Source: Nocardioidaceae bacterium
Lineage (GTDB): Bacteria; Actinomycetota; Actinomycetes; Propionibacteriales; Nocardioidaceae
Assembly (NCBI GenBank): GCA_030655315.1
Contig: JAURVT010000001.1
Coordinates: forward strand, 62,001-126,000
DNA length: 64,000 bases
Reading direction: 5' to 3'
A program made the position numbers and the translations under genes. How positions within the stretch are numbered: position 1 is the stretch's first letter; each line of letters opens with the position of its first letter. The notes below the pieces were generated by a model. That model made no database searches and had not been told where the DNA came from. It worked only from the letters and a program-made list of their open reading frames with translations. Below are positions 1 through 64,000 of the stretch, in pieces.

Positions 1-346
1 ACACCTCGCCCGCGGCCAGGAGCGCGGCGACCCGGGGGAGCCGGCGCAGGGTGCCCGCGCGGCACGTCCGGGCCGCGGCGGTGCCGCGGCTGGTGCCGGT
101 GGCCATCGCCACCTCCGTCTCGACCGACCTGGTCGCCTCGGGCTCCCACGACCCCTGGGTGAGGCGGTGCTCGTGCAGGGCGTCGATCAGCTCGTACCGG
201 CGCGCCGCGACCCACCGGTCGAGGTGTTCCAGGGCGATCATCGCGTCGACGTACTGCGCACCGGCGGGGCCTGGCCCGGTGGTGGGGGTGGTGGCGTGGG
301 TGGTCAGGGCCTCGATGAGGTCCTTCACCGCCACGGCGTCGAGCAT
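1..346 (-). CDS. DUF222/HNH endonuclease family protein, N-terminal part (runs off the window)
   Basis: The reverse strand encodes about 115 residues beginning MLDAVAVKDLIEALTTH and continuing through ALEHLDRWVAARRYELIDALHEH and AMATGTSRGTAAARTCRAG, which is the usual opening of the DUF222 domain of actinobacterial 13E12-type HNH proteins. The HNH domain itself would lie to the left of the window. The ATG is 6 nt after a TAGGTT -10 box at 353-358, so the mRNA is probably leaderless. A complete member of the same family lies at 43844-45064. Members of this family occur in many copies in these genomes; their function is not established, and nuclease activity is inferred from the HNH motif only. 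Confidence 0.8.
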   Translation of the reverse strand, partial: MLDAVAVKDLIEALTTHATTPTTGPGPAGAQYVDAMIALEHLDRWVAARRYELIDALHEHRLTQGSWEPEATRSVETEVAMATGTSRGTAAARTCRAGTLRRLPRVAALLAAGEV

Positions 347-352
347 GCCTTC

Positions 353-358
353 AACCTA
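353..358 (-). promoter_or_regulatory. -10 box (TAGGTT) of a leaderless promoter
   Basis: TAGGTT followed by 6 nt and the ATG of the DUF222 gene. No Shine-Dalgarno sequence could fit in that space. Confidence 0.5.
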
Positions 359-697
359 GGGGCCGGGTCTGACAGTTTCTGCCGGAACGACAAGCTCAGA
401 TCGGTGGAGGACAAGGGCGCAGCGAGGGCGGCGGGCGGCCGGTCAGGCGGATCGGGTGCGGGCCCGTCTCGGTCTGCGAGACTGGAGGGTGCCGGGAGTC
501 ACACGCGCCCCACCGACCGAGGCAACCAGTCACTTCACGTGGTGGATCCACCGTGCTTCGCGTGGTTTGCCATGGTCAGCGCGACCTTGCGGCCGATCCG
601 TCCTGCAGAGCGAGACGACCCGACCACCCGCACCCGACCTCGGCGCCCGAGCCGCCGCCGTCCCTCGCTGCGCACTGTCCCCGACGGGCCGCCTCCC
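359..697. other. Intergenic region without a recognisable gene
   Basis: About 340 bp between the divergently placed 5' end of the DUF222 gene and the 3' end of the MarR gene. The only structure noticed is a perfect 12-bp palindrome, GGTGGATCCACC, at 541-552. Open frames across it give low-complexity Arg/Pro/Gly-rich peptides typical of GC-rich noncoding strands. Confidence 0.5.
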
Positions 698-1138
698 CTA
701 CCCCTCCACGAGCGCCGAGGTGCAGGCCACCAGGTCACCGTGCAGCCGAACCCGGGCAGCAGCAGACAGGTCCCGCAGCATCGAGGCCTCCACCTCGGCG
801 ACGGCGGCGCTGGCGCGGGTGAGCAGGTGGGTGCCGTCGGGGGTGAGCCGGGTGGGCAGGGCGCGGCCGGACGGGACGGAGGCGGGGCGCGAGAGCAGCC
901 CGCGGTCCTGCAGGCCCTGCAGCACGGTGTGCATGGACTGGCGGGTGACGAACGTGGCGCGGGCGAGCTCGGCGACGGAGAGGCCCGGGCGGTGGCCGAG
1001 CACCTCGAGGCACGAGTACTGCGACACGTTCAGGTCCAGCGGCCGCAGCGCGGCGTCCATCGAGGTGCGCAGCGCGGCGGCGGCGTGCTTCAGGGCGTAC
1101 CCGACGGAGACGTCGAGATCGATCCGGTCTTGCGTCAT
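698..1138 (-). CDS. MarR-family transcriptional regulator
   Basis: A 146-residue winged-helix protein. The MarR core is visible as LNVSQYSCLEVLGHRPGLSVAELARATFVTRQSMHTVLQ (HTH, about residues 36-75) followed by the wing GLLSRPASVPSGRALPTRLTPDG. Such proteins are dimeric repressors, usually released by small phenolic or oxidised ligands. It is transcribed divergently from the VOC protein at 1201, and two inverted repeats with the same TGTCAG half-site fill the shared promoter. This suggests it represses both itself and the VOC/glycosylase pair. The ligand is unknown. Confidence 0.88.
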   Translation of the reverse strand: MTQDRIDLDVSVGYALKHAAAALRTSMDAALRPLDLNVSQYSCLEVLGHRPGLSVAELARATFVTRQSMHTVLQGLQDRGLLSRPASVPSGRALPTRLTPDGTHLLTRASAAVAEVEASMLRDLSAAARVRLHGDLVACTSALVEG

Positions 1139-1185
1139 GTCAGGAGTCTGACATAAAGTCAGTGATGTCAGGGACCTGACATCAC
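1138..1185. promoter_or_regulatory. Paired MarR-type operators in the divergent promoter
   Basis: Two inverted repeats share the TGTCAG/CTGACA half-site. Site 1 is TGTCAG-N4-CTGACA at 1138-1153 and overlaps the marR start codon. Site 2 has perfect 11-bp arms, GTGATGTCAGG (1162-1172) and CCTGACATCAC (1175-1185), around a 2-nt centre. Their position between the two divergent starts suggests simultaneous control of both genes. Confidence 0.65.
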
Positions 1186-1200
1186 ACGAAGGAGCCTCCC

Positions 1201-1590
1201 ATGAGCACCACCGCCGGACCCACCGTCACCGGACCCAGCTTCGTCGCCCTGCAGGTGCGCGACCTCGACGCCGCGGCGTCCTTCTACGAGTCGCACCTCG
1301 GCCTGCGCCGGGCCGCCGCGAGCCCTCCCGGCGCCGTGGTCTTCGACACCGCCCCGATCGCCTTCGCGGTGCGCGAGCCCCTCCCGGGCGTCGACCTGGA
1401 CGCCGCCTCGCCCCGTCCCGGACTCGGCGTCGCGCTGTGGCTGCACGCCGACGACGCCCCGGGGCTGCACGAGCGTCTGGTCGACGGCGGCGTCACGGTC
1501 GTCGCCCCGCTCGCGGACGGCCCGTTCGGACCGATGTTCACCTTCCTCGACGTCGACGGGTACGCCGTGACGATCCACGGCGACCGGTGA
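1201..1590 (+). CDS. VOC (glyoxalase/bleomycin-resistance) family protein
   Basis: A 129-residue protein with the vicinal-oxygen-chelate fold. It opens with FVALQVRDLDAAASFYESHLGLR and closes with FTFLDVDGYAVTIHGD, the two beta-alpha-beta-beta-beta modules. One module-2 metal-ligand position appears as the Asp in FLDVDGY rather than the usual Glu, so the substrate and metal dependence cannot be assigned. An AGGAG Shine-Dalgarno sequence lies 7-8 nt before the ATG. It is controlled by the divergent MarR operator region, and its stop overlaps the next start (TGATG), giving a two-gene unit with the AlkA-like glycosylase. Confidence 0.82.
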   Translation: MSTTAGPTVTGPSFVALQVRDLDAAASFYESHLGLRRAAASPPGAVVFDTAPIAFAVREPLPGVDLDAASPRPGLGVALWLHADDAPGLHERLVDGGVTVVAPLADGPFGPMFTFLDVDGYAVTIHGDR

Positions 1591-2462
1591 TGGCGGCCGC
1601 GTCGCTGGTGGTGGAGCGGCCCGTCCTCGGCCCCTGGTCGCTCGCGGTCAGCCGCACCTTCTGGGAGGGGTTCGCCCCGGCGGCGCTCGCGGGCGCCGGC
1701 ACGCAGCAGGACGCGCTGCGCACCGTCTTCCTCGGCGACGCGGACTGGACGCGGGTCGAGACCTCCGTCGTCCAGGACGGCGGCACCGCACGCGTCGAGG
1801 TGTCCGGGGCGGGCGACCTCGAGGCCGCGGCCGAGCAGGTCGCGCGGTTCCTCTCGCTCGACGTCGACGCGACCGGGTGGCCCGACGTCGGCCGGCGCGA
1901 CCCGGTGGTCGCCCGGGCGCAGGACGCCGTGCCGGGTCTGCGTCCCTGCGGGTTCCACTCGCCCTACGAGGCCGCGGTCTGGTCCGTCCTCTCCCAGCGG
2001 GTGCGGATCACCCATTCCGCCGCGCTGCGCGAGCGGCTCGTCGAGCGGCACGGCGAGGACGGCGCGTTCCCCGCTCCCGTGCGGCTGCGCGGGCTCGAGC
2101 TCGACCTGCCGGGACGCAAGACCGAGTACCTGCACGCGGTGGCCGAGGCCGCGTTGGACGGCGTGCTCGACGGTCGGGCGCTGCGCGGGATCGACCCCGC
2201 CGACGCCGTCGCGCGCGTGCAGGGGGTGAAGGGCCTCGGCCCGTTCGCGTCCGAGCTGGTGGTCCTGCGGGGCGCCAACGCGCCCGACGCCCTCCCGCGC
2301 CACGAGGCCCGGCTCGTCGCCGAGGTGGAGGAGCAGTACGGGGTGGGCACCGACCTCGACGACGTCGCCGAGGCGTGGCGCCCGTTCCGCACCTGGGCCG
2401 TGGTGCACCTGCGGGCGATGCGCGAGCAGCGGACCCACGAGATCGCCGGTCCGCGAGCCTGA
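1590..2462 (+). CDS. AlkA-like DNA-3-methyladenine glycosylase family protein
   Basis: 290 residues, starting at the ATG that shares a base with the preceding TGA. The C-terminal half has the HhH-GPD signature VQGVKGLGPFASELVVLRG (about residues 211-228), as in base-excision glycosylases that remove alkylated purines. In E. coli AlkA the catalytic Asp follows this hairpin in an LPDDY context. Here the aligned stretch is DALPRHEARL, so Glu239 (or His238) stands where Asp is expected. The protein therefore belongs to a variant family whose activity is unproven. Coupling to a MarR-controlled VOC gene suggests a role in damage or detoxification stress. Confidence 0.75.
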   Translation: MAAASLVVERPVLGPWSLAVSRTFWEGFAPAALAGAGTQQDALRTVFLGDADWTRVETSVVQDGGTARVEVSGAGDLEAAAEQVARFLSLDVDATGWPDVGRRDPVVARAQDAVPGLRPCGFHSPYEAAVWSVLSQRVRITHSAALRERLVERHGEDGAFPAPVRLRGLELDLPGRKTEYLHAVAEAALDGVLDGRALRGIDPADAVARVQGVKGLGPFASELVVLRGANAPDALPRHEARLVAEVEEQYGVGTDLDDVAEAWRPFRTWAVVHLRAMREQRTHEIAGPRA

Positions 2463-2535
2463 TCCGGCGTCGGACCCGGGGCGCCCACTCCGACGGGAGC
2501 CCGGTCGTCGACACTGGGAGGACCATGGGGACCCA

Positions 2536-2841
2536 GTGAGCGGACCGCGGCGGCCCACGCCCGCCCCGCAGACGTCGATCGACCGGGTCCGTCGACGCGT
2601 CGGTGCCGTCGGCCTGTTCTCCATCACCATCCATGGCGTGCTCGGGCTGGTGGGGGGCGCCTACGTGGTCGACCGCGACGGTCGCAGCACCGACGCCGCG
2701 TGGCTGCTGGTGATCTCGGCGGTGATCGGGATCCTCACGGTCGTCGGCGTCCGGGTCATCCTCGGACGCCCGCCGGTGAGCGTGCTCTGGAGCGTCGTGG
2801 CGGTGCTGCCGGCCGCGGTGGCCGCGTTCGTCATCCTCTGA
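2536..2841 (+). CDS. Small hypothetical membrane protein
   Basis: A 101-residue protein with three hydrophobic segments: VGLFSITIHGVLGLVGGAYVV, AWLLVISAVIGILTVVGVRVIL and VLWSVVAVLPAAVAAFVIL, so about three transmembrane helices after a short cytoplasmic basic stretch. The GTG start at 2536 overlaps the stop of a four-codon ORF (ATG at 2525 to TGA at 2537-2539) that itself has a good GGGAGG Shine-Dalgarno sequence, so translation may be coupled to this mini-ORF. The 3' end overlaps the convergent molybdoenzyme gene by 11 bp. I do not recognise a family. Confidence 0.6.
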   Translation: MSGPRRPTPAPQTSIDRVRRRVGAVGLFSITIHGVLGLVGGAYVVDRDGRSTDAAWLLVISAVIGILTVVGVRVILGRPPVSVLWSVVAVLPAAVAAFVIL

Positions 2842-3919
2842 CGTCGACCGCGACCCGCGGCCACGAGCTGTTGGCGTAGCCCTTGGGGTTCCACAGCGAC
2901 GCCGGGTCCGACGGCTGCACGGTGGCCGAGTCGTCCCAGGCGCGGGCCACGACCTCGTGGTGCCCGGCCGCGAGGTCGACGTCGAGGTGCCAGGTGGTCC
3001 AGGCCCACGGGCCGTGGTGCTCGAGCACGGCGGCGGCCCACGTGGCGCCGCCGTCGACGGAGACGTCCACGCGCTCGACCGAGCGGTGCTCCGGCGCCAG
3101 CGCGTAGCCGCGCACCCGGGTGCGTCCCGGGGCCGGCCGGTCGCCGTCGGCGGGGACGAGGATCGCCGAGGTGAGGCTCCACGGGCCGAGCGAGATGCCG
3201 TCGCCGGGACCGGCGGCGGCGGCGTCGGCCGACGGGGGCAGGACGCGGTAGGCCGTCGCTTGGAAGTAGTGCTCCGACGGGTGGTCCTGCAGGGTGACGC
3301 GTCGGACCCACTTGACGCTGCGGGCGCCCACGTACCCGGGCACGACGACGCGCACCGGTGCGCCGTGCGCGGCGGTAAGCGGCGCGTCGTTCATCTGCCA
3401 GGCCAGGAGCACCTCGGGCCGCAGCGCCTTGTGCACCGGGATCGACGACCCGTAGGTCTCGGGCGGCACGGGCTGCTGCGAGACGTCGGAGGCGTCCATG
3501 ACGACGTCGGTCGCGCCGTCGGCCACCCCGACCGCGGCGAGCACGTCGGCCAGCCGGGCACCGGCCCAGCGCGCGGTGCCGATCGTCCCGACGTCCCACA
3601 GCGCCTCGCCCGGGATGGGCGCGACGGCCGCGAGCCCGGCCCGGCGGTTCCCGGCGCACTGCATCGTCGCCGTGAGCTCGTGCTGCTCGAAGTCGCGTCG
3701 CAGGTCCTTGAGCGTGAACGACGTGGGCGTGCCGACGAGACCGTCGACCTCGAGCCGCCACGTGGCCGGGTCGAGCTCGGGGACCGGCCCGTGATTGCGG
3801 CTGTAGAAGGCGTCGACGGGCGTCACCGCCGACGCCGCGAGCACCTCCGGCGCGGTCTCGGCGTTGTACGGGTCCTGCTCGTGGACGACCATGTCGTCGC
3901 GCTTGCCTGGGTACGCCAC
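2831..3919 (-). CDS. Sulfite-oxidase-like molybdopterin oxidoreductase
   Basis: A 362-residue protein beginning at GTG 3919, preceded by GAGGG; longer in-frame extensions are low-complexity. The molybdopterin domain shows DAFYSRNHGPVPELDPATWRLEVDG near residues 37-60, the Mo-ligand Cys88 in TATMQCAGNRR, and GAPVRVVVPGYVGARSVKWVRRV. A C-terminal Mo-co dimerisation domain follows (VRGYALAPEHRSVERVDVSVDGG and a closing WNPKGYANSSW). No heme domain, twin-Arg or Sec signal is visible, so a cytoplasmic location is likely. The electron acceptor is unknown. The family oxidises sulfite or reduces S/N-oxides. Confidence 0.85.
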   Translation of the reverse strand: MAYPGKRDDMVVHEQDPYNAETAPEVLAASAVTPVDAFYSRNHGPVPELDPATWRLEVDGLVGTPTSFTLKDLRRDFEQHELTATMQCAGNRRAGLAAVAPIPGEALWDVGTIGTARWAGARLADVLAAVGVADGATDVVMDASDVSQQPVPPETYGSSIPVHKALRPEVLLAWQMNDAPLTAAHGAPVRVVVPGYVGARSVKWVRRVTLQDHPSEHYFQATAYRVLPPSADAAAAGPGDGISLGPWSLTSAILVPADGDRPAPGRTRVRGYALAPEHRSVERVDVSVDGGATWAAAVLEHHGPWAWTTWHLDVDLAAGHHEVVARAWDDSATVQPSDPASLWNPKGYANSSWPRVAVDVRG

Positions 3920-3997
3920 CTGTCCACCCTCTCGCGCCGGGCCCGCGCGCGCCACGCCCGGTCGTAGGGTGACCCCGCCGAGACCGAGGAGCCCCGC

Positions 3998-4438
3998 GTG
4001 ACCGCACCACCCGACGCCGCACGTCGTCCGTGGTTCCCGCGACCGTCCCTGGTGCTGCTGGTGGCCCTCGGTGGGGCCGCGGGCACCGCCGCGCGGTACG
4101 GGCTCGGCGAGCTGGTGCCGTCGTCGCACGGCTGGCCGTGGCCGACGCTGCTGGTCAACGTCACCGGGTCGTTCGCGCTCGGCCTCCTGCTCGGCCTGAT
4201 CGCCCGGCGCGGGCCCGAGACGCCCGCGGTCGAGCGGGTGCGGCTCGGCGCCGGCACCGGCTTCCTCGGTGGGTACACCACCTACAGCAGCTTCGCGGTG
4301 CAGGCCGACCAGCTCCTGGCCGGCGGCCGCCCGGGCACGGCGGCGGCCACCGTGCTGGTCAGCCTCGCCGTCGGCCTGGTCGCCGCGGCCGCGGGCGTCG
4401 TGCTCGCGGACCGTCCGGCCCGGGGGAGCACCCCGTGA
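3998..4438 (+). CDS. crcB: Fluoride efflux channel CrcB, first copy
   Basis: 146 residues with four membrane helices and the Fluc signatures: GGAAGTAARYGLG, the pore Asn in TLLVNVTGSFALG, and GFLGGYTTYSSFA. CrcB proteins form dual-topology dimers that expel fluoride. In actinobacteria two adjacent copies usually form a heterodimer, matching the second gene that overlaps by GTGA at 4435. A TAGGGT -10 box at 3966-3971 would give a short 5' leader of about 20 nt with GAGGAG before the GTG start. No fluoride riboswitch fits in that leader. Confidence 0.93.
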   Translation: MTAPPDAARRPWFPRPSLVLLVALGGAAGTAARYGLGELVPSSHGWPWPTLLVNVTGSFALGLLLGLIARRGPETPAVERVRLGAGTGFLGGYTTYSSFAVQADQLLAGGRPGTAAATVLVSLAVGLVAAAAGVVLADRPARGSTP

Positions 4439-4800
4439 CCGCGCTGCTGGTGGCCCTCGCCGGCGGTGCGGGTGCCGCGGTCCGGTTCGTGGTCGACACC
4501 GCCGTGAGGCGGGCGGTCCCCGCGACGTTCCCGCTCGGCATCCTGGTCGTCAACGCGTCGGGGTCGCTGCTGCTGGGCCTGCTCACCGGCGCCCTGCTCG
4601 ACACCGCGGGCGACCAGCAGGTGCTGGCCGTCCTCGGCATCGGGTTCTGCGGCGGCTACACGACGTTCGGCACCGCGATGGTCGACACGGTGCGCATGCT
4701 GCAGGACGGGCGCCGCCGAGCCGCCCTGGTCCACCACCTCGGGATGGCGGTGGTCTGCCTCGGTGCCGCGGGCGTCGGGCTCGCGGTCACCGTCCGCTGA
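4435..4800 (+). CDS. crcB: Fluoride efflux channel CrcB, second copy
   Basis: 121 residues, starting at a GTG overlapping the stop of the first crcB. It has the same landmarks: GGAGAAVRFVV, ILVVNASGSLLLG with the pore Asn, and GFCGGYTTFGTA, with four hydrophobic helices. It lacks the N-terminal tail of the first copy. Together the two probably form the obligate heterodimeric fluoride channel in the cytoplasmic membrane. The 3' end almost touches the convergent acyl-CoA dehydrogenase gene. Confidence 0.93.
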   Translation: MTALLVALAGGAGAAVRFVVDTAVRRAVPATFPLGILVVNASGSLLLGLLTGALLDTAGDQQVLAVLGIGFCGGYTTFGTAMVDTVRMLQDGRRRAALVHHLGMAVVCLGAAGVGLAVTVR

Positions 4801-4806
4801 GCGACG

Positions 4807-6042
4807 TCAGCCCGGCGGGAGGACGGGCGTCGACCGCAGCTCGGCCTTGGCGATCGATCGGACGTGCACCTCGTCGGGTCCGTCGAACAGGCGCATGGCG
4901 CGGTGCCAGCCGTACATCGCGGCGAGCGGGGTGACGTCGGTGACGCCGGCGCCGCCGTGCACCTGGATGGCGCGGTCGATGACCGCGGTGGCCGCGCGCG
5001 GCACCGCGACCTTGGCCATCGCGACGAGCCCGCGGGCCGCCTTGTTGCCCTCGGTGTCGATCACGTGGCAGGCGCGGTGGCAGAGCAGGCGGGCCTGCTC
5101 GATCTCGATCCGCGACTCGGCGACCTGCTGCTGCACCACACCCTGCTCGGCCAGGGGCGCTCCGAAGGCGACCCGGGTGCGGGCCCGCTCGACCATCAGG
5201 GAGAGCGCCCGCTCGGCCGCGCCGAGGGCACGCATGCAGTGGTGGATGCGGCCGGGTCCGAGCCGGGCCTGGGCCGCGGCGAACCCGCCACCCTCCTCGC
5301 CGACGACGTTCTGGACCGGCACCCGGACGCCGTCGAAGCGGACCTCGGCGTGACCGTGCTGGTCGTGGTGGCCGAAGACCGGCAGGTCGCGCACGACCGT
5401 CACGCCGGGGGTGTCCATCGGCACGATCACCATCGTCTGCTGACGGTGGGTGTCGGCCGACGGGTCGGTCTTGCCCATCACGACCAGGACGGCGCAGCGG
5501 GGGTCCATCGCGCCGCTCGTCCACCACTTGCGCCCGGTGATGACGTACTCGTCGCCGTCGCGCTCGATCCGGGTGGCGATGTTGGTGGCGTCGCTGCTCG
5601 CGACGTCGGGCTCGGTCATCGCGAACGCCGAGCGGATCTCGCCCGCGAGCAGCGGCTCGAGCCAGGTGCGCTTCTGCTCCTCGGTGCCGAGCAGGTGCAG
5701 CAGCTCCATGTTGCCGGTGTCGGGGGCCTGGCAGTTGATCGCCTCGGGGGCGAGGTCGTTGCTCCACCCCGACAGCTCGGCGACGGGCGCGTACTCCAGC
5801 TGGGTCAGCCCCGACTCCGAGGGCAGGAACAGGTTCCACAGACCGCGCTCGCGGGCCTGCTTCTTGAGCCGCTCCACGACCTCGGGCACCCCGTGGTCGT
5901 CCGGTCCGACCGCCGCGCGGTGCGCGAGGTACTCGGGCTCGGCCGGCAGCACGTCCTCGCGCATGAAGGTCACCATCTCGTCGCGCAGCCGGGTGGCCCG
6001 GCTGGACGGGGACGGCAGCGAGTGGTCGGCGGTCTCGGTCAC
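4807..6042 (-). CDS. Acyl-CoA dehydrogenase family flavoprotein
   Basis: A 411-residue FAD enzyme, start GTG 6042 with AGGAG upstream. The N-terminal helical domain (ARERGLWNLFLP) is followed by the middle domain with RSAFAMTEPDVASSDATNIATRI and GRKWWTSGAMDPRCAVLVVMGKT. The C-terminal domain has RIHHCMRALGAAERALSLMVERARTRVAFG and QVHGGAGVTDVTPLAAMYGWHRAMRLFDGPDEVH. This arrangement is of the ACAD10/11-like/FadE type and catalyses alpha-beta desaturation of an acyl-CoA. A regulator gene on the same strand starts just upstream (6174-7055) and is the obvious candidate controller. Confidence 0.9.
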   Translation of the reverse strand: MTETADHSLPSPSSRATRLRDEMVTFMREDVLPAEPEYLAHRAAVGPDDHGVPEVVERLKKQARERGLWNLFLPSESGLTQLEYAPVAELSGWSNDLAPEAINCQAPDTGNMELLHLLGTEEQKRTWLEPLLAGEIRSAFAMTEPDVASSDATNIATRIERDGDEYVITGRKWWTSGAMDPRCAVLVVMGKTDPSADTHRQQTMVIVPMDTPGVTVVRDLPVFGHHDQHGHAEVRFDGVRVPVQNVVGEEGGGFAAAQARLGPGRIHHCMRALGAAERALSLMVERARTRVAFGAPLAEQGVVQQQVAESRIEIEQARLLCHRACHVIDTEGNKAARGLVAMAKVAVPRAATAVIDRAIQVHGGAGVTDVTPLAAMYGWHRAMRLFDGPDEVHVRSIAKAELRSTPVLPPG

Positions 6043-6173
6043 GATGCTCCTGGGGGTGCGCTGGACGGGGTGGGGAAGGGGGCGGACGAGGGTGCTGAAC
6101 AGGGCCGAGCGCTCACTCGGGACGCCCGGCCAATATGCCTGCGCGCACCGGACGGCGCAAGGTGCGCGGTCGG

Positions 6174-7055
6174 TCAGGACGGGCGGTGGCGCACCAGGTC
6201 GAGCGCGAACTCCACGTACTGCGCGGCGACCTCCTCGGCGGTCGCCGGACCGGACGCGCGGAACCACTGCGCCGTCGCGGTGATCATCGTGACGACGGCG
6301 CGCGCCGCCTCGTGCGGCCGGTCGGTCGCGAACAGGCCGGCGCGCACGCCCTCCTCGACCTCGGTGTCGACGAGGTGCTGCTGCTCGCGCCGCGCGGCGG
6401 CGATCCGCTCGCGGTCGTCGTGGTCCAGGCTGCGCATCTCGCTGGCCCCGACGAACCCCAGCTCACGGCGGTGGGTGTGGAACAGCGCGAGGCACTCGAC
6501 GACGAGCGCGAACCGTTCGACCGGCCCCTCGCCCTCGTCGCGGGCGACCCGGGTGCGGGCGAGGAGGTCGCTCATCGTGAGGTCGAGGATCGCGACCAGC
6601 ATCTCCTGCTTGCTCGCGTAGTGGTGGTAGAGCCCGGGCACCGAGAGCCGCGACCGCTCGGCGATCGTGCGCATCGTCGCGCCGTGGTAGCCGAACTCGA
6701 GGAACGACGACAGCGCGCCCGCGAGCGCGGGGTCGAGGACCAGCGGGTCGAACCGGCGCCAGTCGCCGTCGGCGGCGCGCCAGGCCCGGGGCGGCCCGGG
6801 GCGCGCGACCCAGGCACCGGTCGCGCGGACGGTGGCGTCGTCGAGGTCGAACAGGCGCTGCACGGGCACCCCGAGCACCTCGGCGAGCCGCGAGACCCGC
6901 TCGCTCGACACGCCGGTCTTGCCGTTCTCGATCGCGCTGAGGGTGGCCGCGCTGACCCCGAGCTCACCGGCGACCTGGCGCAGCGTCGTCCCGCGGGCGG
7001 TGCGCAGGTCGCGCAGCGTCCGGCCGAGCGCGGCGCGGTGCGGCAGGAGGTCCAT
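6174..7055 (-). CDS. XRE-TetR fusion transcriptional regulator
   Basis: 293 residues with two DNA-binding domains. Residues about 10-66 are a Cro/XRE helix-turn-helix (LGRTLRDLRTARGTTLRQVA, then ATLSAIENGKTGVSSERVSRLAEVLGV). Residues about 106-152 are a TetR helix-turn-helix (FLEFGYHGATMRTIAERSRLSVPGLYHHYASKQEML), followed by a TetR ligand-binding domain ending in FALDLVRHRPS. TetR proteins placed beside acyl-CoA dehydrogenases often sense acyl-CoAs, and the gene lies 131 bp upstream of one on the same strand. The extra HTH may recognise a second site or add cooperativity. The fusion is continuous, with no sign of frameshift. Confidence 0.85.
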   Translation of the reverse strand: MDLLPHRAALGRTLRDLRTARGTTLRQVAGELGVSAATLSAIENGKTGVSSERVSRLAEVLGVPVQRLFDLDDATVRATGAWVARPGPPRAWRAADGDWRRFDPLVLDPALAGALSSFLEFGYHGATMRTIAERSRLSVPGLYHHYASKQEMLVAILDLTMSDLLARTRVARDEGEGPVERFALVVECLALFHTHRRELGFVGASEMRSLDHDDRERIAAARREQQHLVDTEVEEGVRAGLFATDRPHEAARAVVTMITATAQWFRASGPATAEEVAAQYVEFALDLVRHRPS

Positions 7056-7137
7056 CCGGTCGAGGGTACGCGCGCGCCGACGGGGCTTGCGACGCCAGTT
7101 TTCGGTGGATCTGGACGACCGGGTCGCCTGTCACCGG

Positions 7138-7680
7138 TCAGGACGTGCGGGGCGTCGGGTGCCCGACGGGCCCGGCCACCGCGAACCCGAGCACGACGTC
7201 GGGCTCGCCGCTGGGGAGCCGGCTGCCCCGGGCCAGCAGGCTGACCACGCGGTGGTCGTCCCGGAGGTGGACGACGGCACCGTGCACCCGGTCGTCCTGC
7301 GCCGTGCGGTGCAGCAGGTCGTGGAGCAGGGCCACGTCGTCCGGTGCGAGACGGTCGAGCACCGCGGCGGTGTCGCGGGCGAGGGGGCGGTCGGGCACCT
7401 CGATGTTGCCGTGGGCGGCCGGCTCGGCCCAGCGCCAGCTGCTCGACCCGGGGGTGTGCACGAAGGCCTCGACCTCGAGCCCGTCGCGGACCAGTGCGCG
7501 ACGGGCCGCGGACCAGTAGGGCAGGCGCAGGCGGCTGAGGTTCATGAAGACCCAGGTGCCGACGTCCGACAGGCCCTCGAGCTCGCTCCGGGCGAGGGCG
7601 ATCGCGGCGCGGACGTCGCCCGCGGTGGCCGGGGGCGGCGACGCGTCGGCGATCGTGGTCGTCCACGTCCCGGTCGTCAT
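7138..7680 (-). CDS. Hypothetical protein
   Basis: A 180-residue soluble protein with no recognised domain. Visible features are an acidic helical stretch (GDVRAAIALARSELEGLSDVG), WVFMNLSRLRLPYWSAARRALVRDGLEVEAFVHTPG, a VLDRLAPDDVALLHDLLHRTAQ helix and a beta-rich end VVHLRDDHRVVSLLARGSRLPSG. The start chosen is the ATG at 7680, because upstream in-frame sequence lies in the promoter of the divergent protease. An overlapping out-of-frame ATG 10 nt earlier opens only a short ORF. Function unknown. Confidence 0.6.
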   Translation of the reverse strand: MTTGTWTTTIADASPPPATAGDVRAAIALARSELEGLSDVGTWVFMNLSRLRLPYWSAARRALVRDGLEVEAFVHTPGSSSWRWAEPAAHGNIEVPDRPLARDTAAVLDRLAPDDVALLHDLLHRTAQDDRVHGAVVHLRDDHRVVSLLARGSRLPSGEPDVVLGFAVAGPVGHPTPRTS

Positions 7681-7824
7681 GGGTCCATGATCGGCCACCG
7701 CCCACCCGACCTGAGGGGTGGCCCGAAGGTCGGTCGCGCGGTATCGGAGGCGCGTGTCGCCGCTCGCCGCTACTGTCTCGCTCAGACGGGGACCGGGGGT
7801 CCCCCTGGAGCGAGAGGGGTCCCG

Positions 7825-10665
7825 ATGCGGACCTTGCCCTGGATCAGCGTGCGCCTGCTCAGCGGAGCGCTGTGCGTGGCGGTCGCCGGGGCGGTCGCCT
7901 CGCCGGCACCGGGCTCGACGCCCGACGTCGCGGCCGGCACGACCCCGTCGGCCGCCCCGGGAGGGACGACCGACGACGCCGGCCTCGGCAACGGCCTCGG
8001 CCGCCTGGTCGCCGGCAGCAAGGCCCGTCGCGGTCCCTCGGGCCTGCGCCTGGACCAGGGGCAGCTCGCCATCCGCGACGACGCGGGTCGCGTGCTCGTC
8101 CACGTGACGCCGCGCGACGACGTCGACCGGGCGGCCTACCGCCGCGACGTCGAGGGGCTCGGCCTGGTGGTCCAGGCCACCGACGACGAGGCCGGCACCC
8201 TCGAGGGCTTCCTGCCGCTCGCGCAGGTCCGCGACGTCGCCGCCCTCGCCGACACGGGCACCGTCGCGCAGGCGCTGCGCCCGCAGGTACGTGCCGGCTC
8301 GGAATCCGCCCGCGGCGCGGCCACGTCGCAGGGCGTCGCCGCCCAGCGGATCGACCGCGTGCAGGCCCGCGGCGTCGACGGGCGCGGCATCACCGTGGGG
8401 GCGCTCTCGGACTCCTACGACCTCGCCACGAACACGGTCACCGGCGAGCCGCTGACCGTCCGCGCGGCGGACGACGTCGCGAGCGGCGACCTGCCGGGGC
8501 CGGGCAACCCGCGCAACGACCGTCCCGTCGTGGTGCTCGACGACACCGCCTCCGGCCTCGACGAGGGCCGCGCGATGCTGCAGATCGTCCACGACGTCGC
8601 GCCCGCGGCCCGGCTGTGCTTCGCCACCGCGAGCAACGGCCTGGTCTCGTTCGCCGACAACGTCCGCGCGCTCGCCGACCGCGACGGGCCCTGCGCGGCC
8701 GACGTCGTCACCGACGACATCATCTACCTCGACGAGCCGATGTTCTCCGACTCGGTCCTGAGCGACGCGATCGACGACGTCGCCGCGGCCGGCACCGACT
8801 ACTTCTCCGCCGCCGGCAACCAGGGCCTGCAGCAGGCGTGGCAGTCCCCCGTGCGGCTCCTGCCCGCCGACCGGGCGGTGCAGGGCACCAACCTCGACCT
8901 GTCCGACGTGCCCGCCGAGCTGTACAGCGGCGGCCTGCAGGACATGGACACCGGCCGCGGCACCGACGTCGCGCAGACGATCGCCCTCGGTGCCGAGGGT
9001 GGCGTGCTCGACGTGCAGTGGGACGACCCCGTCGACGCCGACGGCGCCGAGATCGGCGACCCGGTCCTCACGACGACCGGTGAGATCACCGCCGCCGACC
9101 CCGCCCCCACCACCACCTTCACCGCCACGCCCGACCAGGTCGGCTCGTCCGTCATCGTGGTCGCCGACGGCGTCCCCTCCGGCAGCACCGACCTGGTGCT
9201 GTCGATGACCGCGCCCGACGGCACCACCCTCGGCACGGTCGACACCGGCTCGTCGCCCGAGCGGCTGGCCGCCCGGCTCACCCAGGCGGGCGACTACACG
9301 ATCACCGTCGAGGGGTTCGACGGCGACACCGGCGACTACACGCTCGACGTCAGCCCGGTCGAGGCCCCGTCGACGGTGACCACCGACTTCAACCTGCTCC
9401 TCTTCACCCCCGACGGCCAGTACGCCGGCGCCGTGGCGGACGACAACCTGCTGAGCGGACGCCCGTCGGAGATCTCGCCGGTCGCGGGCCTGCCCGAGCT
9501 GCAGCTGGTGATCGCCCGCGCGGGCACCGGCCCCGTCGGCGCGACCACGCTGCGCCACGTGCTGTTCGGCGACGCCGTCCTGGCCGAGCACGTCGATCCG
9601 TTGGCACCGGCGACCTTCGGCCACTCGATGGCCGCCGGGTCGTCCGCCGTCGCGGCCTACGACGCGTTCCGCCCGCTGCTGCCCGAGCCGTTCACCTCCA
9701 CCGGCGGCGACCTCCCCGTGTACTTCGACTCCTCGGGCGAGCGCTACCGCCGTCCGCAGGTGCGCCGCACCCCGGTGGTCGCGTCGTCCGACGGCGGCAA
9801 CACCACGTTCTTCGGCTCCGACACCCCGCGCGACGCCGACACCCTGCCGAACTTCTTCGGCACCAGCGCGGCGGCCCCGCACGCGGCCGGCATCGCCGCG
9901 CTCGTCCTGCAGCGCGCGGGCGGGCCGCGGTCCCTGCGACCCAGCGCCCTGCGCCAGCGCCTGCAGCGCTCGACCTACACCCACGACCTCGACCCCACCC
10001 ACGCCGAGGGCAGCGCCGGAGGCCTGACCGTGACGGCCGACGGTGCCCAGGGCGGCGAGAACGAGCTCGACGCGGGATCGATGGACGATCCCCGCTTCTT
10101 CGGCGTCGAGTACACCGGACGCGTGCCGCTGCGGTCGATCACGTTCTTCGGCGAGACCGCGAGCCCGACCGCGCTGGGCACCCGCGTCCCGCCGCTGTCG
10201 GACGGCATCGTGTTCGACCCGCGTCCCTTCGACGGCGCCACGCCGTTCCGGGCCGACGGGTTCCCCTTCACGGTCGGGTCCACGGGTGGCGGCCTGCGCG
10301 CGTCCGACGTCTCGGCGTCCTTCTCCGTGCCCGGTGGCGGCCAGTCGGCCCCCGGCCAGTTCCGACGCATGACCGTCGACTTCGCGTCCGGCCTGCGGCG
10401 CGGCTCGTCGCTGCGGTTCGGCGTCGACCGCGACCTGGCGGTCTCGGGGCTCGGCACGTCCAGCGAGGGCAACGGCGCCGACGAGCTCGGTGGCGCGACC
10501 TTCTTCCCGCAGCGGATCACCAACCCCGTGGGCCTGGCCTTCACCGCCACCCGCACCGACGGCCGCACCGTGCGTGGGTTCCTGCGCAACCGGATCGGCA
10601 GCGGCTTCACGCCGGTCGACGGACACGGCCTCGTCGACGCCGAGCGGGCCGTGCTGGGGAGGTAG
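7825..10665 (+). CDS. Secreted S8-family (subtilisin-like) serine protease
   Basis: 946 residues with a Sec signal peptide (VRLLSGALCVAVAGAVASPAPG) and a pro-like region up to about residue 165. In the S8 domain, Asp196 lies in ITVGALSDSYD, Ser681 lies in FFGTSAAAPHAAGIAAL, and the oxyanion stretch is TDYFSAAGNQG. Where the canonical HGT motif is expected the sequence reads TASGLDEGRAMLQIVHDVAP, so Glu247 seems to replace the catalytic His, as in the S8/S53-intermediate subtilases. A PPC-like beta domain is inserted (about 430-510), and the last 200 residues are a beta-rich tail. It is a large extracellular enzyme, and a strong hairpin terminator follows. Confidence 0.82.
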   Translation: MRTLPWISVRLLSGALCVAVAGAVASPAPGSTPDVAAGTTPSAAPGGTTDDAGLGNGLGRLVAGSKARRGPSGLRLDQGQLAIRDDAGRVLVHVTPRDDVDRAAYRRDVEGLGLVVQATDDEAGTLEGFLPLAQVRDVAALADTGTVAQALRPQVRAGSESARGAATSQGVAAQRIDRVQARGVDGRGITVGALSDSYDLATNTVTGEPLTVRAADDVASGDLPGPGNPRNDRPVVVLDDTASGLDEGRAMLQIVHDVAPAARLCFATASNGLVSFADNVRALADRDGPCAADVVTDDIIYLDEPMFSDSVLSDAIDDVAAAGTDYFSAAGNQGLQQAWQSPVRLLPADRAVQGTNLDLSDVPAELYSGGLQDMDTGRGTDVAQTIALGAEGGVLDVQWDDPVDADGAEIGDPVLTTTGEITAADPAPTTTFTATPDQVGSSVIVVADGVPSGSTDLVLSMTAPDGTTLGTVDTGSSPERLAARLTQAGDYTITVEGFDGDTGDYTLDVSPVEAPSTVTTDFNLLLFTPDGQYAGAVADDNLLSGRPSEISPVAGLPELQLVIARAGTGPVGATTLRHVLFGDAVLAEHVDPLAPATFGHSMAAGSSAVAAYDAFRPLLPEPFTSTGGDLPVYFDSSGERYRRPQVRRTPVVASSDGGNTTFFGSDTPRDADTLPNFFGTSAAAPHAAGIAALVLQRAGGPRSLRPSALRQRLQRSTYTHDLDPTHAEGSAGGLTVTADGAQGGENELDAGSMDDPRFFGVEYTGRVPLRSITFFGETASPTALGTRVPPLSDGIVFDPRPFDGATPFRADGFPFTVGSTGGGLRASDVSASFSVPGGGQSAPGQFRRMTVDFASGLRRGSSLRFGVDRDLAVSGLGTSSEGNGADELGGATFFPQRITNPVGLAFTATRTDGRTVRGFLRNRIGSGFTPVDGHGLVDAERAVLGR

Positions 10666-10704
10666 CCCCGGTGCCGGCCCGCGACCGGTGATCGCCGGAC
10701 GCGA

Positions 10705-10739
10705 GACGACGCCCCCGCTGCAGCAGCGGGGGCGTCGTC
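10705..10739. terminator. Perfect 16-bp hairpin after the protease gene
   Basis: GACGACGCCCCCGCTG (10705-10720), a CAG loop, and its exact complement at 10724-10739. It lies 40 bp after the protease stop and just before the kinase promoter, so it should separate the two transcripts. No T-run follows, as is common in GC-rich actinobacteria. Confidence 0.75.
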
Positions 10740-10758
10740 ACGTCCGGGGGAGGTGCGG

Positions 10759-10764
10759 TAGACA
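10759..10764 (+). promoter_or_regulatory. -10 box (TAGACA) ahead of the kinase start
   Basis: TAGACA, 6 nt, then GTG. This has the same geometry as the other [16 protein letters not shown] in the window, although the sixth base is A rather than T. Confidence 0.35.
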
Positions 10765-10770
10765 GTCGCC

Positions 10771-11448
10771 GTGGACGACACGACCTTCGACGACCTCGTC
10801 GCGCGCGCCCGTGGCCTCGCGACCGCAGACCGACGGGCCGTGCTCGGCCTCACCGGCAGCCCCGGCGCGGGCAAGACCACGCTCGCCGAGCGGCTCGTCG
10901 AGGCCCTCGCCGCAGACCCGCCCGACGGCGTCGAGGGAGCGGACTGGGTCGCGCACGTCCCCATGGACGGCTTCCACCTCGCCGACGTGCAGCTGACGCG
11001 GCTGGGCAACCTGGACCGCAAGGGCGCTCCGGACACCTTCGACGCCCGCGGGTACGCCGCCCTCCTGCGCCGCCTCGTCGACGACACCGACCAGGACGTC
11101 TACGCGCCGGGCTTCGAGCGGGTGCTCGAGCAACCGCTGGCCGGCGCGATCCGCGTGCCCGCGCACGCCCGGCTGGTCGTGAGCGAGGGCAACTACCTGC
11201 TGCTCGACGACGAGGCCTGGCACCCGGTGCGCGACGCGATGACCGAGGTCTGGTTCTGCGACACCGCAGAGGACCGTCGCCTCGCCCAGCTCGTGGCCCG
11301 CCATGCCGAGTTCGGCAAGTCCACCGACGAGGCCCGCCACTGGTCCTTCGGCCCCGACCAGCACAACGCCGACCTCGTCGGTCCCACCCGCGTCCGTGCC
11401 GACCTCGTCGTCCCCGACCACCTCCTCCGGTCGGTGCCACCGGTGTGA
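10771..11448 (+). CDS. Nucleoside/nucleotide kinase family protein (uridine kinase/PRK superfamily)
   Basis: A 225-residue P-loop kinase. The Walker A motif is GLTGSPGAGKTTLAERL, followed by VPMDGFHLADVQLTRLGNLDRKGAPDTFDARGYAALLRRL, which resembles the pantothenate/uridine kinase substrate loop. Then come VYAPGFERVLEQP, the Walker B-like LVVSEGNYLLLDDEAW and a lid helix RRLAQLVARHAEFGKS. This group (FrcK/YggC-like) is predicted to phosphorylate a sugar or nucleoside, but the true substrate is unknown. The GTG start is probably leaderless. The gene is isolated from its neighbours. Confidence 0.85.
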   Translation: MDDTTFDDLVARARGLATADRRAVLGLTGSPGAGKTTLAERLVEALAADPPDGVEGADWVAHVPMDGFHLADVQLTRLGNLDRKGAPDTFDARGYAALLRRLVDDTDQDVYAPGFERVLEQPLAGAIRVPAHARLVVSEGNYLLLDDEAWHPVRDAMTEVWFCDTAEDRRLAQLVARHAEFGKSTDEARHWSFGPDQHNADLVGPTRVRADLVVPDHLLRSVPPV

Positions 11449-11556
11449 GGAATCGGCGTACGACCAGCCCACGCGGTCATCCGCCGGTTCTTCGGGCGGC
11501 CACGACCCGGGGTCGGCCGTCCGAGACCCCGGCTCCCGATCCGCAGCCCCGATCCC

Positions 11557-12696
11557 TCACCCACCCATCAGACCCGCGATGACCGCCACCTGGCGGGGGA
11601 CGGACGGGACGTCCAGGTGCTCGTGCCGCGCGTGGGCCCCGTCGCCGACGGCGCCGAGGCCGTCGAGCACCCCGCCGCCGAGCGCGGAGACGAAGTTCGC
11701 GTCGCTCGCCCCGCCGACGCCGACGTCCTGCAGGGGGTGCCCGAGGTCGTCGGCGATCGCGCGGGCGCGGTCGAGCAGCGCCGCGGACGCGTCGTTGAGG
11801 GTCATCGGCGGTCGGTTCCACCCGCCGCTCCAGGTGAGCGTGACGCGGTCGTCGGCGGGACGGATGCGGGCGAACGCGTCGTCGAGCCGCGCGGTCTCGG
11901 CCGGGTCGGCGATGCGCACGTCGACGCCGATCGAGGCCCGTTGCGCCACGACGTTGCGGCCGCTGCCGCCCTCGACGAGGCCGACGTTGACCGTGGTGCC
12001 GGCGGCGGGGTCGGCCAGCGCGACGAGCTCGGTGACCACCGCGGCCAGCGCGTGCACCGCGCTCGCCCCCTTCTCGGGCTCGAGGCCGGCGTGCGCCGAC
12101 ACGCCGTCGGCCCGCACGTCGAAGAGGCCGACGCCTTTGCGGCGCGTCTTGACCCGTCCGCCCGAGCTGGGCTCGAGGACGAGGGTCCAGCGCGCGTCCG
12201 CCGCGGCCGCCTCGATGTGCGGCCGCGAGGCCAGGCTCCCGGTCTCCTCGTCGCCGTTGAGCACGAAGCGGACGCGGGGCGTCGCCAGCCCGGCCGCGCG
12301 GCGGGCCGCGAGCGCCCAGACGCCGAACACGAGTCCGGCCTTCATGTCGAAGACACCGGGCCCCTCGAGGCGGTCGCCGGTGCGCGTCACCGGCCACCCC
12401 GCGAGCGTCCCGTGCGGCCACACCGTGTCGTAGTGGCACAGCACGAGCACCGGCGGGCCGTCGCCGCCGTCGGTGGCCCCGTGCTCCAGCACGAGCACGT
12501 CGCCGCGCTCGCCGCCGTCGTGCAGCACGCGGCGGTCGGGCGCACCGAGGTGCCGCTCGAACAGGGCCTCGATGGCGACGACGGCGGCCCGCAGGTCGTC
12601 GAGGTCGCTGCTGCCCGACTCCACCCGGGCCAGGTCGGCGACGTCCTCCACGACGGCCTCGAGGTGGTCGGCGACCCACCGCTCCAGCGCCCTCAT
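11557..12696 (-). CDS. M20-family metallopeptidase (carboxypeptidase/aminoacylase type)
   Basis: 379 residues. The di-zinc catalytic domain shows VLVLCHYDTVWPHGT (His and the adjacent Asp), GPGVFDMKAGLVFGVWAL (bridging Asp) and VRFVLNGDEETGS (catalytic Glu pair). The dimerisation domain begins at KGVGLFDVRADGVSAHAG, and the final zinc ligand is His in DGAHARHEHLDV. The ATG overlaps the stop of the AbgT transporter gene (ATGA), so transporter and peptidase are made together. By analogy with AbgA/AbgB-AbgT this suggests uptake and hydrolysis of an N-acyl amino acid or aminobenzoyl-glutamate-like compound. The exact substrate is not determined. Confidence 0.88.
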   Translation of the reverse strand: MRALERWVADHLEAVVEDVADLARVESGSSDLDDLRAAVVAIEALFERHLGAPDRRVLHDGGERGDVLVLEHGATDGGDGPPVLVLCHYDTVWPHGTLAGWPVTRTGDRLEGPGVFDMKAGLVFGVWALAARRAAGLATPRVRFVLNGDEETGSLASRPHIEAAAADARWTLVLEPSSGGRVKTRRKGVGLFDVRADGVSAHAGLEPEKGASAVHALAAVVTELVALADPAAGTTVNVGLVEGGSGRNVVAQRASIGVDVRIADPAETARLDDAFARIRPADDRVTLTWSGGWNRPPMTLNDASAALLDRARAIADDLGHPLQDVGVGGASDANFVSALGGGVLDGLGAVGDGAHARHEHLDVPSVPRQVAVIAGLMGG

Positions 12697-14252
12697 CGGA
12701 CCGGCGCCCCGGGGCCGAGGGGGATGCCGAGCAGGTACCAGACCGCGAAGAACGTGCACCACACGACCAGCATCACGAGCACGACCGGCACCGTGAACGA
12801 CAGCAGGGTGCCGATGCCCGCGTCCTTGCGGTAGCGCTGGACGTAGCCGAGGGCGAGGACGAAGTACGGGCTCATCGGGGTGATCGCGTTCGTGCACGAG
12901 TCGGCGATCCGGTACACGGCCTGCGTGGTCTGGGGTGGGATGTCGACGTACATGAGCATCGGGACGACCACCGGCGCGACGAGGGCCCACTGCGCCGAGC
13001 CGCTGGTGACGACGAGGTTGATCAGCGTGACCATGACGACCACGCCCAGCAGCACCAGGAGCGGATGGGCGTCCAGCCGCTGCAGGACCTCCGAGCCGTT
13101 GACGGCGAGCACCGTGCTGATGCCGGTCCACTTGAAGTACGCGAGGAACTGCGAGATCGCGAAGAACAGGACGAGGATCGGCGCGAGCTGGCGCACGCCC
13201 TCGGCCATCATCTCGGGCACCTCGCGCGGGCCGGCCACCGTGCCGGCGGTGCGTCCGTAGACGTACCCGAGCAGGGTGAACAGGACGCCCAGCACGTAGG
13301 CGATGGAGGCGACCAGCGTTGATTCCACGAGCGAGCCGCCCTCGCCGCGCAGCGGGGACGACGTCGGCACCATCGCCGCCACGACGAGCAGGACGAAGAC
13401 GAGCAGGGCGATGCCGGCGTTGCGCAGGCCCCTCGACTCCTGCGGGGCGAGGCGCAGCGACTCGGCGTCGCCCGTCTCGGCGTCCGCGTCGGCCTCGAGG
13501 TCGGGGCGCCGAGACAGCACCTTCTCGACGAACAGCGTGATCGTCAGCGCCAGCACCACCGACGAGCCGAGCCCGAAGAAGTAGTTGTCGACGGCCGTCA
13601 CCGTGATGCCGGCGTCGACGGTCTGCGCCGCGGCGGTGGTGAGTCCCGACAGGAGCACGTCCGTGGTGGTGAGCAGCGGGCTCGCGTCGTACCCGGCCGA
13701 GACCGACACGAACGCGACGACGACGCCGAGCACCGGGCTCTTGCCGACCGCGCGGAACACCAGGGCGCCCAGCGGCACCAGCACGATGAAGGCCGAGTCG
13801 CCCGCCACGTGCGCGACCATCGCCGTGAACGACAGCGCGAACGTCACCAGCGAGGCCGGCACGCGCGCGACGCTCGCGCGCATCACCGCCTCGAGCAGGC
13901 CGCTGCGCTCGGCCACCGCGACCCCGAGCAGCACGACGATGATGGTGGCCAGCGGCGGGAAGGTCGCGAAGTTGGTGAGCGCGTCGCCCAGCACGACCTG
14001 CACGCCGGCGGCCGACAGCAGGTTCTGGACGGCGACGGTGTCGCCGGTCGAGGGGTCCACCGCGGACACGTCGAGGGAGCTGAGCAGCCAGCTCAGCAGG
14101 GCCAGCACGCCCGAGAGGATCCAGAAGAGCCAGAACGGGTGCGGCAGCTTGTTGCCGACCACCTCGATCCGGCCCAGCACACCGAACAGCCGCTGCATCC
14201 CCCGTGACAGCCCCGGGTCGGAGGGGGAGGGCTCGGTCTCGCGTGCGCTCAT
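12693..14252 (-). CDS. abgT: AbgT-family transporter
   Basis: A 519-residue integral membrane protein with about 11-13 helices. The family landmarks NKLPHPFWLFWILSGVLALLS near the N-terminus, a PLATIIVVLLGVAVAERSGLLE helix, VTSGSAQWALVAPVVVPMLM and ADSCTNAITPMSPYFVLALGY are all present. AbgT proteins import p-aminobenzoyl-glutamate, and some export sulfonamides. The downstream M20 peptidase overlaps by ATGA, favouring import coupled to hydrolysis. The ATG follows a TAGGTT -10 box by 6 nt, so the transcript is probably leaderless. Confidence 0.9.
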   Translation of the reverse strand: MSARETEPSPSDPGLSRGMQRLFGVLGRIEVVGNKLPHPFWLFWILSGVLALLSWLLSSLDVSAVDPSTGDTVAVQNLLSAAGVQVVLGDALTNFATFPPLATIIVVLLGVAVAERSGLLEAVMRASVARVPASLVTFALSFTAMVAHVAGDSAFIVLVPLGALVFRAVGKSPVLGVVVAFVSVSAGYDASPLLTTTDVLLSGLTTAAAQTVDAGITVTAVDNYFFGLGSSVVLALTITLFVEKVLSRRPDLEADADAETGDAESLRLAPQESRGLRNAGIALLVFVLLVVAAMVPTSSPLRGEGGSLVESTLVASIAYVLGVLFTLLGYVYGRTAGTVAGPREVPEMMAEGVRQLAPILVLFFAISQFLAYFKWTGISTVLAVNGSEVLQRLDAHPLLVLLGVVVMVTLINLVVTSGSAQWALVAPVVVPMLMYVDIPPQTTQAVYRIADSCTNAITPMSPYFVLALGYVQRYRKDAGIGTLLSFTVPVVLVMLVVWCTFFAVWYLLGIPLGPGAPVR

Positions 14253-14258
14253 CGGGAC

Positions 14259-14264
14259 AACCTA
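14259..14264 (-). promoter_or_regulatory. -10 box (TAGGTT) of the leaderless abgT promoter
   Basis: TAGGTT, 6 nt, then the abgT ATG on the minus strand. The region is shared with the divergent dinB gene. Confidence 0.5.
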
Positions 14265-14328
14265 GGACAAGTGGGGTGCGGGAGGTCGTCCGCACGTGGG
14301 TGTCGGACCCCCGTGCGAACCTGGGGTG

Positions 14329-15570
14329 GTGTCCACCGAGGGGACGATCCTCCATGCCGACCTCGACGCGTTCTACGCCTCGGTCGAGCAGCGCGACGAC
14401 CCCGCGCTGCGGGGGCGGCCGGTGGCCGTGGGCGGCGGCGTCGTCCTCGCGTGCAGCTACGAGGCCAAGGCGCGCGGGGTGCGCACCGCGATGCACGGAC
14501 GGCGGGCGCTGCAGATGTGCCCCGACCTGGTCTCGGTGCCGCCGCGGATGGCCGCCTACTCGCAGGCGAGCCGTGACGTCTTCGCGGTCTTCCACGACAC
14601 CACGCCGCTCGTCGAGGGCATCTCGATCGACGAGGCCTTCCTCGACGTCGGCGGCCTGCGGCGCATCCGCGGCGCCCCGTCCACCATCGCGGCCCGGCTG
14701 CGCGCCGACGTGCTCGAGCGCGTGGGCCTGCGCATCACCGTCGGCGTCGCGCGCACCAAGTTCCTGGCCAAGGTGGCCAGCGGCGTCGCCAAGCCCGACG
14801 GGCTGCTCGTCGTCCCCACCGACGCCGAGCTCGCGTTCCTGCACCCGCTGCCCGTCGAGCGGCTGTGGGGCGTCGGCCCGGTGACGGCGGGCAAGCTGCA
14901 CGAGCGGCGGGTGACCACCGTCGGCGAGGTGGCCGCGATGGGGGAGCGGGCCCTGGTGTCGCTGCTCGGCCAGGGCGCGGGGCGTCACCTGTTCGCGATC
15001 TCGCAGGGCCGCGACGCCCGACCGGTGCAGACCGGCAAGCGACGCGGCTCGGTCGGCGCGCAGCACGCTCTCGGCCGGGGCGACCACACGGCCGACGACG
15101 TCGACGCCGTCCTCGCCCGCCTGGTCGACCGCGTCTGCCGACGGCTGCGCGCGGCCGACCGGCAGGGCCGCACCGTCACGCTCCGGCTGCGCTTCGGCGA
15201 CTACACGCGCGCCACCCGGTCGCACACCCTGTCCGGGCCCACGTCGCAGACCCGGCCCGTGCTCGACACCGCGCGTGCCCTGCTCGCCGCGGCCACGCCC
15301 CTGATCATGGACGACGGCATCACCCTCGTCGGGGTGGCCGTGGGCAACCTCGACGACGGCGCCACCCAGCCCGAGCTGCCGTTCGACGGCAGCGACGGCA
15401 CCGAGCTCGACTCCGCCGTCGACGCCATCCGCGACCGCTTCGGCTCCGCGTCCCTCACCCGGGCCGTCCAGCTCGGTCGCGACCAGGGCACGTCGGTGCC
15501 CGTGCTCCCCGAGGTGCAGGACATCGACGACATCGAGGACATCGACGTCGAGGACGTCCACATCGCCTGA
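14329..15570 (+). CDS. dinB: DNA polymerase IV (Y-family translesion polymerase)
   Basis: 413 residues from GTG 14329 (an adjacent in-frame GTG lies at 14326). The palm motifs are TILHADLDAFYASVEQRDDPALRG with the first catalytic Asp, and VEGISIDEAFLDVGGL with the SIDE catalytic pair. Then come VGVARTKFLAKVASGVAKPDG, the thumb HhH ERLWGVGPVTAGKLHERRV and a little-finger domain. QPELPF near residue 346 is a probable beta-clamp-binding motif. An unusual acidic tail (DIDDIEDIDVEDV) ends the protein. It performs error-prone bypass synthesis. No clear LexA box is visible upstream. Confidence 0.93.
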   Translation: MSTEGTILHADLDAFYASVEQRDDPALRGRPVAVGGGVVLACSYEAKARGVRTAMHGRRALQMCPDLVSVPPRMAAYSQASRDVFAVFHDTTPLVEGISIDEAFLDVGGLRRIRGAPSTIAARLRADVLERVGLRITVGVARTKFLAKVASGVAKPDGLLVVPTDAELAFLHPLPVERLWGVGPVTAGKLHERRVTTVGEVAAMGERALVSLLGQGAGRHLFAISQGRDARPVQTGKRRGSVGAQHALGRGDHTADDVDAVLARLVDRVCRRLRAADRQGRTVTLRLRFGDYTRATRSHTLSGPTSQTRPVLDTARALLAAATPLIMDDGITLVGVAVGNLDDGATQPELPFDGSDGTELDSAVDAIRDRFGSASLTRAVQLGRDQGTSVPVLPEVQDIDDIEDIDVEDVHIA

Positions 15571-15635
15571 GCGCGGCCGGCCGGACGGGCCCGCGCCAAG
15601 CGGAGCGTTATCCAGACACCCCGGCACCCGCGGGC

Positions 15636-15641
15636 TAGCCT
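15636..15641 (+). promoter_or_regulatory. Probable -10 box (TAGCCT) of the small-protein gene
   Basis: TAGCCT lies about 55 nt upstream of the 46-residue ORF. A short GGGCT/AGCCC stem could form in the resulting 5' leader. Confidence 0.35.
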
Positions 15642-15696
15642 GGCCTCACCCAACCGGGCTCGGGACCAGCCCTTTTCATGCGTGAGGATCGAGGCG

Positions 15697-15837
15697 ATGA
15701 TCGAACCCCTCGACGACCGCCTGCGTGACCAGGACGCCCTCGACGAGATCGAGATGACCAGCAACCTGATGATCGCCGCGTCGGAGTCCCAGGCGCTGTC
15801 CCAGGCGGAGATCGACGAGATCCTCGGCCTCGGCTGA
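15697..15837 (+). CDS. Small conserved-looking acidic protein (46 residues)
   Basis: ATG 15697 to TGA 15837. It begins MIEPLDDRLRDQDALDEIEM and ends AEIDEILGLG, with an EMTSNLMIAASESQALSQ centre. It is strongly acidic and predicted to be two short helices. The purine-rich leader GAGGATCGAGGCG provides a weak ribosome-binding site. From memory, the pattern of EIEMTxxLMIAA...LSxxEID.ILG recurs in small actinobacterial proteins annotated as hypothetical, and I know of no function. It stands alone between dinB and DUF47-pit. Confidence 0.6.
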   Translation: MIEPLDDRLRDQDALDEIEMTSNLMIAASESQALSQAEIDEILGLG

Positions 15838-15871
15838 CTCCGCCCGGCCGTCCGATGACGGCACGGCGAAC

Positions 15872-15897
15872 GGCACGTGAACGCGCGGTGCACGCCC
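15872..15897. promoter_or_regulatory. Candidate PHO box upstream of DUF47-pit
   Basis: Read on the reverse strand, GTTCACGTGCC is preceded at exactly 11-nt spacing by GTGCACCGCGC, a degenerate pair of the GTTCACC direct repeats bound by actinobacterial PhoP. It ends just before the -35 position of the TAGCAT -10 box at 15924, which is where an activator would bind. Confidence 0.45.
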
Positions 15898-15923
15898 GCG
15901 CGTCGATCGGCGTGGTCACCCCC

Positions 15924-15929
15924 TAGCAT
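15924..15929 (+). promoter_or_regulatory. -10 box (TAGCAT) of DUF47-pit
   Basis: TAGCAT lies 37 nt before the DUF47 start. A 6-bp hairpin (ATGGGC-GAG-GCCCAT, 15928-15942) lies at the expected transcript start. Confidence 0.4.
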
Positions 15930-15965
15930 GGGCGAGGCCCATCCCCGCCGATGAGGAGAATTCGC

Positions 15966-16583
15966 GTGCGGTTCAGTCTCCGACCCACCGAGACGACGTT
16001 CTACGACCTGTTCGCGGAGTCCGCCGCGCACCTCGTCGAGGGTGCGGCTCTGCTCGCCTCCATGCTGGACGCGTCAGCCGACCGCCCGAGCATCGCCGAG
16101 CGCATGCGCGAGGCCGAGCACGAGGCCGACGAGACGACGCACGCGATCGTCCGGCGGGTGAACTCGACCTTCGTCACCCCGTTCGACCGCGAGGACATCT
16201 ACCGCCTCGCGAGCAACCTCGACGACGTCATGGACTTCATGGAGGAGACCGTCGACCTGATCGGCCTCTACGAGATCGGCGAGCTGCCGTCGGAGTTCGC
16301 GTCGCAGGTCGAGGTGCTCCAGCGGGCCTGCGAGGTGACCGCCGACGCGATGCCGCGCCTGCGCACCATGAAGGACCTCGAGGAGTACTGGATCGAGATC
16401 AACCGGCTGGAGAACCAGGGCGACCGCAGCTACCGCCGGATCGTCGCCTCGCTGTTCAGCGGCAAGTACAAGACGCTCGAGGTGATGAAGCTCAAGGACG
16501 TCGTCGACTCGCTCGAGCACGCGATCGACGCCCTGGAGTCGGTGGCCAACACCGTGGAGCAGATCGCGGTCAAGGAGTCCTAG
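15966..16583 (+). CDS. DUF47 (PhoU-like) Pit accessory protein
   Basis: 205 residues, starting at GTG 15966 with AGGAG seven bases upstream; the ATG 15 nt earlier has no room for that signal. It is an all-helical PhoU-related protein with two pseudo-repeats carrying the metal-binding signature E(A/G)xxD: MREAEHEADETTHAIVRRV and INRLENQGDRSYRRIVASLF. DUF47 proteins are encoded directly before pit genes and are thought to regulate low-affinity phosphate uptake. The pit GTG start follows the stop by one base, so the two are co-transcribed. Confidence 0.9.
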   Translation: MRFSLRPTETTFYDLFAESAAHLVEGAALLASMLDASADRPSIAERMREAEHEADETTHAIVRRVNSTFVTPFDREDIYRLASNLDDVMDFMEETVDLIGLYEIGELPSEFASQVEVLQRACEVTADAMPRLRTMKDLEEYWIEINRLENQGDRSYRRIVASLFSGKYKTLEVMKLKDVVDSLEHAIDALESVANTVEQIAVKES

Positions 16584-16584
16584 G

Positions 16585-17595
16585 GTGGACCTCGCCCTCG
16601 TGATGGTCGTGGCCGTCGTGCTCGTCGCACTGGTCTTCGACTACACCAACGGCTTCCACGACGCCGCCAACGCGATCGCCACGTCGATCTCCACGCGCGC
16701 GCTGACCCCGCGCGTCGCCCTCGCGATGGCGGCGGTGATGAACTTCCTGGGCGCCTTCCTCGGCACCGAGGTGGCCGACACGATCGGCTCGATCATCGCC
16801 ACCGGTGTCGAGGGCGACGGGCTGCACGGCCTGACGGTCGTGCTGGGCGCGCTGGTCGGCGCGATCACCTGGAACCTCATCACCTGGTACTACGGCCTGC
16901 CGTCGTCGTCCTCGCACGCCCTGATCGGCGGTCTCGTGGGCGCCGGCCTGGCGTCGTCGAGCGCGGTCAAGTGGGACGCCGTCATCGACAAGGTCCTGAT
17001 CCCGATGGTGCTCTCGCCGCTGATCGGGTTCGCCGGCGCGTTCGCGCTGATGCTCGCCATCATGTGGGGCTTCCGCAACGCCAACCCCGGCAAGGTCAAC
17101 CGGAACTTCAAGATCGCCCAGACCGTCTCGGCGGCGGCGATGGCCCTCGGCCACGGCCTGCAGGACGCCCAGAAGACGATGGGCGTCATCTTCCTGGCGC
17201 TGCTCGCGGGCGGCTACTACTCCGCCGACGACGGCATCCCGTTCTGGGTCAAGGTCTCGGCCGCCACCGCCATCTCGCTCGGCACCTACTCCGGCGGCTG
17301 GCGCATCATGCGCACCCTCGGGCGCCGCATCATCGACCTCGACCCGCCCCGCGGGTTCGCCTCGGAGACCGTCGCCGCCACCGTCCTCTACGTGATGGCG
17401 ATCGGTCTCGGCGCCCCCGTCTCCACCACCCACACGATCACCTCGTCGGTGATGGGCGCCGGCGCCACCAAGCGCTTCAGCGCCGTCCGGTGGGGCGTCG
17501 CCCGCGGCATCGTCACCGCCTGGATCGTCACCATCCCCGCCGCGGCCGTCGTCGCGGCCGCCGCCTATGGCATCGGCCAGACCTTCCTCCCCTGA
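16585..17595 (+). CDS. pit: Low-affinity inorganic phosphate transporter (PiT family)
   Basis: A 336-residue membrane protein with about ten helices. Both PiT signature repeats are present: ALVFDYTNGFHDAANAIATSISTRALTP near the N-terminus and AMALGHGLQDAQKTMGVIFLAL in the middle. GLPSSSSHALIGGLVGA and GAPVSTTHTITSSVMGAGA are the paired re-entrant motifs. It imports metal-phosphate complexes using the proton gradient. It is downstream of its DUF47 partner and convergent with pstB; a double hairpin separates them. Confidence 0.93.
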   Translation: MDLALVMVVAVVLVALVFDYTNGFHDAANAIATSISTRALTPRVALAMAAVMNFLGAFLGTEVADTIGSIIATGVEGDGLHGLTVVLGALVGAITWNLITWYYGLPSSSSHALIGGLVGAGLASSSAVKWDAVIDKVLIPMVLSPLIGFAGAFALMLAIMWGFRNANPGKVNRNFKIAQTVSAAAMALGHGLQDAQKTMGVIFLALLAGGYYSADDGIPFWVKVSAATAISLGTYSGGWRIMRTLGRRIIDLDPPRGFASETVAATVLYVMAIGLGAPVSTTHTITSSVMGAGATKRFSAVRWGVARGIVTAWIVTIPAAAVVAAAAYGIGQTFLP

Positions 17596-17602
17596 ACGCA
17601 GC

Positions 17603-17640
17603 TCGGACCAGACACCACGTGAACGTGGTACCTGGTCCGA
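17603..17640. repeat. Palindromic repeat unit 1 (hairpin) between pit and pstB
   Basis: 38 nt with arms TCGGACCAGACACCACGT and ACGTGGTACCTGGTCCGA around GA, giving an 18-bp stem with two mismatches. The second copy starts exactly 60 nt later. It probably serves as a bidirectional terminator for the convergent pit and pstB transcripts. Confidence 0.75.
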
Positions 17641-17662
17641 AGCATGGGAGATCTACCGTGCG

Positions 17663-17700
17663 TCGGACCCATCACCACGTGAACGTGGTGTCTGGTCCGA
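17663..17700. repeat. Palindromic repeat unit 2 (hairpin) between pit and pstB
   Basis: 38 nt with the same core (CACCACGT-GA-ACGTGGTG) as unit 1. The right arm is the exact complement of unit 1's left arm, so the pair could also fold as one long stem. There are three mismatches within its own stem. It lies 11 bp after the pstB stop. Confidence 0.75.
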
Positions 17701-17710
17701 CGCGCAGGAA

Positions 17711-18490
17711 TCAGCCGAACCGACCCTGGATGTAGGCCTCGGTGGCCTCCTCGTCGGGGTTGGAGAAGATCTTCGTGGTCTGGCCGACCTCGACGAGGCG
17801 GCCGGGCTTGCCGACACCGGCGAGGTTGAAGAAGGCCGTCTCCTCGGAGACGCGGGCGGCCTGCTGCATGTTGTGGGTGACGATGACGATCGTGTACTGC
17901 TCCTTGAGCTCGTGGATCAGGTCCTCGATCGCGCTCGTGGAGATGGGGTCCAGGGCCGAGCAGGGCTCGTCCATGAGCAGCACCTGGGGCTCGACGGCGA
18001 CGGCGCGGGCGATGCACAGGCGCTGCTGCTGACCACCGGACAGGCTGGAGCCGGGCTTGCCGAGGCGGTCCTTGACCTCGACCCAGAGATTGGACGCGCG
18101 CAGCGAGCGCTCGACGATGACGTCGGCGTCGGCCTTCTTCATCCGCTTGCTGTTGAGCTTGCTGCCCGCGAGGACGTTGTCGTAGATCGACATCGTCGGG
18201 AACGGGTTGGGGCGCTGGAAGACCATGCCGATCTGGCGGCGGACGGCGACGGGGTCGATGTCGGCGCCGTAGAGGTCCTGGCCGTCGATGAGGACCTTGC
18301 CCTCGACGCGCGCGCCGGGGATGACCTCGTGCATGCGGTTCAGCGAGCGCAGGAAGGTGGACTTGCCGCAACCGGACGGACCGATGAACGCGGTGACCGA
18401 GCGGGCTCGGATCGGGATGGTGACGCCCTCGACGGCGAGGAAGTCGCCGTAGTAGATGTCGAGGTCGGAGACGTCGATGCTCTTGGCCAT
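17711..18490 (-). CDS. pstB: Phosphate ABC transporter ATP-binding protein PstB
   Basis: 259 residues. The Walker A motif is [19 protein letters not shown], the Q-loop is [20 protein letters not shown], the signature is [16 protein letters not shown], Walker B is [16 protein letters not shown] and the H-loop His is in [12 protein letters not shown]. It is the cytoplasmic ATPase of the high-affinity phosphate importer and the last gene of pstSCAB. The start is ATG 18490 with a GAGGG-like ribosome-binding site. Confidence 0.97.
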
Positions 18491-18522
18491 GAGTTGATTC
18501 TTCCCTCTCGAGGTGCCGTTGA

Positions 18523-19605
18523 CTAGCGCTCGCCCTTGGGCGAGAACACGTAGGACACCAGGCGTGCCACCAGGTTGAGCAGCATCACGATGATCATCAG
18601 GACGAGGGCCGCTCCCCAGGCCCGGTCGATGCTCGGCCCCGGCGGGAAGCCCGGGCTCTGGATCGAGTTGAACGCGAAGACCGGCAGCGTCGCCATCCGG
18701 CCGTCGAAGATGTTGAAGTTGACCGAGTCGCTGACGCCGACGGTGATGAGCAGCGGCGCGGTCTCGCCGATCACGCGGGCGATGGCCAGCGTCACGCCGG
18801 TGACGATGCCCGCGAGGGCCGTGGGGAGCACGACCTTGACGATGGTGCGCCACTTGGGCACGCCGAGGGCGTAGGAGGCCTCGCGCAGCTCGTTGGGGAC
18901 CAGCTTGAGCATCTCCTCGACCGAGCGGACGACCACGGGGATCATCAGCACGGCCAGGGCGACGGCGCCGGCGAAGCCCATCCGGACGCCCGGCCCGAAG
19001 AACACCACGAACAGGGCGTAGGCGAAGAGGCCGGCGACGATGGACGGGATGCCCGTCATGACGTCGACGAGGAACCGGATCCAGCCCGACAGGCGGTTGT
19101 TGGCGCCGTACTCGACCAGGTAGATCGCGGTGAAGACGCCGATCGGGACCGACATCACCGTGGTGGCCAGCGTGATCAGGAGCGTGCCCCAGATCGCGTG
19201 GTAGATGCCGCCGCCCTCGCCGATCACGTTGCGCATCGAGAAGGTGAAGAAGTCGATGCCCATGACGGACGCGCCGTTGCTGACGACGGTGTACATGATC
19301 TGGGCCAGCGGCACCATCGCGAGCGCGAAGGCGCTGGTCACCAGGATCGTCACGAGGCGGTCGATCGCCTTGCGGCTGCCCTCGACCGACGTGGACCACA
19401 GCGGGACCACGATGACGACGACGAGCCAGGCCAGGAACACGGCGGGCACCCAGCCGAAGCCGAGGGCGCGGAACCCGAGGGCCAGCAGCACCGCGGCGAC
19501 GGCGGTGAAGGTGCCGGTGCGACGGGGCAGGCTGGGCTGCTTGAGGGACGGACCGTCACCCAGGCCCGAGGGGCCGGTGGTGCGGGGGGAGGTGTCGACG
19601 GACAT
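18523..19605 (-). CDS. pstA: Phosphate ABC transporter permease PstA
   Basis: A 360-residue permease. After an extended N-terminus with two extra hydrophobic segments ([19 protein letters not shown] and [11 protein letters not shown]) comes the six-helix permease core. This includes [28 protein letters not shown] and the ATPase-coupling EAA loop [32 protein letters not shown]. Its length exceeds E. coli PstA (about 296 residues) because of the N-terminal extension. The ATG lies one base after the pstC stop. Confidence 0.96.
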
Positions 19606-19606
19606 G

Positions 19607-20545
19607 TCAGTTCGCTCCCGAGAACTCGCGACGGCGGTTGACGACCCAGCGGGCGGCGAAGTTGACCGCGAAGGTGATGATGAAGAGCACCAGGCCGCTC
19701 GCGATGAGGGCGTTGATGGTCAGGCCGCTCGACTCCTTGAACTGCAGGGCGATGTTGGCCGGGATGGTGCTGGGGTTGGTCGAGCTGATCAGGTTGAAGG
19801 TGACGACCCCGCTGGCCGAGAGGACCATCGCGACGGCCATCGTCTCGCCGAGCGCCCGGCCGAGGCCGAGCATGGCGCCACCGACGATGCCCGAGCGGGC
19901 GTAGGGCAGGACGGTCATCCGGATCATCTCCCAGCGCGTGGCGCCGAGGGCCAGGGCGGCCTCCTCGTGCAGGCGCGGCGTCTGCAGGAAGATCTCGCGG
20001 GTGATCGCGGTGATGATCGGCAGGATCATCACGGCGAGGACGACGCCCGCGGTGAAGAAGGTGCGGCCGGTGGCCGAGAACGGGCCGGCGAAGAAGGGCA
20101 GGAAGCCGAGGTTCTCGTCCAGCCAGCGGTAGGCGGGGACGAGCTGTCCGGCGAGGACCTCGCGGCCCCAGAGGCCGTAGACCACCGAGGGCACCGCGGC
20201 GAGCAGGTCGATCAGGTAGCCGAGCACCTGGGCGACGCGGCGGGGCGCGTAGTGCGAGATGAAGAGCGCCACGGCGATGGCCAGAGGCAGCGCGATGATC
20301 AGGGCGACGAGCGCGGCGTACAGCGTGCCGAAGACGAGGGGGCCGACGAAGCGGGCGAACGACGTGCCGCTCTTCACCTCGTCGGGGGCGGCGGCGATGC
20401 CGGGGATGCCCTGGATGGTGAGGAAGACCGCGACACCGGCCAGGATCACCAGGATCAGGATGCCGGCTCCCGTGGAGATGCCGGCGAAGATGCGGTCACC
20501 ACGGCGGACGACGGGACGTTCGCTCTTGCTCGTGGTCTGGGACAC
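19607..20545 (-). CDS. pstC: Phosphate ABC transporter permease PstC
   Basis: 312 residues from GTG 20545, with AGGAG nine bases upstream. It is a six-helix permease: GAGILILVILAGVAVFLTIQG, GTLYAALVALIIALPLAIAVALFISHY, and the coupling loop HEEAALALGATRWEMIRMTVLPYARSGIVGGAMLGLGRALGETMAVAMV. It pairs with PstA to form the channel. The operon order is pstS-pstC-pstA-pstB. Confidence 0.96.
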   Translation of the reverse strand: MSQTTSKSERPVVRRGDRIFAGISTGAGILILVILAGVAVFLTIQGIPGIAAAPDEVKSGTSFARFVGPLVFGTLYAALVALIIALPLAIAVALFISHYAPRRVAQVLGYLIDLLAAVPSVVYGLWGREVLAGQLVPAYRWLDENLGFLPFFAGPFSATGRTFFTAGVVLAVMILPIITAITREIFLQTPRLHEEAALALGATRWEMIRMTVLPYARSGIVGGAMLGLGRALGETMAVAMVLSASGVVTFNLISSTNPSTIPANIALQFKESSGLTINALIASGLVLFIITFAVNFAARWVVNRRREFSGAN

Positions 20546-20592
20546 GGGGTGCTCCTGGAACCTGGACGGGACGGGGACCACCCGCCGGCGGA

Positions 20593-21696
20593 TCAGCTGA
20601 TCTTCTCGACGATCGGCCGGATCGTGGCCTCGAGGTCCTCCGAGATGGGAGCCGAGCCGGCGCCCTTCGCGGCGGCCTCCTGGCCCTCCTGGCTCGACAC
20701 GTAGGTCAGGAAGCCCTTGACGAGCTCGCCCTGCGCCGCGTCCTCGTACTTCTCGCACGCGATCATGTACGAGACGAGGACGATCGGGTAGACGCCCGAC
20801 TCGGTGGTGGTGCGGTTGACGGTGAAGGCGATGTCGCCCGCGTCGCGACCCTCGACCTGGGTGCTCTCGTCGAGCACGGCGGCCGCGGCGTCGGCGGTGG
20901 GCTCGACGAACGCGTCGCCGACCCCGATCTTGGCGACACCGAGGTCGCCGGCCTGGCTGGCGTCGGCGTAGCCGATGGTGCCGTCGCCGCCCTGGACGGC
21001 CGACACGACGCCGGAGGTGCCTTCGGCGCCCTCGCCGCCCTGGATCGGCCAGGTCTGGATGGCGCCGCCGGACCAGGTGCCGCCCGAGGTCTGGTCGAGG
21101 TAGTCGGTGAAGTTCTCGGTGGTGCCCGAGTCGTCCGAGCGGTGCACCGGCGTGATGGCGGTGTTCGGCAGGTCGGCGTCGGGGTTGTCGGCGGCGATCT
21201 TCGGGTCGTCCCAGGTGGTGACGGTGCCCTCGAAGATGTCGCCGACGACGGCGGGGGTCAGGTTGAGCTCGTCGACGCCCTCCAGGTTGTAGATGACGGC
21301 GATGGGGCTGACGTAGGTCGGCACCTCGACGATGTTGCCGCCGCAGCGGTCCTTGGCCCCGGTGAGCTCGTCGTCCTCGAGGTAGGCGTCCGAGCCGGCG
21401 AAGTCGATGCCGCCGGCGATGAACTGCTCGCGGCCACCGCCCGAGCCGACCGGGTCGTAGTTGACGGTCACGTCGGGGTTGGCCGACTGGAAGCCCTGCT
21501 GCCAGGCCGACACGGCGGCCTCCTGCGAGCTGGCGCCCGCGCCGCTGAGGGTGCCCGAGAGGCTCTCGCCGCTCGACGACGCGTCCGAGCCGGCCGAGCC
21601 GGTGTCCTCGTTGCCCGCGCCACAGGCGGAGAGGGCCGCGGCGAGCATGAGGGCGGCGCCGGCGGGAGCGACGACGCGCTTGATGGTGCGGTTCAC
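20593..21696 (-). CDS. pstS: Phosphate-binding lipoprotein PstS
   Basis: 367 residues with a lipoprotein signal peptide whose lipobox is ALSAC (Cys25), followed by a Ser/Gly-rich linker. The binding domain shows LSGAGASSQEAAVSAWQQGF, NYDPVGSGGGREQFIAGGIDFAGSDAYL and HRSDDSGTTENFTDYL, the loops that hold phosphate in PstS proteins. It captures phosphate at the outer face for PstCA. A two-unit PHO box lies about 125-145 nt upstream, so expression should be induced by phosphate starvation. Confidence 0.97.
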   Translation of the reverse strand: MNRTIKRVVAPAGAALMLAAALSACGAGNEDTGSAGSDASSSGESLSGTLSGAGASSQEAAVSAWQQGFQSANPDVTVNYDPVGSGGGREQFIAGGIDFAGSDAYLEDDELTGAKDRCGGNIVEVPTYVSPIAVIYNLEGVDELNLTPAVVGDIFEGTVTTWDDPKIAADNPDADLPNTAITPVHRSDDSGTTENFTDYLDQTSGGTWSGGAIQTWPIQGGEGAEGTSGVVSAVQGGDGTIGYADASQAGDLGVAKIGVGDAFVEPTADAAAAVLDESTQVEGRDAGDIAFTVNRTTTESGVYPIVLVSYMIACEKYEDAAQGELVKGFLTYVSSQEGQEAAAKGAGSAPISEDLEATIRPIVEKIS

Positions 21697-21818
21697 AGAT
21701 GTCCCCTTAAGGAATCACTCGACAGGTGCGAGACAGTGGGTGCGAAGACGGTGGGCGAGGACCGTGGTCCTCGACGTTCCAGTGGGACGTTAGGGAGCCG
21801 AGGTGACTCGACCGACCG

Positions 21819-21841
21819 CCCAGGGTGAACGCACGGTGAAC
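21819..21841 (-). promoter_or_regulatory. PHO box (PhoP-binding repeats) of pstS
   Basis: Read toward pstS, the units are GTTCACCGTGC and GTTCACCCTGG, two 11-nt direct repeats matching the actinobacterial PhoP consensus. A TAACGT -10 box lies downstream at 21787-21792, placing the box against the -35 region. A further lone GTTCAC half-site is at 21891-21896. Confidence 0.8.
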
Positions 21842-21921
21842 CCTCCAGGACCAGATCCTCTCGAACGGACGAGCCTGAGAGGTACGTCACGTGAACGACC
21901 CCGGGAACCCGGGGTCGAACC

Positions 21922-22845
21922 TCAAGCGGACGGGAACGTCTCGTGGCCGAGCACGCGGCCGTGCCGGTGGTGCACGACGACCGCGCTGCCGGGCTCGATC
22001 GTGCCGATGCCGGACACGCCGAGGGCCGTCCAGAGGGTGGGCAGGACGGGGCGGTGGGTGCACACGACGGTGCTGGCGCGCCGGTCGAGCAGGTCGTGCG
22101 CGACGGCCGCGGCCATGCCGGGGGTGGGGGCGCCGCCGGGGCGCTCGGACTCGGCCAGGCGGTGGTCCACCACGGCGCTCACGCCCGCCGATCGCGACCA
22201 CGGCGCGAGCGTGGACGTGCAGCGCGTGGCGGGGCTCGTCCAGGCCTCTTCGGCCGCGTAGGCGTCCACCAGGCCGGGCAGCCGGCGGGCCGACGCCTCG
22301 CCCGCGGGGGTGAGGGGGCGCGCGAGGTCGTCCCCGCGCCAGCGCTTGCGCGGCCGCGCCTCGGCGTGGCGCACGAGGAGCAGCGGTCGGGCGCGGTGCG
22401 CCCGCCGGTAGACCGCGAGGGCGAAGTCGGCCAGGACGACGCGGTCGCGGTCCCACGTCATGAGGGCGGCGGCCACGTCGAGCGGGGCCCAGCGCACCTC
22501 GTCCACCTCGTGGTTGGGCTCGTACTCGACCGGGTCGATGCCCCCGATGGGCCGCGCGCTCCAGTAGGTGACGTGCTTGACGCCGGCCCCGCCGCGCAGG
22601 GCGTAGGTGCTGCCCTGGAGCCGGACGCCGAGCCGCACGCGGACGCCGGTCTCCTCCTCGGTCTCGCGGACCGCGCAGCCGGCCAGCACCTCGCCCGGGT
22701 CGAGCTTGCCCTTGGGCAGGCTCCAGTCGTCGTACTTGGGCCGGTGGATCACCAGCACCTCGACGCGGTGGTCGGCCTTGGCCGTGCCCGGCTCACGCCG
22801 CCACACGACGGTGCCGGCGGCCTGGACCACGGGGACGCGGGGCAC
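21922..22845 (-). CDS. mutT1: MutT1-type Nudix hydrolase fused to a histidine phosphatase domain
   Basis: 307 residues from GTG 22845. Residues about 1-150 are a Nudix domain with the box PKGKLDPGEVLAGCAVRETEEETGV. Residues about 165-307 are a histidine phosphatase domain opening with RPLLLVRHAEARPRKRW and containing STVVCTHRPVLPTL. This is the mycobacterial MutT1 architecture, which hydrolyses 8-oxo-(d)GTP and diadenosine polyphosphates. The position beside ppk1 also matches Mycobacterium. It removes oxidised nucleotides and may degrade ApnA. It lies 77 bp downstream of ppk1 on the same strand. Confidence 0.9.
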   Translation of the reverse strand: MPRVPVVQAAGTVVWRREPGTAKADHRVEVLVIHRPKYDDWSLPKGKLDPGEVLAGCAVRETEEETGVRVRLGVRLQGSTYALRGGAGVKHVTYWSARPIGGIDPVEYEPNHEVDEVRWAPLDVAAALMTWDRDRVVLADFALAVYRRAHRARPLLLVRHAEARPRKRWRGDDLARPLTPAGEASARRLPGLVDAYAAEEAWTSPATRCTSTLAPWSRSAGVSAVVDHRLAESERPGGAPTPGMAAAVAHDLLDRRASTVVCTHRPVLPTLWTALGVSGIGTIEPGSAVVVHHRHGRVLGHETFPSA

Positions 22846-22922
22846 GCCCCGCAGTCTGTCAGGTACGCGTGAGGACGGCGCGCCCTCCTGGGCCCGGTGG
22901 TGCGGCACGGTCGAGGCCGACG

Positions 22923-25178
22923 TCAGCGGGACGTGCGCCGGCCGAACGGCCAGCCGCGGGCGGCCCGGGTGCCGGCACCGGGGCGACGGCCGTCGGTGGC
23001 CGCCTCGTGGCGCTGGCGCGCACGACGCTCGCGGGTCTTGGCGATCAGCCAGGCCTGCAGGTCGAGCAGCGGGGTGCCGTCCTCGGCGAGGTGGTGCCGG
23101 GTCCAGACGCCGTCCGGCCCGAGCCACCACGCGGACGTTTCGTCCGACACCGACTTCTCGAGCAGCTCGCCGAGCTCGTCGACGTGCTTAGCGGTCGGGA
23201 TCTGGACGAGCGCCTCGACGCGTCGGTCGAGGTTGCGGTGCATGAGGTCGGCCGAGCCGATCCAGGCCTGCGCGTCGCCGCCGTTGGCGAACCAGAAGAT
23301 CCGGCTGTGCTCGAGGAAGCGGCCGAGGATGCTGCGGACGCGGATCGTCTCGGACAGCCCCGGCACTCCCGGGCGCAGCGTGCAGATGCCGCGCGTCACG
23401 AGGTCGACCGGCACGCCGGCGCGCGACGCGGCGAACAGCGCGTCGATGACGAGCTCGTCGACCAGGGAGTTGACCTTGATCCGGATCAGCGCCGGACGGC
23501 CGGCGCGGTGGTGCTCGACCTCGCGCTCGATCAGGTCGAGGATGCCGGTCCGGACGCCCGCCGGGGCGACGAGCAGGCGGCGGTAGTCCTCGTGGCGGGA
23601 GTAGCCCGACAGGTTGTTGAACAGGTCGGTGAGGTCGTCGGCGATCTCGGTGTCCGACGTCAGCAGGCCGACGTCCTCGTACATCCGGGCGGTCTTGGGG
23701 TTGTAGTTGCCGGTGCCGACGTGCGCGTAGCGGCGCAGGCCGTCGGGCTCGTCGCGGACGACGAGCGACAGCTTGCAGTGGGTCTTGAGGCCGACCATGC
23801 CGTAGACGACGTGGCAGCCGGCGCGCTCGAGCTTGCGCGCCCAGCGGATGTTGGCCTGCTCGTCGAAGCGGGCCTTGATCTCGACCAGGACGAGCACCTG
23901 CTTGCCCGAGCGGGCCGCGTCGACGAGGGAGTCGATCAGCGGGGAGTCGCCCGAGGTGCGGTACAGCGTCATCTTGATCGCGAGGACCTTGGGGTCGGCC
24001 GCGGCCTGCTCCACGAAGCGCTGGACGCTCGTGGCGAACGAGTCGTAGGGGTGGTGGACGAGCACGTCGCGCTCGCGCAGCGCCGCGAACATGTCGGCGG
24101 GGCTCGCGGTCTCGACCTCGGCCAGGTGCGGGTGCGTGCCCGGCACGAAGGGGTCGAACTTGAGCTCGGCGTGGTCGAGGTCGGCCACCTGGTTCAGGCT
24201 GCGCAGGTCCAGCGGCCCGGGCAGGCGGAACACCTCGTCGGCGGTGACGTCGAGCTCGGAGACCAGCAGGTCGAGGATCTGGTCGTCGATCGACTCCTCG
24301 ACCTCCAGGCGCACCGGCGGGCCGAACTTGCGGCGCAGCAGCTCCTTCTCGAGCGCCTGCAGGAGGTTCTCGGCGTCGTCCTCCTCGACCTCGAGGTCCT
24401 CGTTGCGGGTGACGCGGAAGGTGTGGTGCGCGACCACGTCCATGCCCGGGAAGAGCAGGTCGAGGTGCGCGGCGATGACCTCGTCGAGCGGGACGAACCG
24501 CTCGGGCCCGACCCGCACCCAGCGGTCGAAGTTCGGGGGCACCTTGACGCGGGCGAAGTGCTCCTTGCCCGTCGTGGGGTTGCGGATGACGACGGCGAGG
24601 TTGAGCGATAGCCCCGAGATGTACGGGAACGGGTGCGCGGGGTCGACGGCCAGCGGCGTCAGGACCGGGAAGACGCGCTCGCGGTACTTCTCGCTCGCGG
24701 CCTTGCGCTCGTCCTCGGTGAGCTCGTTCCAGCGCAGCAGGGCGATCCCGGCCTCGGCGAGCGCGGGCACGAGCTCGCGGCGGAACACCTCGCCCTGGCG
24801 CAGCATCAGGTCGTGGCTGGTGCGCAGGCTCTGCGCGAGCACCTCGCGCGGGTTGAGACCGCTGACCGAGCGGACGGCCACGCCCGCGGCCATCCGTCGC
24901 TTGAGCCCGGCGACGCGCACCATGAAGAACTCGTCCAGGTTGCTCGCGAAGATCGCCCCGAACCGCACCCGCTCGAGCAGCGGCAGGTCGGGGTCCTCCA
25001 CCAGCTCGAGCACGCGCTCGTTGAACGTCAGCCAGGACAGCTCGCGGTCGAGGAAGCGGTCCTCGGGGAGCGGTCCGTCGACGGGGTCGTACGGGGGGTC
25101 GACGTCGAAGGAGTCAGGTGAGGCGGGCGCGTCCTCGACGGGCACGGCCTCGCTCTCGGTGAGGTGGTCGGCGGGCAT
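22923..25178 (-). CDS. ppk1: Polyphosphate kinase 1
   Basis: A 751-residue enzyme that polymerises the gamma-phosphate of ATP into polyphosphate. The N domain has [25 protein letters not shown] and [18 protein letters not shown]. The catalytic phospholipase-D-like domains show [44 protein letters not shown] and the autophosphorylated His of [20 protein letters not shown]. The C-terminal domain has [19 protein letters not shown] and [17 protein letters not shown]. The start is ATG 25178; a longer in-frame reading through the divergent promoter is not supported. The Arg-rich C-terminus is long. Confidence 0.96.
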
Positions 25179-25200
25179 GCCTGTGATGGTGGCACGGTGC

Positions 25201-25217
25201 GGTGAACGGCGGGTGAC
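25201..25217 (-). promoter_or_regulatory. Weak candidate PHO box upstream of ppk1
   Basis: GGTGAAC at 25201 and GGTGAC at 25212 on the plus strand are 11 nt apart, i.e. GTTCACC-like repeats facing ppk1. The pair is only 23 nt from the ppk1 ATG, which is close for an activator site, so it is listed cautiously. Confidence 0.25.
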
Positions 25218-25263
25218 GACCCGGGGTCCCCGGGGTCCGCCGCAGACGTCCACATACTGCCGG

Positions 25264-25269
25264 TATCTT
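25264..25269 (+). promoter_or_regulatory. -10 box (TATCTT) of the leaderless hydrolase promoter
   Basis: TATCTT, 6 nt, then ATG 25276. Confidence 0.5.
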
Positions 25270-25275
25270 GACCGG

Positions 25276-26322
25276 ATGGTCCCCTCGCCGAGTGCCCTGC
25301 TGACCGCGTCGCAGGCGCCGATCGCCCGAGCCGTTCTGTCGCTGCCGCCGGCCGTCGTCCGCCGGCTCGCCGGGGCACCCGTCGTCCGGGAGGGCCGCAC
25401 GCTCGACCCCGAGATGCAGCTGATCCTCAAGCTGCAGGCTGCGGCCGGCAAGCCCGCCGAGGAGCTCCCGCTGCCGCACGGGCGCGCGTCGATCGTCGCC
25501 GGCTCGGTGCTCGTCGGCGGCCGGCAGGCCGTCGGACGGGTCGTCGACCGCACCGTCGGAGGTCCCGCCGGCGGCCTGCGACTCCGCGTCTACCAGCCGA
25601 AGGGCGTCGTCGCGCCCGGGCCCGGCCTGCTCTTCATCCACGGCGGCGGGTGGATCTACGGCGACCTCGCCAGCCACGACGCGGTCTGCCGCTTCCTCGC
25701 CGAGCGCACCGGCGCCCGCGTCGTCGCGGTCGACTACCGCCTCGCGCCCGAGCACCCGTTCCCGGCCGCGGTGGACGACAGCTGGGCCGCGTGGACGTGG
25801 CTCGCCGAGCACGGTCACGAGGTCGGCATCGACGTCACCCGGCTCGCCGTCGGCGGCGACAGCGCGGGCGGCAACCTCGCCACCGTCGTCGCTCAGCGGG
25901 CGGTGCGCGAGGGCGCGCTCGTGCCGGCGTTCCAGCTGCTCGTCTACCCCGCGACCGACTTCGCCGAGGTCCGACCGAGCCGGCACGCCTTCGGCGAGGG
26001 CTTCTTCCTCACTACCGCGTTCATCGACCTCGCCAAGCGGCACTACACGTCGTCGGCGCCCGATCCGCGCGACTGGCGGCTGTCGCCGCTGCACGGCAAC
26101 CTCGAGGGCCTGCCCCCGGCGCACGTCGTCACCGCCGGCTTCGACCCGCTGGTCGACGAGGGTCGCGACTACGCCGACGCGATGCGCGCCGCGGGGGTCA
26201 CGGTGACGTACCGCTGCGAGGAGGGCCTGATCCACTCGTTCGCCAACATGGTAGGCATCGGCCGCTCCGGCCCGGCCGCCATGGCCCGCGCCGCCGAGGC
26301 CCTGCGCCGCGCGCTGGCCTGA
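25276..26322 (+). CDS. Alpha/beta hydrolase of the hormone-sensitive-lipase family
   Basis: 348 residues. The oxyanion motif is [18 protein letters not shown], and [20 protein letters not shown] is the classic HSL stretch. The nucleophile Ser is in [17 protein letters not shown], the acid is Asp in [11 protein letters not shown] and the base is His in GLIHSFANM. Such enzymes are carboxylesterases with medium-chain acyl substrates. No signal peptide is evident. It is divergent from ppk1 and convergent with mshD, with no obvious functional partner. The transcript is predicted to be leaderless. Confidence 0.9.
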
Positions 26323-26343
26323 CCCACGGGTGGGAGGCGCGGG

Positions 26344-27234
26344 TCAGCGGCGGTACAGCACGTCGCGGGAGGACTCGACGAACCCCTGGCCGCGGTAGAC
26401 CGCGAGGGCGGGGGCGTTGTCACCCTCGACGTAGAGGTCGACGCGGGGCAGGCCCAGCTCGGTCGTCAGGTGGTGCAGGCCGACGGCCGTGAGGTACGTC
26501 CCGAGCCCGCGTCCCTGCGCGCCGGTGTCGATGCCGACGACGTAGACCTCGCCGACGCCGTCCTCGACCTTGGTCCAGTGGAACCCCAGCAGCCGGCCGT
26601 CCGCGGCGTCCTCGACCAGGAACAGGCCGGCCGGGTCGAACCAGCTGCTCCCGGTGCGCTGCGCGAGGTCGCGGTCGTCCATCCGGCCCTGCTCGGGGTG
26701 GTGCGCGAACGCCCGGGCGTTGACCGCGAGCAGCGCCTGCTCGTCCTGGCCGGGGACGTAGGTGCGCGTCGTCGTGCCGGCCGGCTCCTCGGGCCGCGAC
26801 ACCGGGCCGTCGGTCGGGCGGGCCAGCTTGAGCAGCGTGCGCACCGGCTCGAGGCCGTGGTGGCGGGCCAGCTGCGCGGCGCCGGGCAGGTCGCCGTGGG
26901 CCCACACGCGGACGGGATCGGCGCCCGCCGCGAGCACGTACTCGCCGACGAGGGCCGTGCCGACACCACGACGACGGTGGTGCGGCTCGACGACGAGCTC
27001 GCCCTGCCAGCCGTCGGCGTCGCGCGTCGCGAGCAGGTGCCCGACGAGCCCGCCGTCCTCGAGCACGCCGAGGTGCAGGTGCTCGGCATCGCCGGGGTCG
27101 CGCAGCGCGGTGCGTGACGCCTCGTTGAACGGGGCGACCCCGTCGAGCTCTTGCGCGTGCCGCGCCAGGGCCATCACGGCGTCGGCGCCGTCGGGATCGA
27201 GCGAGCTGCTGCGGTTCACCGGGATGGAGGTCAC
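26344..27234 (-). CDS. mshD: Mycothiol synthase (acetyl-CoA:Cys-GlcN-Ins acetyltransferase)
   Basis: 296 residues with two GNAT domains. The N-terminal one carries ELVVEPHHRRRGVGTALVGEYVL and the C-terminal one carries EVYVVGIDTGAQGRGLGTYLTAVGLHHL followed by VDLYVEGDNAPALAVYRGQGF. This double-GNAT layout and size match MshD, the last step of mycothiol synthesis, in which the Cys amine of Cys-GlcN-Ins is acetylated in the cytosol. The GTG follows a TAGGGT -10 box by 6 nt (leaderless). Placement between pst and glnR agrees with Mycobacterium. Confidence 0.93.
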   Translation of the reverse strand: MTSIPVNRSSSLDPDGADAVMALARHAQELDGVAPFNEASRTALRDPGDAEHLHLGVLEDGGLVGHLLATRDADGWQGELVVEPHHRRRGVGTALVGEYVLAAGADPVRVWAHGDLPGAAQLARHHGLEPVRTLLKLARPTDGPVSRPEEPAGTTTRTYVPGQDEQALLAVNARAFAHHPEQGRMDDRDLAQRTGSSWFDPAGLFLVEDAADGRLLGFHWTKVEDGVGEVYVVGIDTGAQGRGLGTYLTAVGLHHLTTELGLPRVDLYVEGDNAPALAVYRGQGFVESSRDVLYRR

Positions 27235-27240
27235 GCCGAC

Positions 27241-27246
27241 ACCCTA
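27241..27246 (-). promoter_or_regulatory. -10 box (TAGGGT) of the leaderless mshD promoter
   Basis: TAGGGT, 6 nt, then the mshD GTG on the minus strand. Confidence 0.5.
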
Positions 27247-27274
27247 GGGGCCGGGGCACGAGCCGCAGTGGCCT

Positions 27275-27285
27275 GACCACTGGTC
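27275..27285. promoter_or_regulatory. Candidate GntR/FadR-type operator
   Basis: A perfect odd palindrome, GACCA-C-TGGTC, covers the -35 position of the gntR promoter and lies about 30 bp from the mshD -10 box. FadR-subfamily regulators bind TGGT-N3-ACCA-like sites, so autoregulation is plausible. Confidence 0.45.
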
Positions 27286-27303
27286 CAGCGGTCCGCCGAG
27301 CCT

Positions 27304-27309
27304 TACCCT
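27304..27309 (+). promoter_or_regulatory. -10 box (TACCCT) of the leaderless gntR promoter
   Basis: TACCCT, 6 nt, then GTG 27316. Confidence 0.5.
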
Positions 27310-27315
27310 GACGAC

Positions 27316-28038
27316 GTGACCCTCGGCCCGCCTGTCGACCCGCCCGCGGGCGGGCTGCGTCCGGTCGCCCGGCCGCGGCTCTACGAGCAGGTCGCCCAGC
27401 AGATCGTGACGTGGGTCGACGAGGGCGGCCTGAGCGTCGGCGACCGGCTGCCCCCCGAGCGCGAGCTCGCCCAGAGCCTCGGCGTCAGCCGCGCCACGGT
27501 CAGCCAGGCGCTCGTCGCGCTGGAGGTCGTCGGGCTGGTCGCGGTGCGCCACGGCGACGGCGCGGTGCTGCTCGACCCCGCGGCCGCGTCCGCCGCCAAG
27601 GTGGTCGAGTCGCTGCGCGCCCGCGCGCGCCGGATGCCCGAGATCATCGAGGCCCGCGAGGCGCTCGAGACCAAGCTCGCCTCGCTGGCCGCCCGTCGGC
27701 GCACCGACGACGACCTCCACGACATCGACGCGGCGCTCGACGCGATGGAGGCCGACGTCGACGCCGGCGGCCGGGGCGTGGAGGGCGACGAGCGCTTCCA
27801 CGCGGCCGTCACCCGCGCGGGCCACTCCGCGCTGCTGGCCTCGCTGATGGGCGAGATCAGCGAGATGGTGCGCGAGACCCGGATCGAGTCGCTGTCGCAG
27901 CCCGACCGTCCGCGGGAGTCGTTGGAGGCGCACCGCCGCATCGCCGCCGCCATCCGAGCCGGCGACGCGGCCGCCGCCTCCACCGCCATGCACGACCACG
28001 TCGAGCGGGTCAGCGACGTCGCCCTGCTCGACGACTGA
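27316..28038 (+). CDS. GntR-family (FadR subfamily) transcriptional regulator
   Basis: 240 residues. The winged HTH is LYEQVAQQIVTWVDEGGLSVGDRLPPERELAQSLGVSRATVSQALVALE (about residues 20-70). An FCD ligand domain follows, with MPEIIEAREALETKLASLAARRR, DERFHAAVTRAGHSALLASL and EAHRRIAAAIRAGDAAAASTAMHDHV. The metal-binding FCD His residues are visible in the last two. FCD regulators sense organic acids. The gene runs into a TauE-type exporter 3 bp downstream, which is its likely target together with its own promoter. Confidence 0.9.
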   Translation: MTLGPPVDPPAGGLRPVARPRLYEQVAQQIVTWVDEGGLSVGDRLPPERELAQSLGVSRATVSQALVALEVVGLVAVRHGDGAVLLDPAAASAAKVVESLRARARRMPEIIEAREALETKLASLAARRRTDDDLHDIDAALDAMEADVDAGGRGVEGDERFHAAVTRAGHSALLASLMGEISEMVRETRIESLSQPDRPRESLEAHRRIAAAIRAGDAAAASTAMHDHVERVSDVALLDD

Positions 28039-28041
28039 CCC

Positions 28042-28806
28042 ATGCCGCTCCTGGACGTCCTCGCGGTGCTCGGGGCCGGCCTGGGCGCCGGGATCGTGCT
28101 CACCGCCGTGGGCGCGGGCTCCCTGATCAGCTTCCCGATCCTGCTCGGCGTGGGCCTGCCGCCCGTCGTCGCCAACGTCTCGAACTGCCTCGGCCTGGTC
28201 GCCGGCGGCGCCACCGGCTCGTGGGGGTACCGCCACGAGCTCGTCGGGCAGGGCACCCGGGTGCGCCAGGTCGCGGCGACCAGCGCGGTCGGGGCGCTCG
28301 GGGGAGCGGCGCTGCTGCTCGTGCTGCCGCCGGGGGCGTTCGAGGCGGTGGTGCCCGTCCTCGTGCTCACCGCCGCCGTGTTGATCGGCGTCCAGCCCCT
28401 GGTCTCGCGCTGGCTGCGCCACCGTCGTGCTGAGGCGCCGCCCACGGGAGGCTCGCTGTCGGTGCCGCTGCTGGGCGCGTCCACCGTGATGGGCGTCTAC
28501 GGCGGCTACTTCGGGGCGGCGCAGGGCGTGGTGCTCGTGGCGTTCCTGGCCCTCGGTCTCGACGAGCCGATGCAGCTCGTCAACGGCCTCAAGAACGTGG
28601 CCGTCCTGTCGGCCAACGTGGCCGGGTCGCTCGTGTTCATCGTGGCCGCGCCCGTCGACTGGCCGGTCGTCGGCCTGCTGACGGCCGGCTCCCTGGTGGG
28701 CGGCTGGATCGGCGCACGCGTCGGACGCCGCCTGCCCGCCTGGGTCTTCCGCACCCTCGTCGTCGTCATGGGCCTGACCGTCGGGCTCCGTCTCCTGCTC
28801 ACCTGA
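28042..28806 (+). CDS. TauE/SafE-family membrane exporter
   Basis: A 254-residue membrane protein with about eight helices in two repeats. The first opens with VLAVLGAGLGAGIVLTAVGAGSLISFPILLGVGLPPVVANVSNC and the second with GASTVMGVYGGYFGAAQGVVLVAFLALGL. The G..(G/A)G(S/G)...FP.L pattern is diagnostic of TauE/SafE carriers, which move sulfite, sulfoacetate or other small organic anions. Translational coupling with the GntR regulator (ATG 3 bp after its stop) suggests ligand-induced export. The substrate is unknown. Confidence 0.88.
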   Translation: MPLLDVLAVLGAGLGAGIVLTAVGAGSLISFPILLGVGLPPVVANVSNCLGLVAGGATGSWGYRHELVGQGTRVRQVAATSAVGALGGAALLLVLPPGAFEAVVPVLVLTAAVLIGVQPLVSRWLRHRRAEAPPTGGSLSVPLLGASTVMGVYGGYFGAAQGVVLVAFLALGLDEPMQLVNGLKNVAVLSANVAGSLVFIVAAPVDWPVVGLLTAGSLVGGWIGARVGRRLPAWVFRTLVVVMGLTVGLRLLLT

Positions 28807-28830
28807 GCGGGACGGAGCCCGACCGAGGGG

Positions 28831-29592
28831 TCAGCCCAGGAGCCGTGCCAGGGCTCGGTCGGTCTCGTCGGTCTCGGCCGGGACGTCGGGGCTGGCGGCG
28901 TCGCGCTTGGCCTCGCGGCTGGTGGCGACGAAGCGGTAGCCGACGTTGCGCACGGTGCCGATGAGCGTCTCGTTGTCGGGGCCGAGCTTGGCGCGCAGAC
29001 GACGGACGTGGACGTCGACGGTGCGGGTGCCGCCGAAGTAGTCGTAGCCCCAGACCTCCTGCAGCAGCTGCTGGCGCGTGAAGACGCGGCCGGGGTGCTG
29101 CGCGAGGAACTTGAGCAGCTCGAACTCCTTGAAGGTGAGGTCGAGAGAGCGGTGGTCGAGCTTGGCCGTGTAGGTGACGTCGTCCACGGTGAGGCCGCCG
29201 GAGCGGATCAGGTGGGCCTCGGGGTCGTCGTCGGTGTTGGCCGCGATGCGTCCGGTGGTGAGGCGCAGGCGGGCCTCGAGCTCGGCGGGGCCGGCGCTCG
29301 CGAGGACGACGTCGTCCATGCCCCAGTCGGACGCGACGACGGCGAGGCCGCCCTCGGTGACGACGAGGAGCAGCGGCACCTCGAGCCCGGTGGCGCGCAG
29401 CAGGCGGGTCAGCCCGCGGGCCTGGGCGAGGTCGGTGCGGCCGTCGACGATCACCGCGTCGGACGGCGGCGCGTCGAGCAGGGCGCTGGTCTCGGGCGGC
29501 AGCACCTTGACGGTGTGGGGGAGCAGGGCGAGGGCGGGCAGCACCTCCACGGAGGTCTGGGTGCTGGGAGTGAGCAGGAGCAGGGTGGACAT
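28831..29592 (-). CDS. glnR: GlnR, orphan OmpR-type nitrogen response regulator
   Basis: 253 residues. The receiver-like domain (residues about 1-115) has [35 protein letters not shown] without a typical acidic pocket. The C-terminal winged helix [53 protein letters not shown] closely resembles actinobacterial GlnR. GlnR activates nitrogen-assimilation genes without phosphorylation by a cognate kinase. A four-half-site GlnR box lies 53-90 nt upstream of its ATG, which implies autoregulation or control of the divergent MoaD-like gene. Confidence 0.9.
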
Positions 29593-29644
29593 GGGATCCT
29601 CCGGACTGCGGGGCGCGTGGCGTTCGCGTCGGCCTCGGGTGGGG

Positions 29645-29682
29645 GTTACGTCTTCGAAACACTGGCGTTGCAGGGCCGTCAC
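29645..29682. promoter_or_regulatory. GlnR box between glnR and the MoaD-like gene
   Basis: GTTAC-N6-GAAAC-N6-GTTGC-N6-GTCAC: four half-sites with perfect 6-nt spacings. The first pair exactly matches the gTnAC-n6-GaAAC consensus of Streptomyces/Mycobacterium GlnR and the second pair is degenerate. It lies in the shared divergent promoter. Confidence 0.75.
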
Positions 29683-29732
29683 AAGGCCCCTAGATGCGAC
29701 GAAAGCCCGCGGCCGAGGCCCGGGCTCTTGTC

Positions 29733-29745
29733 TTGTGGACCACAA
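29733..29745. promoter_or_regulatory. Perfect palindrome upstream of the MoaD-like gene
   Basis: TTGTGG-A-CCACAA, 13 nt, immediately before ATAGG. It may be a second operator of the divergent region; the cognate regulator is unknown. Confidence 0.35.
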
Positions 29746-29768
29746 TAGGCGATGTGACGGGCAGGTCA

Positions 29769-30059
29769 ATGGAAGGCAACGAGGAAGTGGCGCAGGTTAC
29801 GCACGGCGTGACCGTGCGCTACTGGGCGGCCGCGCGCGCCGCCGCCGGACGCGAGAGCGACACCGTCGCCGCCGGCACGCTCGCCGAGGTGCTCGCCTCC
29901 GCGCACGTGCTGCACGGCGACGAGCGGTTCGCGCGCGTCGTCGCGATGTGCTCGGTGCTCGTGGGTGAGCAGCCCGCTTCCACGTCCGACCCGACGCTCG
30001 TCGTCGTCGCCCCCGGCCAGACCGTCGAGCTGCTGCCGCCGTTCGCCGGGGGAGCGTGA
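29769..30059 (+). CDS. MoaD/ThiS-like ubiquitin-fold sulfur carrier
   Basis: 96 residues from ATG 29769; in-frame GTGs at 29787 and 29808 are alternatives. The beta-grasp core [78 protein letters not shown] matches MoaD/ThiS proteins, which carry sulfur as a C-terminal thiocarboxylate after adenylation. The C-terminus reads Gly-Gly-Ala rather than ending in Gly-Gly, so the last residue would have to be removed or the protein acts differently. A thioredoxin gene begins one base after its stop, and sulfurtransferases follow. Confidence 0.8.
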
Positions 30060-30060
30060 C

Positions 30061-30513
30061 GTGGCCGCGGTCGTGGTGCTCGTCGCGGCCCTCGTGGTCG
30101 CCGTCGTCGCCGGGGCCCTGTACTCGGCGCGCAACGGTCGGTTCGCCCGTCGGACCGACACCACGGAGGACCCCGTGAGCGACGACCGTCCCCGCCTCGA
30201 CGCGTCGGAGGTCGGCGGCGCGCTCGGCGAGGTGGCGACGTTCGTCCAGCTGTCGTCGGCGTTCTGCGCCCCCTGCCGGGCGACGCGACGCCTGCTCGCC
30301 GACGTCGTCACGCGCCGCCCCGGCGTCGTCGCGCTCGAGGTCGACGCCGAGTCGCACCTCGAGCTGGTCCGCCGGCTCGACGTCCTGCGCACGCCCACCG
30401 TCCTGCTGCTCGACGCCGACGGCGTGCTGATCACGCGGTCGTCGGGCCTGCCGCGGCGCGACGACGTCGAGCGGCTCCTCGACGCCGTGGGTGCCCCCGC
30501 CGCCGACCGCTGA
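30061..30513 (+). CDS. Membrane-anchored thioredoxin (ThiX-like)
   Basis: 150 residues. An N-terminal hydrophobic helix (VAAVVVLVAALVVAVVAGALY) precedes a linker and a thioredoxin domain with the redox motif SAFCAPCRATRRLLADV and the cis-Pro region LRTPTVLLLDADGV. The gene is in the position of thiX (Rv0816c) beside glnR in Mycobacterium. It is probably tethered to the membrane; whether the thioredoxin domain faces in or out is uncertain. It likely supplies reducing power to the adjacent sulfur-transfer proteins. Confidence 0.85.
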   Translation: MAAVVVLVAALVVAVVAGALYSARNGRFARRTDTTEDPVSDDRPRLDASEVGGALGEVATFVQLSSAFCAPCRATRRLLADVVTRRPGVVALEVDAESHLELVRRLDVLRTPTVLLLDADGVLITRSSGLPRRDDVERLLDAVGAPAADR

Positions 30514-30592
30514 CGGCCACGCGGTCCGCGTCCAGCATGCGGAAGGCGTGACCACATGTCGAGACGCGAGTGGACCCGCCGTCACCGGTGCC

Positions 30593-30598
30593 TACGCT
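30593..30598 (+). promoter_or_regulatory. -10 box (TACGCT) of the sulfur operon
   Basis: TACGCT, 6 nt, then the ATG of the Cys-rich leader ORF at 30605, i.e. a leaderless small ORF. Confidence 0.55.
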
Positions 30599-30604
30599 GG
30601 TTCC

Positions 30605-30685
30605 ATGCCTCGCACGACACACCTGACCCGACGACGCGCAGTGGACCACTGCCGCGTCCGTTCGGCGCTGTGTCCGTCCTGCTGA
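30605..30685 (+). CDS. Cys-containing leader peptide (probable attenuator ORF)
   Basis: A 26-codon ORF starting MPRTTHLTRR and ending RSALCPSC, with Cys at 16, 23 and 26, so its last residue before the stop is Cys. It starts leaderless, 6 nt after a TACGCT box. It resembles the short actinobacterial leader peptides with RRxVDxxRVxSxxC patterns found before sulfur-assimilation genes, and the Cys-rich leaderless ORFs reported as cysteine-responsive attenuators in mycobacteria. A GACCCC/GGGGTC hairpin follows 13 nt after the stop, ahead of DUF4395-sulfurtransferase-sseC. Ribosome stalling at Cys codons probably controls that operon. Confidence 0.7.
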   Translation: MPRTTHLTRRRAVDHCRVRSALCPSC

Positions 30686-30698
30686 TCTTGAGCGACCT

Positions 30699-30715
30699 GA
30701 CCCCTCGGCGGGGTC
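30699..30715 (+). promoter_or_regulatory. Hairpin between leader ORF and DUF4395
   Basis: GACCCC (30699-30704), loop TCGGC, GGGGTC (30710-30715). It sits between the leader stop and the AGGAG of the next gene, and could act as an attenuator stem or a ribosome-stall-sensitive structure. Confidence 0.5.
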
Positions 30716-30740
30716 GTCCCCTCGTCACGCAGGAGCCTGC

Positions 30741-31199
30741 ATGTCCACGCACCCCGGCACCGTCGACCCACGCGGTCTGCGCCTCGGCGCCGCGCTGACG
30801 TCGGTCGTGCTGGCGGTGTCGCTCGGCACCGCGGGCGTGGCGCCGGCCCTGTCGACGACGCTGCTGGTGCTGCAGACGGCGGTGTTCGCGCTCGGCGCCG
30901 GCCTCGGACCGGCACGCAGCCCGTACGGCCTGCTGTTCAAGCACCTCGTGCGCCCACGTCTCGGCGCGCCCAGCGAGCTGGAGGACGCGCGTCCCCCGCG
31001 CTTCGCCCAGGCCGTCGGCCTGGCGTTCGCGGTGCTCGCCCTCGTCGGCGTCGTCACCGGGGCGTCGGTCCTGACGCTCGCCGCCCTCGCGCTGGCGCTC
31101 GTCGCCGCGCTGCTCAACGCCACGGTCGACCTGTGCCTCGGGTGCGAGACCTACCTGCTCTACCGCCGGCTCGTCCCCCGGGAGGCCGCCGGAGCCTGA
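30741..31199 (+). CDS. DUF4395 membrane protein
   Basis: 152 residues. It begins with VDPRGLRLGAALTSVVLAVSLGT, then VLQTAVFALGAGLGPARSPYGLLFKHLVRPRLG, a paired helix region, and ends with a Cys-x-x-Cys motif in ATVDLCLGCETYLLYRRL. DUF4395 proteins are small inner-membrane proteins encoded with thiosulfate sulfurtransferases and thioredoxins; the CLGC pair suggests redox or persulfide chemistry at the membrane. AGGAG precedes the ATG. It is the first structural gene after the leader peptide. Confidence 0.85.
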   Translation: MSTHPGTVDPRGLRLGAALTSVVLAVSLGTAGVAPALSTTLLVLQTAVFALGAGLGPARSPYGLLFKHLVRPRLGAPSELEDARPPRFAQAVGLAFAVLALVGVVTGASVLTLAALALALVAALLNATVDLCLGCETYLLYRRLVPREAAGA

Positions 31200-31291
31200 C
31201 GGGGCCCACGCCCCCGCTCGTACCGCCCCGGTCGCCGCGACCGGACGCACCAGACACCGAACGCGCCTCGGCGCAGACAGGAAGGAACGCC

Positions 31292-32140
31292 ATGAGCCGC
31301 GAGAACGCGCTCGTCACCGCCCAGTGGGTGGAGGACCACCTCGACGACGGAAGCATCGTCCTCATCGAGGTCGACGAGGACACCACGTCCTACGACAAGG
31401 GCCACATCAAGGGCGCCATCAAGCTCGACTGGAAGACGGACCTGCAGGACCCCGTCCGCCGCGACTTCGTGAACAAGGAGCAGTTCGAGCAGCTCCTCGG
31501 CGGCCGCGGTGTCTCCGACACCGACACCGTGGTGCTGTACGGCGGCAACAACAACTGGTTCGCCGCCTACGCCTACTGGTACTTCAAGCTCTACGGCCAC
31601 GACGACGTCAAGCTGCTCGACGGTGGCCGCAAGAAGTGGGAGCTCGACAGCCGTGAGCTCGTCGCCGACGTCCCCAGCCCCGAGGCCAAGACCTACACGG
31701 CCAAGGACCAGGACCTGTCGATCCGCGCGTTCCGCGACGAGACCGTCGAGGCCATCGGCGTCAAGAACCTGATCGACGTCCGCAGCCCCGACGAGTTCGC
31801 CGGCCGCCTGCTGGCCCCGGCGCACCTCCCGCAGGAGCAGGCGCAGCGCGGTGGCCACATCCCCACCGCCGGCAACGTCCCGTGGAGCAAGTCGGCCAAT
31901 GACGACGGCACCTTCCGCAGCGACGACGAGCTCAAGCAGCTCTACGCCGACGCGGGCCTGGACACGTCGAAGGACACCATCGCCTACTGCCGCATCGGTG
32001 AGCGCAGCTCGCACACCTGGTTCGTGCTGCACGAGATCCTCGAGCTCGACAACGTCAAGAACTACGACGGCTCCTGGACCGAGTACGGCTCCCTCATCGG
32101 CGTCCCCGTGGCGCTCGGCGACGAGCCCGGCGAGGCCTGA
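31292..32140 (+). CDS. Thiosulfate sulfurtransferase (tandem rhodanese, CysA2/SseA type)
   Basis: 282 residues with two rhodanese domains. The inactive N-terminal one is VLIEVDEDTTSYDKGHIKGAIKLDWKTD, and the C-terminal one has the persulfide-bearing Cys233 in IAYCRIGERSSHTWFVL. It transfers sulfane sulfur from thiosulfate to an acceptor such as cyanide or a thiol. Mycobacterium encodes the near-identical CysA2/CysA3 beside sseC2, as here. GGAAGG precedes the ATG, and sseC starts 2 bp downstream. Confidence 0.93.
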   Translation: MSRENALVTAQWVEDHLDDGSIVLIEVDEDTTSYDKGHIKGAIKLDWKTDLQDPVRRDFVNKEQFEQLLGGRGVSDTDTVVLYGGNNNWFAAYAYWYFKLYGHDDVKLLDGGRKKWELDSRELVADVPSPEAKTYTAKDQDLSIRAFRDETVEAIGVKNLIDVRSPDEFAGRLLAPAHLPQEQAQRGGHIPTAGNVPWSKSANDDGTFRSDDELKQLYADAGLDTSKDTIAYCRIGERSSHTWFVLHEILELDNVKNYDGSWTEYGSLIGVPVALGDEPGEA

Positions 32141-32142
32141 GC

Positions 32143-32439
32143 ATGTGCGGAGCCACGCAGGGCGGGCCCAGCCTCGAGGGCATCGACCTCTCCAAGGAGG
32201 CCGTGATCCAGGGCGTCGTGACCAAGGGTGACGAGCCCGTCGGCAACGCCTACGTGCGTCTGCTCGACAAGACCGGCGAGTTCACCGCCGAGGTCCCCAC
32301 CTCGGCCACGGGCCAGTTCCGGTTCTTCGCCGGTCCCGGCGAGTGGACGCTGCGCACCCTGGCGCCCCGGATCGACCCCGTCGACCGCTCGGTCGTCGCG
32401 CAGGTCGGCTCGGTCGCCGAGGTCGTCGTCGCCGTCTGA
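32143..32439 (+). CDS. sseC: SseC, DUF1416 protein
   Basis: 98 residues beginning MCGATQGGPSLEGIDLSKEAVIQGVV and ending in a beta-sandwich typical of DUF1416 (GNAYVRLLDKTGEFTAEVPTSATGQFRFFAGPGEWTLRTLAP). The Cys at position 2 is conserved in this family as I know it. SseC is invariably linked to CysA-type sulfurtransferases in actinobacteria, but its molecular role is not defined. It is probably a partner or acceptor in sulfur transfer. It is the last gene before a strong terminator. Confidence 0.93.
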   Translation: MCGATQGGPSLEGIDLSKEAVIQGVVTKGDEPVGNAYVRLLDKTGEFTAEVPTSATGQFRFFAGPGEWTLRTLAPRIDPVDRSVVAQVGSVAEVVVAV

Positions 32440-32464
32440 CGCGTCCCGATCACCCAGCACCACG

Positions 32465-32505
32465 ACGAAGGCCCCGGCCCCCGCGAGGGGGACCGGGGCC
32501 TTCGT
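32465..32505. terminator. Strong bidirectional hairpin terminator
   Basis: Arms ACGAAGGCCCCGG-CCCCC and GGGGG-A-CCGGGGCCTTCGT around GCGA: 18 base pairs with one bulged A. It lies between the convergent sseC and LCP-family genes. Confidence 0.85.
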
Positions 32506-32514
32506 GCGTCTGGA

Positions 32515-33633
32515 TCAGCTGACCTCGCGGTCGCTCTTCAAGCCCTCGTCGGGGTAGTCGGCGAGGTAGGAGGCGAGGTCGTCGTCCTTGAGCGCGGTGA
32601 AGAGCTCGTCGGCCTTGATGTCGTCGATGTTCACGATGCTCGCGCCGTTGTCGGCGGTGCCGAAGCCGGCCGTCGGCGTCGTCAGGAAGGTGACGTCGTC
32701 GGAGCGCAGGCTGCGCATCGCGAACGCGAGGCCGCGGATGTCGCCGTTGGTGAAGTCGGCGTCGACGGTGAGGTTGCTGGTGACGGCGCCGAGCGCGGCG
32801 TTGAGGCGGCTCGGGTTGGTCAGCGTGTCCTGGCTGAGCATCTTCTTCATCAGGGCGCGGATGAAGTTCTGCTGGCGGGCGATCCGGTCGAAGTCGCCGT
32901 TGGCCAGGCCGTGGCGGGTGCGGACGTACGTGAGGGCGCGCTTGCCCTGCAGGTTGGTCCAGCCCTTCTTCCAGGTGAGCTCCTGCGAGGAGTCGTAGGT
33001 GGTCTCGGGGATGTAGACGCGGACGCCGCCGAGCGCCGTCGACAGCTCCATGAACCCGTTCCAGTCGATCATCGCGAGGTGGTCGATGCGCAGGTTCGTC
33101 AGGTTCTCGACCGTCGAGATGGCGCCGCCGGGGCCGTAGTAGCTGAACGCGGCATTGGCCTTGTCCTGCCCGCGCTCCTCGCCGTCGGCGTCGTAGATGT
33201 CGATCAGGGAGTCACGCGGGACCGAGACGAGCTGGACGTCCTTGCGGTCGGCCGAGACGTGCATGACCATCATCGTGTCGCTGCGGTACTTGCCCGACGG
33301 CCACTCGGCCTTCTTCAGGTCGGCGGTGATGCTCGCGCGTCCCTGGTTGTCGCCGTCGGTGCTGGAGTCGGCGTCGGCACCGAGGAGCAGGATGTTGAGC
33401 GCCTGCCCCGGCGCGGGGTCGGGCCGCTCGTCCTCGCTCAGGCCACCGGTCACGCTGACGCGGTCGACGTTCCCGATCTTGCCGTTGAGCATCAGCGCGT
33501 ACGCGGCGCCTCCGGCGGTGGGCACGAGCAGCGCCATCGTCACGATCGCGACGATCCAGTGCCGGCGCACCCACGAGCGGCGCTTCGGCGCGCGCCGCTT
33601 CCCGGCTCCGGCATAGCTGCTGGCGTGGCTCAT
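32515..33633 (-). CDS. LytR-CpsA-Psr (LCP) family glycopolymer ligase
   Basis: 372 residues. A basic cytoplasmic tail (KRRAPKRRSWVRRH) and one membrane helix (WIVAIVTMALLVPTAGGAAYALML) precede the extracellular LCP domain. Visible motifs are LNILLLGADADSSTDG, YRSDTMMVMHVSADRKDVQLVSVPRDSLIDI (the Asp and Arg residues that bind pyrophosphate-lipid) and TYVRTRHGLANGDFDRIARQQNFI. LCP enzymes join lipid-linked glycopolymers to peptidoglycan (or arabinogalactan in mycobacteria). It may attach the polysaccharide made by the glycosyltransferase cluster in this window. Confidence 0.92.
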   Translation of the reverse strand: MSHASSYAGAGKRRAPKRRSWVRRHWIVAIVTMALLVPTAGGAAYALMLNGKIGNVDRVSVTGGLSEDERPDPAPGQALNILLLGADADSSTDGDNQGRASITADLKKAEWPSGKYRSDTMMVMHVSADRKDVQLVSVPRDSLIDIYDADGEERGQDKANAAFSYYGPGGAISTVENLTNLRIDHLAMIDWNGFMELSTALGGVRVYIPETTYDSSQELTWKKGWTNLQGKRALTYVRTRHGLANGDFDRIARQQNFIRALMKKMLSQDTLTNPSRLNAALGAVTSNLTVDADFTNGDIRGLAFAMRSLRSDDVTFLTTPTAGFGTADNGASIVNIDDIKADELFTALKDDDLASYLADYPDEGLKSDREVS

Positions 33634-33822
33634 CGGTCTCCAGTGGTGCGGGGGCCTGCGGGCTGCGTCAGGGCGTGCGGCAGTGGCCGAGATTCAGGGG
33701 GTCAGCCGCCCATCGTGCCAACTTCTGGTGCCCGCGACCAAGTCCGTGCCCGAACTCACAGGTTCTTCTCATGTCCGACAGCGCGTCGCGGTCCGTTCAC
33801 CGGCGGTGGTCTGCGACGCGCG

Positions 33823-34248
33823 TCAGGAGTCGAGCACCAGCGTGAACGGCCCGTCGTTGACGAGCTCGACGGCCATCATCGCGCCGAACACCCCCTGCTC
33901 GACGTGCGCGCCGAGCGCGCGCAGGTGCGTGCAGAACGCCTCGTACAGCGGCTCGGACACCGGCCCCGGCGCGGCCGCCGACCACGACGGACGTCGCCCC
34001 TTGCGGGTGTCGGCGTAGAGCGTGAACTGGCTGACCACCAGCACCGGCGCCCCCACGTCCGACGCGGACACCTCGCCGTCGAGGATCCGCAGCCTCCAGA
34101 TCTTCGCGGCCAGCGCGGACGCGTCGGCATCGGTGTCGTCGTGCGTCACCCCGAGCAGCACCAGCAGCCCCGGCCCGTCGATCGCGCCCACCACCTCGCC
34201 CTCGACGCTGACGCTCGCACGGGTGACTCGCTGGACGACGGCTCTCAC
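33823..34248 (-). CDS. dtd: D-aminoacyl-tRNA deacylase
   Basis: 141 residues, the full length of Dtd. It opens with [21 protein letters not shown] and contains the active-site signatures [24 protein letters not shown] (SQFTL) and [21 protein letters not shown] (the Gly-cisPro-type NDGP motif). It hydrolyses D-amino acids from tRNA. The GTG start follows a TAGCCT -10 box by 6 nt, so the transcript is leaderless. It is divergent from the nitrobindin-like gene. Confidence 0.95.
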
Positions 34249-34254
34249 GGCCCC

Positions 34255-34260
34255 AGGCTA
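34255..34260 (-). promoter_or_regulatory. -10 box (TAGCCT) of the leaderless dtd promoter
   Basis: TAGCCT, 6 nt, then the dtd GTG on the minus strand. Confidence 0.55.
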
Positions 34261-34293
34261 GAAGCCCTGCGCCGTCGCGCGCCCGGCGGTTCC

Positions 34294-34299
34294 TAGACT
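34294..34299 (+). promoter_or_regulatory. -10 box (TAGACT) of the leaderless nitrobindin-like gene
   Basis: TAGACT, 6 nt, then ATG 34306. Confidence 0.55.
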
Positions 34300-34305
34300 G
34301 AGGTC

Positions 34306-34800
34306 ATGGCCTTCGAGATCCCGTCCGACCTGCACAAGGACCTCATCCCGCTCGCGTTCCTGCTGGGCACCTGGCACGGCGACGGGCACGGCGCGTACCC
34401 CACGATCGACGACTACACGTTCGAGGAGGACGTGGCGTTCGCCCACGACGGGCGCGCCTTCCTCCACTACTTCAGCCGGCAGTGGGTCACCGACGCGGCC
34501 GGTGAGCGCGTCGCGCCCGGCGACCTCGAGACCGGGTTCCTGCGCGTGGTGGAGGACGGCGTGGTCGAGCTGGTGCTCGCGCAGCAGTCCGGGTACGCCC
34601 AGATCTGGTACGGCACGATCGCCGGGCCGCGCCTCACCCTCACCACCGACGTCAGCGTCCGGACGGGCTCGGCCGTCGAGCTGACGGCCGCGCAGCGGAT
34701 GTACGGCCTGGTCGACGGTGACCTGATGTACGCCTACGACGTCGCCGCCGACGGCAAGGAGATGCAGTCGCGCACCTGGGCCCAGCTCAAGCGGCTCTGA
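34306..34800 (+). CDS. Nitrobindin/FABP-like beta-barrel protein (DUF1794, Rv0813c type)
   Basis: 164 residues. It has the family opening PLAFLLGTWHGDGHGAYPTIDDYTFEEDVAF, a central ETGFLRVVEDGVVELVLAQQSG, and ends with EMQSRTWAQLKRL. DUF1794 proteins form ten-stranded barrels; heme-binding nitrobindins use a His near the C-terminus in a QxxHLxxxL context. Here Arg156 occupies that place, so heme ligation in the usual way looks unlikely. The gene lies near ygfZ and the sulfur genes, as Rv0813c does in Mycobacterium. The ligand is unknown. Confidence 0.85.
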   Translation: MAFEIPSDLHKDLIPLAFLLGTWHGDGHGAYPTIDDYTFEEDVAFAHDGRAFLHYFSRQWVTDAAGERVAPGDLETGFLRVVEDGVVELVLAQQSGYAQIWYGTIAGPRLTLTTDVSVRTGSAVELTAAQRMYGLVDGDLMYAYDVAADGKEMQSRTWAQLKRL

Positions 34801-34853
34801 CGCCGAGCGGGCCGTCGCGGAAGGATCCACCCACCACGAGAGTTGGACCAGGT

Positions 34854-35816
34854 ATGAGCAGCCCCCTGTTGAACCTCCCGGGCGCCGTCGAGGCCGACGC
34901 GCCGGACTCCGGCGTCGCCTTCCACTACGGGGGCATCTCGTCCGAGCAGCGCCGACTGGTGGCCGCGGCCGACGGTGGCCCGTCGACGTTCGTCGACCTC
35001 TCGCACCGCGACGTCGTCACCGTGACGGGCCCCGACCGTCTGACCTGGCTCCACTCGCTCACCACCCAGCACCTGGAGGGCCTGCCGCCGCACGTCCTCA
35101 CCGAGGCGCTGATCCTCTCTCCGCAGGGGCGCGTCGAGCACGCGTTCGCGGGCTACGACGACGGCACGACGTTCTGGGCCCACACCGAGCCCGGCCACGG
35201 CGCCCCGCTCGTCGCCTGGCTCGACCGGATGCGCTTCATGATGCGCGCCGAGGTCGCCCTCGTCACCGACGACTGGGCCGTCGTCGGTCGCCCCGGCCTC
35301 ACCTGGGACCTCGTCCCGCGCGCCGAGCTCGCCGACCTGCCCGCCACCGACGGCGACCCCGTCGGCCTGTGGGCGTGGGAGGCGCTGCGCGTCGAGGCCG
35401 GCCAGCCCCGCCTGGGCCTCGACACCGACGAGAAGACCATCCCCAACGAGGTCGGCTGGGTGTCGTCGGACGAGCGTCCGTCGGCCGTCCACCTCGACAA
35501 GGGCTGCTACCGCGGCCAGGAGACGGTCGCCCGCGTCCACACCCTCGGCCGCCCGCCGCGCCGCCTCGTCCTGCTGCACGTCGACGGCTCGGCCGAGCAC
35601 CTCCCCACCCACGGCGCGGACGTCACCCTCGACGGCCGCACCGTCGGGTTCGTCGGCTCCAGCGCCCGCCACCACGAGCTCGGCCCCATCGCCCTGGCCG
35701 TGGTCAAGCGCTCGGTGCCCGTCGACGCCGACCTCCTCGCCGACGGCGTCGCCGCCGCGCAGGAGGTGCTCGTCGACCCCGAGGTGGGGCTGCACGTGCG
35801 GCCCGTCCTGCGCTGA
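34854..35816 (+). CDS. ygfZ: YgfZ/GcvT-type folate-binding iron-sulfur assembly protein
   Basis: 320 residues. The GcvT-like fold carries FVDLSHRDVVTVTGPDRLTWLHSLTTQHL at the start and the diagnostic loop VHLDKGCYRGQETVARVHTLGRPPRRLVLL (K-G-C-Y-x-G-Q-E) near residue 220. The single Cys in that motif is essential in the family. YgfZ proteins bind tetrahydrofolate and help maintain [4Fe-4S] enzymes. The gene may be co-transcribed with the preceding nitrobindin-like gene (53-bp gap). Confidence 0.92.
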   Translation: MSSPLLNLPGAVEADAPDSGVAFHYGGISSEQRRLVAAADGGPSTFVDLSHRDVVTVTGPDRLTWLHSLTTQHLEGLPPHVLTEALILSPQGRVEHAFAGYDDGTTFWAHTEPGHGAPLVAWLDRMRFMMRAEVALVTDDWAVVGRPGLTWDLVPRAELADLPATDGDPVGLWAWEALRVEAGQPRLGLDTDEKTIPNEVGWVSSDERPSAVHLDKGCYRGQETVARVHTLGRPPRRLVLLHVDGSAEHLPTHGADVTLDGRTVGFVGSSARHHELGPIALAVVKRSVPVDADLLADGVAAAQEVLVDPEVGLHVRPVLR

Positions 35817-35817
35817 G

Positions 35818-36708
35818 TCAGCCGGTGCGGCCGGGCAGCAAGCGCTTCTTGGTCGACACCGCGTAGTTGAACAGCTGGGTGGCGAACTTCGAGATCGCGA
35901 ACCGCACGATGTAGAGGTGGCGGTTGCCGACGTCGAAGTGCTGGGCGATGAAGGCGTGGTGCTTGTTGAGGAAGCGCCAGTTGTTCTTGATCACCCACTT
36001 GGTGCGGGTGAAGCCGATCGTCGCGTGCACGCCGCCGCGGTCGTGCTCGATGATGAAGTTGAAGCACGTGGCGTGGGGGCAGGACGCGAGAACGTAGCCG
36101 GCCTCCTGGGCACTGAACTGGAAGTCGGTCTCCTCGCGCCAGAAGTTGACCTTGTACTGCTCGTCGAACCCGACCTTCTGGAACACCTCGGTCCGGCCGA
36201 GCATGGGTGCGGCGATGATCGGGAGCACCGTGTCGTCGGCGAGGCGGACGCCGGTCTCGACCTCGACCAGGCGGCGGTCGACCATCGGCACCGTCAGCTG
36301 GTCGACGCGGGCGATCGCCTCGTCGGCGGTCTCGCGGTCGTAGCGGAAGATGTTGCGCCCGCACATGACGTCGGCCTCGGACGCCTCGAGGTGGGCGAGC
36401 AGAGTGGCGAAGAAGCCGGGCGTCAGCTCGAGGTCGTCCTCGGCGACGAACGTGTACGCGCTGGTGGCCGCGTTGACGCCGCGGTTCTTGGTGAACGGGA
36501 TGCCGCGGTTGGGGCCGTTGTCGAGCACCACGAGTCGCGGCTCGTCGTGCGCGAGGTCGGCGAGGAAGGCCTGGGTGCCGTCGGTGCTGCCGTCGACGAC
36601 GACCACCACCTCGCGCACCTCGGGCTGGGAGAAGAACGTGGGCAGGACCTGCTGGAGGTACCGCAGCCGGTCCTTGGTCGGGATGACGACCGAGACGCAG
36701 GGGGTCAC
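35818..36708 (-). CDS. Family 2 glycosyltransferase
   Basis: 296 residues with a GT-A fold. It shows CVSVVIPTKDRLRYLQQVLPTFFSQP, VVVVDGSTDGTQAFL, the NRGIPFTKNRGVNAATSAYTFVAEDDLELTPGF stretch (with EDD where DxD is usual), and an acceptor region with FWREETDFQFSAQEAGYVL. The GTG start overlaps the manC stop by GTGA, so it is part of manA-manC-GT and may use GDP-mannose or another sugar made by this locus. The acceptor is unknown. Confidence 0.87.
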   Translation of the reverse strand: MTPCVSVVIPTKDRLRYLQQVLPTFFSQPEVREVVVVVDGSTDGTQAFLADLAHDEPRLVVLDNGPNRGIPFTKNRGVNAATSAYTFVAEDDLELTPGFFATLLAHLEASEADVMCGRNIFRYDRETADEAIARVDQLTVPMVDRRLVEVETGVRLADDTVLPIIAAPMLGRTEVFQKVGFDEQYKVNFWREETDFQFSAQEAGYVLASCPHATCFNFIIEHDRGGVHATIGFTRTKWVIKNNWRFLNKHHAFIAQHFDVGNRHLYIVRFAISKFATQLFNYAVSTKKRLLPGRTG

Positions 36709-37814
36709 GGGGTGGCCTTCGGCTCGGGGGCGGGGGTCTTGGCGGCCTCAGCCGCCTGCTTGACGGCCTGGGCGTGCGCGAGCGTCGTCACGAGCACCGC
36801 GTCGGGGGTGTCGACGACGACGGCGTCGCTCAGCCCGACGACGGCGACGCGTCGGCCGGTCGTGCTGATGACGAGGCCGTCGGAGCCGACGTCGATGACG
36901 CGGCCCGCGTCGCCGAGGACGCGCAGGGTGCCCTCGGCGCCGAGGAGGCCGGCGAGCGACGCGTAGTCGCCCACGTCGTCCCAGCCGAACGTGCCGGGGA
37001 CGGTGGCGATGCCGCCGGCGGCGGCCACCGGCTCGGCGATGGCGTGGTCGATCGCGATCTTGGTGAGGGTGGGCCAGACCCGGGCGAGCACCTCGTCCTG
37101 GGTGGGGGAGCCCCACGCGTCGGCGATCTCGGCGATCCCCTCGGCGAGGCGCGGCTGCTGCTCACCGAGGTGCTCCAGCAGCACGTCGGCGCGGCTGACG
37201 AACATGCCGGCGTTCCAGGTGAAGCGTCCGGTCGCGAGGTAATCCGCGGCGGTGCCGGCGTCGGGCTTCTCGACGAACCGCGCGACGGCGCGCCCGTCGG
37301 GGGCGCCGCTCACGTCGAGCGCGTCGCCGGCCTCGACGTAGCCGAAGGCCACCGAGGGCTCCGTGGGCGCGATGCCGATGGTGCAGACCCAGCCGTCGCG
37401 CGCGAGCGCCGCGGCCTGGGTGACGGCGTCGTCGAACGCGGCGGCATCGGTGATGACGTGGTCGGCGGCGAAGGAGGCGACGACGGCGTCGGGGTGCTCG
37501 CGGGCGACGAGGGCCGCGGCGAGGCCGATGGCGGGCATCGAGTCGCGCGGCGACGGCTCGCGGACCACCTGCCCGGCCGCGAGCTCGGGCAGCTGGGCCT
37601 GCACCTTGTCGCCGTGGACGGCGCCGGTGACGACGTGGATCCCCTCGGCGCCGACGAGCGGCACGAGACGGTCGTAGGTCTGCTGCAGCAGCGTCCGGCC
37701 CGCCCCGGTGAGGTCCAGCAGGAACTTGGGGTGGTCGGCGGTCGACAGCGGCCACAGCCGCGTGCCCGCGCCACCGGCCGGGATGATCGCGTGGAGTCCC
37801 TCGACGCGGCTCAT
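36705..37814 (-). CDS. manC: Mannose-1-phosphate guanylyltransferase
   Basis: 369 residues. The nucleotidyl-transferase signature is GLHAIIPAGGAGTRLWPLSTADHPKFLLDL. VVREPSPRDSMPAIGLAAALV, SFAADHVITD, EKPDAGTAADYL and TFTWNAGMFV-like motifs (FTWNAGMFVSRADVLLEHL) are also present, then GTFGWDDVGDYASLAGLL. It makes GDP-mannose from mannose-1-phosphate and GTP. It lacks the fused isomerase domain of type II enzymes, and a separate manA gene overlaps upstream (ATGA). GDP-mannose would feed gmd at 59811. Confidence 0.93.
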   Translation of the reverse strand: MSRVEGLHAIIPAGGAGTRLWPLSTADHPKFLLDLTGAGRTLLQQTYDRLVPLVGAEGIHVVTGAVHGDKVQAQLPELAAGQVVREPSPRDSMPAIGLAAALVAREHPDAVVASFAADHVITDAAAFDDAVTQAAALARDGWVCTIGIAPTEPSVAFGYVEAGDALDVSGAPDGRAVARFVEKPDAGTAADYLATGRFTWNAGMFVSRADVLLEHLGEQQPRLAEGIAEIADAWGSPTQDEVLARVWPTLTKIAIDHAIAEPVAAAGGIATVPGTFGWDDVGDYASLAGLLGAEGTLRVLGDAGRVIDVGSDGLVISTTGRRVAVVGLSDAVVVDTPDAVLVTTLAHAQAVKQAAEAAKTPAPEPKATP

Positions 37815-39049
37815 GCGGGCGTCCGTCCGATCGCGAGGCGCCCGGTGCCGCGCACCTCGACACCGACCTCGGTGCCGTCGACGAAGACCGCGTCGCCGCG
37901 GTGCAGCTGCGCCTTGCCGTCGGCGGTGACGAGGTCGACCGAGCCCACCAGGCAGACGGCGATCTGCGGCGCCTGCGGCAGCGTCAGCGGGTGCGGGCCC
38001 ACCTCGTGCACGGCGAGCTCGAACTCGTCGACCGGCGGACGGAACACCCGGGTGCCGTCCTCGTCGACGGCCGGCGCCAGCGTGGGCGGCGGCACCGGCG
38101 TGAACGCGGTGATCTCGAGCAGCTCCTCGACGTCGACGTGCTTGGGCGTGAGCCCCGCCCGCAGCACGTTGTCGGACGACGCCATGATCTCGACGCCGAA
38201 GCCGGACGTGTACGCGTGCACGACGCCGGCGTCGATGAACATCGCCTCGCCGGGCGCGAGCACCACGTGGTTGAGCAGCAGCGTGACGAGCACGCCGGGG
38301 TCGTCGGGGTACTGGTCGATGAGCGGGCCGAGCGCGGCGTACACGCGGATCGACTCGCGCTGCACCTCGTCGGCGGCGACGGTGGCCGGACGCAGGCGCG
38401 GGGTGGGGCGGTGCGACGTCGACTCGGCCATCGCGGCGGCCACCTGCACCTCCTGCATCCGCCCGGCGAGGTCGGGGCCGTGCATCGCGAGGATCCAGGT
38501 GACGGTCTCGTGCAGGGTGCCGGCCGCGTCGTCGGTCTGCTCCAGGCGCGTCGCGAGCTCGTCGAGCCAGGCCACGCCGAGGCCGCGCAGGATCGCCGCG
38601 GTCTTGGTGACGTCGCGGAACCCGGCCATCCCCTCGAAGCGGGTGAGCGCGTAGATCATCTCTGGCTTGTGCGACTCGTCCTGGTAGCTGCGCTCGGGCG
38701 CGGTGATGTCGATGCCGGCGGCGTCCTGCTCGGCGAACCGGCGGCGCGCGCGCTCGGTGGTCGGGTGCACCTGCAGCGACAGCGGCTCGGCGGCCGCCAG
38801 CAGCTTCATCAGGAACGGCAGCCGGTCGCCGCGGCCGGACACCACGGGCCCGAGGAACGTGGCGGCGTCGGCGGCGATCGCCTCGTGCAGCGGACGGGCG
38901 TCGTCCAGGACGGACGGGGCGCCGGGGTGGGCGCCCAGCCACATCTCGGCGACCTTGTCGCCACCGAAGTCGAGGCCGCACATGCGCGCGATGTGCGTGC
39001 GGGACCCCCACGCGTACTTGCGCACCGGGTTGTCGAGCCGACGAAGCAT
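37811..39049 (-). CDS. manA: Mannose-6-phosphate isomerase, class I
   Basis: 412 residues. It begins MLRRLDNPVRKYAWGSRTHIARMCG. The zinc site appears in AAEPLSLQVHPTTERARRRF (Gln/His) and YQDESHKPEMIYALTRFEGMAGF (Glu/His), followed by VVLAPGEAMFIDAGVVHAYTSGFGVEIMASSDNVLRAGLTPKHVDV. It interconverts fructose-6-P and mannose-6-P, the entry to GDP-mannose. GGAGG precedes the ATG. It is the first gene of manA-manC-GT2. Confidence 0.94.
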   Translation of the reverse strand: MLRRLDNPVRKYAWGSRTHIARMCGLDFGGDKVAEMWLGAHPGAPSVLDDARPLHEAIAADAATFLGPVVSGRGDRLPFLMKLLAAAEPLSLQVHPTTERARRRFAEQDAAGIDITAPERSYQDESHKPEMIYALTRFEGMAGFRDVTKTAAILRGLGVAWLDELATRLEQTDDAAGTLHETVTWILAMHGPDLAGRMQEVQVAAAMAESTSHRPTPRLRPATVAADEVQRESIRVYAALGPLIDQYPDDPGVLVTLLLNHVVLAPGEAMFIDAGVVHAYTSGFGVEIMASSDNVLRAGLTPKHVDVEELLEITAFTPVPPPTLAPAVDEDGTRVFRPPVDEFELAVHEVGPHPLTLPQAPQIAVCLVGSVDLVTADGKAQLHRGDAVFVDGTEVGVEVRGTGRLAIGRTPA

Positions 39050-39096
39050 CGACGGCCTCCTTCTCGGGTTGGTGCGGCCGGACGGGCCGCTGCGGT

Positions 39097-39705
39097 TCAG
39101 CCTACGGACGAGGTGGCCCGCGGGACGGGCCTTGCACGGGACGGCCGTGCGGGACCGACGAGCCGGTAGCCGGCGACGACGGCGAGCGCCACGACGTACA
39201 CGGGGTAGGACACGGCGACGTCGGTGGACGACAGCGGCCACAGCAGCGGCAGCCCCGACCCCGTGCCGAGGTCGCGCACGAAGTGCAGGCACACCCCGGC
39301 CGCCGCGGCGGCGAGCACAGGACGGGCGCGCACCCACAGGGCCGCGACCACCAGCAGCACCAGGGGCGTGAGCAGCGCGTGCGAGAACGGCCGCGACATC
39401 GACGACGCCGCGACCGCGTCCACGCCGAGGAACAGCGGCACGTGGTCGACGTCGATCAGCGTCGACGCCGCGAGCGCCACGAGCGAGAGCCCGGGGTGGC
39501 GGGCGCACCAGCGCGGCGCGAGCGCCAGCAGCACGACCGCCGTGGTGGCCAGGTGCGCCGGCTCGTCGAGCAGCCCGGTCCACAGGACGTGGAACGGCAC
39601 CTGGCTGCTCACCGCGTCGAGCACCAGGATCACCACGACGAGGGCGAGCGGGAGCCAGGGCAGACCGGCGGCGCGCGTCCACCACTGCTCCAGTGCTCGG
39701 CGCAC
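39097..39705 (-). CDS. YdjM/DUF457-like membrane-bound metal-dependent hydrolase family protein
   Basis: 202 residues from GTG 39705, preceded by ACGGAG. It has five or six hydrophobic helices and the family's hydrophilic motifs: LLDEPAHLATTAVVLL, ASTLIDVDHVPLFLGVD and SRPFSHALLTPLVLLV, then CLHFVRDLGTGSGLPLLWPLS. The conserved His/Asp residues lie at membrane edges and are thought to bind metal. Its role is unknown. Its gene is behind manA-manC but separated by about 50 bp. Confidence 0.78.
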   Translation of the reverse strand: MRRALEQWWTRAAGLPWLPLALVVVILVLDAVSSQVPFHVLWTGLLDEPAHLATTAVVLLALAPRWCARHPGLSLVALAASTLIDVDHVPLFLGVDAVAASSMSRPFSHALLTPLVLLVVAALWVRARPVLAAAAAGVCLHFVRDLGTGSGLPLLWPLSSTDVAVSYPVYVVALAVVAGYRLVGPARPSRARPVPRATSSVG

Positions 39706-39864
39706 GTGGGCTCCGTCCGGTCGGTTGGTCAGGTCCCGGTTGATGCTACGGACGTACCCGCCGGTCACCACCGTCGTCGCGGCGTGATGCTGGGCACGGC
39801 TCCGCCGTCCGCGCCTGTGACGAAGCCCTCGCGTCACCGTCCCCGGTGCGTCGGACCGTCCGCC

Positions 39865-39870
39865 TAGCCT
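39865..39870 (+). promoter_or_regulatory. -10 box (TAGCCT) of the GH26-like lipoprotein gene
   Basis: TAGCCT 43 nt before the GTG start, leaving a leader of about 37 nt with GAGGGGG as ribosome-binding site. Confidence 0.4.
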
Positions 39871-39913
39871 GGGGGACGGCGTCGCCCGGCGCTCCGATCT
39901 GAGGGGGTCCGCC

Positions 39914-40909
39914 GTGCCGCACCGCGCTCTGGTGCCCCTCGCCGCTGCGCTCGTGCTGGTCGTGAGCGCGTGCAGCCTGCCGGGCTCGGGCGACCAGGAC
40001 CGTCCCGCCCGCGCGGCCCGGGCCTGCGTCTACACCGCGCACCACGTGGACCAGGTCGCCAAGGACTCCGAGCTGATGGGCCGCGACTTCAGCTGCGTGC
40101 TCGTCTTCAACGACAACGCGCCCACCTGGCAGGGCGTCGTCGAGCCGTGGTTCACCGTGCACAACGACGAGAACTTCCGCTGGGACCGCTGGGTGCAGCG
40201 CGACCCGTCCCGCACGCTGGTGATCGGGCAGTCCCTGATCCCGGACGAGGCGCCTGTCGACTGGCGGCAGCGAGGCGCTGCCGGCGAGTACGACCACTAC
40301 TTCGCCGACCTCGGCCGCAACCTCGTCGACGCGGGCCTGGGCTCGTCGGTGCTGCGCCTCGCGCACGAGGGCAACGGCGACTGGTTCAAGCACAGCATCG
40401 GCACCACCGAGCAGGACCAGCGCGACTGGGCGACGTACTGGGCGCGCGCCGCACGCGTCCTCGACGCGACCCCTGGCGCCGACTTCACCATGGACCTCAC
40501 CGTGGCCGCCGGCCCTCCCGTCGTGCCGCTCGACCAGTGGTACCCCGGCGACGACGTCGTCGACGTGATCGGCGCCGACTTCTACGACCGCGTGCCCGGT
40601 GACGCCCCGCAGGAGCAGCCCGACCGCTGGACCTACCAGCGCACCCAGCCCGGCGGGCTCGAGAGCGTGCTCGCGTTCGCGCAGCGTCACGACAAGCCCA
40701 TCAGCGTGCCCGAGTGGGGCCTCGCGGCCGCCGACGTGGGCGGGGCGGACGACGACCCCGCCTTCATCCGCAACATGCTGGCCTTCGTCAAGGCCAACGA
40801 CACGATGTACCAGGGCTACTGGAACAAGACCGACACCCCCAGCGACCTGCGCAACAACCCGGACTCGCTGGAGGAGTACCGGGCCCTGATGGGCACCCGT
40901 CCGCGCTAG
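39914..40909 (+). CDS. GH26-like glycoside hydrolase lipoprotein
   Basis: 331 residues. A lipoprotein signal peptide ends in VVSACSLPG (Cys20 anchor). The TIM-barrel domain has SSVLRLAHEGNGDWFKHSIG, matching the GH26 acid/base motif (Glu152), and PISVPEWGLAAAD with the probable nucleophile Glu267. GH26 enzymes cleave beta-1,4-mannans or lichenan. The location beside a flippase and glycosyltransferases suggests a processing lyase/hydrolase of the exported polysaccharide rather than nutrient use. Confidence 0.82.
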   Translation: MPHRALVPLAAALVLVVSACSLPGSGDQDRPARAARACVYTAHHVDQVAKDSELMGRDFSCVLVFNDNAPTWQGVVEPWFTVHNDENFRWDRWVQRDPSRTLVIGQSLIPDEAPVDWRQRGAAGEYDHYFADLGRNLVDAGLGSSVLRLAHEGNGDWFKHSIGTTEQDQRDWATYWARAARVLDATPGADFTMDLTVAAGPPVVPLDQWYPGDDVVDVIGADFYDRVPGDAPQEQPDRWTYQRTQPGGLESVLAFAQRHDKPISVPEWGLAAADVGGADDDPAFIRNMLAFVKANDTMYQGYWNKTDTPSDLRNNPDSLEEYRALMGTRPR

Positions 40910-41094
40910 GGCGGCAGGTGACTCCGGAGTAGGACGCCCGTCCTCCACCATCTGGGCGAGAGGGGTGCGTGAGTCCCGTCGCACCGGGCCTCCAGGGGTG
41001 CAGCGTTCGTCCGCTTCGCCCCTACTGTGAAAGCCATGGCCTCCATCTCCCAGCGGCACGTGTCGAGCCCGTCCGCAGGACGGGCCACCACCGC

Positions 41095-42375
41095 GTGAGC
41101 CGCCTCGCCGAGGTGCGCCGCACCGTCACCGAGAACGTCACCGAGTCGCTGTTCCGCAACGCGTTCTTCCTGACGGCCAGCGCCGCCGTCACGTCGGGCT
41201 TCGGCTTCGTGTTCTGGACGATCTGTGCGCGCCTGTACCCGTCGGCGGAGGTCGGCTACGCGACCGCGCTGATCTCGGCTGCCGGCCTCGTCGCGTCCGT
41301 CGCGAGCCTCGGCCTCACCCGCACCGTGGTGCGCTTCCTGGCCGCCAGCCCGAACCAGAGCGTCACCATCTCGACGATGCTCACCTTCGTCAGCATCACG
41401 AGCATCGTGGTCTCGATCGTGGTGGCCGTGCTGCTGCCCGTGCTGGGCGTGGTGACGCTCGGGCCGGCCGCGTTCGGGCTGTTCGTGCTCGCCGGCTTCA
41501 TCTCCAGCTTCAAGGGGATGATCGACAACGTCTTCATCGCCCGTCGGGCCGCCGACCGCACGTTCATCGAGAACTTCATCGGCGGCGCGAGCCGGGTCGT
41601 CCTGCCGTTCACGCTGATGGGCGCGGGCTCGCTCGGCGTCTTCGGCGCACACGTCGCGTCGCTCGTCGTGTCGTGCCTGGTCGGCATCGTGCTGCTCACG
41701 CGACTCGGCCACGACTGGCGTGCGCGTCCCCGCTTCGGCGACATGAGCGGCAAGTGGCACTTCTCGCTCGGCAGCTACGCGTCCGACCTGATCGGCAACC
41801 TGCCGACGATGCTGCTCCCGCTGATCATCACCGCCCGGCTCGGCGCCAGCGAGGCCGCCTACTGGTACATGGCGATGATGATCGCGACGTTCGTGTTCCT
41901 GGTCTGCCAGTCGGTCAGCCAGTCGCTGCTGGCGGAGGTCTCGAGCGACGAGGCCAACATGGTCGCCCACCTCAAGCGCGCCAGCCGGCTGATCCTGCTC
42001 GGCGTCGGCCCCGTCGTGGTGGTCCTCTACGTCGCGGCGCCGCACATCCTGCTGATCTTCGGCGAGGAGTACCAGCACGCGACGCCCGCGCTGCGGCTGA
42101 TGCTGGCGTCCACGGTGCTGATCGCCACCAACTACGTCACCGGCACCGTGCTCAACATCTACAAGAAGGTCGGCTGGATCGCGATCGTCAACGCGATCAA
42201 CGCCGCCATCGTGCTCGTCGCCGCGGCCACCGTGATGACCGACCTGACCAGCCTGGGCTACATCTGGATCGTCGGCGAGGTCGCCAACGCGTCGCTGTTC
42301 TGCCTCGGCGCGTGGCTCGCGCTGCGCGCCGACCCGACCATCCCGCGCAAGGGCCGCGAGCGTGTCGACGTCTGA
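41095..42375 (+). CDS. Polysaccharide flippase (Wzx/MOP superfamily)
   Basis: 426 residues from GTG 41095, with about 12 membrane helices. FRNAFFLTASAAVTSGFGFVFWTICARLYPSAEVGYATALISAAGL is the typical start of oligosaccharide flippases, with later LGASEAAYWYMAMMIATFVFLVCQSVSQSLLAEVS and ILLIFGEEYQHATPALRLML. Such carriers move lipid-linked repeat units across the membrane. The gene overlaps the GT14 gene by 14 bp. Confidence 0.9.
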   Translation: MSRLAEVRRTVTENVTESLFRNAFFLTASAAVTSGFGFVFWTICARLYPSAEVGYATALISAAGLVASVASLGLTRTVVRFLAASPNQSVTISTMLTFVSITSIVVSIVVAVLLPVLGVVTLGPAAFGLFVLAGFISSFKGMIDNVFIARRAADRTFIENFIGGASRVVLPFTLMGAGSLGVFGAHVASLVVSCLVGIVLLTRLGHDWRARPRFGDMSGKWHFSLGSYASDLIGNLPTMLLPLIITARLGASEAAYWYMAMMIATFVFLVCQSVSQSLLAEVSSDEANMVAHLKRASRLILLGVGPVVVVLYVAAPHILLIFGEEYQHATPALRLMLASTVLIATNYVTGTVLNIYKKVGWIAIVNAINAAIVLVAAATVMTDLTSLGYIWIVGEVANASLFCLGAWLALRADPTIPRKGRERVDV

Positions 42376-43297
42376 CGCGGGGCCGGCGCGCCCCCGGATC
42401 TGCTTCATGGTGCTGACGCACGCCGCGCCCGCCCACCTCGCGCGCCTCGCCGAGGCGCTGGGCGAGGAGGGCGACGCGGTCGTCGTGCACGTCGACGCCC
42501 GGGTGGACGACGCGCCGTTCCGCGCCGCCGCCCCCGACGCGCACTTCGTGGTCGACCGCGCCCGGGTGAGGTGGGCCGGCTTCAGCACGGTGCAGGCGAT
42601 GCTCAACCTGCTGCGCGCGTCCCGCGCCCTCGTCCCCGACGCCGACCACTACTGGCTCGTCAGCGGCGACTCCTACCCGCTGCGCAGCGTGGCCGGCCTG
42701 CGCGCCCACCTCGCCGAGCACGGTGACGCCGAGTTCTTCAGCCTGGTGCCGATGCCGTCGGCGCAGATGGAGAAGCCGCTCTCGCGCATCTCGCACCCCT
42801 ACGTCGAGCACGACCCGCGCGCGCACCCCTGGCTGCACCGGCTGGTCCTCGCGGTCCACCTACGCCTGCCCCGCCCTTACAAGAAGGCCCTCGGCGGCAT
42901 GCAGCCGTACTGCGGCAGCCCGTGGTTCACCTTCACCGCGGCCGCCGTCGACCACGTGCTGCACGAGACCGACACCCGCCCGGAGTACGTGCGGCTGATG
43001 CGCACCACGTTCTGCGTCGACGAGCACTACTTCCAGACGTTGATCGGCAACTCGCGCTTCCTCGAGAAGTGCCTGACGTCCCTGCAGTATCACGACTTCC
43101 GGCCCGACGGCGACCTCCCGCGTCCCGCCCAGATCGGCCCCCGCCACGTCGACGAGCTCGTCGCCAAGGTCGATGACCCGGACACCGACGGGTACGGCCC
43201 CCGCACCTACCTCTTCGCCCGCAAGTTCAACGACGCCGCCCCCGAGGTCGTCGACCTCGTCCGTGAGCGGTTGTGGGGTCTTCCGGTCGGTCGGTAG
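42362..43297 (+). CDS. GT14-type (core-2/I-branching) glycosyltransferase
   Basis: 311 residues. It shows ICFMVLTHAAPAHLARLAEALGEEGDAVVVHVDARV, WAGFSTVQAMLNLLRASRALVPDADHYWLVSGDSYPLRSV (the Asp-rich SGDSYPL loop) and MQPYCGSPWFTFTAAAVDHVL. These are the family GT14 landmarks for enzymes that add beta-1,6-GlcNAc or xylose branches. It starts within the flippase gene (GTG 42362), so the two are translated together. The acceptor polymer is presumably the surface polysaccharide. Confidence 0.87.
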   Translation: MSTSDAGPARPRICFMVLTHAAPAHLARLAEALGEEGDAVVVHVDARVDDAPFRAAAPDAHFVVDRARVRWAGFSTVQAMLNLLRASRALVPDADHYWLVSGDSYPLRSVAGLRAHLAEHGDAEFFSLVPMPSAQMEKPLSRISHPYVEHDPRAHPWLHRLVLAVHLRLPRPYKKALGGMQPYCGSPWFTFTAAAVDHVLHETDTRPEYVRLMRTTFCVDEHYFQTLIGNSRFLEKCLTSLQYHDFRPDGDLPRPAQIGPRHVDELVAKVDDPDTDGYGPRTYLFARKFNDAAPEVVDLVRERLWGLPVGR

Positions 43298-43314
43298 CGG
43301 CGGCCCTGCTCTGT

Positions 43315-43575
43315 TCAGGAGTAGGAGATGTTCCCGGTCCAGTCGAAGGCGAACGTCTCGCGGTAGCAGCCCACGTACGTGACGTACCAGCCCTGCGACT
43401 GCAGCTGCTGCACGCGCGTCTGCGCGGCGGCCTCGCACAGGTCCGGCGTCTGCCCGGACACGGTCTCGCTGTAGTACCGCGTGGGCCCGTCGGCGTTGGC
43501 CGGCGCGGCGGCGAGAACGCCCCCGGTGCTCAGCGCGGCGGCGGACAGGACGGTGGCGATGAGTGTCTTGCGCAT
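43315..43575 (-). CDS. Small secreted protein with one predicted disulfide
   Basis: 86 residues. A Sec signal peptide (MRKTLIATVLSAAALSTGG... cleaved after APANA, residue 28) leaves a 58-residue mature protein. It contains two Cys (47 and 70), which may pair, and is rich in Tyr/Gln/Thr (AQTRVQQLQSQGWYVTYVGCY). No family is recognised. It is encoded opposite to and just after the GT14 gene. Confidence 0.7.
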   Translation of the reverse strand: MRKTLIATVLSAAALSTGGVLAAAPANADGPTRYYSETVSGQTPDLCEAAAQTRVQQLQSQGWYVTYVGCYRETFAFDWTGNISYS

Positions 43576-43728
43576 GCTTCGAGCCCATCACGAACTCACA
43601 GGGACGTCGATTGTCCAGATTGAGGGGGATCGTCCAGGTGTGGGGGTGGGCATGATGTCGGTGCGAGCCCGGCTGGCGGACCGCGGCACCGGCTGACGGA
43701 CACCGGGGCCCGGCCGTCGTCACGAAGT

Positions 43729-43759
43729 TCAGGCGCGACCAGTCTTCGGTCGCGCCTGA
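43729..43759. terminator. Perfect 12-bp hairpin upstream of the HNH gene
   Basis: TCAGGCGCGACC (43729-43740), loop AGTCTTC, GGTCGCGCCTGA (43748-43759). It lies between the small secreted protein's 5' end and the HNH promoter. It probably terminates read-through, but no gene ends directly at it. Confidence 0.5.
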
Positions 43760-43824
43760 GGGCTGAGGAAGTGGGGCGCTTCTCTCGCCGGGACGACGAC
43801 TGGAGCAGTTCAGACTGTCGGTGG

Positions 43825-43840
43825 TCGATAGTACGTTCGA
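43825..43840. promoter_or_regulatory. SOS-box-like sequence over the HNH promoter
   Basis: TCGATA-GTAC-GTTCGA. The right half is a perfect half-site of the actinobacterial LexA box TCGAAC-N4-GTTCGA and the left half has two mismatches. It overlaps the -10 box of the HNH gene. Confidence 0.35.
43832..43837 (+). promoter_or_regulatory. -10 box (TACGTT) of the leaderless HNH gene
   Basis: TACGTT, 6 nt, then ATG 43844. Confidence 0.55.
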
Positions 43841-43843
43841 TTC

Positions 43844-45064
43844 ATGGCCGCAGAGGTTTGGTTCGACGCTCGTGAGGAGCTGGCCGACGTCCTTGAGTCG
43901 CGGGCGACGGTCCGCCGGGCCGAGGCCGAGCAGGTGCGCGGCATCGCGGCCTGGGCCGCAGCCCGGACCACGTCCCAGCGCGGGCCGTTGCGGGTGCTGC
44001 CCGGCCAGGAGCGACGCGTCCCGTTCGGCGGCCCCGGATCCCCCGACGTGCCCGAGTTCCTCCCTGCCGAGCTCGGCGCGACGTTGGGGCTGTCGGCGTT
44101 CGCCGCGCAGAAGCTGTTGTCGGACGCCCTGTCGCTGGTCCACCGCCTCCCCGACCTCCTCACCCTCCTCGAGCAGGGCGAGGTCGACGCGTGGAAGGTC
44201 CGGATGGTCGCCGCCGCCACCCGCGAGCTGCCGCAGACCGTCACCGGGATCATCGACTGCCAGCTCGCCGCCCCCGCCCGACGTGGTGCGCCACCGCGGA
44301 TCGTGCGGCTCACCCGGTCCACGTTGCAGGACGTGATCGACCACCACGTACGCGCCCACACCGACCCCACCCAGACCACCGACGCCCACCACGAGGCTCA
44401 GGCCCGCCGGTACATCGCGTTCAAGCCCGGCCTCGACGGCACCACCGACATCGCCGGGACCCTGTCGAACGAGGACGCCCGCCGCCTCGAGCAGCACCTC
44501 GACCACACCGCGTCCGAGATGGCCGACACCGAGGGCGACACCCGCTCGAAGAACGTCCGTCGCGCCGAGGCACTCGGCCGGCTCGTCGTCCACCCCGGAC
44601 TCGCCCAGACCGTCCTCTACCTACACTTCGACCGGGTCTCCGGCACCTGGTCCGCCGACGACATCGGCACCATCAGCGCCGACGAGGCCGAGACGATCGT
44701 CGGACACGGCAACGTCACCATCAAGCCCGTGATCGACCTGGCGGCGGAGATCACCACCACCGGCTACGTCGCCCCACCCCGCCTCCGCGAGCAGCTGCGC
44801 CTGGCCCAGCGGAACCTCTGCGCGTTCCCGCACTGCGACCGACACGGCACCACCAGGTTCGACGTCGACCACGTCACCCCCCACGACGAGGGTGGCGCCA
44901 CCACCTCGTCCAACACCCACCTGCTGTGCCGCTACCACCACCGCGTCAAGACCCACAGCAGATGGAGAGCCACCAAGACCGCGCCCGGCACCACCACCTG
45001 GACCAGCCCCACCGGCCAGGTCTTCGAGGTCGCGCACGGACTCACCACGCGACTGCGCACCTGA
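43844..45064 (+). CDS. DUF222-HNH endonuclease family protein (13E12 type)
   Basis: 406 residues. The N-terminal DUF222 domain (about 10-280) includes LPAELGATLGLSAFAAQKLLSDALSLVHRLPDLLTLLEQGEVDAWKVRMVA. The C-terminal HNH domain is RNLCAFPHCDRHGTTRFDVDHVTPHDEGGATTSSNTHLLCRYHHRVKTH, with both CxxC-like zinc pairs and the DVDHV catalytic His. These genes occur in many dispersed copies in actinobacteria and their role is unknown; a mobile or defence-related origin has been suggested. The same family is cut off at the left edge of the window. Confidence 0.92.
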   Translation: MAAEVWFDAREELADVLESRATVRRAEAEQVRGIAAWAAARTTSQRGPLRVLPGQERRVPFGGPGSPDVPEFLPAELGATLGLSAFAAQKLLSDALSLVHRLPDLLTLLEQGEVDAWKVRMVAAATRELPQTVTGIIDCQLAAPARRGAPPRIVRLTRSTLQDVIDHHVRAHTDPTQTTDAHHEAQARRYIAFKPGLDGTTDIAGTLSNEDARRLEQHLDHTASEMADTEGDTRSKNVRRAEALGRLVVHPGLAQTVLYLHFDRVSGTWSADDIGTISADEAETIVGHGNVTIKPVIDLAAEITTTGYVAPPRLREQLRLAQRNLCAFPHCDRHGTTRFDVDHVTPHDEGGATTSSNTHLLCRYHHRVKTHSRWRATKTAPGTTTWTSPTGQVFEVAHGLTTRLRT

Positions 45065-45147
45065 CGCCTCCGGCAGTGGCGTCACGGTCCGGGAGCACCG
45101 GACCGATTCCCACCATGAAGCGCCCCGCGCTCTGAGGGACTCGACCC

Positions 45148-45270
45148 GTGGCAGTGTGCTCGCGCCCGTCGAACCCCGGAGGGGCGGTCGTCGGGGCCGT
45201 CGACGTGGTCCTGCTGGCGCTGCCGCTCCTGATCGCGGCACTGGGCGTCGCTGCCTCGCGGGTCGCCTGA
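45148..45270 (+). pseudogene. Possible remnant of a polyprenyl-phosphate sugar transferase
   Basis: A 40-codon ORF from GTG 45148: after a short hydrophilic start it reads GGAVVGAVDVVLLALPLLIAALGVAASRVA and stops. This resembles the membrane-insertion helix that opens bacterial initiating sugar transferases (KRxxDvvlallLLxllxPll), but nothing of the catalytic domain follows. It could equally be a chance ORF. It lies exactly at the end of the large polysaccharide operon, where an initiating transferase is missing. Confidence 0.25.
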
Positions 45271-45275
45271 GGTGC

Positions 45276-46376
45276 TCAGCGCGCGACGCGTTCGGCCTTC
45301 CTCGCGCCCGGCTTGAGGCGGAGGAAGGTCTTCTCGACGAGCCGGTAGGACAGGACGGCGAGGAGGAGGGAGCAGAGGACGTTGAGGGGAAAGACGCCGG
45401 ACCAGGTGGTGTTGAGCGGGGTGAGGAACACCTGCTGCCAGAGGTACCAGCTGAACGAGACGAGGCCGGCGAGGACGAGGGGGCGGGCGGCCAGGGCGCG
45501 CTGGACGAGGGGGCTGCCGTCGGGGGTGGCGGCGAGGAGGACGACGGCGGCGCAGGCGGCGGTGAGGCTGTAGCCGACGGCCAGCTCGTAGGGGATGCCG
45601 AGCCACACGCTGGCCGCGACGTGGGCGAGGAGGAGGACGACGGCCGTGACGGTGGTGGACGGGCGGCGGGCGCGGGCCACGAGGAAGGTCCAGGCGCGGG
45701 GGAAGGTGGAGGGGGCGAGGGCGAGGAGGCTGCCGAGCGCGAGGGCGTCGGCGCGGGTGTGGAAGTAGAACGGCACCTGTCCCTCGAGGTCGGTCGGGAC
45801 GACGAGCACGGTGCCGAGCCGCAGGGCGGGGCTCAGCACCACGACGCCGACGGCGACCCAGGCGGCACGCCGGCGGGTGAGGAGCAGCAGGGCCAGGGGC
45901 CAGAGCAGGTAGTACTGCTCCTCGACGGCGAGCGACCAGGTGTGGCCGATCCACCAGCTGTCCGCCGAGGGCACGTAGTTGTAGACGTAGGTGGCCGCCG
46001 CGAGCATCTCCGTGCCCGAGATCGCGACCACGCCGACGAGCGCGAGCACGCCCATCGCCCCGAGGAAGACGTACAGCGCGGGCCAGATGCGCAGCGTCCG
46101 ACGCAGGTAGAACGCGCGGATCGAGACGGTGCCGGTGCGGTCCTGCTCGCGGGTCAGGATGCCGGTGATGAGGTAGCCGCTGAGCACGAAGAACACCGTG
46201 ACGCCCAGCTGGCCGAGGGGTCGGTCGACGGCGCTGACGAGTCCGCCGCCCCCGGGGTCGAGGGCGGCCGACGCCGCGTGGGCGCCCACGACGAGCAGGA
46301 TCGCGACGCCGCGCAGCCCGTCGAGCGAGCGGAGTCGGGCGTGTGCCGTGGTGCCGGCGTCCCGCGTCGCCGTCAC
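45276..46376 (-). CDS. Acyltransferase-3 (OafA/YrhL type) membrane protein
   Basis: 366 residues with about ten helices. It begins RLRSLDGLRGVAILLVVGAHAAS (the His of the family), then LGQLGVTVFFVLSGYLITGIL, RAFYLRRTLRIWPALYVFL, and WIGHTWSLAVEEQYYLLWPL (the WSLxxExQFY motif). It O-acetylates or otherwise O-acylates surface sugars. It is the last gene of the 12-gene minus-strand operon, beginning 3 bp after the preceding stop. Confidence 0.9.
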   Translation of the reverse strand: MTATRDAGTTAHARLRSLDGLRGVAILLVVGAHAASAALDPGGGGLVSAVDRPLGQLGVTVFFVLSGYLITGILTREQDRTGTVSIRAFYLRRTLRIWPALYVFLGAMGVLALVGVVAISGTEMLAAATYVYNYVPSADSWWIGHTWSLAVEEQYYLLWPLALLLLTRRRAAWVAVGVVVLSPALRLGTVLVVPTDLEGQVPFYFHTRADALALGSLLALAPSTFPRAWTFLVARARRPSTTVTAVVLLLAHVAASVWLGIPYELAVGYSLTAACAAVVLLAATPDGSPLVQRALAARPLVLAGLVSFSWYLWQQVFLTPLNTTWSGVFPLNVLCSLLLAVLSYRLVEKTFLRLKPGARKAERVAR

Positions 46377-46379
46377 GAG

Positions 46380-47060
46380 CTACCTGATCCAGTCCACGTG
46401 GTCGTCCTTGACGCGGGCCGGGGTGCCGGCGAGCAGGGAGGCGGCGGGTGCCGAGCGGGTGACGACGCTGCGGGCGGCGACCACGCAGCCGTCGCCCAGC
46501 CGGACGCCCTTGAGCACCGAGGAGTCCGCGCCGATCCAGCACCGGTCGCCGAGGACGACGTCGGTGTCGGGGCCGACGAGCGGGTCGGCGCGCACCAGGG
46601 TGTGGACGTCGGTGTCCATGATCCGCACGCCCCACGAGATCGCGCACTCGCGGCCGATCGCGACGTGGCCGTGCGAGACGACGGACGCGCCGTCGTTCAG
46701 GAAGGTGCCGTCGCCGATCTCGAGCCGGGCGCCCCAGCCGAGGTACACGTCGCAACGACGCATCACCTGGACGCGTCCCTCGACGGCCAGCCGCGCGCGA
46801 GGTCGCAGCCGCACCGACGCGCCACCGGGCACGTCGTGCGCCAGGCCGACGAGCAGCATGGCGCCGGGGGCGAGGTCGAGGGTGGCCGACCGGGCGACCC
46901 GCAGGCGCGAGCCGCGGCCGACGAGCACGATCCCGCGCGCCCGCACCGAGTGGTACAGGCTCTGCAGCACGCCCACGCGCGCCAGCCAGAGCAGCATCGT
47001 GCCCGGGGGGATGGCGTGGGACGCGCCGAGCCGCGTGCGCACCGAGTCCAGCAGGCTCAT
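46380..47060 (-). CDS. Hexapeptide-repeat (left-handed beta-helix) acyltransferase
   Basis: 226 residues. Hexapeptide turns run from IVLVGRGSRLRVARSATLDLAPGAML to the catalytic-type region GTFLNDGASVVSHGHVAIGRECAISWGVRIMDTDVHTL. They end with DRCWIGADSSVLKGVRLGDGCVVAARSVVTRS and the AGTPARVKDDHVDW cap. This resembles WcaF/MaaA sugar O-acetyltransferases. The ATG overlaps the upstream acyltransferase-3 stop (ATGA). It presumably acetylates the polysaccharide repeat or a nucleotide sugar in the cytosol. Confidence 0.87.
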   Translation of the reverse strand: MSLLDSVRTRLGASHAIPPGTMLLWLARVGVLQSLYHSVRARGIVLVGRGSRLRVARSATLDLAPGAMLLVGLAHDVPGGASVRLRPRARLAVEGRVQVMRRCDVYLGWGARLEIGDGTFLNDGASVVSHGHVAIGRECAISWGVRIMDTDVHTLVRADPLVGPDTDVVLGDRCWIGADSSVLKGVRLGDGCVVAARSVVTRSAPAASLLAGTPARVKDDHVDWIR

Positions 47061-48328
47061 CGCGTCGGCTCCACGGGCTCGACGGGCTCAGCGGCGACGG
47101 CGGCCGGAGCCGGACGACGGCGCCAGCTCAGTGCGAGCCGGCGACGCTCGACGGCCGCGGCGCCGGCGCGGTCGTGCGCCTTGGACACGAAGCGTCGCTC
47201 GACGAGGTGGTAGAACAGCGCGGCGAAGGCGATGCTCGCGGCCAGGCCGACGACGACCTGCACGGCCAGCATCAGCGGTCCGGGCTCGCCGACGCGGTTG
47301 GTCACCGCACGGAAGACGATCTCGATCACGAACGCGTGGGTCAGGTACAGGCTGTACGAGATGGTGCCGAGCCAGACCAGCCGGGGACGGCCGAGCATCC
47401 GCACCGCCGCCGACCAGGCACCGGTGCTGCCCGCCGACGACAGCCGGCTGACGACGTAGACCGCGAGGGGGCCGAACCACAGGTCGTGCACGGGGGCGAC
47501 GGGGTCGAAGACCCGCAGGGACGTCGCGGCCGCGGCGACCAGGCCGATGCCGCCGATCACGCCGAGGAAGGTGTGGAACCGGTGCCGCGCGACCGGGTCG
47601 GGACGCAGCGCGAGGCGCGCGGCCACCAGGCCCAGGACGAACAATCCGTACAACCCGGGCTGCATGCCCGCGACGACCCCGAGCACGGGGTGCCCGGGCG
47701 CGAGCGCGCCGGCGACCGTGAGCCCGCCGGCGACGACGACGAGCGCCGGCCACCAGCGCACGCGGGGACGGAGCAGGATCAGCACGAGGGCGAGTGCGAG
47801 GTAGATGTGGAACTCGATCGCGAGCGACCAGAAGGCGGTGCTGCCCGCGGGCCCGGCCCAGTACACGTCCTGCAGCAGCAGCGCGTGGGTCAGGACGCCT
47901 GAGGGCCGGATCGCGATGGCGCCGTCCCACAGGGTGCCGACGGGCCGGGCGAGCAGCGTCAGGCCGAGCACCGAGCCGATGGCGACGGCGGCCCAGTACG
48001 GCGGGACGATCCGGCGGAAGCGTCCGCGCAGGAAGGCTCCCGCGCCACCGGGCCAGCGGCCGTCGTTGCGCCAGAGCACCTGACCGAGCGAGTAGCCCGA
48101 CAGCACGATGAACATCGCCACCGCGTAGCGGCCGAGGCCCATCCACGCGGTCATCACCACGGTGGGGGTGGGGATGCCGAGCGCGGCGGGGAACACCGTG
48201 CTCCAGCAGTGCGAGAGCACCACGTAGCAGGCCGACAGCCCGCGCAGCCCGTCGAGGAACAGCACTCGTCGTGGGTCGGTGACCCGCGGCTTGCGCCGGG
48301 TCCAGGTGCCTCGTCCGAACGCGTTCAT
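47057..48328 (-). CDS. Acyltransferase-3 family membrane protein
   Basis: 423 residues from ATG 48328. Its motifs are VLFLDGLRGLSACYVVLSHCWS (His), GRYAVAMFIVLSGYSLGQVL, FLRGRFRRIVPPYWAAVAIG and TAFWSLAIEFHIYLALALVLIL, with about ten helices. The C-terminus is a long basic/Pro-Glu tail (SWRRRPAPAAVAAEPVEPVEP). It is predicted to O-acylate exported glycans. It is a second acyltransferase-3 in the same operon, overlapping both neighbours by ATGA. Confidence 0.88.
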   Translation of the reverse strand: MNAFGRGTWTRRKPRVTDPRRVLFLDGLRGLSACYVVLSHCWSTVFPAALGIPTPTVVMTAWMGLGRYAVAMFIVLSGYSLGQVLWRNDGRWPGGAGAFLRGRFRRIVPPYWAAVAIGSVLGLTLLARPVGTLWDGAIAIRPSGVLTHALLLQDVYWAGPAGSTAFWSLAIEFHIYLALALVLILLRPRVRWWPALVVVAGGLTVAGALAPGHPVLGVVAGMQPGLYGLFVLGLVAARLALRPDPVARHRFHTFLGVIGGIGLVAAAATSLRVFDPVAPVHDLWFGPLAVYVVSRLSSAGSTGAWSAAVRMLGRPRLVWLGTISYSLYLTHAFVIEIVFRAVTNRVGEPGPLMLAVQVVVGLAASIAFAALFYHLVERRFVSKAHDRAGAAAVERRRLALSWRRRPAPAAVAAEPVEPVEPTR

Positions 48329-48933
48329 CGGCGCTTTCCCCTCGTGCGGACCGGACGGATGACCGTGGCCGGCGTGCCGCCCACGAGCGTCCACGCCGGG
48401 ACGGTCCCGCGGACGACCGAGCCCGTGGCGACGACCGCGCCGTCGCCGATGACGGTGCCCGGCAGCACGACGGCGCCGCGGGCGATCCAGACGTCGTCGC
48501 CGATGCGGATGGGCTCGGAGCGCACCCCCTCGCCCGGGTCGACCTCGTGGAAGTCGGTGTCGCAGATCGAGACCATGTCGCCGATGCGCACGCGCGAGCC
48601 GATGACGATCTCGGTCCGGGCGTGGATGACGGTGCCCTGGTTGACGAAGACGTCGTCACCGATCTCGAGCCGTGCGGGGCGCTCGACCGCGATCGACGCG
48701 CGCACCTGCTGGGCGCGCACCGCGAAGTGGTCGCCGACGACCATCTCGCCGTCCACGGCCAGGAACGGACGCGGTCCGACGAAGCTCGGCCACCGTCCGT
48801 GGCGGATGCCCTTGAGGCGCATCGTCACCTGGGCCCGGGCCAGCGCCGCCCCGAGGATCGCCTTCTGGACCGGGGTGCGGCGGACGTCGTCGAGCAGCGG
48901 CGGGTCGATGACGATCGGCAGGGACTCGCTCAT
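48325..48933 (-). CDS. Hexapeptide-repeat acyltransferase
   Basis: 202 residues from ATG 48933. After an N-terminal helical stretch (VQKAILGAALARAQVTMRLKGI), hexapeptide turns build a left-handed beta-helix: RLEIGDDVFVNQGTVIHARTEIVIGSRVRIGDMVSICDTDFHEVD (catalytic-type His), DDVWIARGAVVLPGTVIGDGAVVATGSVV, and the GGTPATVIRPV cap. It is similar to sugar O-acetyltransferases. Each soluble acyltransferase in this operon sits next to a membrane acyltransferase-3. Confidence 0.87.
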   Translation of the reverse strand: MSESLPIVIDPPLLDDVRRTPVQKAILGAALARAQVTMRLKGIRHGRWPSFVGPRPFLAVDGEMVVGDHFAVRAQQVRASIAVERPARLEIGDDVFVNQGTVIHARTEIVIGSRVRIGDMVSICDTDFHEVDPGEGVRSEPIRIGDDVWIARGAVVLPGTVIGDGAVVATGSVVRGTVPAWTLVGGTPATVIRPVRTRGKRR

Positions 48934-50057
48934 CGTCGGCTCCCGTGGGCGACGGCGTCGCGGTAGGCGGCCGCGGTGCCGCGGGCCGCGTCGGGCCAGC
49001 TGGCACGGGCCGCCCACTGCTGGGCGACGGCGCCGCGGCGACCGATGTCGCCGTGACCGAGGTCGGTCGCCTCGCCGAGCGCGACGCGCAGGGCGTCGGC
49101 GTCACCGGCGGCGAAGCGCAGCACCGCGTCGTCGGGCACCGACGCGAACGGCGGCAGGTCGGGGACGACGACGGGCTTGGCGAAGCCCATCGCCAGCAGC
49201 GCCGAGCCGCTCGTGGTGACCTGGCGGAACGGCAGCACGAGGACGTCGGCGCTCGCGACCAGGTCGGACAGCGCGTCCTCGGGCAGGAAGCGCAGGTCGA
49301 GGTGGAGGTCGTCGCCGAGCCTCCGGCTCGCCCCGTGCAACAGCTCGACGAGCTCGGGGTCGTCGCAGCGTCCGGCCACCAGCAGCACCGGGGGGACCTC
49401 ACCCCGGTCGCGACGCTCGGCGACGAGCAGCGCGAACGCCTCGAGGAGCAGGTCGACGCCCTTCTCGCGGGTCACGCGTCCGACGAAGGCGAGCACGCGC
49501 CGCTCGAGCGGGACGCCGGCGCGGCTGCGGGCCTCGACCGGGTCGACCGAGACGTCGTAGTGGTCGCCGAACGGGCCGTGCGGGACGACGCTCACGGGCG
49601 GCAGCGCGTCGGGGGCGACGAGCCTCGCCAGCTCGTCGGTGACGAACGCGTCGTGGACGAGCACGTGGCTGGCCTGGTGCAGCAGGTCGGCGCGGGCGGC
49701 GCGGTCGTCGTGGAACACCCGGCTGTGGGGGAGGACGTTGTGCGCGGTCCAGACCACCCGGACACCGATCAGCCGTGACCACCGCAGCACCAGGCCGAAC
49801 CAGGCCTGGGCCACGCGGCGCAGCGCCGGCAGGCGGTCGGTGCCGCCGATCTCGAAGTCGAACACCCAGTGCAGGTGCAGGACCCGGACGCCGCGCAGCC
49901 GCAGCCACGCGAGCACGGCCGGCATCAGCAGCAGGTTGACGGTGCGCGACGGGGTGGGCATCGGCAGGTAGCCGACGTCCACGCCCTCGGCGCGCAGGGC
50001 CCCGTGGAGGAGCTCCTGGTACGGATTGGTGTCCCGAGGAAAGGCGACCGCCCTCAC
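48930..50057 (-). CDS. Family 4-like glycosyltransferase
   Basis: 375 residues from GTG 50057. The N-terminal Rossmann domain has NPYQELLHGALRAEGVDVGYLP, VLHLHWVFDFEIGG and VVWTAHNVLPHSRVFHDDRA. The donor domain has RRVLAFVGRVTREKGVDLLLEAFALL and LPFRQVTTSGSALLAMGFAKPVVVPDLPPF. This matches GT-B retaining transferases, and the His-Asn of TAHNVLPH suggests the GT4 group that includes GumK-like enzymes. Its start overlaps the preceding GT2 stop (GTGA). The donor and acceptor are unknown. Confidence 0.85.
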   Translation of the reverse strand: MRAVAFPRDTNPYQELLHGALRAEGVDVGYLPMPTPSRTVNLLLMPAVLAWLRLRGVRVLHLHWVFDFEIGGTDRLPALRRVAQAWFGLVLRWSRLIGVRVVWTAHNVLPHSRVFHDDRAARADLLHQASHVLVHDAFVTDELARLVAPDALPPVSVVPHGPFGDHYDVSVDPVEARSRAGVPLERRVLAFVGRVTREKGVDLLLEAFALLVAERRDRGEVPPVLLVAGRCDDPELVELLHGASRRLGDDLHLDLRFLPEDALSDLVASADVLVLPFRQVTTSGSALLAMGFAKPVVVPDLPPFASVPDDAVLRFAAGDADALRVALGEATDLGHGDIGRRGAVAQQWAARASWPDAARGTAAAYRDAVAHGSRR

Positions 50058-50926
50058 GGGGAGGTCCGGGTGAGGTACCCGAGGACGCCGGCGCCGTAGT
50101 GCAGGTGGTCGATCACGATGCCCACCGGGTGGTCGCCGCGGGCGCGCCACAGCGGGACGAGCAGCAGCAGCGGGTAGACCGGGAAGAGCAGCGTGAGCGG
50201 CAGGCCGAGCAGGAAGATCGGGTAGACCACCATGATCGGGTCGTTCTTCAGCACGGTACGCATCCGCCGGGGGTGCTTGGCGTAGAGGCGCGCGCGCCCG
50301 GCGCCGTAGCGGCGCGATCGACGGTTCTGGCGCTTGCCGCGCTCCCAGTCCACGAGCACCAGGGCCTCGGGGATTGACATCACGCGCATGCCGGCGTCGT
50401 TGACGCGCCAGCAGAAGTCCGCGTCGGAGCAGTAGGAGAAGTCCTCGTCGAACCAGCCGATCCGGTCGACGACCTCGCGCCGGAACGCGAAGTTCAGCGT
50501 CGGCGCCTCGCGGACGGGCCCGCCGTCGAACTGGATCCGGTTGTACGGGCTGGGCGTCAGGCTCTGGTAGCTGCCGACGGTGACCATCTCGGTGCGGTCG
50601 ATCAGCGGCGCGGCGAGCGCGTCGAGCCAGCCCGGCTGCGGGCGGCAGCCCGAGTCGGTGAAGACGACGACGTCGCTCTTGGCCTGCTGGATCCCCATGT
50701 TGCGCTGCTCGGGGATGGTGATGGTCTTCTCGCTGGTCGGCGACTTCTCGAAGTGCACCCAGCGCACGTCGGGATAGGCCGCGGCGAGGTCGCCGAGGCG
50801 GCCGTCGGAGGCGTCGACGACGACGACCTCGTGCGTGTAGCGGGACTCGTGCGTGGACAGGTCGCGGAGCGTGTCGTCCAGGAACCGCTCGTCCTTGCTG
50901 ATGATCACGATGCTGACGTCGGTCAT
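50054..50926 (-). CDS. Family 2 glycosyltransferase with C-terminal membrane segment
   Basis: 290 residues from ATG 50926. The GT-A domain carries VSIVIISKDERFLDDTLRDLS, VVVVDASDGRL, PEQRNMGIQQAKSDVVVFTDSGCRPQPGW (DSG in the metal-binding position) and DFSYCSDADFCWRVNDAGMRV. A hydrophobic stretch near the C-terminus (IMVVYPIFLLGLPLTLLFPVYPLLLLVPLW) should anchor it. Overlaps of 4 bp on both sides place it firmly inside the operon. Confidence 0.87.
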   Translation of the reverse strand: MTDVSIVIISKDERFLDDTLRDLSTHESRYTHEVVVVDASDGRLGDLAAAYPDVRWVHFEKSPTSEKTITIPEQRNMGIQQAKSDVVVFTDSGCRPQPGWLDALAAPLIDRTEMVTVGSYQSLTPSPYNRIQFDGGPVREAPTLNFAFRREVVDRIGWFDEDFSYCSDADFCWRVNDAGMRVMSIPEALVLVDWERGKRQNRRSRRYGAGRARLYAKHPRRMRTVLKNDPIMVVYPIFLLGLPLTLLFPVYPLLLLVPLWRARGDHPVGIVIDHLHYGAGVLGYLTRTSP

Positions 50927-53280
50927 GAGTAGACCCTCGCTGATCCGGTGTCGACGATGGTGGCCTTGTAGGTGTCCAGGAACCCGGTGGGGAACTCGTA
51001 GGTGGACTGCAGGAGCCCGCCGTCGGCGTTGCCGCGGGCCCGGCCGTTGACGATGTTGCTGCTGGAGGCGAACACCCAGGCGCGGGTGTCGAGGGTGCCC
51101 GGCGCGAGGTCGGGGAAGAGCCCGCGCTGGCCGCGGTCGCCCACGTACTGCAGCGTGAGCGTGCCGTACCGGTCGGTGAAGACGATCGAGTCGTCGCGGC
51201 GACGCTGGTCCACCCACCGCGCGGCGGCGAGGTCCTGGGCGTCGACGCTGAAGCGCTCGGCGTACTCGCCCTGGCCCGACAGGTTGCCGGCGTTGTCACC
51301 CCTGACGGCGCGGACCGCGAGGCCCGACGCGTCGAGGTAGACCGTGGCCACGACGCCGACGGCGAGCACGGCGGCGAGGCCGCGACGCAGGCGCGGCGCG
51401 CGCGGCGCGAAGCCCAGCGGGCTCGGCCGGCGTCCCTCCTTGAGCTTGCGTCCGACGAAGGCGACGACGAGCGCGAGCGGCACCACGAACAGCACGGCGG
51501 CCTGCATGGCGAGGCGCTCGGCGTTGTAGGAGAACGCCACCGAGCCGCTGAGGCGGATCATCGCGGCGATGCCGATCATGCCGACCACGGGGGCGAGCAC
51601 GTCGGACGCGCGGCGCCGGCGCCACGCCACCACGCACATACCGATGGCGCCGAGGACGACGCCGAGGTTGGCGAGCTGGCGCACGACGACCAGGGCGATC
51701 TCGAAACCGGGGTTGAGCACCGGGATGTCGCCGCCGGTGTAGGGCTCGGACTCGACCGCGGGGAAGTTGGCCTGGACGCCGGGGGAGAAGTGCGTCTGGT
51801 CCATCCATGGGTACGCCTCGGCGTAGTCGGCCTGCGCGGCGTCGAAGTACGCACGGGGCGTGGTCTCGGCCGCGTTGTTGCCGCCGAGCCAGCTGGTGAG
51901 CAGCGACCCGCCGGAGTTGGGCAGGATCGCCAGGCCGTCGCGCGAGACGCGGTCGGCGAACGAGGTGATGTTGTTGCCAGAGTCGGTGACCGGCCCGGTC
52001 CAGACCGCGCTCATCACCAGGACGAGGGCGACGATCGGCAGCGTGAGCACCGCGGTGCGGCTGCGTCCGCAGCGCAGGGCGACGACGCCCGCGACCACCC
52101 GGGCGAGGACGAGGAACAGGATCGCGACGTAGGTGGTGGAGTAGTGCGAGACGACCATGCCGGCCGACAGCACGACGACCAGGCCCATCGCCGACCGGCG
52201 GCCGACGGTGGTGTCGAAGGCGACGAGCACCAGCGCCACGAAGAGCAGGAGGCCGACCTCCTGGCGGGCGAGTGCCGGCAGCTGCCCGGCCATGCTGGTG
52301 GTGAAGAACAGGACGCTCGTCGCGACGAGCGCGGCGACGCCGCCGACCCAGCGGCGCGCGACCAGGTAGATGCCGATCGGGTAGAGCGCGAACAGCGCGG
52401 GGAGCAGCGCCTTGAAGATCGCGAGCGGGGCCAGCCCGGTGACCTGCCACCACGCCGCGGGCAGGGCGGTGATGCTGAGCATCGCGCCGTACGGGTCGCC
52501 GCCGGCCGGGACCCAGCTCAGGCTGTCGGCGACGGTGCGGAACGCGGCGAACTCCTGCTGCACGTCGAAGCCGTACAGGCCGCTGGAGCGCAGCGAGTAC
52601 GACCAGAGCAGCGTCAGCGTGACGCAGTACAGGACGACGGCGACGACGCCGTCGCGGCCGTCGCGCGCGGCCCGGACCGACCACAGCAGCACGACGCCGG
52701 CGACGACGATCGTGGTGGCGGCGAGCCAGCTCTGGTCGCGGTTCTCGATCAGCATGGCGCCGGCGGCCATCGCCACGGGGAGCACGAGCAGGGCGGCGAG
52801 CGGCGAGACGCCGCGGGGCACAGGCACCGGGTCGACCGCGCGGCGCAGCACCGCGACGACGGCGAGCACCAGCACCGTCACGTCGAGCGCGAGCACCATC
52901 CGGACGGTGGACAGCGGCTGTGACAACCCGGTCAGGGCGCTCACGACGATCACGCCGAGCACGGCGGCGAGGTTGGCCGCCACGCTGGAGGCGACCACGT
53001 AGACGGCCGCGTGCGCGGTGGTGGGGGGACGGACGCCGACGGCGCGCAGCACGAGCACGCCGGGGACGGTGAGGAGGAACGCCGTCGACACCAGGGTGGC
53101 GGACAGCTGGTCGCGGAGCAGGACGGCCACGTGGAACGCGGCGACCGCGAGCAGCAGCTGCACCAGGCCGCCGAGCGCCCCCCAGGAGAGGGTGGCGCTG
53201 CTGCGGCGGCGGTGCGCGGTGGACGTCGCGGCGGGCTCGGGCACGTCGGCCGTGGCGCGGCGCTCGGCGAGGACGCTCAT
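50923..53280 (-). CDS. Large polytopic membrane protein (DUF2206/GT-C-like, possible polymerase)
   Basis: 785 residues with about 16 hydrophobic helices and a large C-terminal hydrophilic domain (about 600-785). Motifs include LLWSYSLRSSGLYGFDVQQEFAAF, RQEVGLLLFVALVLVAFDTTVG, VVSHYSTTYVAILFLVLARVV and SVAFSYNAERLAMQAAVLFVVPLAL. The pattern is like DUF2206 proteins or GT-C-fold enzymes found in polysaccharide loci. It is the only candidate in the operon for a Wzy-like polymerase or lipid-dependent glycosyltransferase. This functional guess rests on topology and context only. Confidence 0.7.
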   Translation of the reverse strand: MSVLAERRATADVPEPAATSTAHRRRSSATLSWGALGGLVQLLLAVAAFHVAVLLRDQLSATLVSTAFLLTVPGVLVLRAVGVRPPTTAHAAVYVVASSVAANLAAVLGVIVVSALTGLSQPLSTVRMVLALDVTVLVLAVVAVLRRAVDPVPVPRGVSPLAALLVLPVAMAAGAMLIENRDQSWLAATTIVVAGVVLLWSVRAARDGRDGVVAVVLYCVTLTLLWSYSLRSSGLYGFDVQQEFAAFRTVADSLSWVPAGGDPYGAMLSITALPAAWWQVTGLAPLAIFKALLPALFALYPIGIYLVARRWVGGVAALVATSVLFFTTSMAGQLPALARQEVGLLLFVALVLVAFDTTVGRRSAMGLVVVLSAGMVVSHYSTTYVAILFLVLARVVAGVVALRCGRSRTAVLTLPIVALVLVMSAVWTGPVTDSGNNITSFADRVSRDGLAILPNSGGSLLTSWLGGNNAAETTPRAYFDAAQADYAEAYPWMDQTHFSPGVQANFPAVESEPYTGGDIPVLNPGFEIALVVVRQLANLGVVLGAIGMCVVAWRRRRASDVLAPVVGMIGIAAMIRLSGSVAFSYNAERLAMQAAVLFVVPLALVVAFVGRKLKEGRRPSPLGFAPRAPRLRRGLAAVLAVGVVATVYLDASGLAVRAVRGDNAGNLSGQGEYAERFSVDAQDLAAARWVDQRRRDDSIVFTDRYGTLTLQYVGDRGQRGLFPDLAPGTLDTRAWVFASSSNIVNGRARGNADGGLLQSTYEFPTGFLDTYKATIVDTGSARVYS

Positions 53281-54326
53281 CAGGCCACCTCTCCCTCGGT
53301 CGTGAAGGCGTTGGGCGTGGTCAGGAGCTCCTGGGCGACGCCGACGTTGCCGAGCGCCTCCTGGGCGAGCTGCACGTAGGGGTACGCGAGCAGCTCGAGG
53401 TCGCCGTCGCGGGCGGACTCCACCACCCAGTGGGCGAACAGGCCGGCGGGCAGCACGGCCGCGAGCGTGGCGGCGGCCGGGCTGCGGCGCACGAGCGCGA
53501 GGGCCGCGAGGCCGACGACCGCGAACGGCAGCGGGTAGATCGTGGGGAGCAGGCCGCGGTGCTTGCGGAACATCCGCGCGTTTCCGCGACCGTAGGCGCG
53601 GCTGCGACGCAGGGTGTCGCCGAGACCCGGCTCGAACTCGTGGCGCACCACGGCGTCGGGCGCGAACACGAGGGTCTCGCCGGCCGTCACGAGGCGACGG
53701 CACAGGTCCTCCTCCTCGCCGCCGAAGCGGAAGCGGGCGTCGAACCCGCCGGCGGCCTCGAGCGTGGCGACGGGCCACAGCATGTTGCCGCCCACCACCG
53801 AGGCGACCTCGCGCTCGCCCGACGCCGTGCGCGGGAACGCCGAGCGGCGGACGTACTGGGTCAGCCGGTGGACGAAGCCGTCGTCGGCCAGCAGCTCGGA
53901 CTCGAGCGGGGCCAGCGGGTTGCTGCGGTGCAGGTAGCGCAGGGTGAAAGTGTCCTGTGCGAGGCCGGTGAGGCTGCCGCCGACGGCGGACGAGCCGGGG
54001 TGGCGCTCGTGCGCGGCGAGCAGCTGCTCGAGCCAGTCGGGCTCGGGGCGGCAGTCGTCGTCGGTGAACGCCACGAGGTCGGTCCGGGCCGCGGTCCAGC
54101 CCGTGTTGCGGGCGGCGGCGAGGCCGGCGTTGGCGGCGTGCCGGAGCACCCGGGCGCCGTGGGCGCGGGCGACGTCGGCGGTGCCGTCGCGCGAGCCGTC
54201 GTCGACGACGACGACCTCGACGCGGTCGGCGATCGTCTGGGCCGCGAGGGCGTCCAGCGTGCCGCCGATGACGTCGGCGCCGTCGAGGCTGCAGACGACC
54301 ACGGTGACGAGGGGGGACGGGGTCAT
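53280..54326 (-). CDS. Family 2 glycosyltransferase with C-terminal membrane region
   Basis: 348 residues from ATG 54326. It contains PLVTVVVCSLDGADVIGGTLDALAAQ, VVVVDDGSRDGTADVA, LAAARNTGWTAARTDLVAFTDDDCRPEPDW (DDD metal site), and FRFGGEEEDLCRRLVTAGETLVF (ExDL-type acceptor loop). The C-terminus has two hydrophobic segments (LPFAVVGLAALALV and AATLAAVLPAGLFAHWVV). It is an inverting GT2 of the rhamnosyl-/galactofuranosyl-like group by appearance. Its TGA shares a base with the next ATG. Confidence 0.88.
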   Translation of the reverse strand: MTPSPLVTVVVCSLDGADVIGGTLDALAAQTIADRVEVVVVDDGSRDGTADVARAHGARVLRHAANAGLAAARNTGWTAARTDLVAFTDDDCRPEPDWLEQLLAAHERHPGSSAVGGSLTGLAQDTFTLRYLHRSNPLAPLESELLADDGFVHRLTQYVRRSAFPRTASGEREVASVVGGNMLWPVATLEAAGGFDARFRFGGEEEDLCRRLVTAGETLVFAPDAVVRHEFEPGLGDTLRRSRAYGRGNARMFRKHRGLLPTIYPLPFAVVGLAALALVRRSPAAATLAAVLPAGLFAHWVVESARDGDLELLAYPYVQLAQEALGNVGVAQELLTTPNAFTTEGEVA

Positions 54327-55495
54327 GCGACGGCCTCCGTGCGGTCGACGTCGACGCCGAGGCGCTGCGAGAGCAGCGTGGCCAGGCGGGCCGGGCTCGA
54401 CGCGTCGGTCAGCCCGGCGTAGCAGGCGGCGACCACGGCGGGGTCGGGCGCGGCGTCGAGGAACCGGGCGAGGCCGTCGGCGACCTGCTCGGGCTCGAGG
54501 CCGGCGAAGGTGGGCAGGTCGCGCGCGAACAGCTCGCCGAGGCCACCGGTGCTCGAGGCGAGGACCGGGGTGCCGGCGGCGATCGCGAGGTTGGCGACGC
54601 CGCTCTGCTCGGAGTGCGTGTAGGGGAGCACCGCGACGTCGGCGGCCTCGAACCAGCCGGTCACCTCGCCGTCGGGCACGTGCCCGGTGAACTCCACCAC
54701 CGGGCCGAGCCCGTGGTCGGCGACGCGGGTGCGGACGGCGTCGAGGTAGTCGTGGTCGGCCTGCTCGAAGCGGCCGAACGCGGCGGGACGGGGACGCACG
54801 TCGCCGGCGACGACCAGGCGCACGCGGTCGGCGACCGCGGGGTCGCGCTCGACGAGCACGGCCAGGCCCTCGACGAGCTCGCGCAGGCCCTTCTCCACGT
54901 GCACGAAGCCGAAGAGCAGGAGCACGGTGCGGTCGGCCAGGCCGTGGCGCAGGCGCAGCTCGGCGGCGGGGACCTCGGCCGCGGGGGAGTCGTAGACGGG
55001 GTGCGGCATCACGAGCACGCGCTCGGCCGGCACGTCCAGCACGTCGACGAGGGTGTCGCGCGCCTTGTCGGTGTGCACGTGGACGACCGTGGCGAGGGCG
55101 CTGACGAACCGGTAGTACATCCGCGCGGGGAGGCCGAGGCGGTCGACGTCGCGGGTCACCTCGTGGTGCGTGAGGACGAGGCGGACGCCGACGAGCCGGC
55201 AGGCCACGACCAGCGCCCACAGCGGCAGCAGCCGCGGGCCGTACGTGGCGATGCCGTGCTGGACCTGCACCGCGTCGGGCCGCCAGCGTCGGACGGCGCG
55301 CACGAGACCGAGCAGGCCGAGCGGCGACCAGGTGAGCGACCCGAGCACGGGCGCCCAGGCGGCGTCGGGCTGCGGCTCGGCGGTGACGGCGGCGACCTCG
55401 TGCCCGGCCGCGGAGTAGGCGGCGGCGAGGCGGGCGCTGTAGTCGGCGATGCCGTCGCGCGCGGGGGGCAGCGGGCTGACCAGGACGATCCTCAC
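54323..55495 (-). CDS. Family 4 glycosyltransferase
   Basis: 390 residues from GTG 55495. It has the GT-B fold: VRIVLVSPLPPARDGIADYSARLAAAYSAAGHEV (the glycine-rich DGIADY acceptor loop), VQVQHGIATYGPRLLPLW, and the donor site LLFGFVHVEKGLRELVEGLAVL and AADVAVLPYTHSEQSGVANLAIAAGTPVLASSTGGLGEL. Retaining transferases of this type use UDP- or GDP-sugars, and GDP-mannose is available from manA/manC. It overlaps neighbours by 4 bp on each side. Confidence 0.9.
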   Translation of the reverse strand: MRIVLVSPLPPARDGIADYSARLAAAYSAAGHEVAAVTAEPQPDAAWAPVLGSLTWSPLGLLGLVRAVRRWRPDAVQVQHGIATYGPRLLPLWALVVACRLVGVRLVLTHHEVTRDVDRLGLPARMYYRFVSALATVVHVHTDKARDTLVDVLDVPAERVLVMPHPVYDSPAAEVPAAELRLRHGLADRTVLLLFGFVHVEKGLRELVEGLAVLVERDPAVADRVRLVVAGDVRPRPAAFGRFEQADHDYLDAVRTRVADHGLGPVVEFTGHVPDGEVTGWFEAADVAVLPYTHSEQSGVANLAIAAGTPVLASSTGGLGELFARDLPTFAGLEPEQVADGLARFLDAAPDPAVVAACYAGLTDASSPARLATLLSQRLGVDVDRTEAVA

Positions 55496-56640
55496 GGGAC
55501 CACGACCTTCGCGAGGGTGGAGGCGAGCGCGTCCCAGGAGTAGTCGCGTGCGGTGGCGCGGGCGCCGTCGCGGAGCGAGTCGGCGCGGTCGAGGGTGCGG
55601 TCGAGCGCGTCGGCGAGGGCCGCCGGGTCGACCGCGCTCAGGGCGCCGTTGACGCCGTCGACGACGAGGTGCTGGGCGTGGTTGTCGGGGTGGTCGCTCG
55701 TGACGACCGGCGTGCCGCAGGCCATCGCCTCGAGCGCGACCATGCCGAAGCCCTCGCGCTCGGTGGGGAAGGCCAGGACGCGGGCGCCCTTCATCGCGGC
55801 GAGCAGGTCGCGGCGCTCGTCCAGCGGCTCGAGCACGTCGACGTGCCCGGACAGCCCGAGGCGGTCCACCTGCTCGAGCAGGCGCTCGCGCTCGGGTCCG
55901 GTGCCGATGACGGTCAGGGTGACCGCGCGTCCCCGCTCGTGCAGGAGCGCGACCGCGTCGAGCAGCACGTGCACGTTCTTGTGCGCGAGCAGGCGCCCGA
56001 CGCACAGGAGCTCGCCGACGGTCGTCGAGGTGGGGGCGGCGTCGATCTCGGCCTGGTCGACGCCGTTGGGGACGACGGTCAGGCGGTCGGGGGCGACGCC
56101 GAGGCCGCGCAGGCGCTCGGCGGTGCCCTCGGAGGCGGCGACGATGTGGTCGGGCAGCGACGCGGCGAGCTTCTCGACGGCCGCGGCGACGACGCCGAGC
56201 GGTCCGAGGTAGGAGGTCCAGTACTCGCGTCCCCACACCTCGTGCCAGGTGACCACGAAGCGCTTGCGGCGCAGGGTGGTGACGAGGCGGAGGGGGAACA
56301 GCGGGAGGAACGGGATCGCGTCGGCCTCGAGCACGTCGAAGCGTCGCGTGAGCATCCGCACGGTGGAGCCGGAGAACGCCACGGCCTGCCAGATCGAGCG
56401 GCGGGTGCCGGTGTAGAGGTCCCAGCGGCGGCCGAGCGCGCGGAACGTCAGCCCGGGGACGGTGGGCGGCGTGCCGTCGCCCCACCAGCGCATCGTGTGC
56501 ACCTGCACCGACACGTCGTGGGACGCCAGGCGCGGCAGGAGCGCGGCGTAGCGCGCCTCCTTGCCGCCGGTGTGGAAGGGCTCGACGGCGTCGGCGACGA
56601 CGGCCAGGCGGACGGCGGGGGTCACGTGATCAGGCGACAC
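55492..56640 (-). CDS. Family 4 glycosyltransferase
   Basis: 382 residues. GTG 56640 is preferred because GGAGG lies 8 nt upstream; GTG 56625 would lack one. The GT-B domains show RLAVVADAVEPFHTGGKEARYAALLPRLASHDV, LLCVGRLLAHKNVHVLLDAVALLHERG and MKGARVLAFPTEREGFGMVALEAMACGTPVVTSDHPDNHAQHLV (the E-x7-E motif). It is a retaining transferase adding a hexose during repeat-unit assembly. It overlaps the upstream anchored-protein gene by 11 bp. Confidence 0.9.
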   Translation of the reverse strand: MSPDHVTPAVRLAVVADAVEPFHTGGKEARYAALLPRLASHDVSVQVHTMRWWGDGTPPTVPGLTFRALGRRWDLYTGTRRSIWQAVAFSGSTVRMLTRRFDVLEADAIPFLPLFPLRLVTTLRRKRFVVTWHEVWGREYWTSYLGPLGVVAAAVEKLAASLPDHIVAASEGTAERLRGLGVAPDRLTVVPNGVDQAEIDAAPTSTTVGELLCVGRLLAHKNVHVLLDAVALLHERGRAVTLTVIGTGPERERLLEQVDRLGLSGHVDVLEPLDERRDLLAAMKGARVLAFPTEREGFGMVALEAMACGTPVVTSDHPDNHAQHLVVDGVNGALSAVDPAALADALDRTLDRADSLRDGARATARDYSWDALASTLAKVVVP

Positions 56641-57127
56641 AGCTGGGGCCTCCGGACTGACGGTTCTCGTTCGAGCCGCGGGGGAGGACCCAGAAGTGGA
56701 CCTCCGGCGAGCGCTGCCCCTCGGGCTCGACGCGCACGGCGACGCGGTTGCGCAGCGAGCAGTCGGCGATCGTGAGGCGGACGGGGAGGTCGGTGGTGCG
56801 TCCCGCGTCGAGGGAGAAGGTGCCGGTGTCGGCGACCTGCTCGTCGTCGGACGGGCCGACGGTGGCGGTCCACGTGTAGTCGACCGGCTGGTCCGAGCGG
56901 TTGGTGACGAGGGCGTCGAAGCGCACCCGGCCCCGCGTGCCGACGAGGGCCGAGAGGTCCTTGTACTGCTTGATCGAGAGCTCGCTGAAGTCCGCGCTCT
57001 CGTTGGTGAGCCCCACCGCGGCCAGCCGCGTCCGGGCGGCGTCGGTCCTCAGGACGGCCGGCACCACCAGGACGGCGACGAGCAGGAGGAGCAGCGCGAT
57101 GCGCCCGGGCGAGAGGACCCGGGTCAC
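56630..57127 (-). CDS. Membrane-anchored protein of unknown function in the polysaccharide operon
   Basis: 165 residues from GTG 57127. A single N-terminal helix (RIALLLLLVAVLVVPAVL) is followed by an extracytoplasmic beta-rich domain with VGTRGRVRFDALVTNRSDQPVDYTWTATVG and GTFSLDAGRTTDLPVRLTIADCSLRNRVAVRVEPEG. The two Cys (in IADCSL and GGPSCVA) may form a disulfide. It looks like a small Ig-like domain. The start overlaps the DPM1-like GT stop (GTGA), so it belongs to the operon. No family recognised. Confidence 0.7.
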   Translation of the reverse strand: MTRVLSPGRIALLLLLVAVLVVPAVLRTDAARTRLAAVGLTNESADFSELSIKQYKDLSALVGTRGRVRFDALVTNRSDQPVDYTWTATVGPSDDEQVADTGTFSLDAGRTTDLPVRLTIADCSLRNRVAVRVEPEGQRSPEVHFWVLPRGSNENRQSGGPSCVA

Positions 57128-58068
57128 TCCGCGGCTCGCGACAGGCCACCGGGCTCGCCACCGCGGCGGACCGCGATCGCCGCCGGCATGGCACCGCCGT
57201 GACGCAGGCTCTGGGCCTTGCGCTCGAAGCGCGGAGCGGCTGCGGCCCTGACCGCACGCTCCTGGACGGCGACGGCGGCGGCCCGGGTCTCGGGGGCCAT
57301 GCGGACCCGTCCGAGGACCTGGATGCAGCGGACCGCGTCGCGCCAGTTGATCTTCTTGCCGTCGGCGTGCGAGCGCGAGTGGTACGACACGGGCACCTCG
57401 AACGGGCGGGCGCCGAGGCGCAGCACGTTGGCGGTGATCTCGGTGTCGAGGCCGAACCCGAGCTCGGAGAGGTCCATGCCGCGCAGCATCGACAGCGGCA
57501 CCAGCTTGAGGCACGTGTGCAGGTCGCTGATCGCGCTGTCGAACAGGACGTTGGCGGCGAACGTCATCGCCTGGTTGCCGAACTTGTAGCGGTACGACCG
57601 GTACACGGTGTTCACGCCGAACAGGCGGGTGCCGTAGACGACGTCGGTGCGTCCGTCGATCACCGGCTGCACGAGCGCGGCGATGTCGTGGGCGGAGTAC
57701 TCCATGTCGGCGTCGAAGGGCATCAGGTGCGTGCCGCGGGCGGTGCTGATGCCCGTGAGGACCGCGGCGCCCTTGCCCATGTTGCGGACGTGGCGCGTCA
57801 CGGTGAGGCGCGGGTCCTCGATGTCGTCGAGCAGGCCGGCGGTCCCGTCGTGGCTGCCGTCGTCGACGACGACGAGCTCGATCTCGCACGGGTACGACGC
57901 GCTCAGCACGTGCTCGACGGCGGTACGGATGGTGCGGGCCTCGTTGTAGGCGGGCATCACGATCGAGAGGACGACGGTGTCGTCGCGGTCGGCGGCGTCG
58001 GGGACGGCGTGCATGTGGGGAGCGTGCTCCTGGTGGGGGCGACTCATCAGATCGGTGTCAGAGGTCAT
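57124..58068 (-). CDS. DPM1/DPG-like family 2 glycosyltransferase
   Basis: 314 residues. The GT-A core is VLSIVMPAYNEARTIRTAVEHVLSASYPCEIELVVVDDGSHDGTAGLL, then RNMGKGAAVLTGISTARGTHLMPFDADMEYSAHDIAALVQPV (DAD metal motif) and DLHTCLKLVPLSMLRGMDLSELGFGLDTEITANVL. This pattern matches polyprenol-phosphate mannosyl/glucosyltransferases. No C-terminal membrane domain is present. It is the first gene of the 12-gene operon; its Shine-Dalgarno region is part of a GAAGG-T-CCTTC palindrome at 58072-58082. Confidence 0.9.
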   Translation of the reverse strand: MTSDTDLMSRPHQEHAPHMHAVPDAADRDDTVVLSIVMPAYNEARTIRTAVEHVLSASYPCEIELVVVDDGSHDGTAGLLDDIEDPRLTVTRHVRNMGKGAAVLTGISTARGTHLMPFDADMEYSAHDIAALVQPVIDGRTDVVYGTRLFGVNTVYRSYRYKFGNQAMTFAANVLFDSAISDLHTCLKLVPLSMLRGMDLSELGFGLDTEITANVLRLGARPFEVPVSYHSRSHADGKKINWRDAVRCIQVLGRVRMAPETRAAAVAVQERAVRAAAAPRFERKAQSLRHGGAMPAAIAVRRGGEPGGLSRAAE

Positions 58069-58293
58069 CTGAAGGTCCTTCCGGTGCGTGGGGGATCGCG
58101 CATCGCGCTGTGGCGGTTCAGGGGGGTTCTACCGGGCAGTGCTACCGAGAGGGGCTCGTCATCGAGCCGAAGCGAACGTAACCCCGACCGGCCAGTAGTC
58201 AGGCACCGTGCGTCGACTTTTAATGTCACATAGACGTATTAGTCGTCTGCGCTCATCAAGGTGGGGGAGAACCTGACATTTCCTGTAATGCCG

Positions 58294-58325
58294 CAGGTCA
58301 CACCGGGTGCGTCGGGTGTGACCTG
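58294..58325. repeat. Perfect 11-bp inverted repeat (hairpin or operator)
   Basis: CAGGTCACACC at 58294-58304 and GGTGTGACCTG at 58315-58325 around a 10-nt loop. Roughly one helical turn separates the arms, so it suits a dimeric regulator or an RNA hairpin. Confidence 0.55.
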
Positions 58326-58489
58326 GGTCTCGAAAATGGCCCCCTAAATGGAGAGTGGGTGAATTCGAGCGCCGGCCGTCGCCATTTCCGCCGGTCCGGG
58401 TGCACCCTTTCTCCCCGTCCCGCCCCGTCGGCGGTGGCCCTGTGACGCGCGGCTCGTGCGACCGGCTCCTGTTACCCGTCGGTCCTGGC

Positions 58490-58495
58490 TAGGGT
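58490..58495 (+). promoter_or_regulatory. -10 box (TAGGGT) of the leaderless ugd promoter
   Basis: TAGGGT, 6 nt, then ATG 58502. Confidence 0.55.
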
Positions 58496-58501
58496 GCGGG
58501 G

Positions 58502-59809
58502 ATGCGTGTCTCCGTGATCGGTTGTGGGTACCTCGGTGCGGTGCACGCCGCGTGCATGGCCCGGTTGGGCCACGACGTGGTGGGCATCGACACCGACGAG
58601 GCCAAGGTGGCCGCGCTGTCGGACGCCCGGGCACCGTTCTTCGAGCCCGGTCTGCCCGAGCTGCTCGAGGAGACGATGGCGACGGGACGGCTGCGGTTCT
58701 CCACCGACATGGCCGACGCCGCCGGCGCGCAGGTGCACTTCCTGTGCGTGGGCACGCCGCAGAAGCGCGCCGAGAACGCCGCCGACCTGCGGTTCGTCGA
58801 CGCCGCGTTCGGCGACCTCCTCGCGCACGTCGCGCCCGGCGACGTGATCGCGGGCAAGTCCACCGTCCCGGTCGGCACCGCCGAGCGTCTCGGCGAGCAG
58901 CTCGCCGAGGTGCAGCCCGACGCGCGCCTGGTCTGGAACCCCGAGTTCCTGCGCGAGGGCTTCGCGGTGCAGGACACGCTGCACCCCGACCGCCTGGTCT
59001 ACGGCCTCGCGCCCGGCGACACCACGTCCGAGGCCGTGCTGTCCGAGGTCTACGCCACCCCGCTGGGCGAGGGCACGCCGCTGATCGTCACCGACCAGGC
59101 GACCGCCCAGCTGGTCAAGGTCGCGGCCAACTCCTTCCTCGCCACCAAGATCTCCTTCATCAACGCGATGGCCGAGCTGTGCGAGGCGACCGGCGCCGAC
59201 GTCACGTCGCTGGCCGACGCGATCGGCCACGACGACCGCATCGGCCGCAAGTTCCTCAACGCCGGCCTGGGCTTCGGCGGCGGTTGCCTCCCCAAGGACA
59301 TCCGCGCGTTCATGGCCCGTGCCGGCGAGCTCGGCGCCGACCAGGCGCTGACGTTCCTCGCCGAGGTCGACTCGATCAACATGCGCCGCCGGGTCCGGAT
59401 GGTCGACCTCGCCCGCGAGGTCTGCGGCGGCTCGATCGTCGGGCGCAAGGTCGCCGTCCTCGGCGCGGCGTTCAAGCCCAACTCCGACGACGTGCGCGAC
59501 TCGCCCGCGCTGTCGGTCGCGGCCCAGATGCAGCTGCAGGGCGCCGACGTCACCGTCACCGACCCGCAGGCGGTCGAGAACGCGCGGGCCCGGTTCGGCG
59601 ACCTGAAGTACACCGAGACCGTCGACGAGGCGGTGCAGAACGCCGAGATCGTGCTGCTGCTCACCGAGTGGCGCGAGTACGTCGAGCTCGACCCGACGCA
59701 GCTGGCCAAGATCGTCGGCCAGCCCCGGATGCTCGACGGCCGCAACGCGCTCGACCCGACGGTGTGGCGCGACGCGGGCTGGACCTACCGCGCGCTCGGG
59801 CGCCCCTGA
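58502..59809 (+). CDS. ugd: UDP-glucose 6-dehydrogenase
   Basis: 435 residues. The NAD-binding Rossmann start is MRVSVIGCGYLGAVHAACMARLGHDVVGID. The catalytic stretch is WNPEFLREGFAVQDTLHPDR, and Cys262, the nucleophile, is in GLGFGGGCLPKDIRAFM. The C-terminal UDP-binding domain has LGAAFKPNSDDVRDSPALSVA. It oxidises UDP-glucose to UDP-glucuronate, an acidic sugar donor for the polysaccharide. It heads ugd-gmd-PMM-like, divergent from the glycosyltransferase operon. Confidence 0.95.
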   Translation: MRVSVIGCGYLGAVHAACMARLGHDVVGIDTDEAKVAALSDARAPFFEPGLPELLEETMATGRLRFSTDMADAAGAQVHFLCVGTPQKRAENAADLRFVDAAFGDLLAHVAPGDVIAGKSTVPVGTAERLGEQLAEVQPDARLVWNPEFLREGFAVQDTLHPDRLVYGLAPGDTTSEAVLSEVYATPLGEGTPLIVTDQATAQLVKVAANSFLATKISFINAMAELCEATGADVTSLADAIGHDDRIGRKFLNAGLGFGGGCLPKDIRAFMARAGELGADQALTFLAEVDSINMRRRVRMVDLAREVCGGSIVGRKVAVLGAAFKPNSDDVRDSPALSVAAQMQLQGADVTVTDPQAVENARARFGDLKYTETVDEAVQNAEIVLLLTEWREYVELDPTQLAKIVGQPRMLDGRNALDPTVWRDAGWTYRALGRP

Positions 59810-59810
59810 C

Positions 59811-60848
59811 GTGGTGGCTGCCGAGCGGCGCCGGGCCTTCGTCACCGGCGTCTCGGGCCAGGACGGGTCGTACCTCGCCGAGCTGCTGCTCTCCCAGGGC
59901 TACGAGGTGCACGGGCTCGTCCGCGGCTCGTCGGGGTTCAACGCGGCGCGGATCGACCACCTCGTCCAGGACCCGCACGACCCCGACGCCCGGATGTTCC
60001 TGCACTACGGCGATCTCACCGACGGCGCCCGGCTGCTCACCCTGCTGGGACGCGTGCGTCCCGACGAGGTCTACAACCTCGGTGCGCAGTCCAACGTCCG
60101 CACGTCGTTCGACGAGCCGGAGCTGACCGCCGACGTCGCGGCGCTCGGCACGCTGCGGCTGCTCGAGGCGATCCGGATGGGCGGGTTCGAGTGCCGGTTC
60201 CTGCAGGCCTCGTCCGCGGAGATGTTCGGCGACACCCCGCCGCCGCAGCACGAGGGCAGCACGATCGCGCCGCGCTCGCCCCACGCCATCGCCAAGGCCT
60301 TCGCCTACTGGACCACGCGCAGCTACCGCGAGACCTACGGGCTGCACTGCTCCAACGCCATCATGTTCAACCACGAGTCGCCCCGCCGCGGCGAGGCGTT
60401 CCTGACGCGCAAGATCAGCCGCGCCGTCGCCCGCATCGCCGCCGGCGTCGACGACTACGTCTACCTCGGCGCGCTCGACCCGGTCCGCGACTGGGGCTAC
60501 GCGCCCGAGTACGCCGAGGCGATGTGGGCCATGCAGCAGCACGACACCGCGCAGGACTTCGTGCTCGCGACCGGCCAGCGGTTCAGCGTCCGCGACTTCG
60601 CGACCGCCGCGTTCGACCACGCCGGCCTGGACTGGGAGAAGCACGTCCGCTTCGACGAGCGGTACCTGCGCCCGTCGGACCCGCAGGCCCTGATCGGCGA
60701 CGCGTCGAAGGCGTCCCGCGAGCTCGGCTGGCAGGCGCGCGTCCACACCCACGAGCTGGCGGCGATCATGGTCGACGCCGATGCCGACGCCCTCCAGCAC
60801 GAGGGCAAGCCCTGGATCGACCGCCCGGTCGGCTGGGGTCCGCTGTGA
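59811..60848 (+). CDS. gmd: GDP-mannose 4,6-dehydratase (with an altered catalytic Tyr)
   Basis: 345 residues. It has the extended SDR start RAFVTGVSGQDGSYLAELLLSQGYEVHGLVRGSS, YNLGAQSNVRTSFDEPELTADV, FLQASSAEMFGDTP, and the long NHESPRRGEAFLTRKISRAVARI and LGALDPVRDWGYAPEYAEAMWAM that are diagnostic of GMD. It should convert GDP-mannose to GDP-4-keto-6-deoxymannose, the precursor of fucose, rhamnose or perosamine-type sugars. The YxxxK motif reads SPHAIAK: His158 (codon CAC at 60282) stands where Tyr is expected, with Lys162 intact. Activity is therefore in question. Confidence 0.88.
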   Translation: MVAAERRRAFVTGVSGQDGSYLAELLLSQGYEVHGLVRGSSGFNAARIDHLVQDPHDPDARMFLHYGDLTDGARLLTLLGRVRPDEVYNLGAQSNVRTSFDEPELTADVAALGTLRLLEAIRMGGFECRFLQASSAEMFGDTPPPQHEGSTIAPRSPHAIAKAFAYWTTRSYRETYGLHCSNAIMFNHESPRRGEAFLTRKISRAVARIAAGVDDYVYLGALDPVRDWGYAPEYAEAMWAMQQHDTAQDFVLATGQRFSVRDFATAAFDHAGLDWEKHVRFDERYLRPSDPQALIGDASKASRELGWQARVHTHELAAIMVDADADALQHEGKPWIDRPVGWGPL

Positions 60849-60865
60849 TCCGTACGGAGGACCTG

Positions 60866-61651
60866 ATGAGCCCGTCCGACCTGCCCGACGTCGCCACCAC
60901 GCGCGTCGTCGCGTTCGACCTCGACGACACCCTGGCCGAGTCCAAGGCCACGATGGCGCCGGAGATGGTGCAGGCGCTGCAGGACCTGCTCGCCGTCGTC
61001 CCCGTGTGCATCATCTCGGGTGGCCGGATGGAGCAGTTCGAGGGCCAGGTGCTCGCACACCTGGACCGCCCCGAGCTGTTCGACCGCCTGCACCTCATGC
61101 CCACCTGCGGTACCCGCTACTACCGCTGGCAGGACGACGCGTGGGCCCAGGTCTACGCGCACGACCTCACCGACGAGGAGAAGCAGGACGCCGTGAGGGC
61201 CCTGGAGGACGGCGCCGCGGCGCTCGGCCTGTGGTCCGACGACGACGAGGTCTGGGGCGAGCGCATCGAGGACCGCGGGTCGCAGATCACCCTGTCCGCG
61301 CTCGGCCAGCAGGCCCCCGTCGCGGCGAAGAAGGCGTGGGACCCCTCGGGCGAGAAGCGCGAGCGCCTCCGCGCGTTCGTCGCCGAGCGGCTCCCGTCGC
61401 TCGAGGTCCGCAGCGGCGGCTCGACCTCGATCGACATCACCGCGCGTGGCATCGACAAGGCCTTCGGCATCGACCGGCTGTGCGGCATCCTGTCGATCAC
61501 CCCCGACCAGGTGCACTTCGTCGGCGACCGCCTCGAGCCCGGCGGCAACGACCACCCCGTCCTCGCCCTCGGTGTCTCCGCCTTCGCCGTCGAGGGCCCC
61601 GCCGACACCCTCGCCCACGTCCGCGCCTTCGTGGACCAGGCAAAGGCCTGA
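60866..61651 (+). CDS. HAD-IIB hydrolase resembling eukaryotic-type phosphomannomutase
   Basis: 261 residues from ATG 60866 with GGAGG upstream. The HAD motifs are VVAFDLDDTLAESKATM (motif I, DxD), VPVCIISGGRMEQFEGQVLAHL (motif II), and VHFVGDRLEPGGNDHPVLALG (motif III/IV). A cap domain lies between, with SGGSTSIDITARGIDKAFGIDRL. The SGG..EQ and the cap motif are those of PMM1/2-type enzymes. With manA, manC and gmd in the window, a role in mannose-6-P to mannose-1-P conversion is likely, although a phosphatase role is possible. Confidence 0.82.
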   Translation: MSPSDLPDVATTRVVAFDLDDTLAESKATMAPEMVQALQDLLAVVPVCIISGGRMEQFEGQVLAHLDRPELFDRLHLMPTCGTRYYRWQDDAWAQVYAHDLTDEEKQDAVRALEDGAAALGLWSDDDEVWGERIEDRGSQITLSALGQQAPVAAKKAWDPSGEKRERLRAFVAERLPSLEVRSGGSTSIDITARGIDKAFGIDRLCGILSITPDQVHFVGDRLEPGGNDHPVLALGVSAFAVEGPADTLAHVRAFVDQAKA

Positions 61652-61668
61652 CGTCAGCCGGGCCCCGC

Positions 61669-61743
61669 CCCGTCCGCGATCTGATGACTTGTGGGGGTTC
61701 AGAGGGGGGCTTGAGCCCCACAGGTCATCAGATCGCGGACGGG
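61669..61743. repeat. Long inverted repeat (28-bp arms, 27 matching)
   Basis: The left arm, 61669-61696, opens CCCGTCCGCGATCTGATGAC. The right arm, 61716-61743, is its complement except one T/C difference that would give a G-U pair in RNA. The loop is 19 nt (61697-61715). It lies 18 bp after the PMM-like gene and 50 bp before the next one. It may terminate the ugd-gmd-PMM transcript or be a dispersed palindromic element. Confidence 0.75.
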
Positions 61744-61782
61744 AGGGCAGCTCGCGGACCTGCGAGGTGTCGTCGTCGGGCA

Positions 61783-61788
61783 TAGCGT
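61783..61788 (+). promoter_or_regulatory. -10 box (TAGCGT) ahead of the glutamate-synthase-like gene
   Basis: TAGCGT, 7 nt, then GTG 61796; probably leaderless. Confidence 0.4.
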
Positions 61789-61795
61789 CCGAGAC

Positions 61796-63379
61796 GTGTC
61801 GTTCTTCATCCTCGCCGGCCTCGTGGTCGTCGGCGCCCTGGTCCTGCTCGCCGCCGCGATCGGCTCGTCCGTGGGGTGGTGGGTGCTGCTGGGGCTGGTG
61901 GTCGCGCTGCTCGGCGTGGCCGTCCACGACGTGGTGCAGCGCCGGCACGCGGTGCTGCGCAACTACCCGGTCCTGGGGCACCTGCGGTTCCTGCTGGAGA
62001 GCATCCGGCCCGAGCTGCAGCAGTACTTCATCGAGCGCAACTACGACGGCCGTCCGTACGACCGCGACACCCGCACGCTGATCTACGAGCGCGCCAAGGG
62101 CGTCAACGCCGAGAAGGCGTTCGGCACCGAGCGCGACGTCAACGAGATCGGGTACGAGTACCTGCTGCACTCGACGGCGCCGCTCGACCCGCCGGAGGAG
62201 CAGCACCGGGTCCGCATCGGCGGTCCCGACTGCACCCAGCCCTACGAGATGTCGCTGCTCAACGTGTCGGCGATGAGCTTCGGGGCGCTGTCCGGCAACG
62301 CCCTGCGCGCCCTGAACGCCGGCGCGGCGCTCGGCGGGTTCGCGCACGACACCGGGGAGGGCGGGCTCACCCGGTACCACCTGGAGCACGGCGGCGACCT
62401 CGTCTGGGAGCTCGGGAGCGGGTACTTCGGGGCCCGCACGCAGGACGGCGACTTCGACCCCGTGATGTTCGCGGACAAGGCCGCGCACGACAGCGTCAAG
62501 CTGGTGTCGCTCAAGCTGAGCCAGGGCGCCAAGCCGGGCATCGGCGGCGTGCTGCCCGCGGCCAAGGTGACCCAGGAGATCGCCGAGGCGCGCAACGTCC
62601 CCGTCGGCGAGAAGTGCGTCAGCCCGGCCTCGCACCGGGTGTTCTCGACGCCGCGCGAGCTGGTCCGGTTCGTCGCCCGCATGCGCGAGCTCGCCGGGGG
62701 CAAGCCCACCGGCTTCAAGCTGTGCGTCGGCACCCGCGAGGACGTGCTCGCGATCTGCAAGGCGATGCTGGCCGAGGGCGTCACGCCCGACTTCATCGTC
62801 GTCGACGGGTCCGAGGGCGGCACCGGTGCGGCGCCGCTGGAGTACGAGGACCACGTCGGCGCCCCCCTCACCGAGGGCCTGATGACGGTCCACAACGCGC
62901 TGGTCGGCACGGGCCTGCGCGAGCACGTCCGCATCGGGGCGGCCGGCAAGGTCGCCTCCGGGTCCGACATCGTCAAGCGGCTCATCCAGGGTGCGGACTA
63001 CACCAACGCGGCCCGCGCGATGATGATGGCGACCGGCTGCATCCAGTCCCAGCGCTGCCACACCAACCAGTGCCCGGTGGGCGTCGCGACCCAGGACCCC
63101 CGCCGCGCCAGGGCCCTGGACGTCGTCGACAAGACGAGCCGGGTCCACCTCTACCACCGGGCCACCGTCGCCGAGGCGCAGCGCATGATGGCCTCGATGG
63201 GCGTCCCGGACCCGGCGCACCTGCACCCGCGCATGCTGCGCCGCCGCGTCGGCCACTCCGACACCCGGTCCTACGCCGAGCTGTTCGAGTGGCTCGAGCC
63301 CGGTGAGCTGCTCCACGAGCCGCCTGCGTCGTGGTCCCGCGACTGGCACGCGGCCGATCCCGACACCTTCACGCCCTAG
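61796..63379 (+). CDS. FMN-binding glutamate-synthase-domain protein (membrane-anchored)
   Basis: 527 residues. Two N-terminal hydrophobic helices (FFILAGLVVVGALVLLAAAIG and VGWWVLLGLVVALLGVAVHDVV) precede a GltB-like FMN/[3Fe-4S] barrel. The barrel shows MSLLNVSAMSFGALSGNALRALN, VSLKLSQGAKPGIGGVLPAAKV, FIVVDGSEGGTGAAPLEYEDHVG and the cluster ligands in GCIQSQRCHTNQCPVGVATQDP. The glutaminase and other GOGAT domains are absent. Stand-alone proteins of this type are membrane-linked oxidoreductases of undefined substrate. Confidence 0.9.
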   Translation: MSFFILAGLVVVGALVLLAAAIGSSVGWWVLLGLVVALLGVAVHDVVQRRHAVLRNYPVLGHLRFLLESIRPELQQYFIERNYDGRPYDRDTRTLIYERAKGVNAEKAFGTERDVNEIGYEYLLHSTAPLDPPEEQHRVRIGGPDCTQPYEMSLLNVSAMSFGALSGNALRALNAGAALGGFAHDTGEGGLTRYHLEHGGDLVWELGSGYFGARTQDGDFDPVMFADKAAHDSVKLVSLKLSQGAKPGIGGVLPAAKVTQEIAEARNVPVGEKCVSPASHRVFSTPRELVRFVARMRELAGGKPTGFKLCVGTREDVLAICKAMLAEGVTPDFIVVDGSEGGTGAAPLEYEDHVGAPLTEGLMTVHNALVGTGLREHVRIGAAGKVASGSDIVKRLIQGADYTNAARAMMMATGCIQSQRCHTNQCPVGVATQDPRRARALDVVDKTSRVHLYHRATVAEAQRMMASMGVPDPAHLHPRMLRRRVGHSDTRSYAELFEWLEPGELLHEPPASWSRDWHAADPDTFTP

Positions 63380-63401
63380 ACATCCCTCCTCGAGGAGACC
63401 C

Positions 63402-64000
63402 ATGACCACCGTCGCCCGCATGCTCGTCACCGCCCTCGCCGACCACGGCGTCACCTCGGTCTGGGGCGTGGTCGGCGACGCGCTGAACCCCGTCACCGAC
63501 GCGATCCGCACCGAGGACCGCGTCGAGTGGGTCGGGGTCCGCCACGAGGAGGCCGCCGCCTTCGCCGCCGGTGCGCAGGCCCAGCTGACCGGACGGATCG
63601 GCGTCTGCGCCGGCACCGTCGGGCCGGGCTCGATCCACCTGCTCAACGGCCTCTACGACGCCAAGAAGTCGCACGCGCCCGTGCTCGCGATCTGCGGACA
63701 GGTGCCGATGGCCGAGATGGGCAGCGAGTACTTCCAGGAGGTCGACAACGACGTCCTGTTCAAGGACGTCGCCGTCTACTCCCGCACCGTCACGAGCGCC
63801 GAGCAGTTCCCCTACGTGCTGGAGCAGGCCGTCAACGCCGCCAACCAGCACCAGGGCGTCGCGGTCATCACCCTCCCGGGCGACGTCGGCGACCTCGAGG
63901 TGCCCCGGGGCACGCCGGAGCCCCGCTTCGTGGACCACCACCCCTCGACGACGCCCGCGGCCGAGCAGCTGGCCGAGGCCGCGCGGCTGCTCGACGGCGC
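63402..64000 (+). CDS. Pyruvate oxidase/dehydrogenase-like ThDP enzyme (5' part, runs off the window)
   Basis: About 199 residues from ATG 63402 (GAGGAG upstream). It begins TTVARMLVTALADHGVTSVWGVVGDALNPVTDAI and shows the ThDP-activating Glu in WVGVRHEEAAAFAAGAQAQLTG, then CAGTVGPGSIHLLNGLYDAKKSHAPVLAICGQVP. This matches PoxB-type pyruvate:quinone oxidoreductases, with acetolactate-synthase-type enzymes as an alternative. The central FAD and C-terminal ThDP domains lie beyond the window. It is just downstream of the FMN oxidoreductase and may share its transcript. Confidence 0.87.
   Translation, partial: MTTVARMLVTALADHGVTSVWGVVGDALNPVTDAIRTEDRVEWVGVRHEEAAAFAAGAQAQLTGRIGVCAGTVGPGSIHLLNGLYDAKKSHAPVLAICGQVPMAEMGSEYFQEVDNDVLFKDVAVYSRTVTSAEQFPYVLEQAVNAANQHQGVAVITLPGDVGDLEVPRGTPEPRFVDHHPSTTPAAEQLAEAARLLDG

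Follow-up and report, generated by a model that had tools for sequence, protein, structure and literature searches.

In attenuators of the trp and leu type the supply of aminoacyl-tRNA is read by a ribosome on the leader, and rare codons serve as sensors in leu leaders. Mycobacteria reportedly carry polycysteine leaderless short ORFs, a subject on which Canestrari et al. are said to have published in 2020. According to the available text of Shell et al. 2015 (PMC4633059), a small ORF that ends in Cys codons is conserved upstream of cysA2/Msmeg_5788, and attenuation is suggested there. The sections available of PMC9031893 report, citing Canestrari et al., that contiguous Cys codons in M. smegmatis ORFs regulate downstream translation with cysteine supply. 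This regulation is termed translation attenuation in the accessible part of PMC13236596, and for M. tuberculosis that of PMC9094748 lists six ORFs predicted to be Cys-rich and regulatory; the portions available of PMC9386245 and PMC11133741 added nothing on cysteine leaders. The class is known from mycobacteria, and the interesting part of the present locus and its relatives is a UGU rule together with a conserved peptide.

The window, meaning the whole 64,000-nucleotide stretch of DNA that was analyzed, contains a short Cys-containing ORF in front of a sulfur-transfer operon. The features of the locus, with the basis for each in brackets, are as follows.

30593..30598, + strand: TACGCT, a -10-like box (sequence; TANNNT conserved in homologous leaders)
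30605..30685, + strand: leader ORF of 26 codons plus TGA, MPRTTHLTRRRAVDHCRVRSALCPSC (sequence, family match, relatives)
30616..30621, + strand: GACACA, predicted to form the 5' arm of helix P1, within the ORF (folds)
30669..30674, + strand: TGTGTC, predicted to form the 3' arm of helix P1, sharing bases with the UGU codon (folds)
30671..30673, + strand: TGT codon of Cys23, proposed sensor codon (TGT conservation in homologous leaders)
30677..30682, + strand: TCCTGC, codons 25-26, predicted anti-Shine-Dalgarno including the terminal Cys codon (fold; complement enrichment)
30699..30715, + strand: GACCCC-TCGGC-GGGGTC hairpin (sequence, fold)
30729..30735, + strand: GCAGGAG, Shine-Dalgarno region of the DUF4395 gene, with AGGAG at 30731-30735 (sequence, fold model)
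30741..31199, + strand: DUF4395 protein, operon gene 1 (PF14340, E 6.5e-39)
31292..32140, + strand: tandem-rhodanese sulfurtransferase (PF00581, two stretches, E 2.4e-33)
32143..32439, + strand: DUF1416 protein (PF07210, E 3.1e-38)

Six nucleotides (GGTTCC) separate the box from the ATG at 30605. The ORF encodes Cys at positions 16, 23 and 26, stops at the TGA at 30683-30685, and lies 55 nt from the DUF4395 start. The hairpin arms, GACCCC at 30699-30704 and GGGGTC at 30710-30715, are nested between the predicted anti-Shine-Dalgarno and the Shine-Dalgarno. The box, its 6-nt gap, the 26-residue ORF with its three Cys and the hairpin hexamers had all been described in a first-pass annotation of this DNA and are present in the sequence, and the downstream genes that it named (DUF4395, tandem rhodanese and SseC) agree with the Pfam matches. 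We take the DUF1416 gene to be SseC-like and the sulfurtransferase gene to be CysA2. A scan of both strands of the window for TANNNT followed after 5-8 nt by an ATG or GTG opening an ORF of 15-40 aa that contains three or more Cys returned a single ORF, and none was found in 15 first-order Markov simulations of equal length. The ORF at 30061-30513 (+), which ends 80 nt upstream of the TACGCT box, is thioredoxin-like, its matches falling slightly short of the cut-offs (22.0 bits for Pfam Thioredoxin, where 23.5 is required).

The leader ORF matched the NCBIfam model NF042933 (leader_Ms5788A) with an E-value of 7.5e-7 and NF042934 (cis_reg_atten putative leader peptide) with an E-value of 4.6e-4, at scores of 28.7 and 19.7 bits that lie below the respective curated cut-offs of 45 and 27. 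Within the class, 223 of 296 genomes matched NF042933 at E <= 0.01 and 38 exceeded the cut-off, so that the cut-off captures few of the homologues. The peptide can be aligned to the Ms5788A leader (residues 4-24 on positions 4-24 of the 27 in the model), and the two have in common the sequence signature of a leaderless-type start and a place upstream of the sulfurtransferase, often with DUF4395 between. They also share TGT at the aligned Cys: of the 22 leaders in family f7, taken to be the mycobacterial family because of its polycysteine runs, 21 have it. The window leader differs from Ms5788A and the polycysteine leaders in having three scattered Cys and no contiguous Cys run; it further differs from Ms5788A in its predicted anti-Shine-Dalgarno at the ORF end, besides its score below the cut-off. 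On this sequence evidence, the ORF is an Ms5788A-type homologue without the polycysteine run, and Ms5788A-type leaders with dispersed Cys are present in Nocardioidaceae as well as in the greater part of the sampled class. A less similar system is the uORFC-8-2 motif, found upstream of cysS in Rhodobacterales according to the accessible text of PMC8632094; it too is a short ORF with conserved Cys codons, interpreted as ribosome-mediated attenuation, but it belongs to another phylum and has tandem Cys codons, mostly UGC, and an intrinsic terminator.

For the comparison with relatives, a near set was sampled via the sulfurtransferase rather than via the leader. A sulfurtransferase match was found in 51 of 58 related genomes, the source genome among them, and 50 of these were taken, leaving out the divergent match of genome G024; a further 80 named loci were taken among the matches listed from species genomes, including Mumia, Nocardioides, Aeromicrobium, Kribbella, Micromonospora, Actinoplanes, Actinomadura, Jiangella, Nocardiopsis and others. 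A homologous leader was present upstream of the sulfurtransferase in all 131 loci examined, a number that includes the window locus, and merging six with an identical leader stretch left 125 distinct ones. A wide set comprised the matches of 90 of the 223 genomes, hand-picked over 21 families among the matches listed. We also assembled leaders standing before other operons, found with a protein model blind to codons, from which L275, L276, L279, L289, L296, L297, L314 and L324 were dropped as no leader was recognized; after RA[VI]D leaders were set aside and identical cores merged, 49 remained. By eye, the operons behind these leaders include cysteine synthase, a substrate-binding transport protein, cysH and a cysteine-dioxygenase-like gene. 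These leaders, of the Ms4527A (NF042936) and NF042934 type, share with the window leader the motif L-x-x-R-x-[AH]-[VI]-D-x-x-R followed by a Cys encoded by TGT, but they differ in the operons they precede and in carrying H instead of A at core position 6.

A TANNNT box within 5-8 nt of an in-frame ATG or GTG was the test for a leaderless-type start. It was found in 204 of the 215 homologous leaders, at observed distances of 6-8 nt, while shuffling of the upstream DNA gave a mean of 3.05 and a maximum of 7 of 215. Among the leaders of other operons only 11 of 49 passed, which counts against the reading proposed below. The TACGCT box and its conservation suggest that transcription starts at 30605. 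The first-pass idea of a Cys-rich, leaderless-type leader that heads a sulfur-transfer operon and senses cysteine gains support from this signature, from the family homology and from the presence of the leader at every near locus.

We numbered the core of the peptide L1 T2 K3 R4 R5 A6 V7 D8 x9 C10 R11 ... L16 C17 R18, which puts L1 at window codon 7, C10 at Cys16 and C17 at Cys23. The C17 codon was TGT in 125 of 125 near leaders and in 88 of 90 wide leaders, or 210 of 212 distinct leaders overall; the two exceptions (L220 and L226) carried TGT at a different codon of their own Cys run. At C10, TGC was found 192 times, TGT 13 times and a non-Cys codon 10 times (n=215). Across the 125 near loci, the genes for the sulfurtransferase and DUF4395 had 263 TGC versus 5 TGT codons, and the 35 genes of the window had 93 and 8, respectively. 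The leaders before other operons behaved in the same way: all 49 had TGT at the aligned Cys, and their other core Cys was encoded by TGC 18 times and by TGT once. We argue for a UGU rule because 20 families share UGU despite a strongly TGC background, in counts that ignore common descent. The flanks and possible pairing partners vary between leaders, and we therefore read UGU as a decoding constraint. Among 45 tRNA hits in the source genome, the sole tRNA-Cys has the anticodon GCA, so that UGU would presumably be decoded by wobble; the possibility of another tRNA-Cys dedicated to UGU was set aside, as none was among those hits.

Conservation of the leaders extends to the peptide. L1, R4, D8 and C17 were invariant in all 125 near leaders, with R4 written in five codons (CGC, CGG, CGA, AGG and CGT), and in the leaders before other operons R4, H6, D8, L9, R11 and C17 were each present in 49 of 49. 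Over the 18 core codons, 600 random pairs gave a pN of 0.199 and a pS of 0.525, a moderate ratio. Conservation at the amino-acid level with free synonymous codons argues that selection acts on the peptide too. When UGU occupies the A site, residues R11 to R4 would sit 6-13 residues before it, inside the exit tunnel, and the nascent R-x-[AH]-V-D-x-x-R peptide probably strengthens or prolongs a stall at UGU. At core A6 (Ala codon 12, window 30638-30640) the near leaders had GCG 65, GCA 52, GCC 4 and GCT 2 times, i.e. GCG or GCA in 117 of the 123 carrying Ala there; the Ala codons of the sulfurtransferase genes were GCC 1998, GCG 1144, GCA 109 and GCT 81. Ala codon 12 may pair with the UGC of Cys16.

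We propose, with a probability of roughly 65%, that the ORF, a homologue of the Ms5788A leader, is leaderless, senses cysteine and controls translation of the DUF4395-sulfurtransferase-SseC operon. A ribosome would load at the 5'-terminal AUG and translate the leader. When Cys-tRNA is plentiful it would reach the stop and leave, and codons 25-26 would pair with the DUF4395 Shine-Dalgarno, so that translation of the operon is low. Under a shortage of Cys-tRNA, the ribosome would wait with UGU23 in the A site and mask codons 25-26 with its leading edge; the Shine-Dalgarno would then be freed and the operon translated, which amounts to translation attenuation that is on at low Cys-tRNA. As in trp/leu-type and arrest-peptide attenuators, a leader ribosome would read the aminoacyl-tRNA supply, whereas here the proposed output is Shine-Dalgarno release and a conserved peptide surrounds one sensor codon.

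In the predicted fold of the window, codons 25-26 (UCCUGC) form a helix with GCAGGA at the Shine-Dalgarno of DUF4395. A point against the proposal is that the whole leader was not unusually stable (z -1.41), with 20 of 200 shuffles equally or more stable. An Rfam scan of 30400-31300 gave no match up to E 1. A ribosome was modelled by removing everything behind its leading edge from the RNA. The Shine-Dalgarno was predicted to be unpaired at 0.12 with no ribosome, at 0.16 with Cys16 in the A site, at 0.26-0.40 with Cys23, at 0.38-0.55 with Cys26 and at 0.38-0.58 with the ribosome at the stop. The rise at Cys23 over the values with no ribosome and with Cys16 favors the Cys23 model; counting against it, the predicted gain is modest and stalls at Cys26 or the stop free the Shine-Dalgarno equally or more. 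The first-pass annotation had placed the stall at the terminal Cys codon. As a general sensor that codon was discarded, with Cys as the last sense codon in only 28 of 215 leaders; it is the TGT of Cys23 that is nearly invariant. A local role for Cys26 may still be kept in the window genome, because a stall there frees the Shine-Dalgarno in the fold model.

To extend the analysis to relatives we dropped wide locus L208, which had no recognized downstream gene, leaving 214 loci, of which 12 lacked a recognized Shine-Dalgarno or had it at an unsuitable distance; 199 of the remaining 202 were distinct, and 190 had the first gene within 330 nt. Five-nucleotide complements to the locus's own Shine-Dalgarno, starting at +52..+61, were enriched, being present in 57 of 199 loci where the remaining 10-nt bins had 1-12%, with one exception. 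Weighing against the switch are that exception, a further peak at -8..+1 with 22% of the 199, and the 142 of 199 loci with no such complement at +52..+61. When the leading edge was moved from +42 to +60, a predicted Shine-Dalgarno release above 0.2 was obtained for 30 of 190 loci versus 6 of 190 after spacer shuffling, in a scan that used a reduced set of ribosome positions and one shuffle; the mean predicted gain, 0.063 over the 190 loci and 0.04 over 117 near loci, was small and counts against a common switch. An anti-Shine-Dalgarno at the ORF end is thus enriched yet not universal, and other leaders would therefore need different pairings or a different output. We consider the modelled switch plausible in the window locus and only partly supported across relatives. 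The stop codon was TGA in 188 of 215 leaders and the ends listed were mostly xxC-TGA (for example CTCCTGA, GTCCTGA, CTGCTGA and CATCTGA; window 30680-30685), so that the stop often falls within a possible complement of the Shine-Dalgarno.

The same leader with the same sensing of Cys-tRNA could have a transcriptional output, through Rho-dependent or intrinsic termination versus read-through in the 55-nt spacer. The G+C-rich hairpin in that spacer would suit this, as would the perfect stems of at least 6 pairs in 36% of 121 near spacers compared with 21% after mononucleotide shuffling, and the part of PMC13236596 available to us proposes uORF-linked transcription attenuation for other M. tuberculosis operons. 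On the other side, no intrinsic-terminator-like site (a G+C-rich hairpin plus a T run) was found in 30300-32600, an absence that says little since shuffles expect just 0.3, and the hexamers of the hairpin recur in no other near locus. We regard a transcriptional output as unlikely. The hairpin had been given the role of the element exposed or closed by stalling in the first-pass annotation; what stands of this is that stems of such length are commoner than chance, while GACCCC/GGGGTC as a conserved switch was ruled out, the hexamers being peculiar to the window locus among near loci, and for a role as a terminator no site was found. A different account concerns the sensor codon itself: UGU might be kept for RNA structure, as part of P1 with a GAC near the ORF start, and not for decoding, with residue and codon simply following. 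P1 (GACACA/TGTGTC) is predicted at 0.98 in the window, a frame-locked GAC at -7, -10 or -13 is carried by 128 of 212 leaders, compared with 3 and 9 for the remaining frames, and the outer pair -9:53 was canonical in 53 of 85 cases where 32.2 were expected, a level reached in 0 of 200 tree simulations. But the non-partner columns were nearly as high (-9:56 at 1 of 200, -9:54 at 5 of 200), and -8:52, the pair after the outer one, was unremarkable at 31 of 200, which leaves P1 unproven. The covariation is accordingly suggestive but not clean, and P1 itself may form; the first-pass annotation had suggested looking for conserved Cys codons and covarying stems among relatives, and there the ORF and the Cys23 codon are conserved. 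Moreover, the frame-locked GAC arm is absent from 84 of 212 leaders, which keep UGU nonetheless (family f7 has the arm in 0 of 22), and the 49 leaders before other operons have UGU with different flanks. The presence of UGU in leaders that lack the GAC arm, and in those before other operons, leaves RNA pairing with low odds as a full explanation of the codon, and we rate this account as distinctly improbable.

The ORF could also encode a trans-acting small protein or be a passive ORF that delivers ribosomes, with no cysteine sensing. The amino-acid-level conservation (pN below pS) would agree with a functional peptide, and ribosome delivery by upstream ORFs is discussed in the accessible text of PMC4633059. 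A trans-acting peptide would have no need of a fixed synonymous codon at C17 beside a C10 that is TGC in 192 of 215 leaders, though, and the 55-nt gap between the stop and the next start also speaks against these possibilities, as does the cysteine response reported for homologous leaders in the available sections of PMC9031893. We give them hardly any credence, and cysteine sensing by the leader with control of translation is the reading we prefer.

A broader proposal, which we hold tentatively and put a little below even odds, extends this cysteine-sensing reading to the cysteine leaders of Actinomycetes, which would form one superfamily with a single wobble-read UGU sensor and a conserved peptide that primes the stall exactly there. 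UGU would be read by the sole tRNA-Cys (GCA), and the leaders would be more than simple counters of Cys codons. The peptide, L-x-x-R-x-[AH]-V-D-x-x-R-x-x-x-x-x-C, would be akin to an arrest peptide that requires low Cys-tRNA, and the mycobacterial polycysteine run would be an elaboration of the single-UGU design. The UGU rule was not found in the parts of the literature searched, which mostly omits subscription papers, nor did those parts describe a single synonymous codon and part of a peptide that are near-invariant across operons with unrelated flanks. The question raised is whether, in an amino-acid attenuator, charging can be sensed via one wobble codon aided by its own nascent chain.

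Five leaders (L285, L301, L302, L303 and L305) read LWRRVHMDLVRYAGCVCRPSC and carry TGT. In L285 and L301 the downstream gene resembles cysteine dioxygenase by eye, L301 being without an NCBIfam match up to E 0.01; the regulatory sign may differ at the LWRRVHMDLVRYAGCVCRPSC leaders because cysteine breakdown induced by shortage would be odd. The source genome also has a second leader, MLSASTTHLVVRRHVDLGRLRSQMCQGSLDPATA, one of those standing before other operons and located outside the window (G000:C19:64946-64987, - strand; L002 and L370). It matches NF042936 (Ms4527A) below the cut-off of that model, precedes a sulfite/nitrite reductase family gene and cysH, and has TGT at the aligned Cys.
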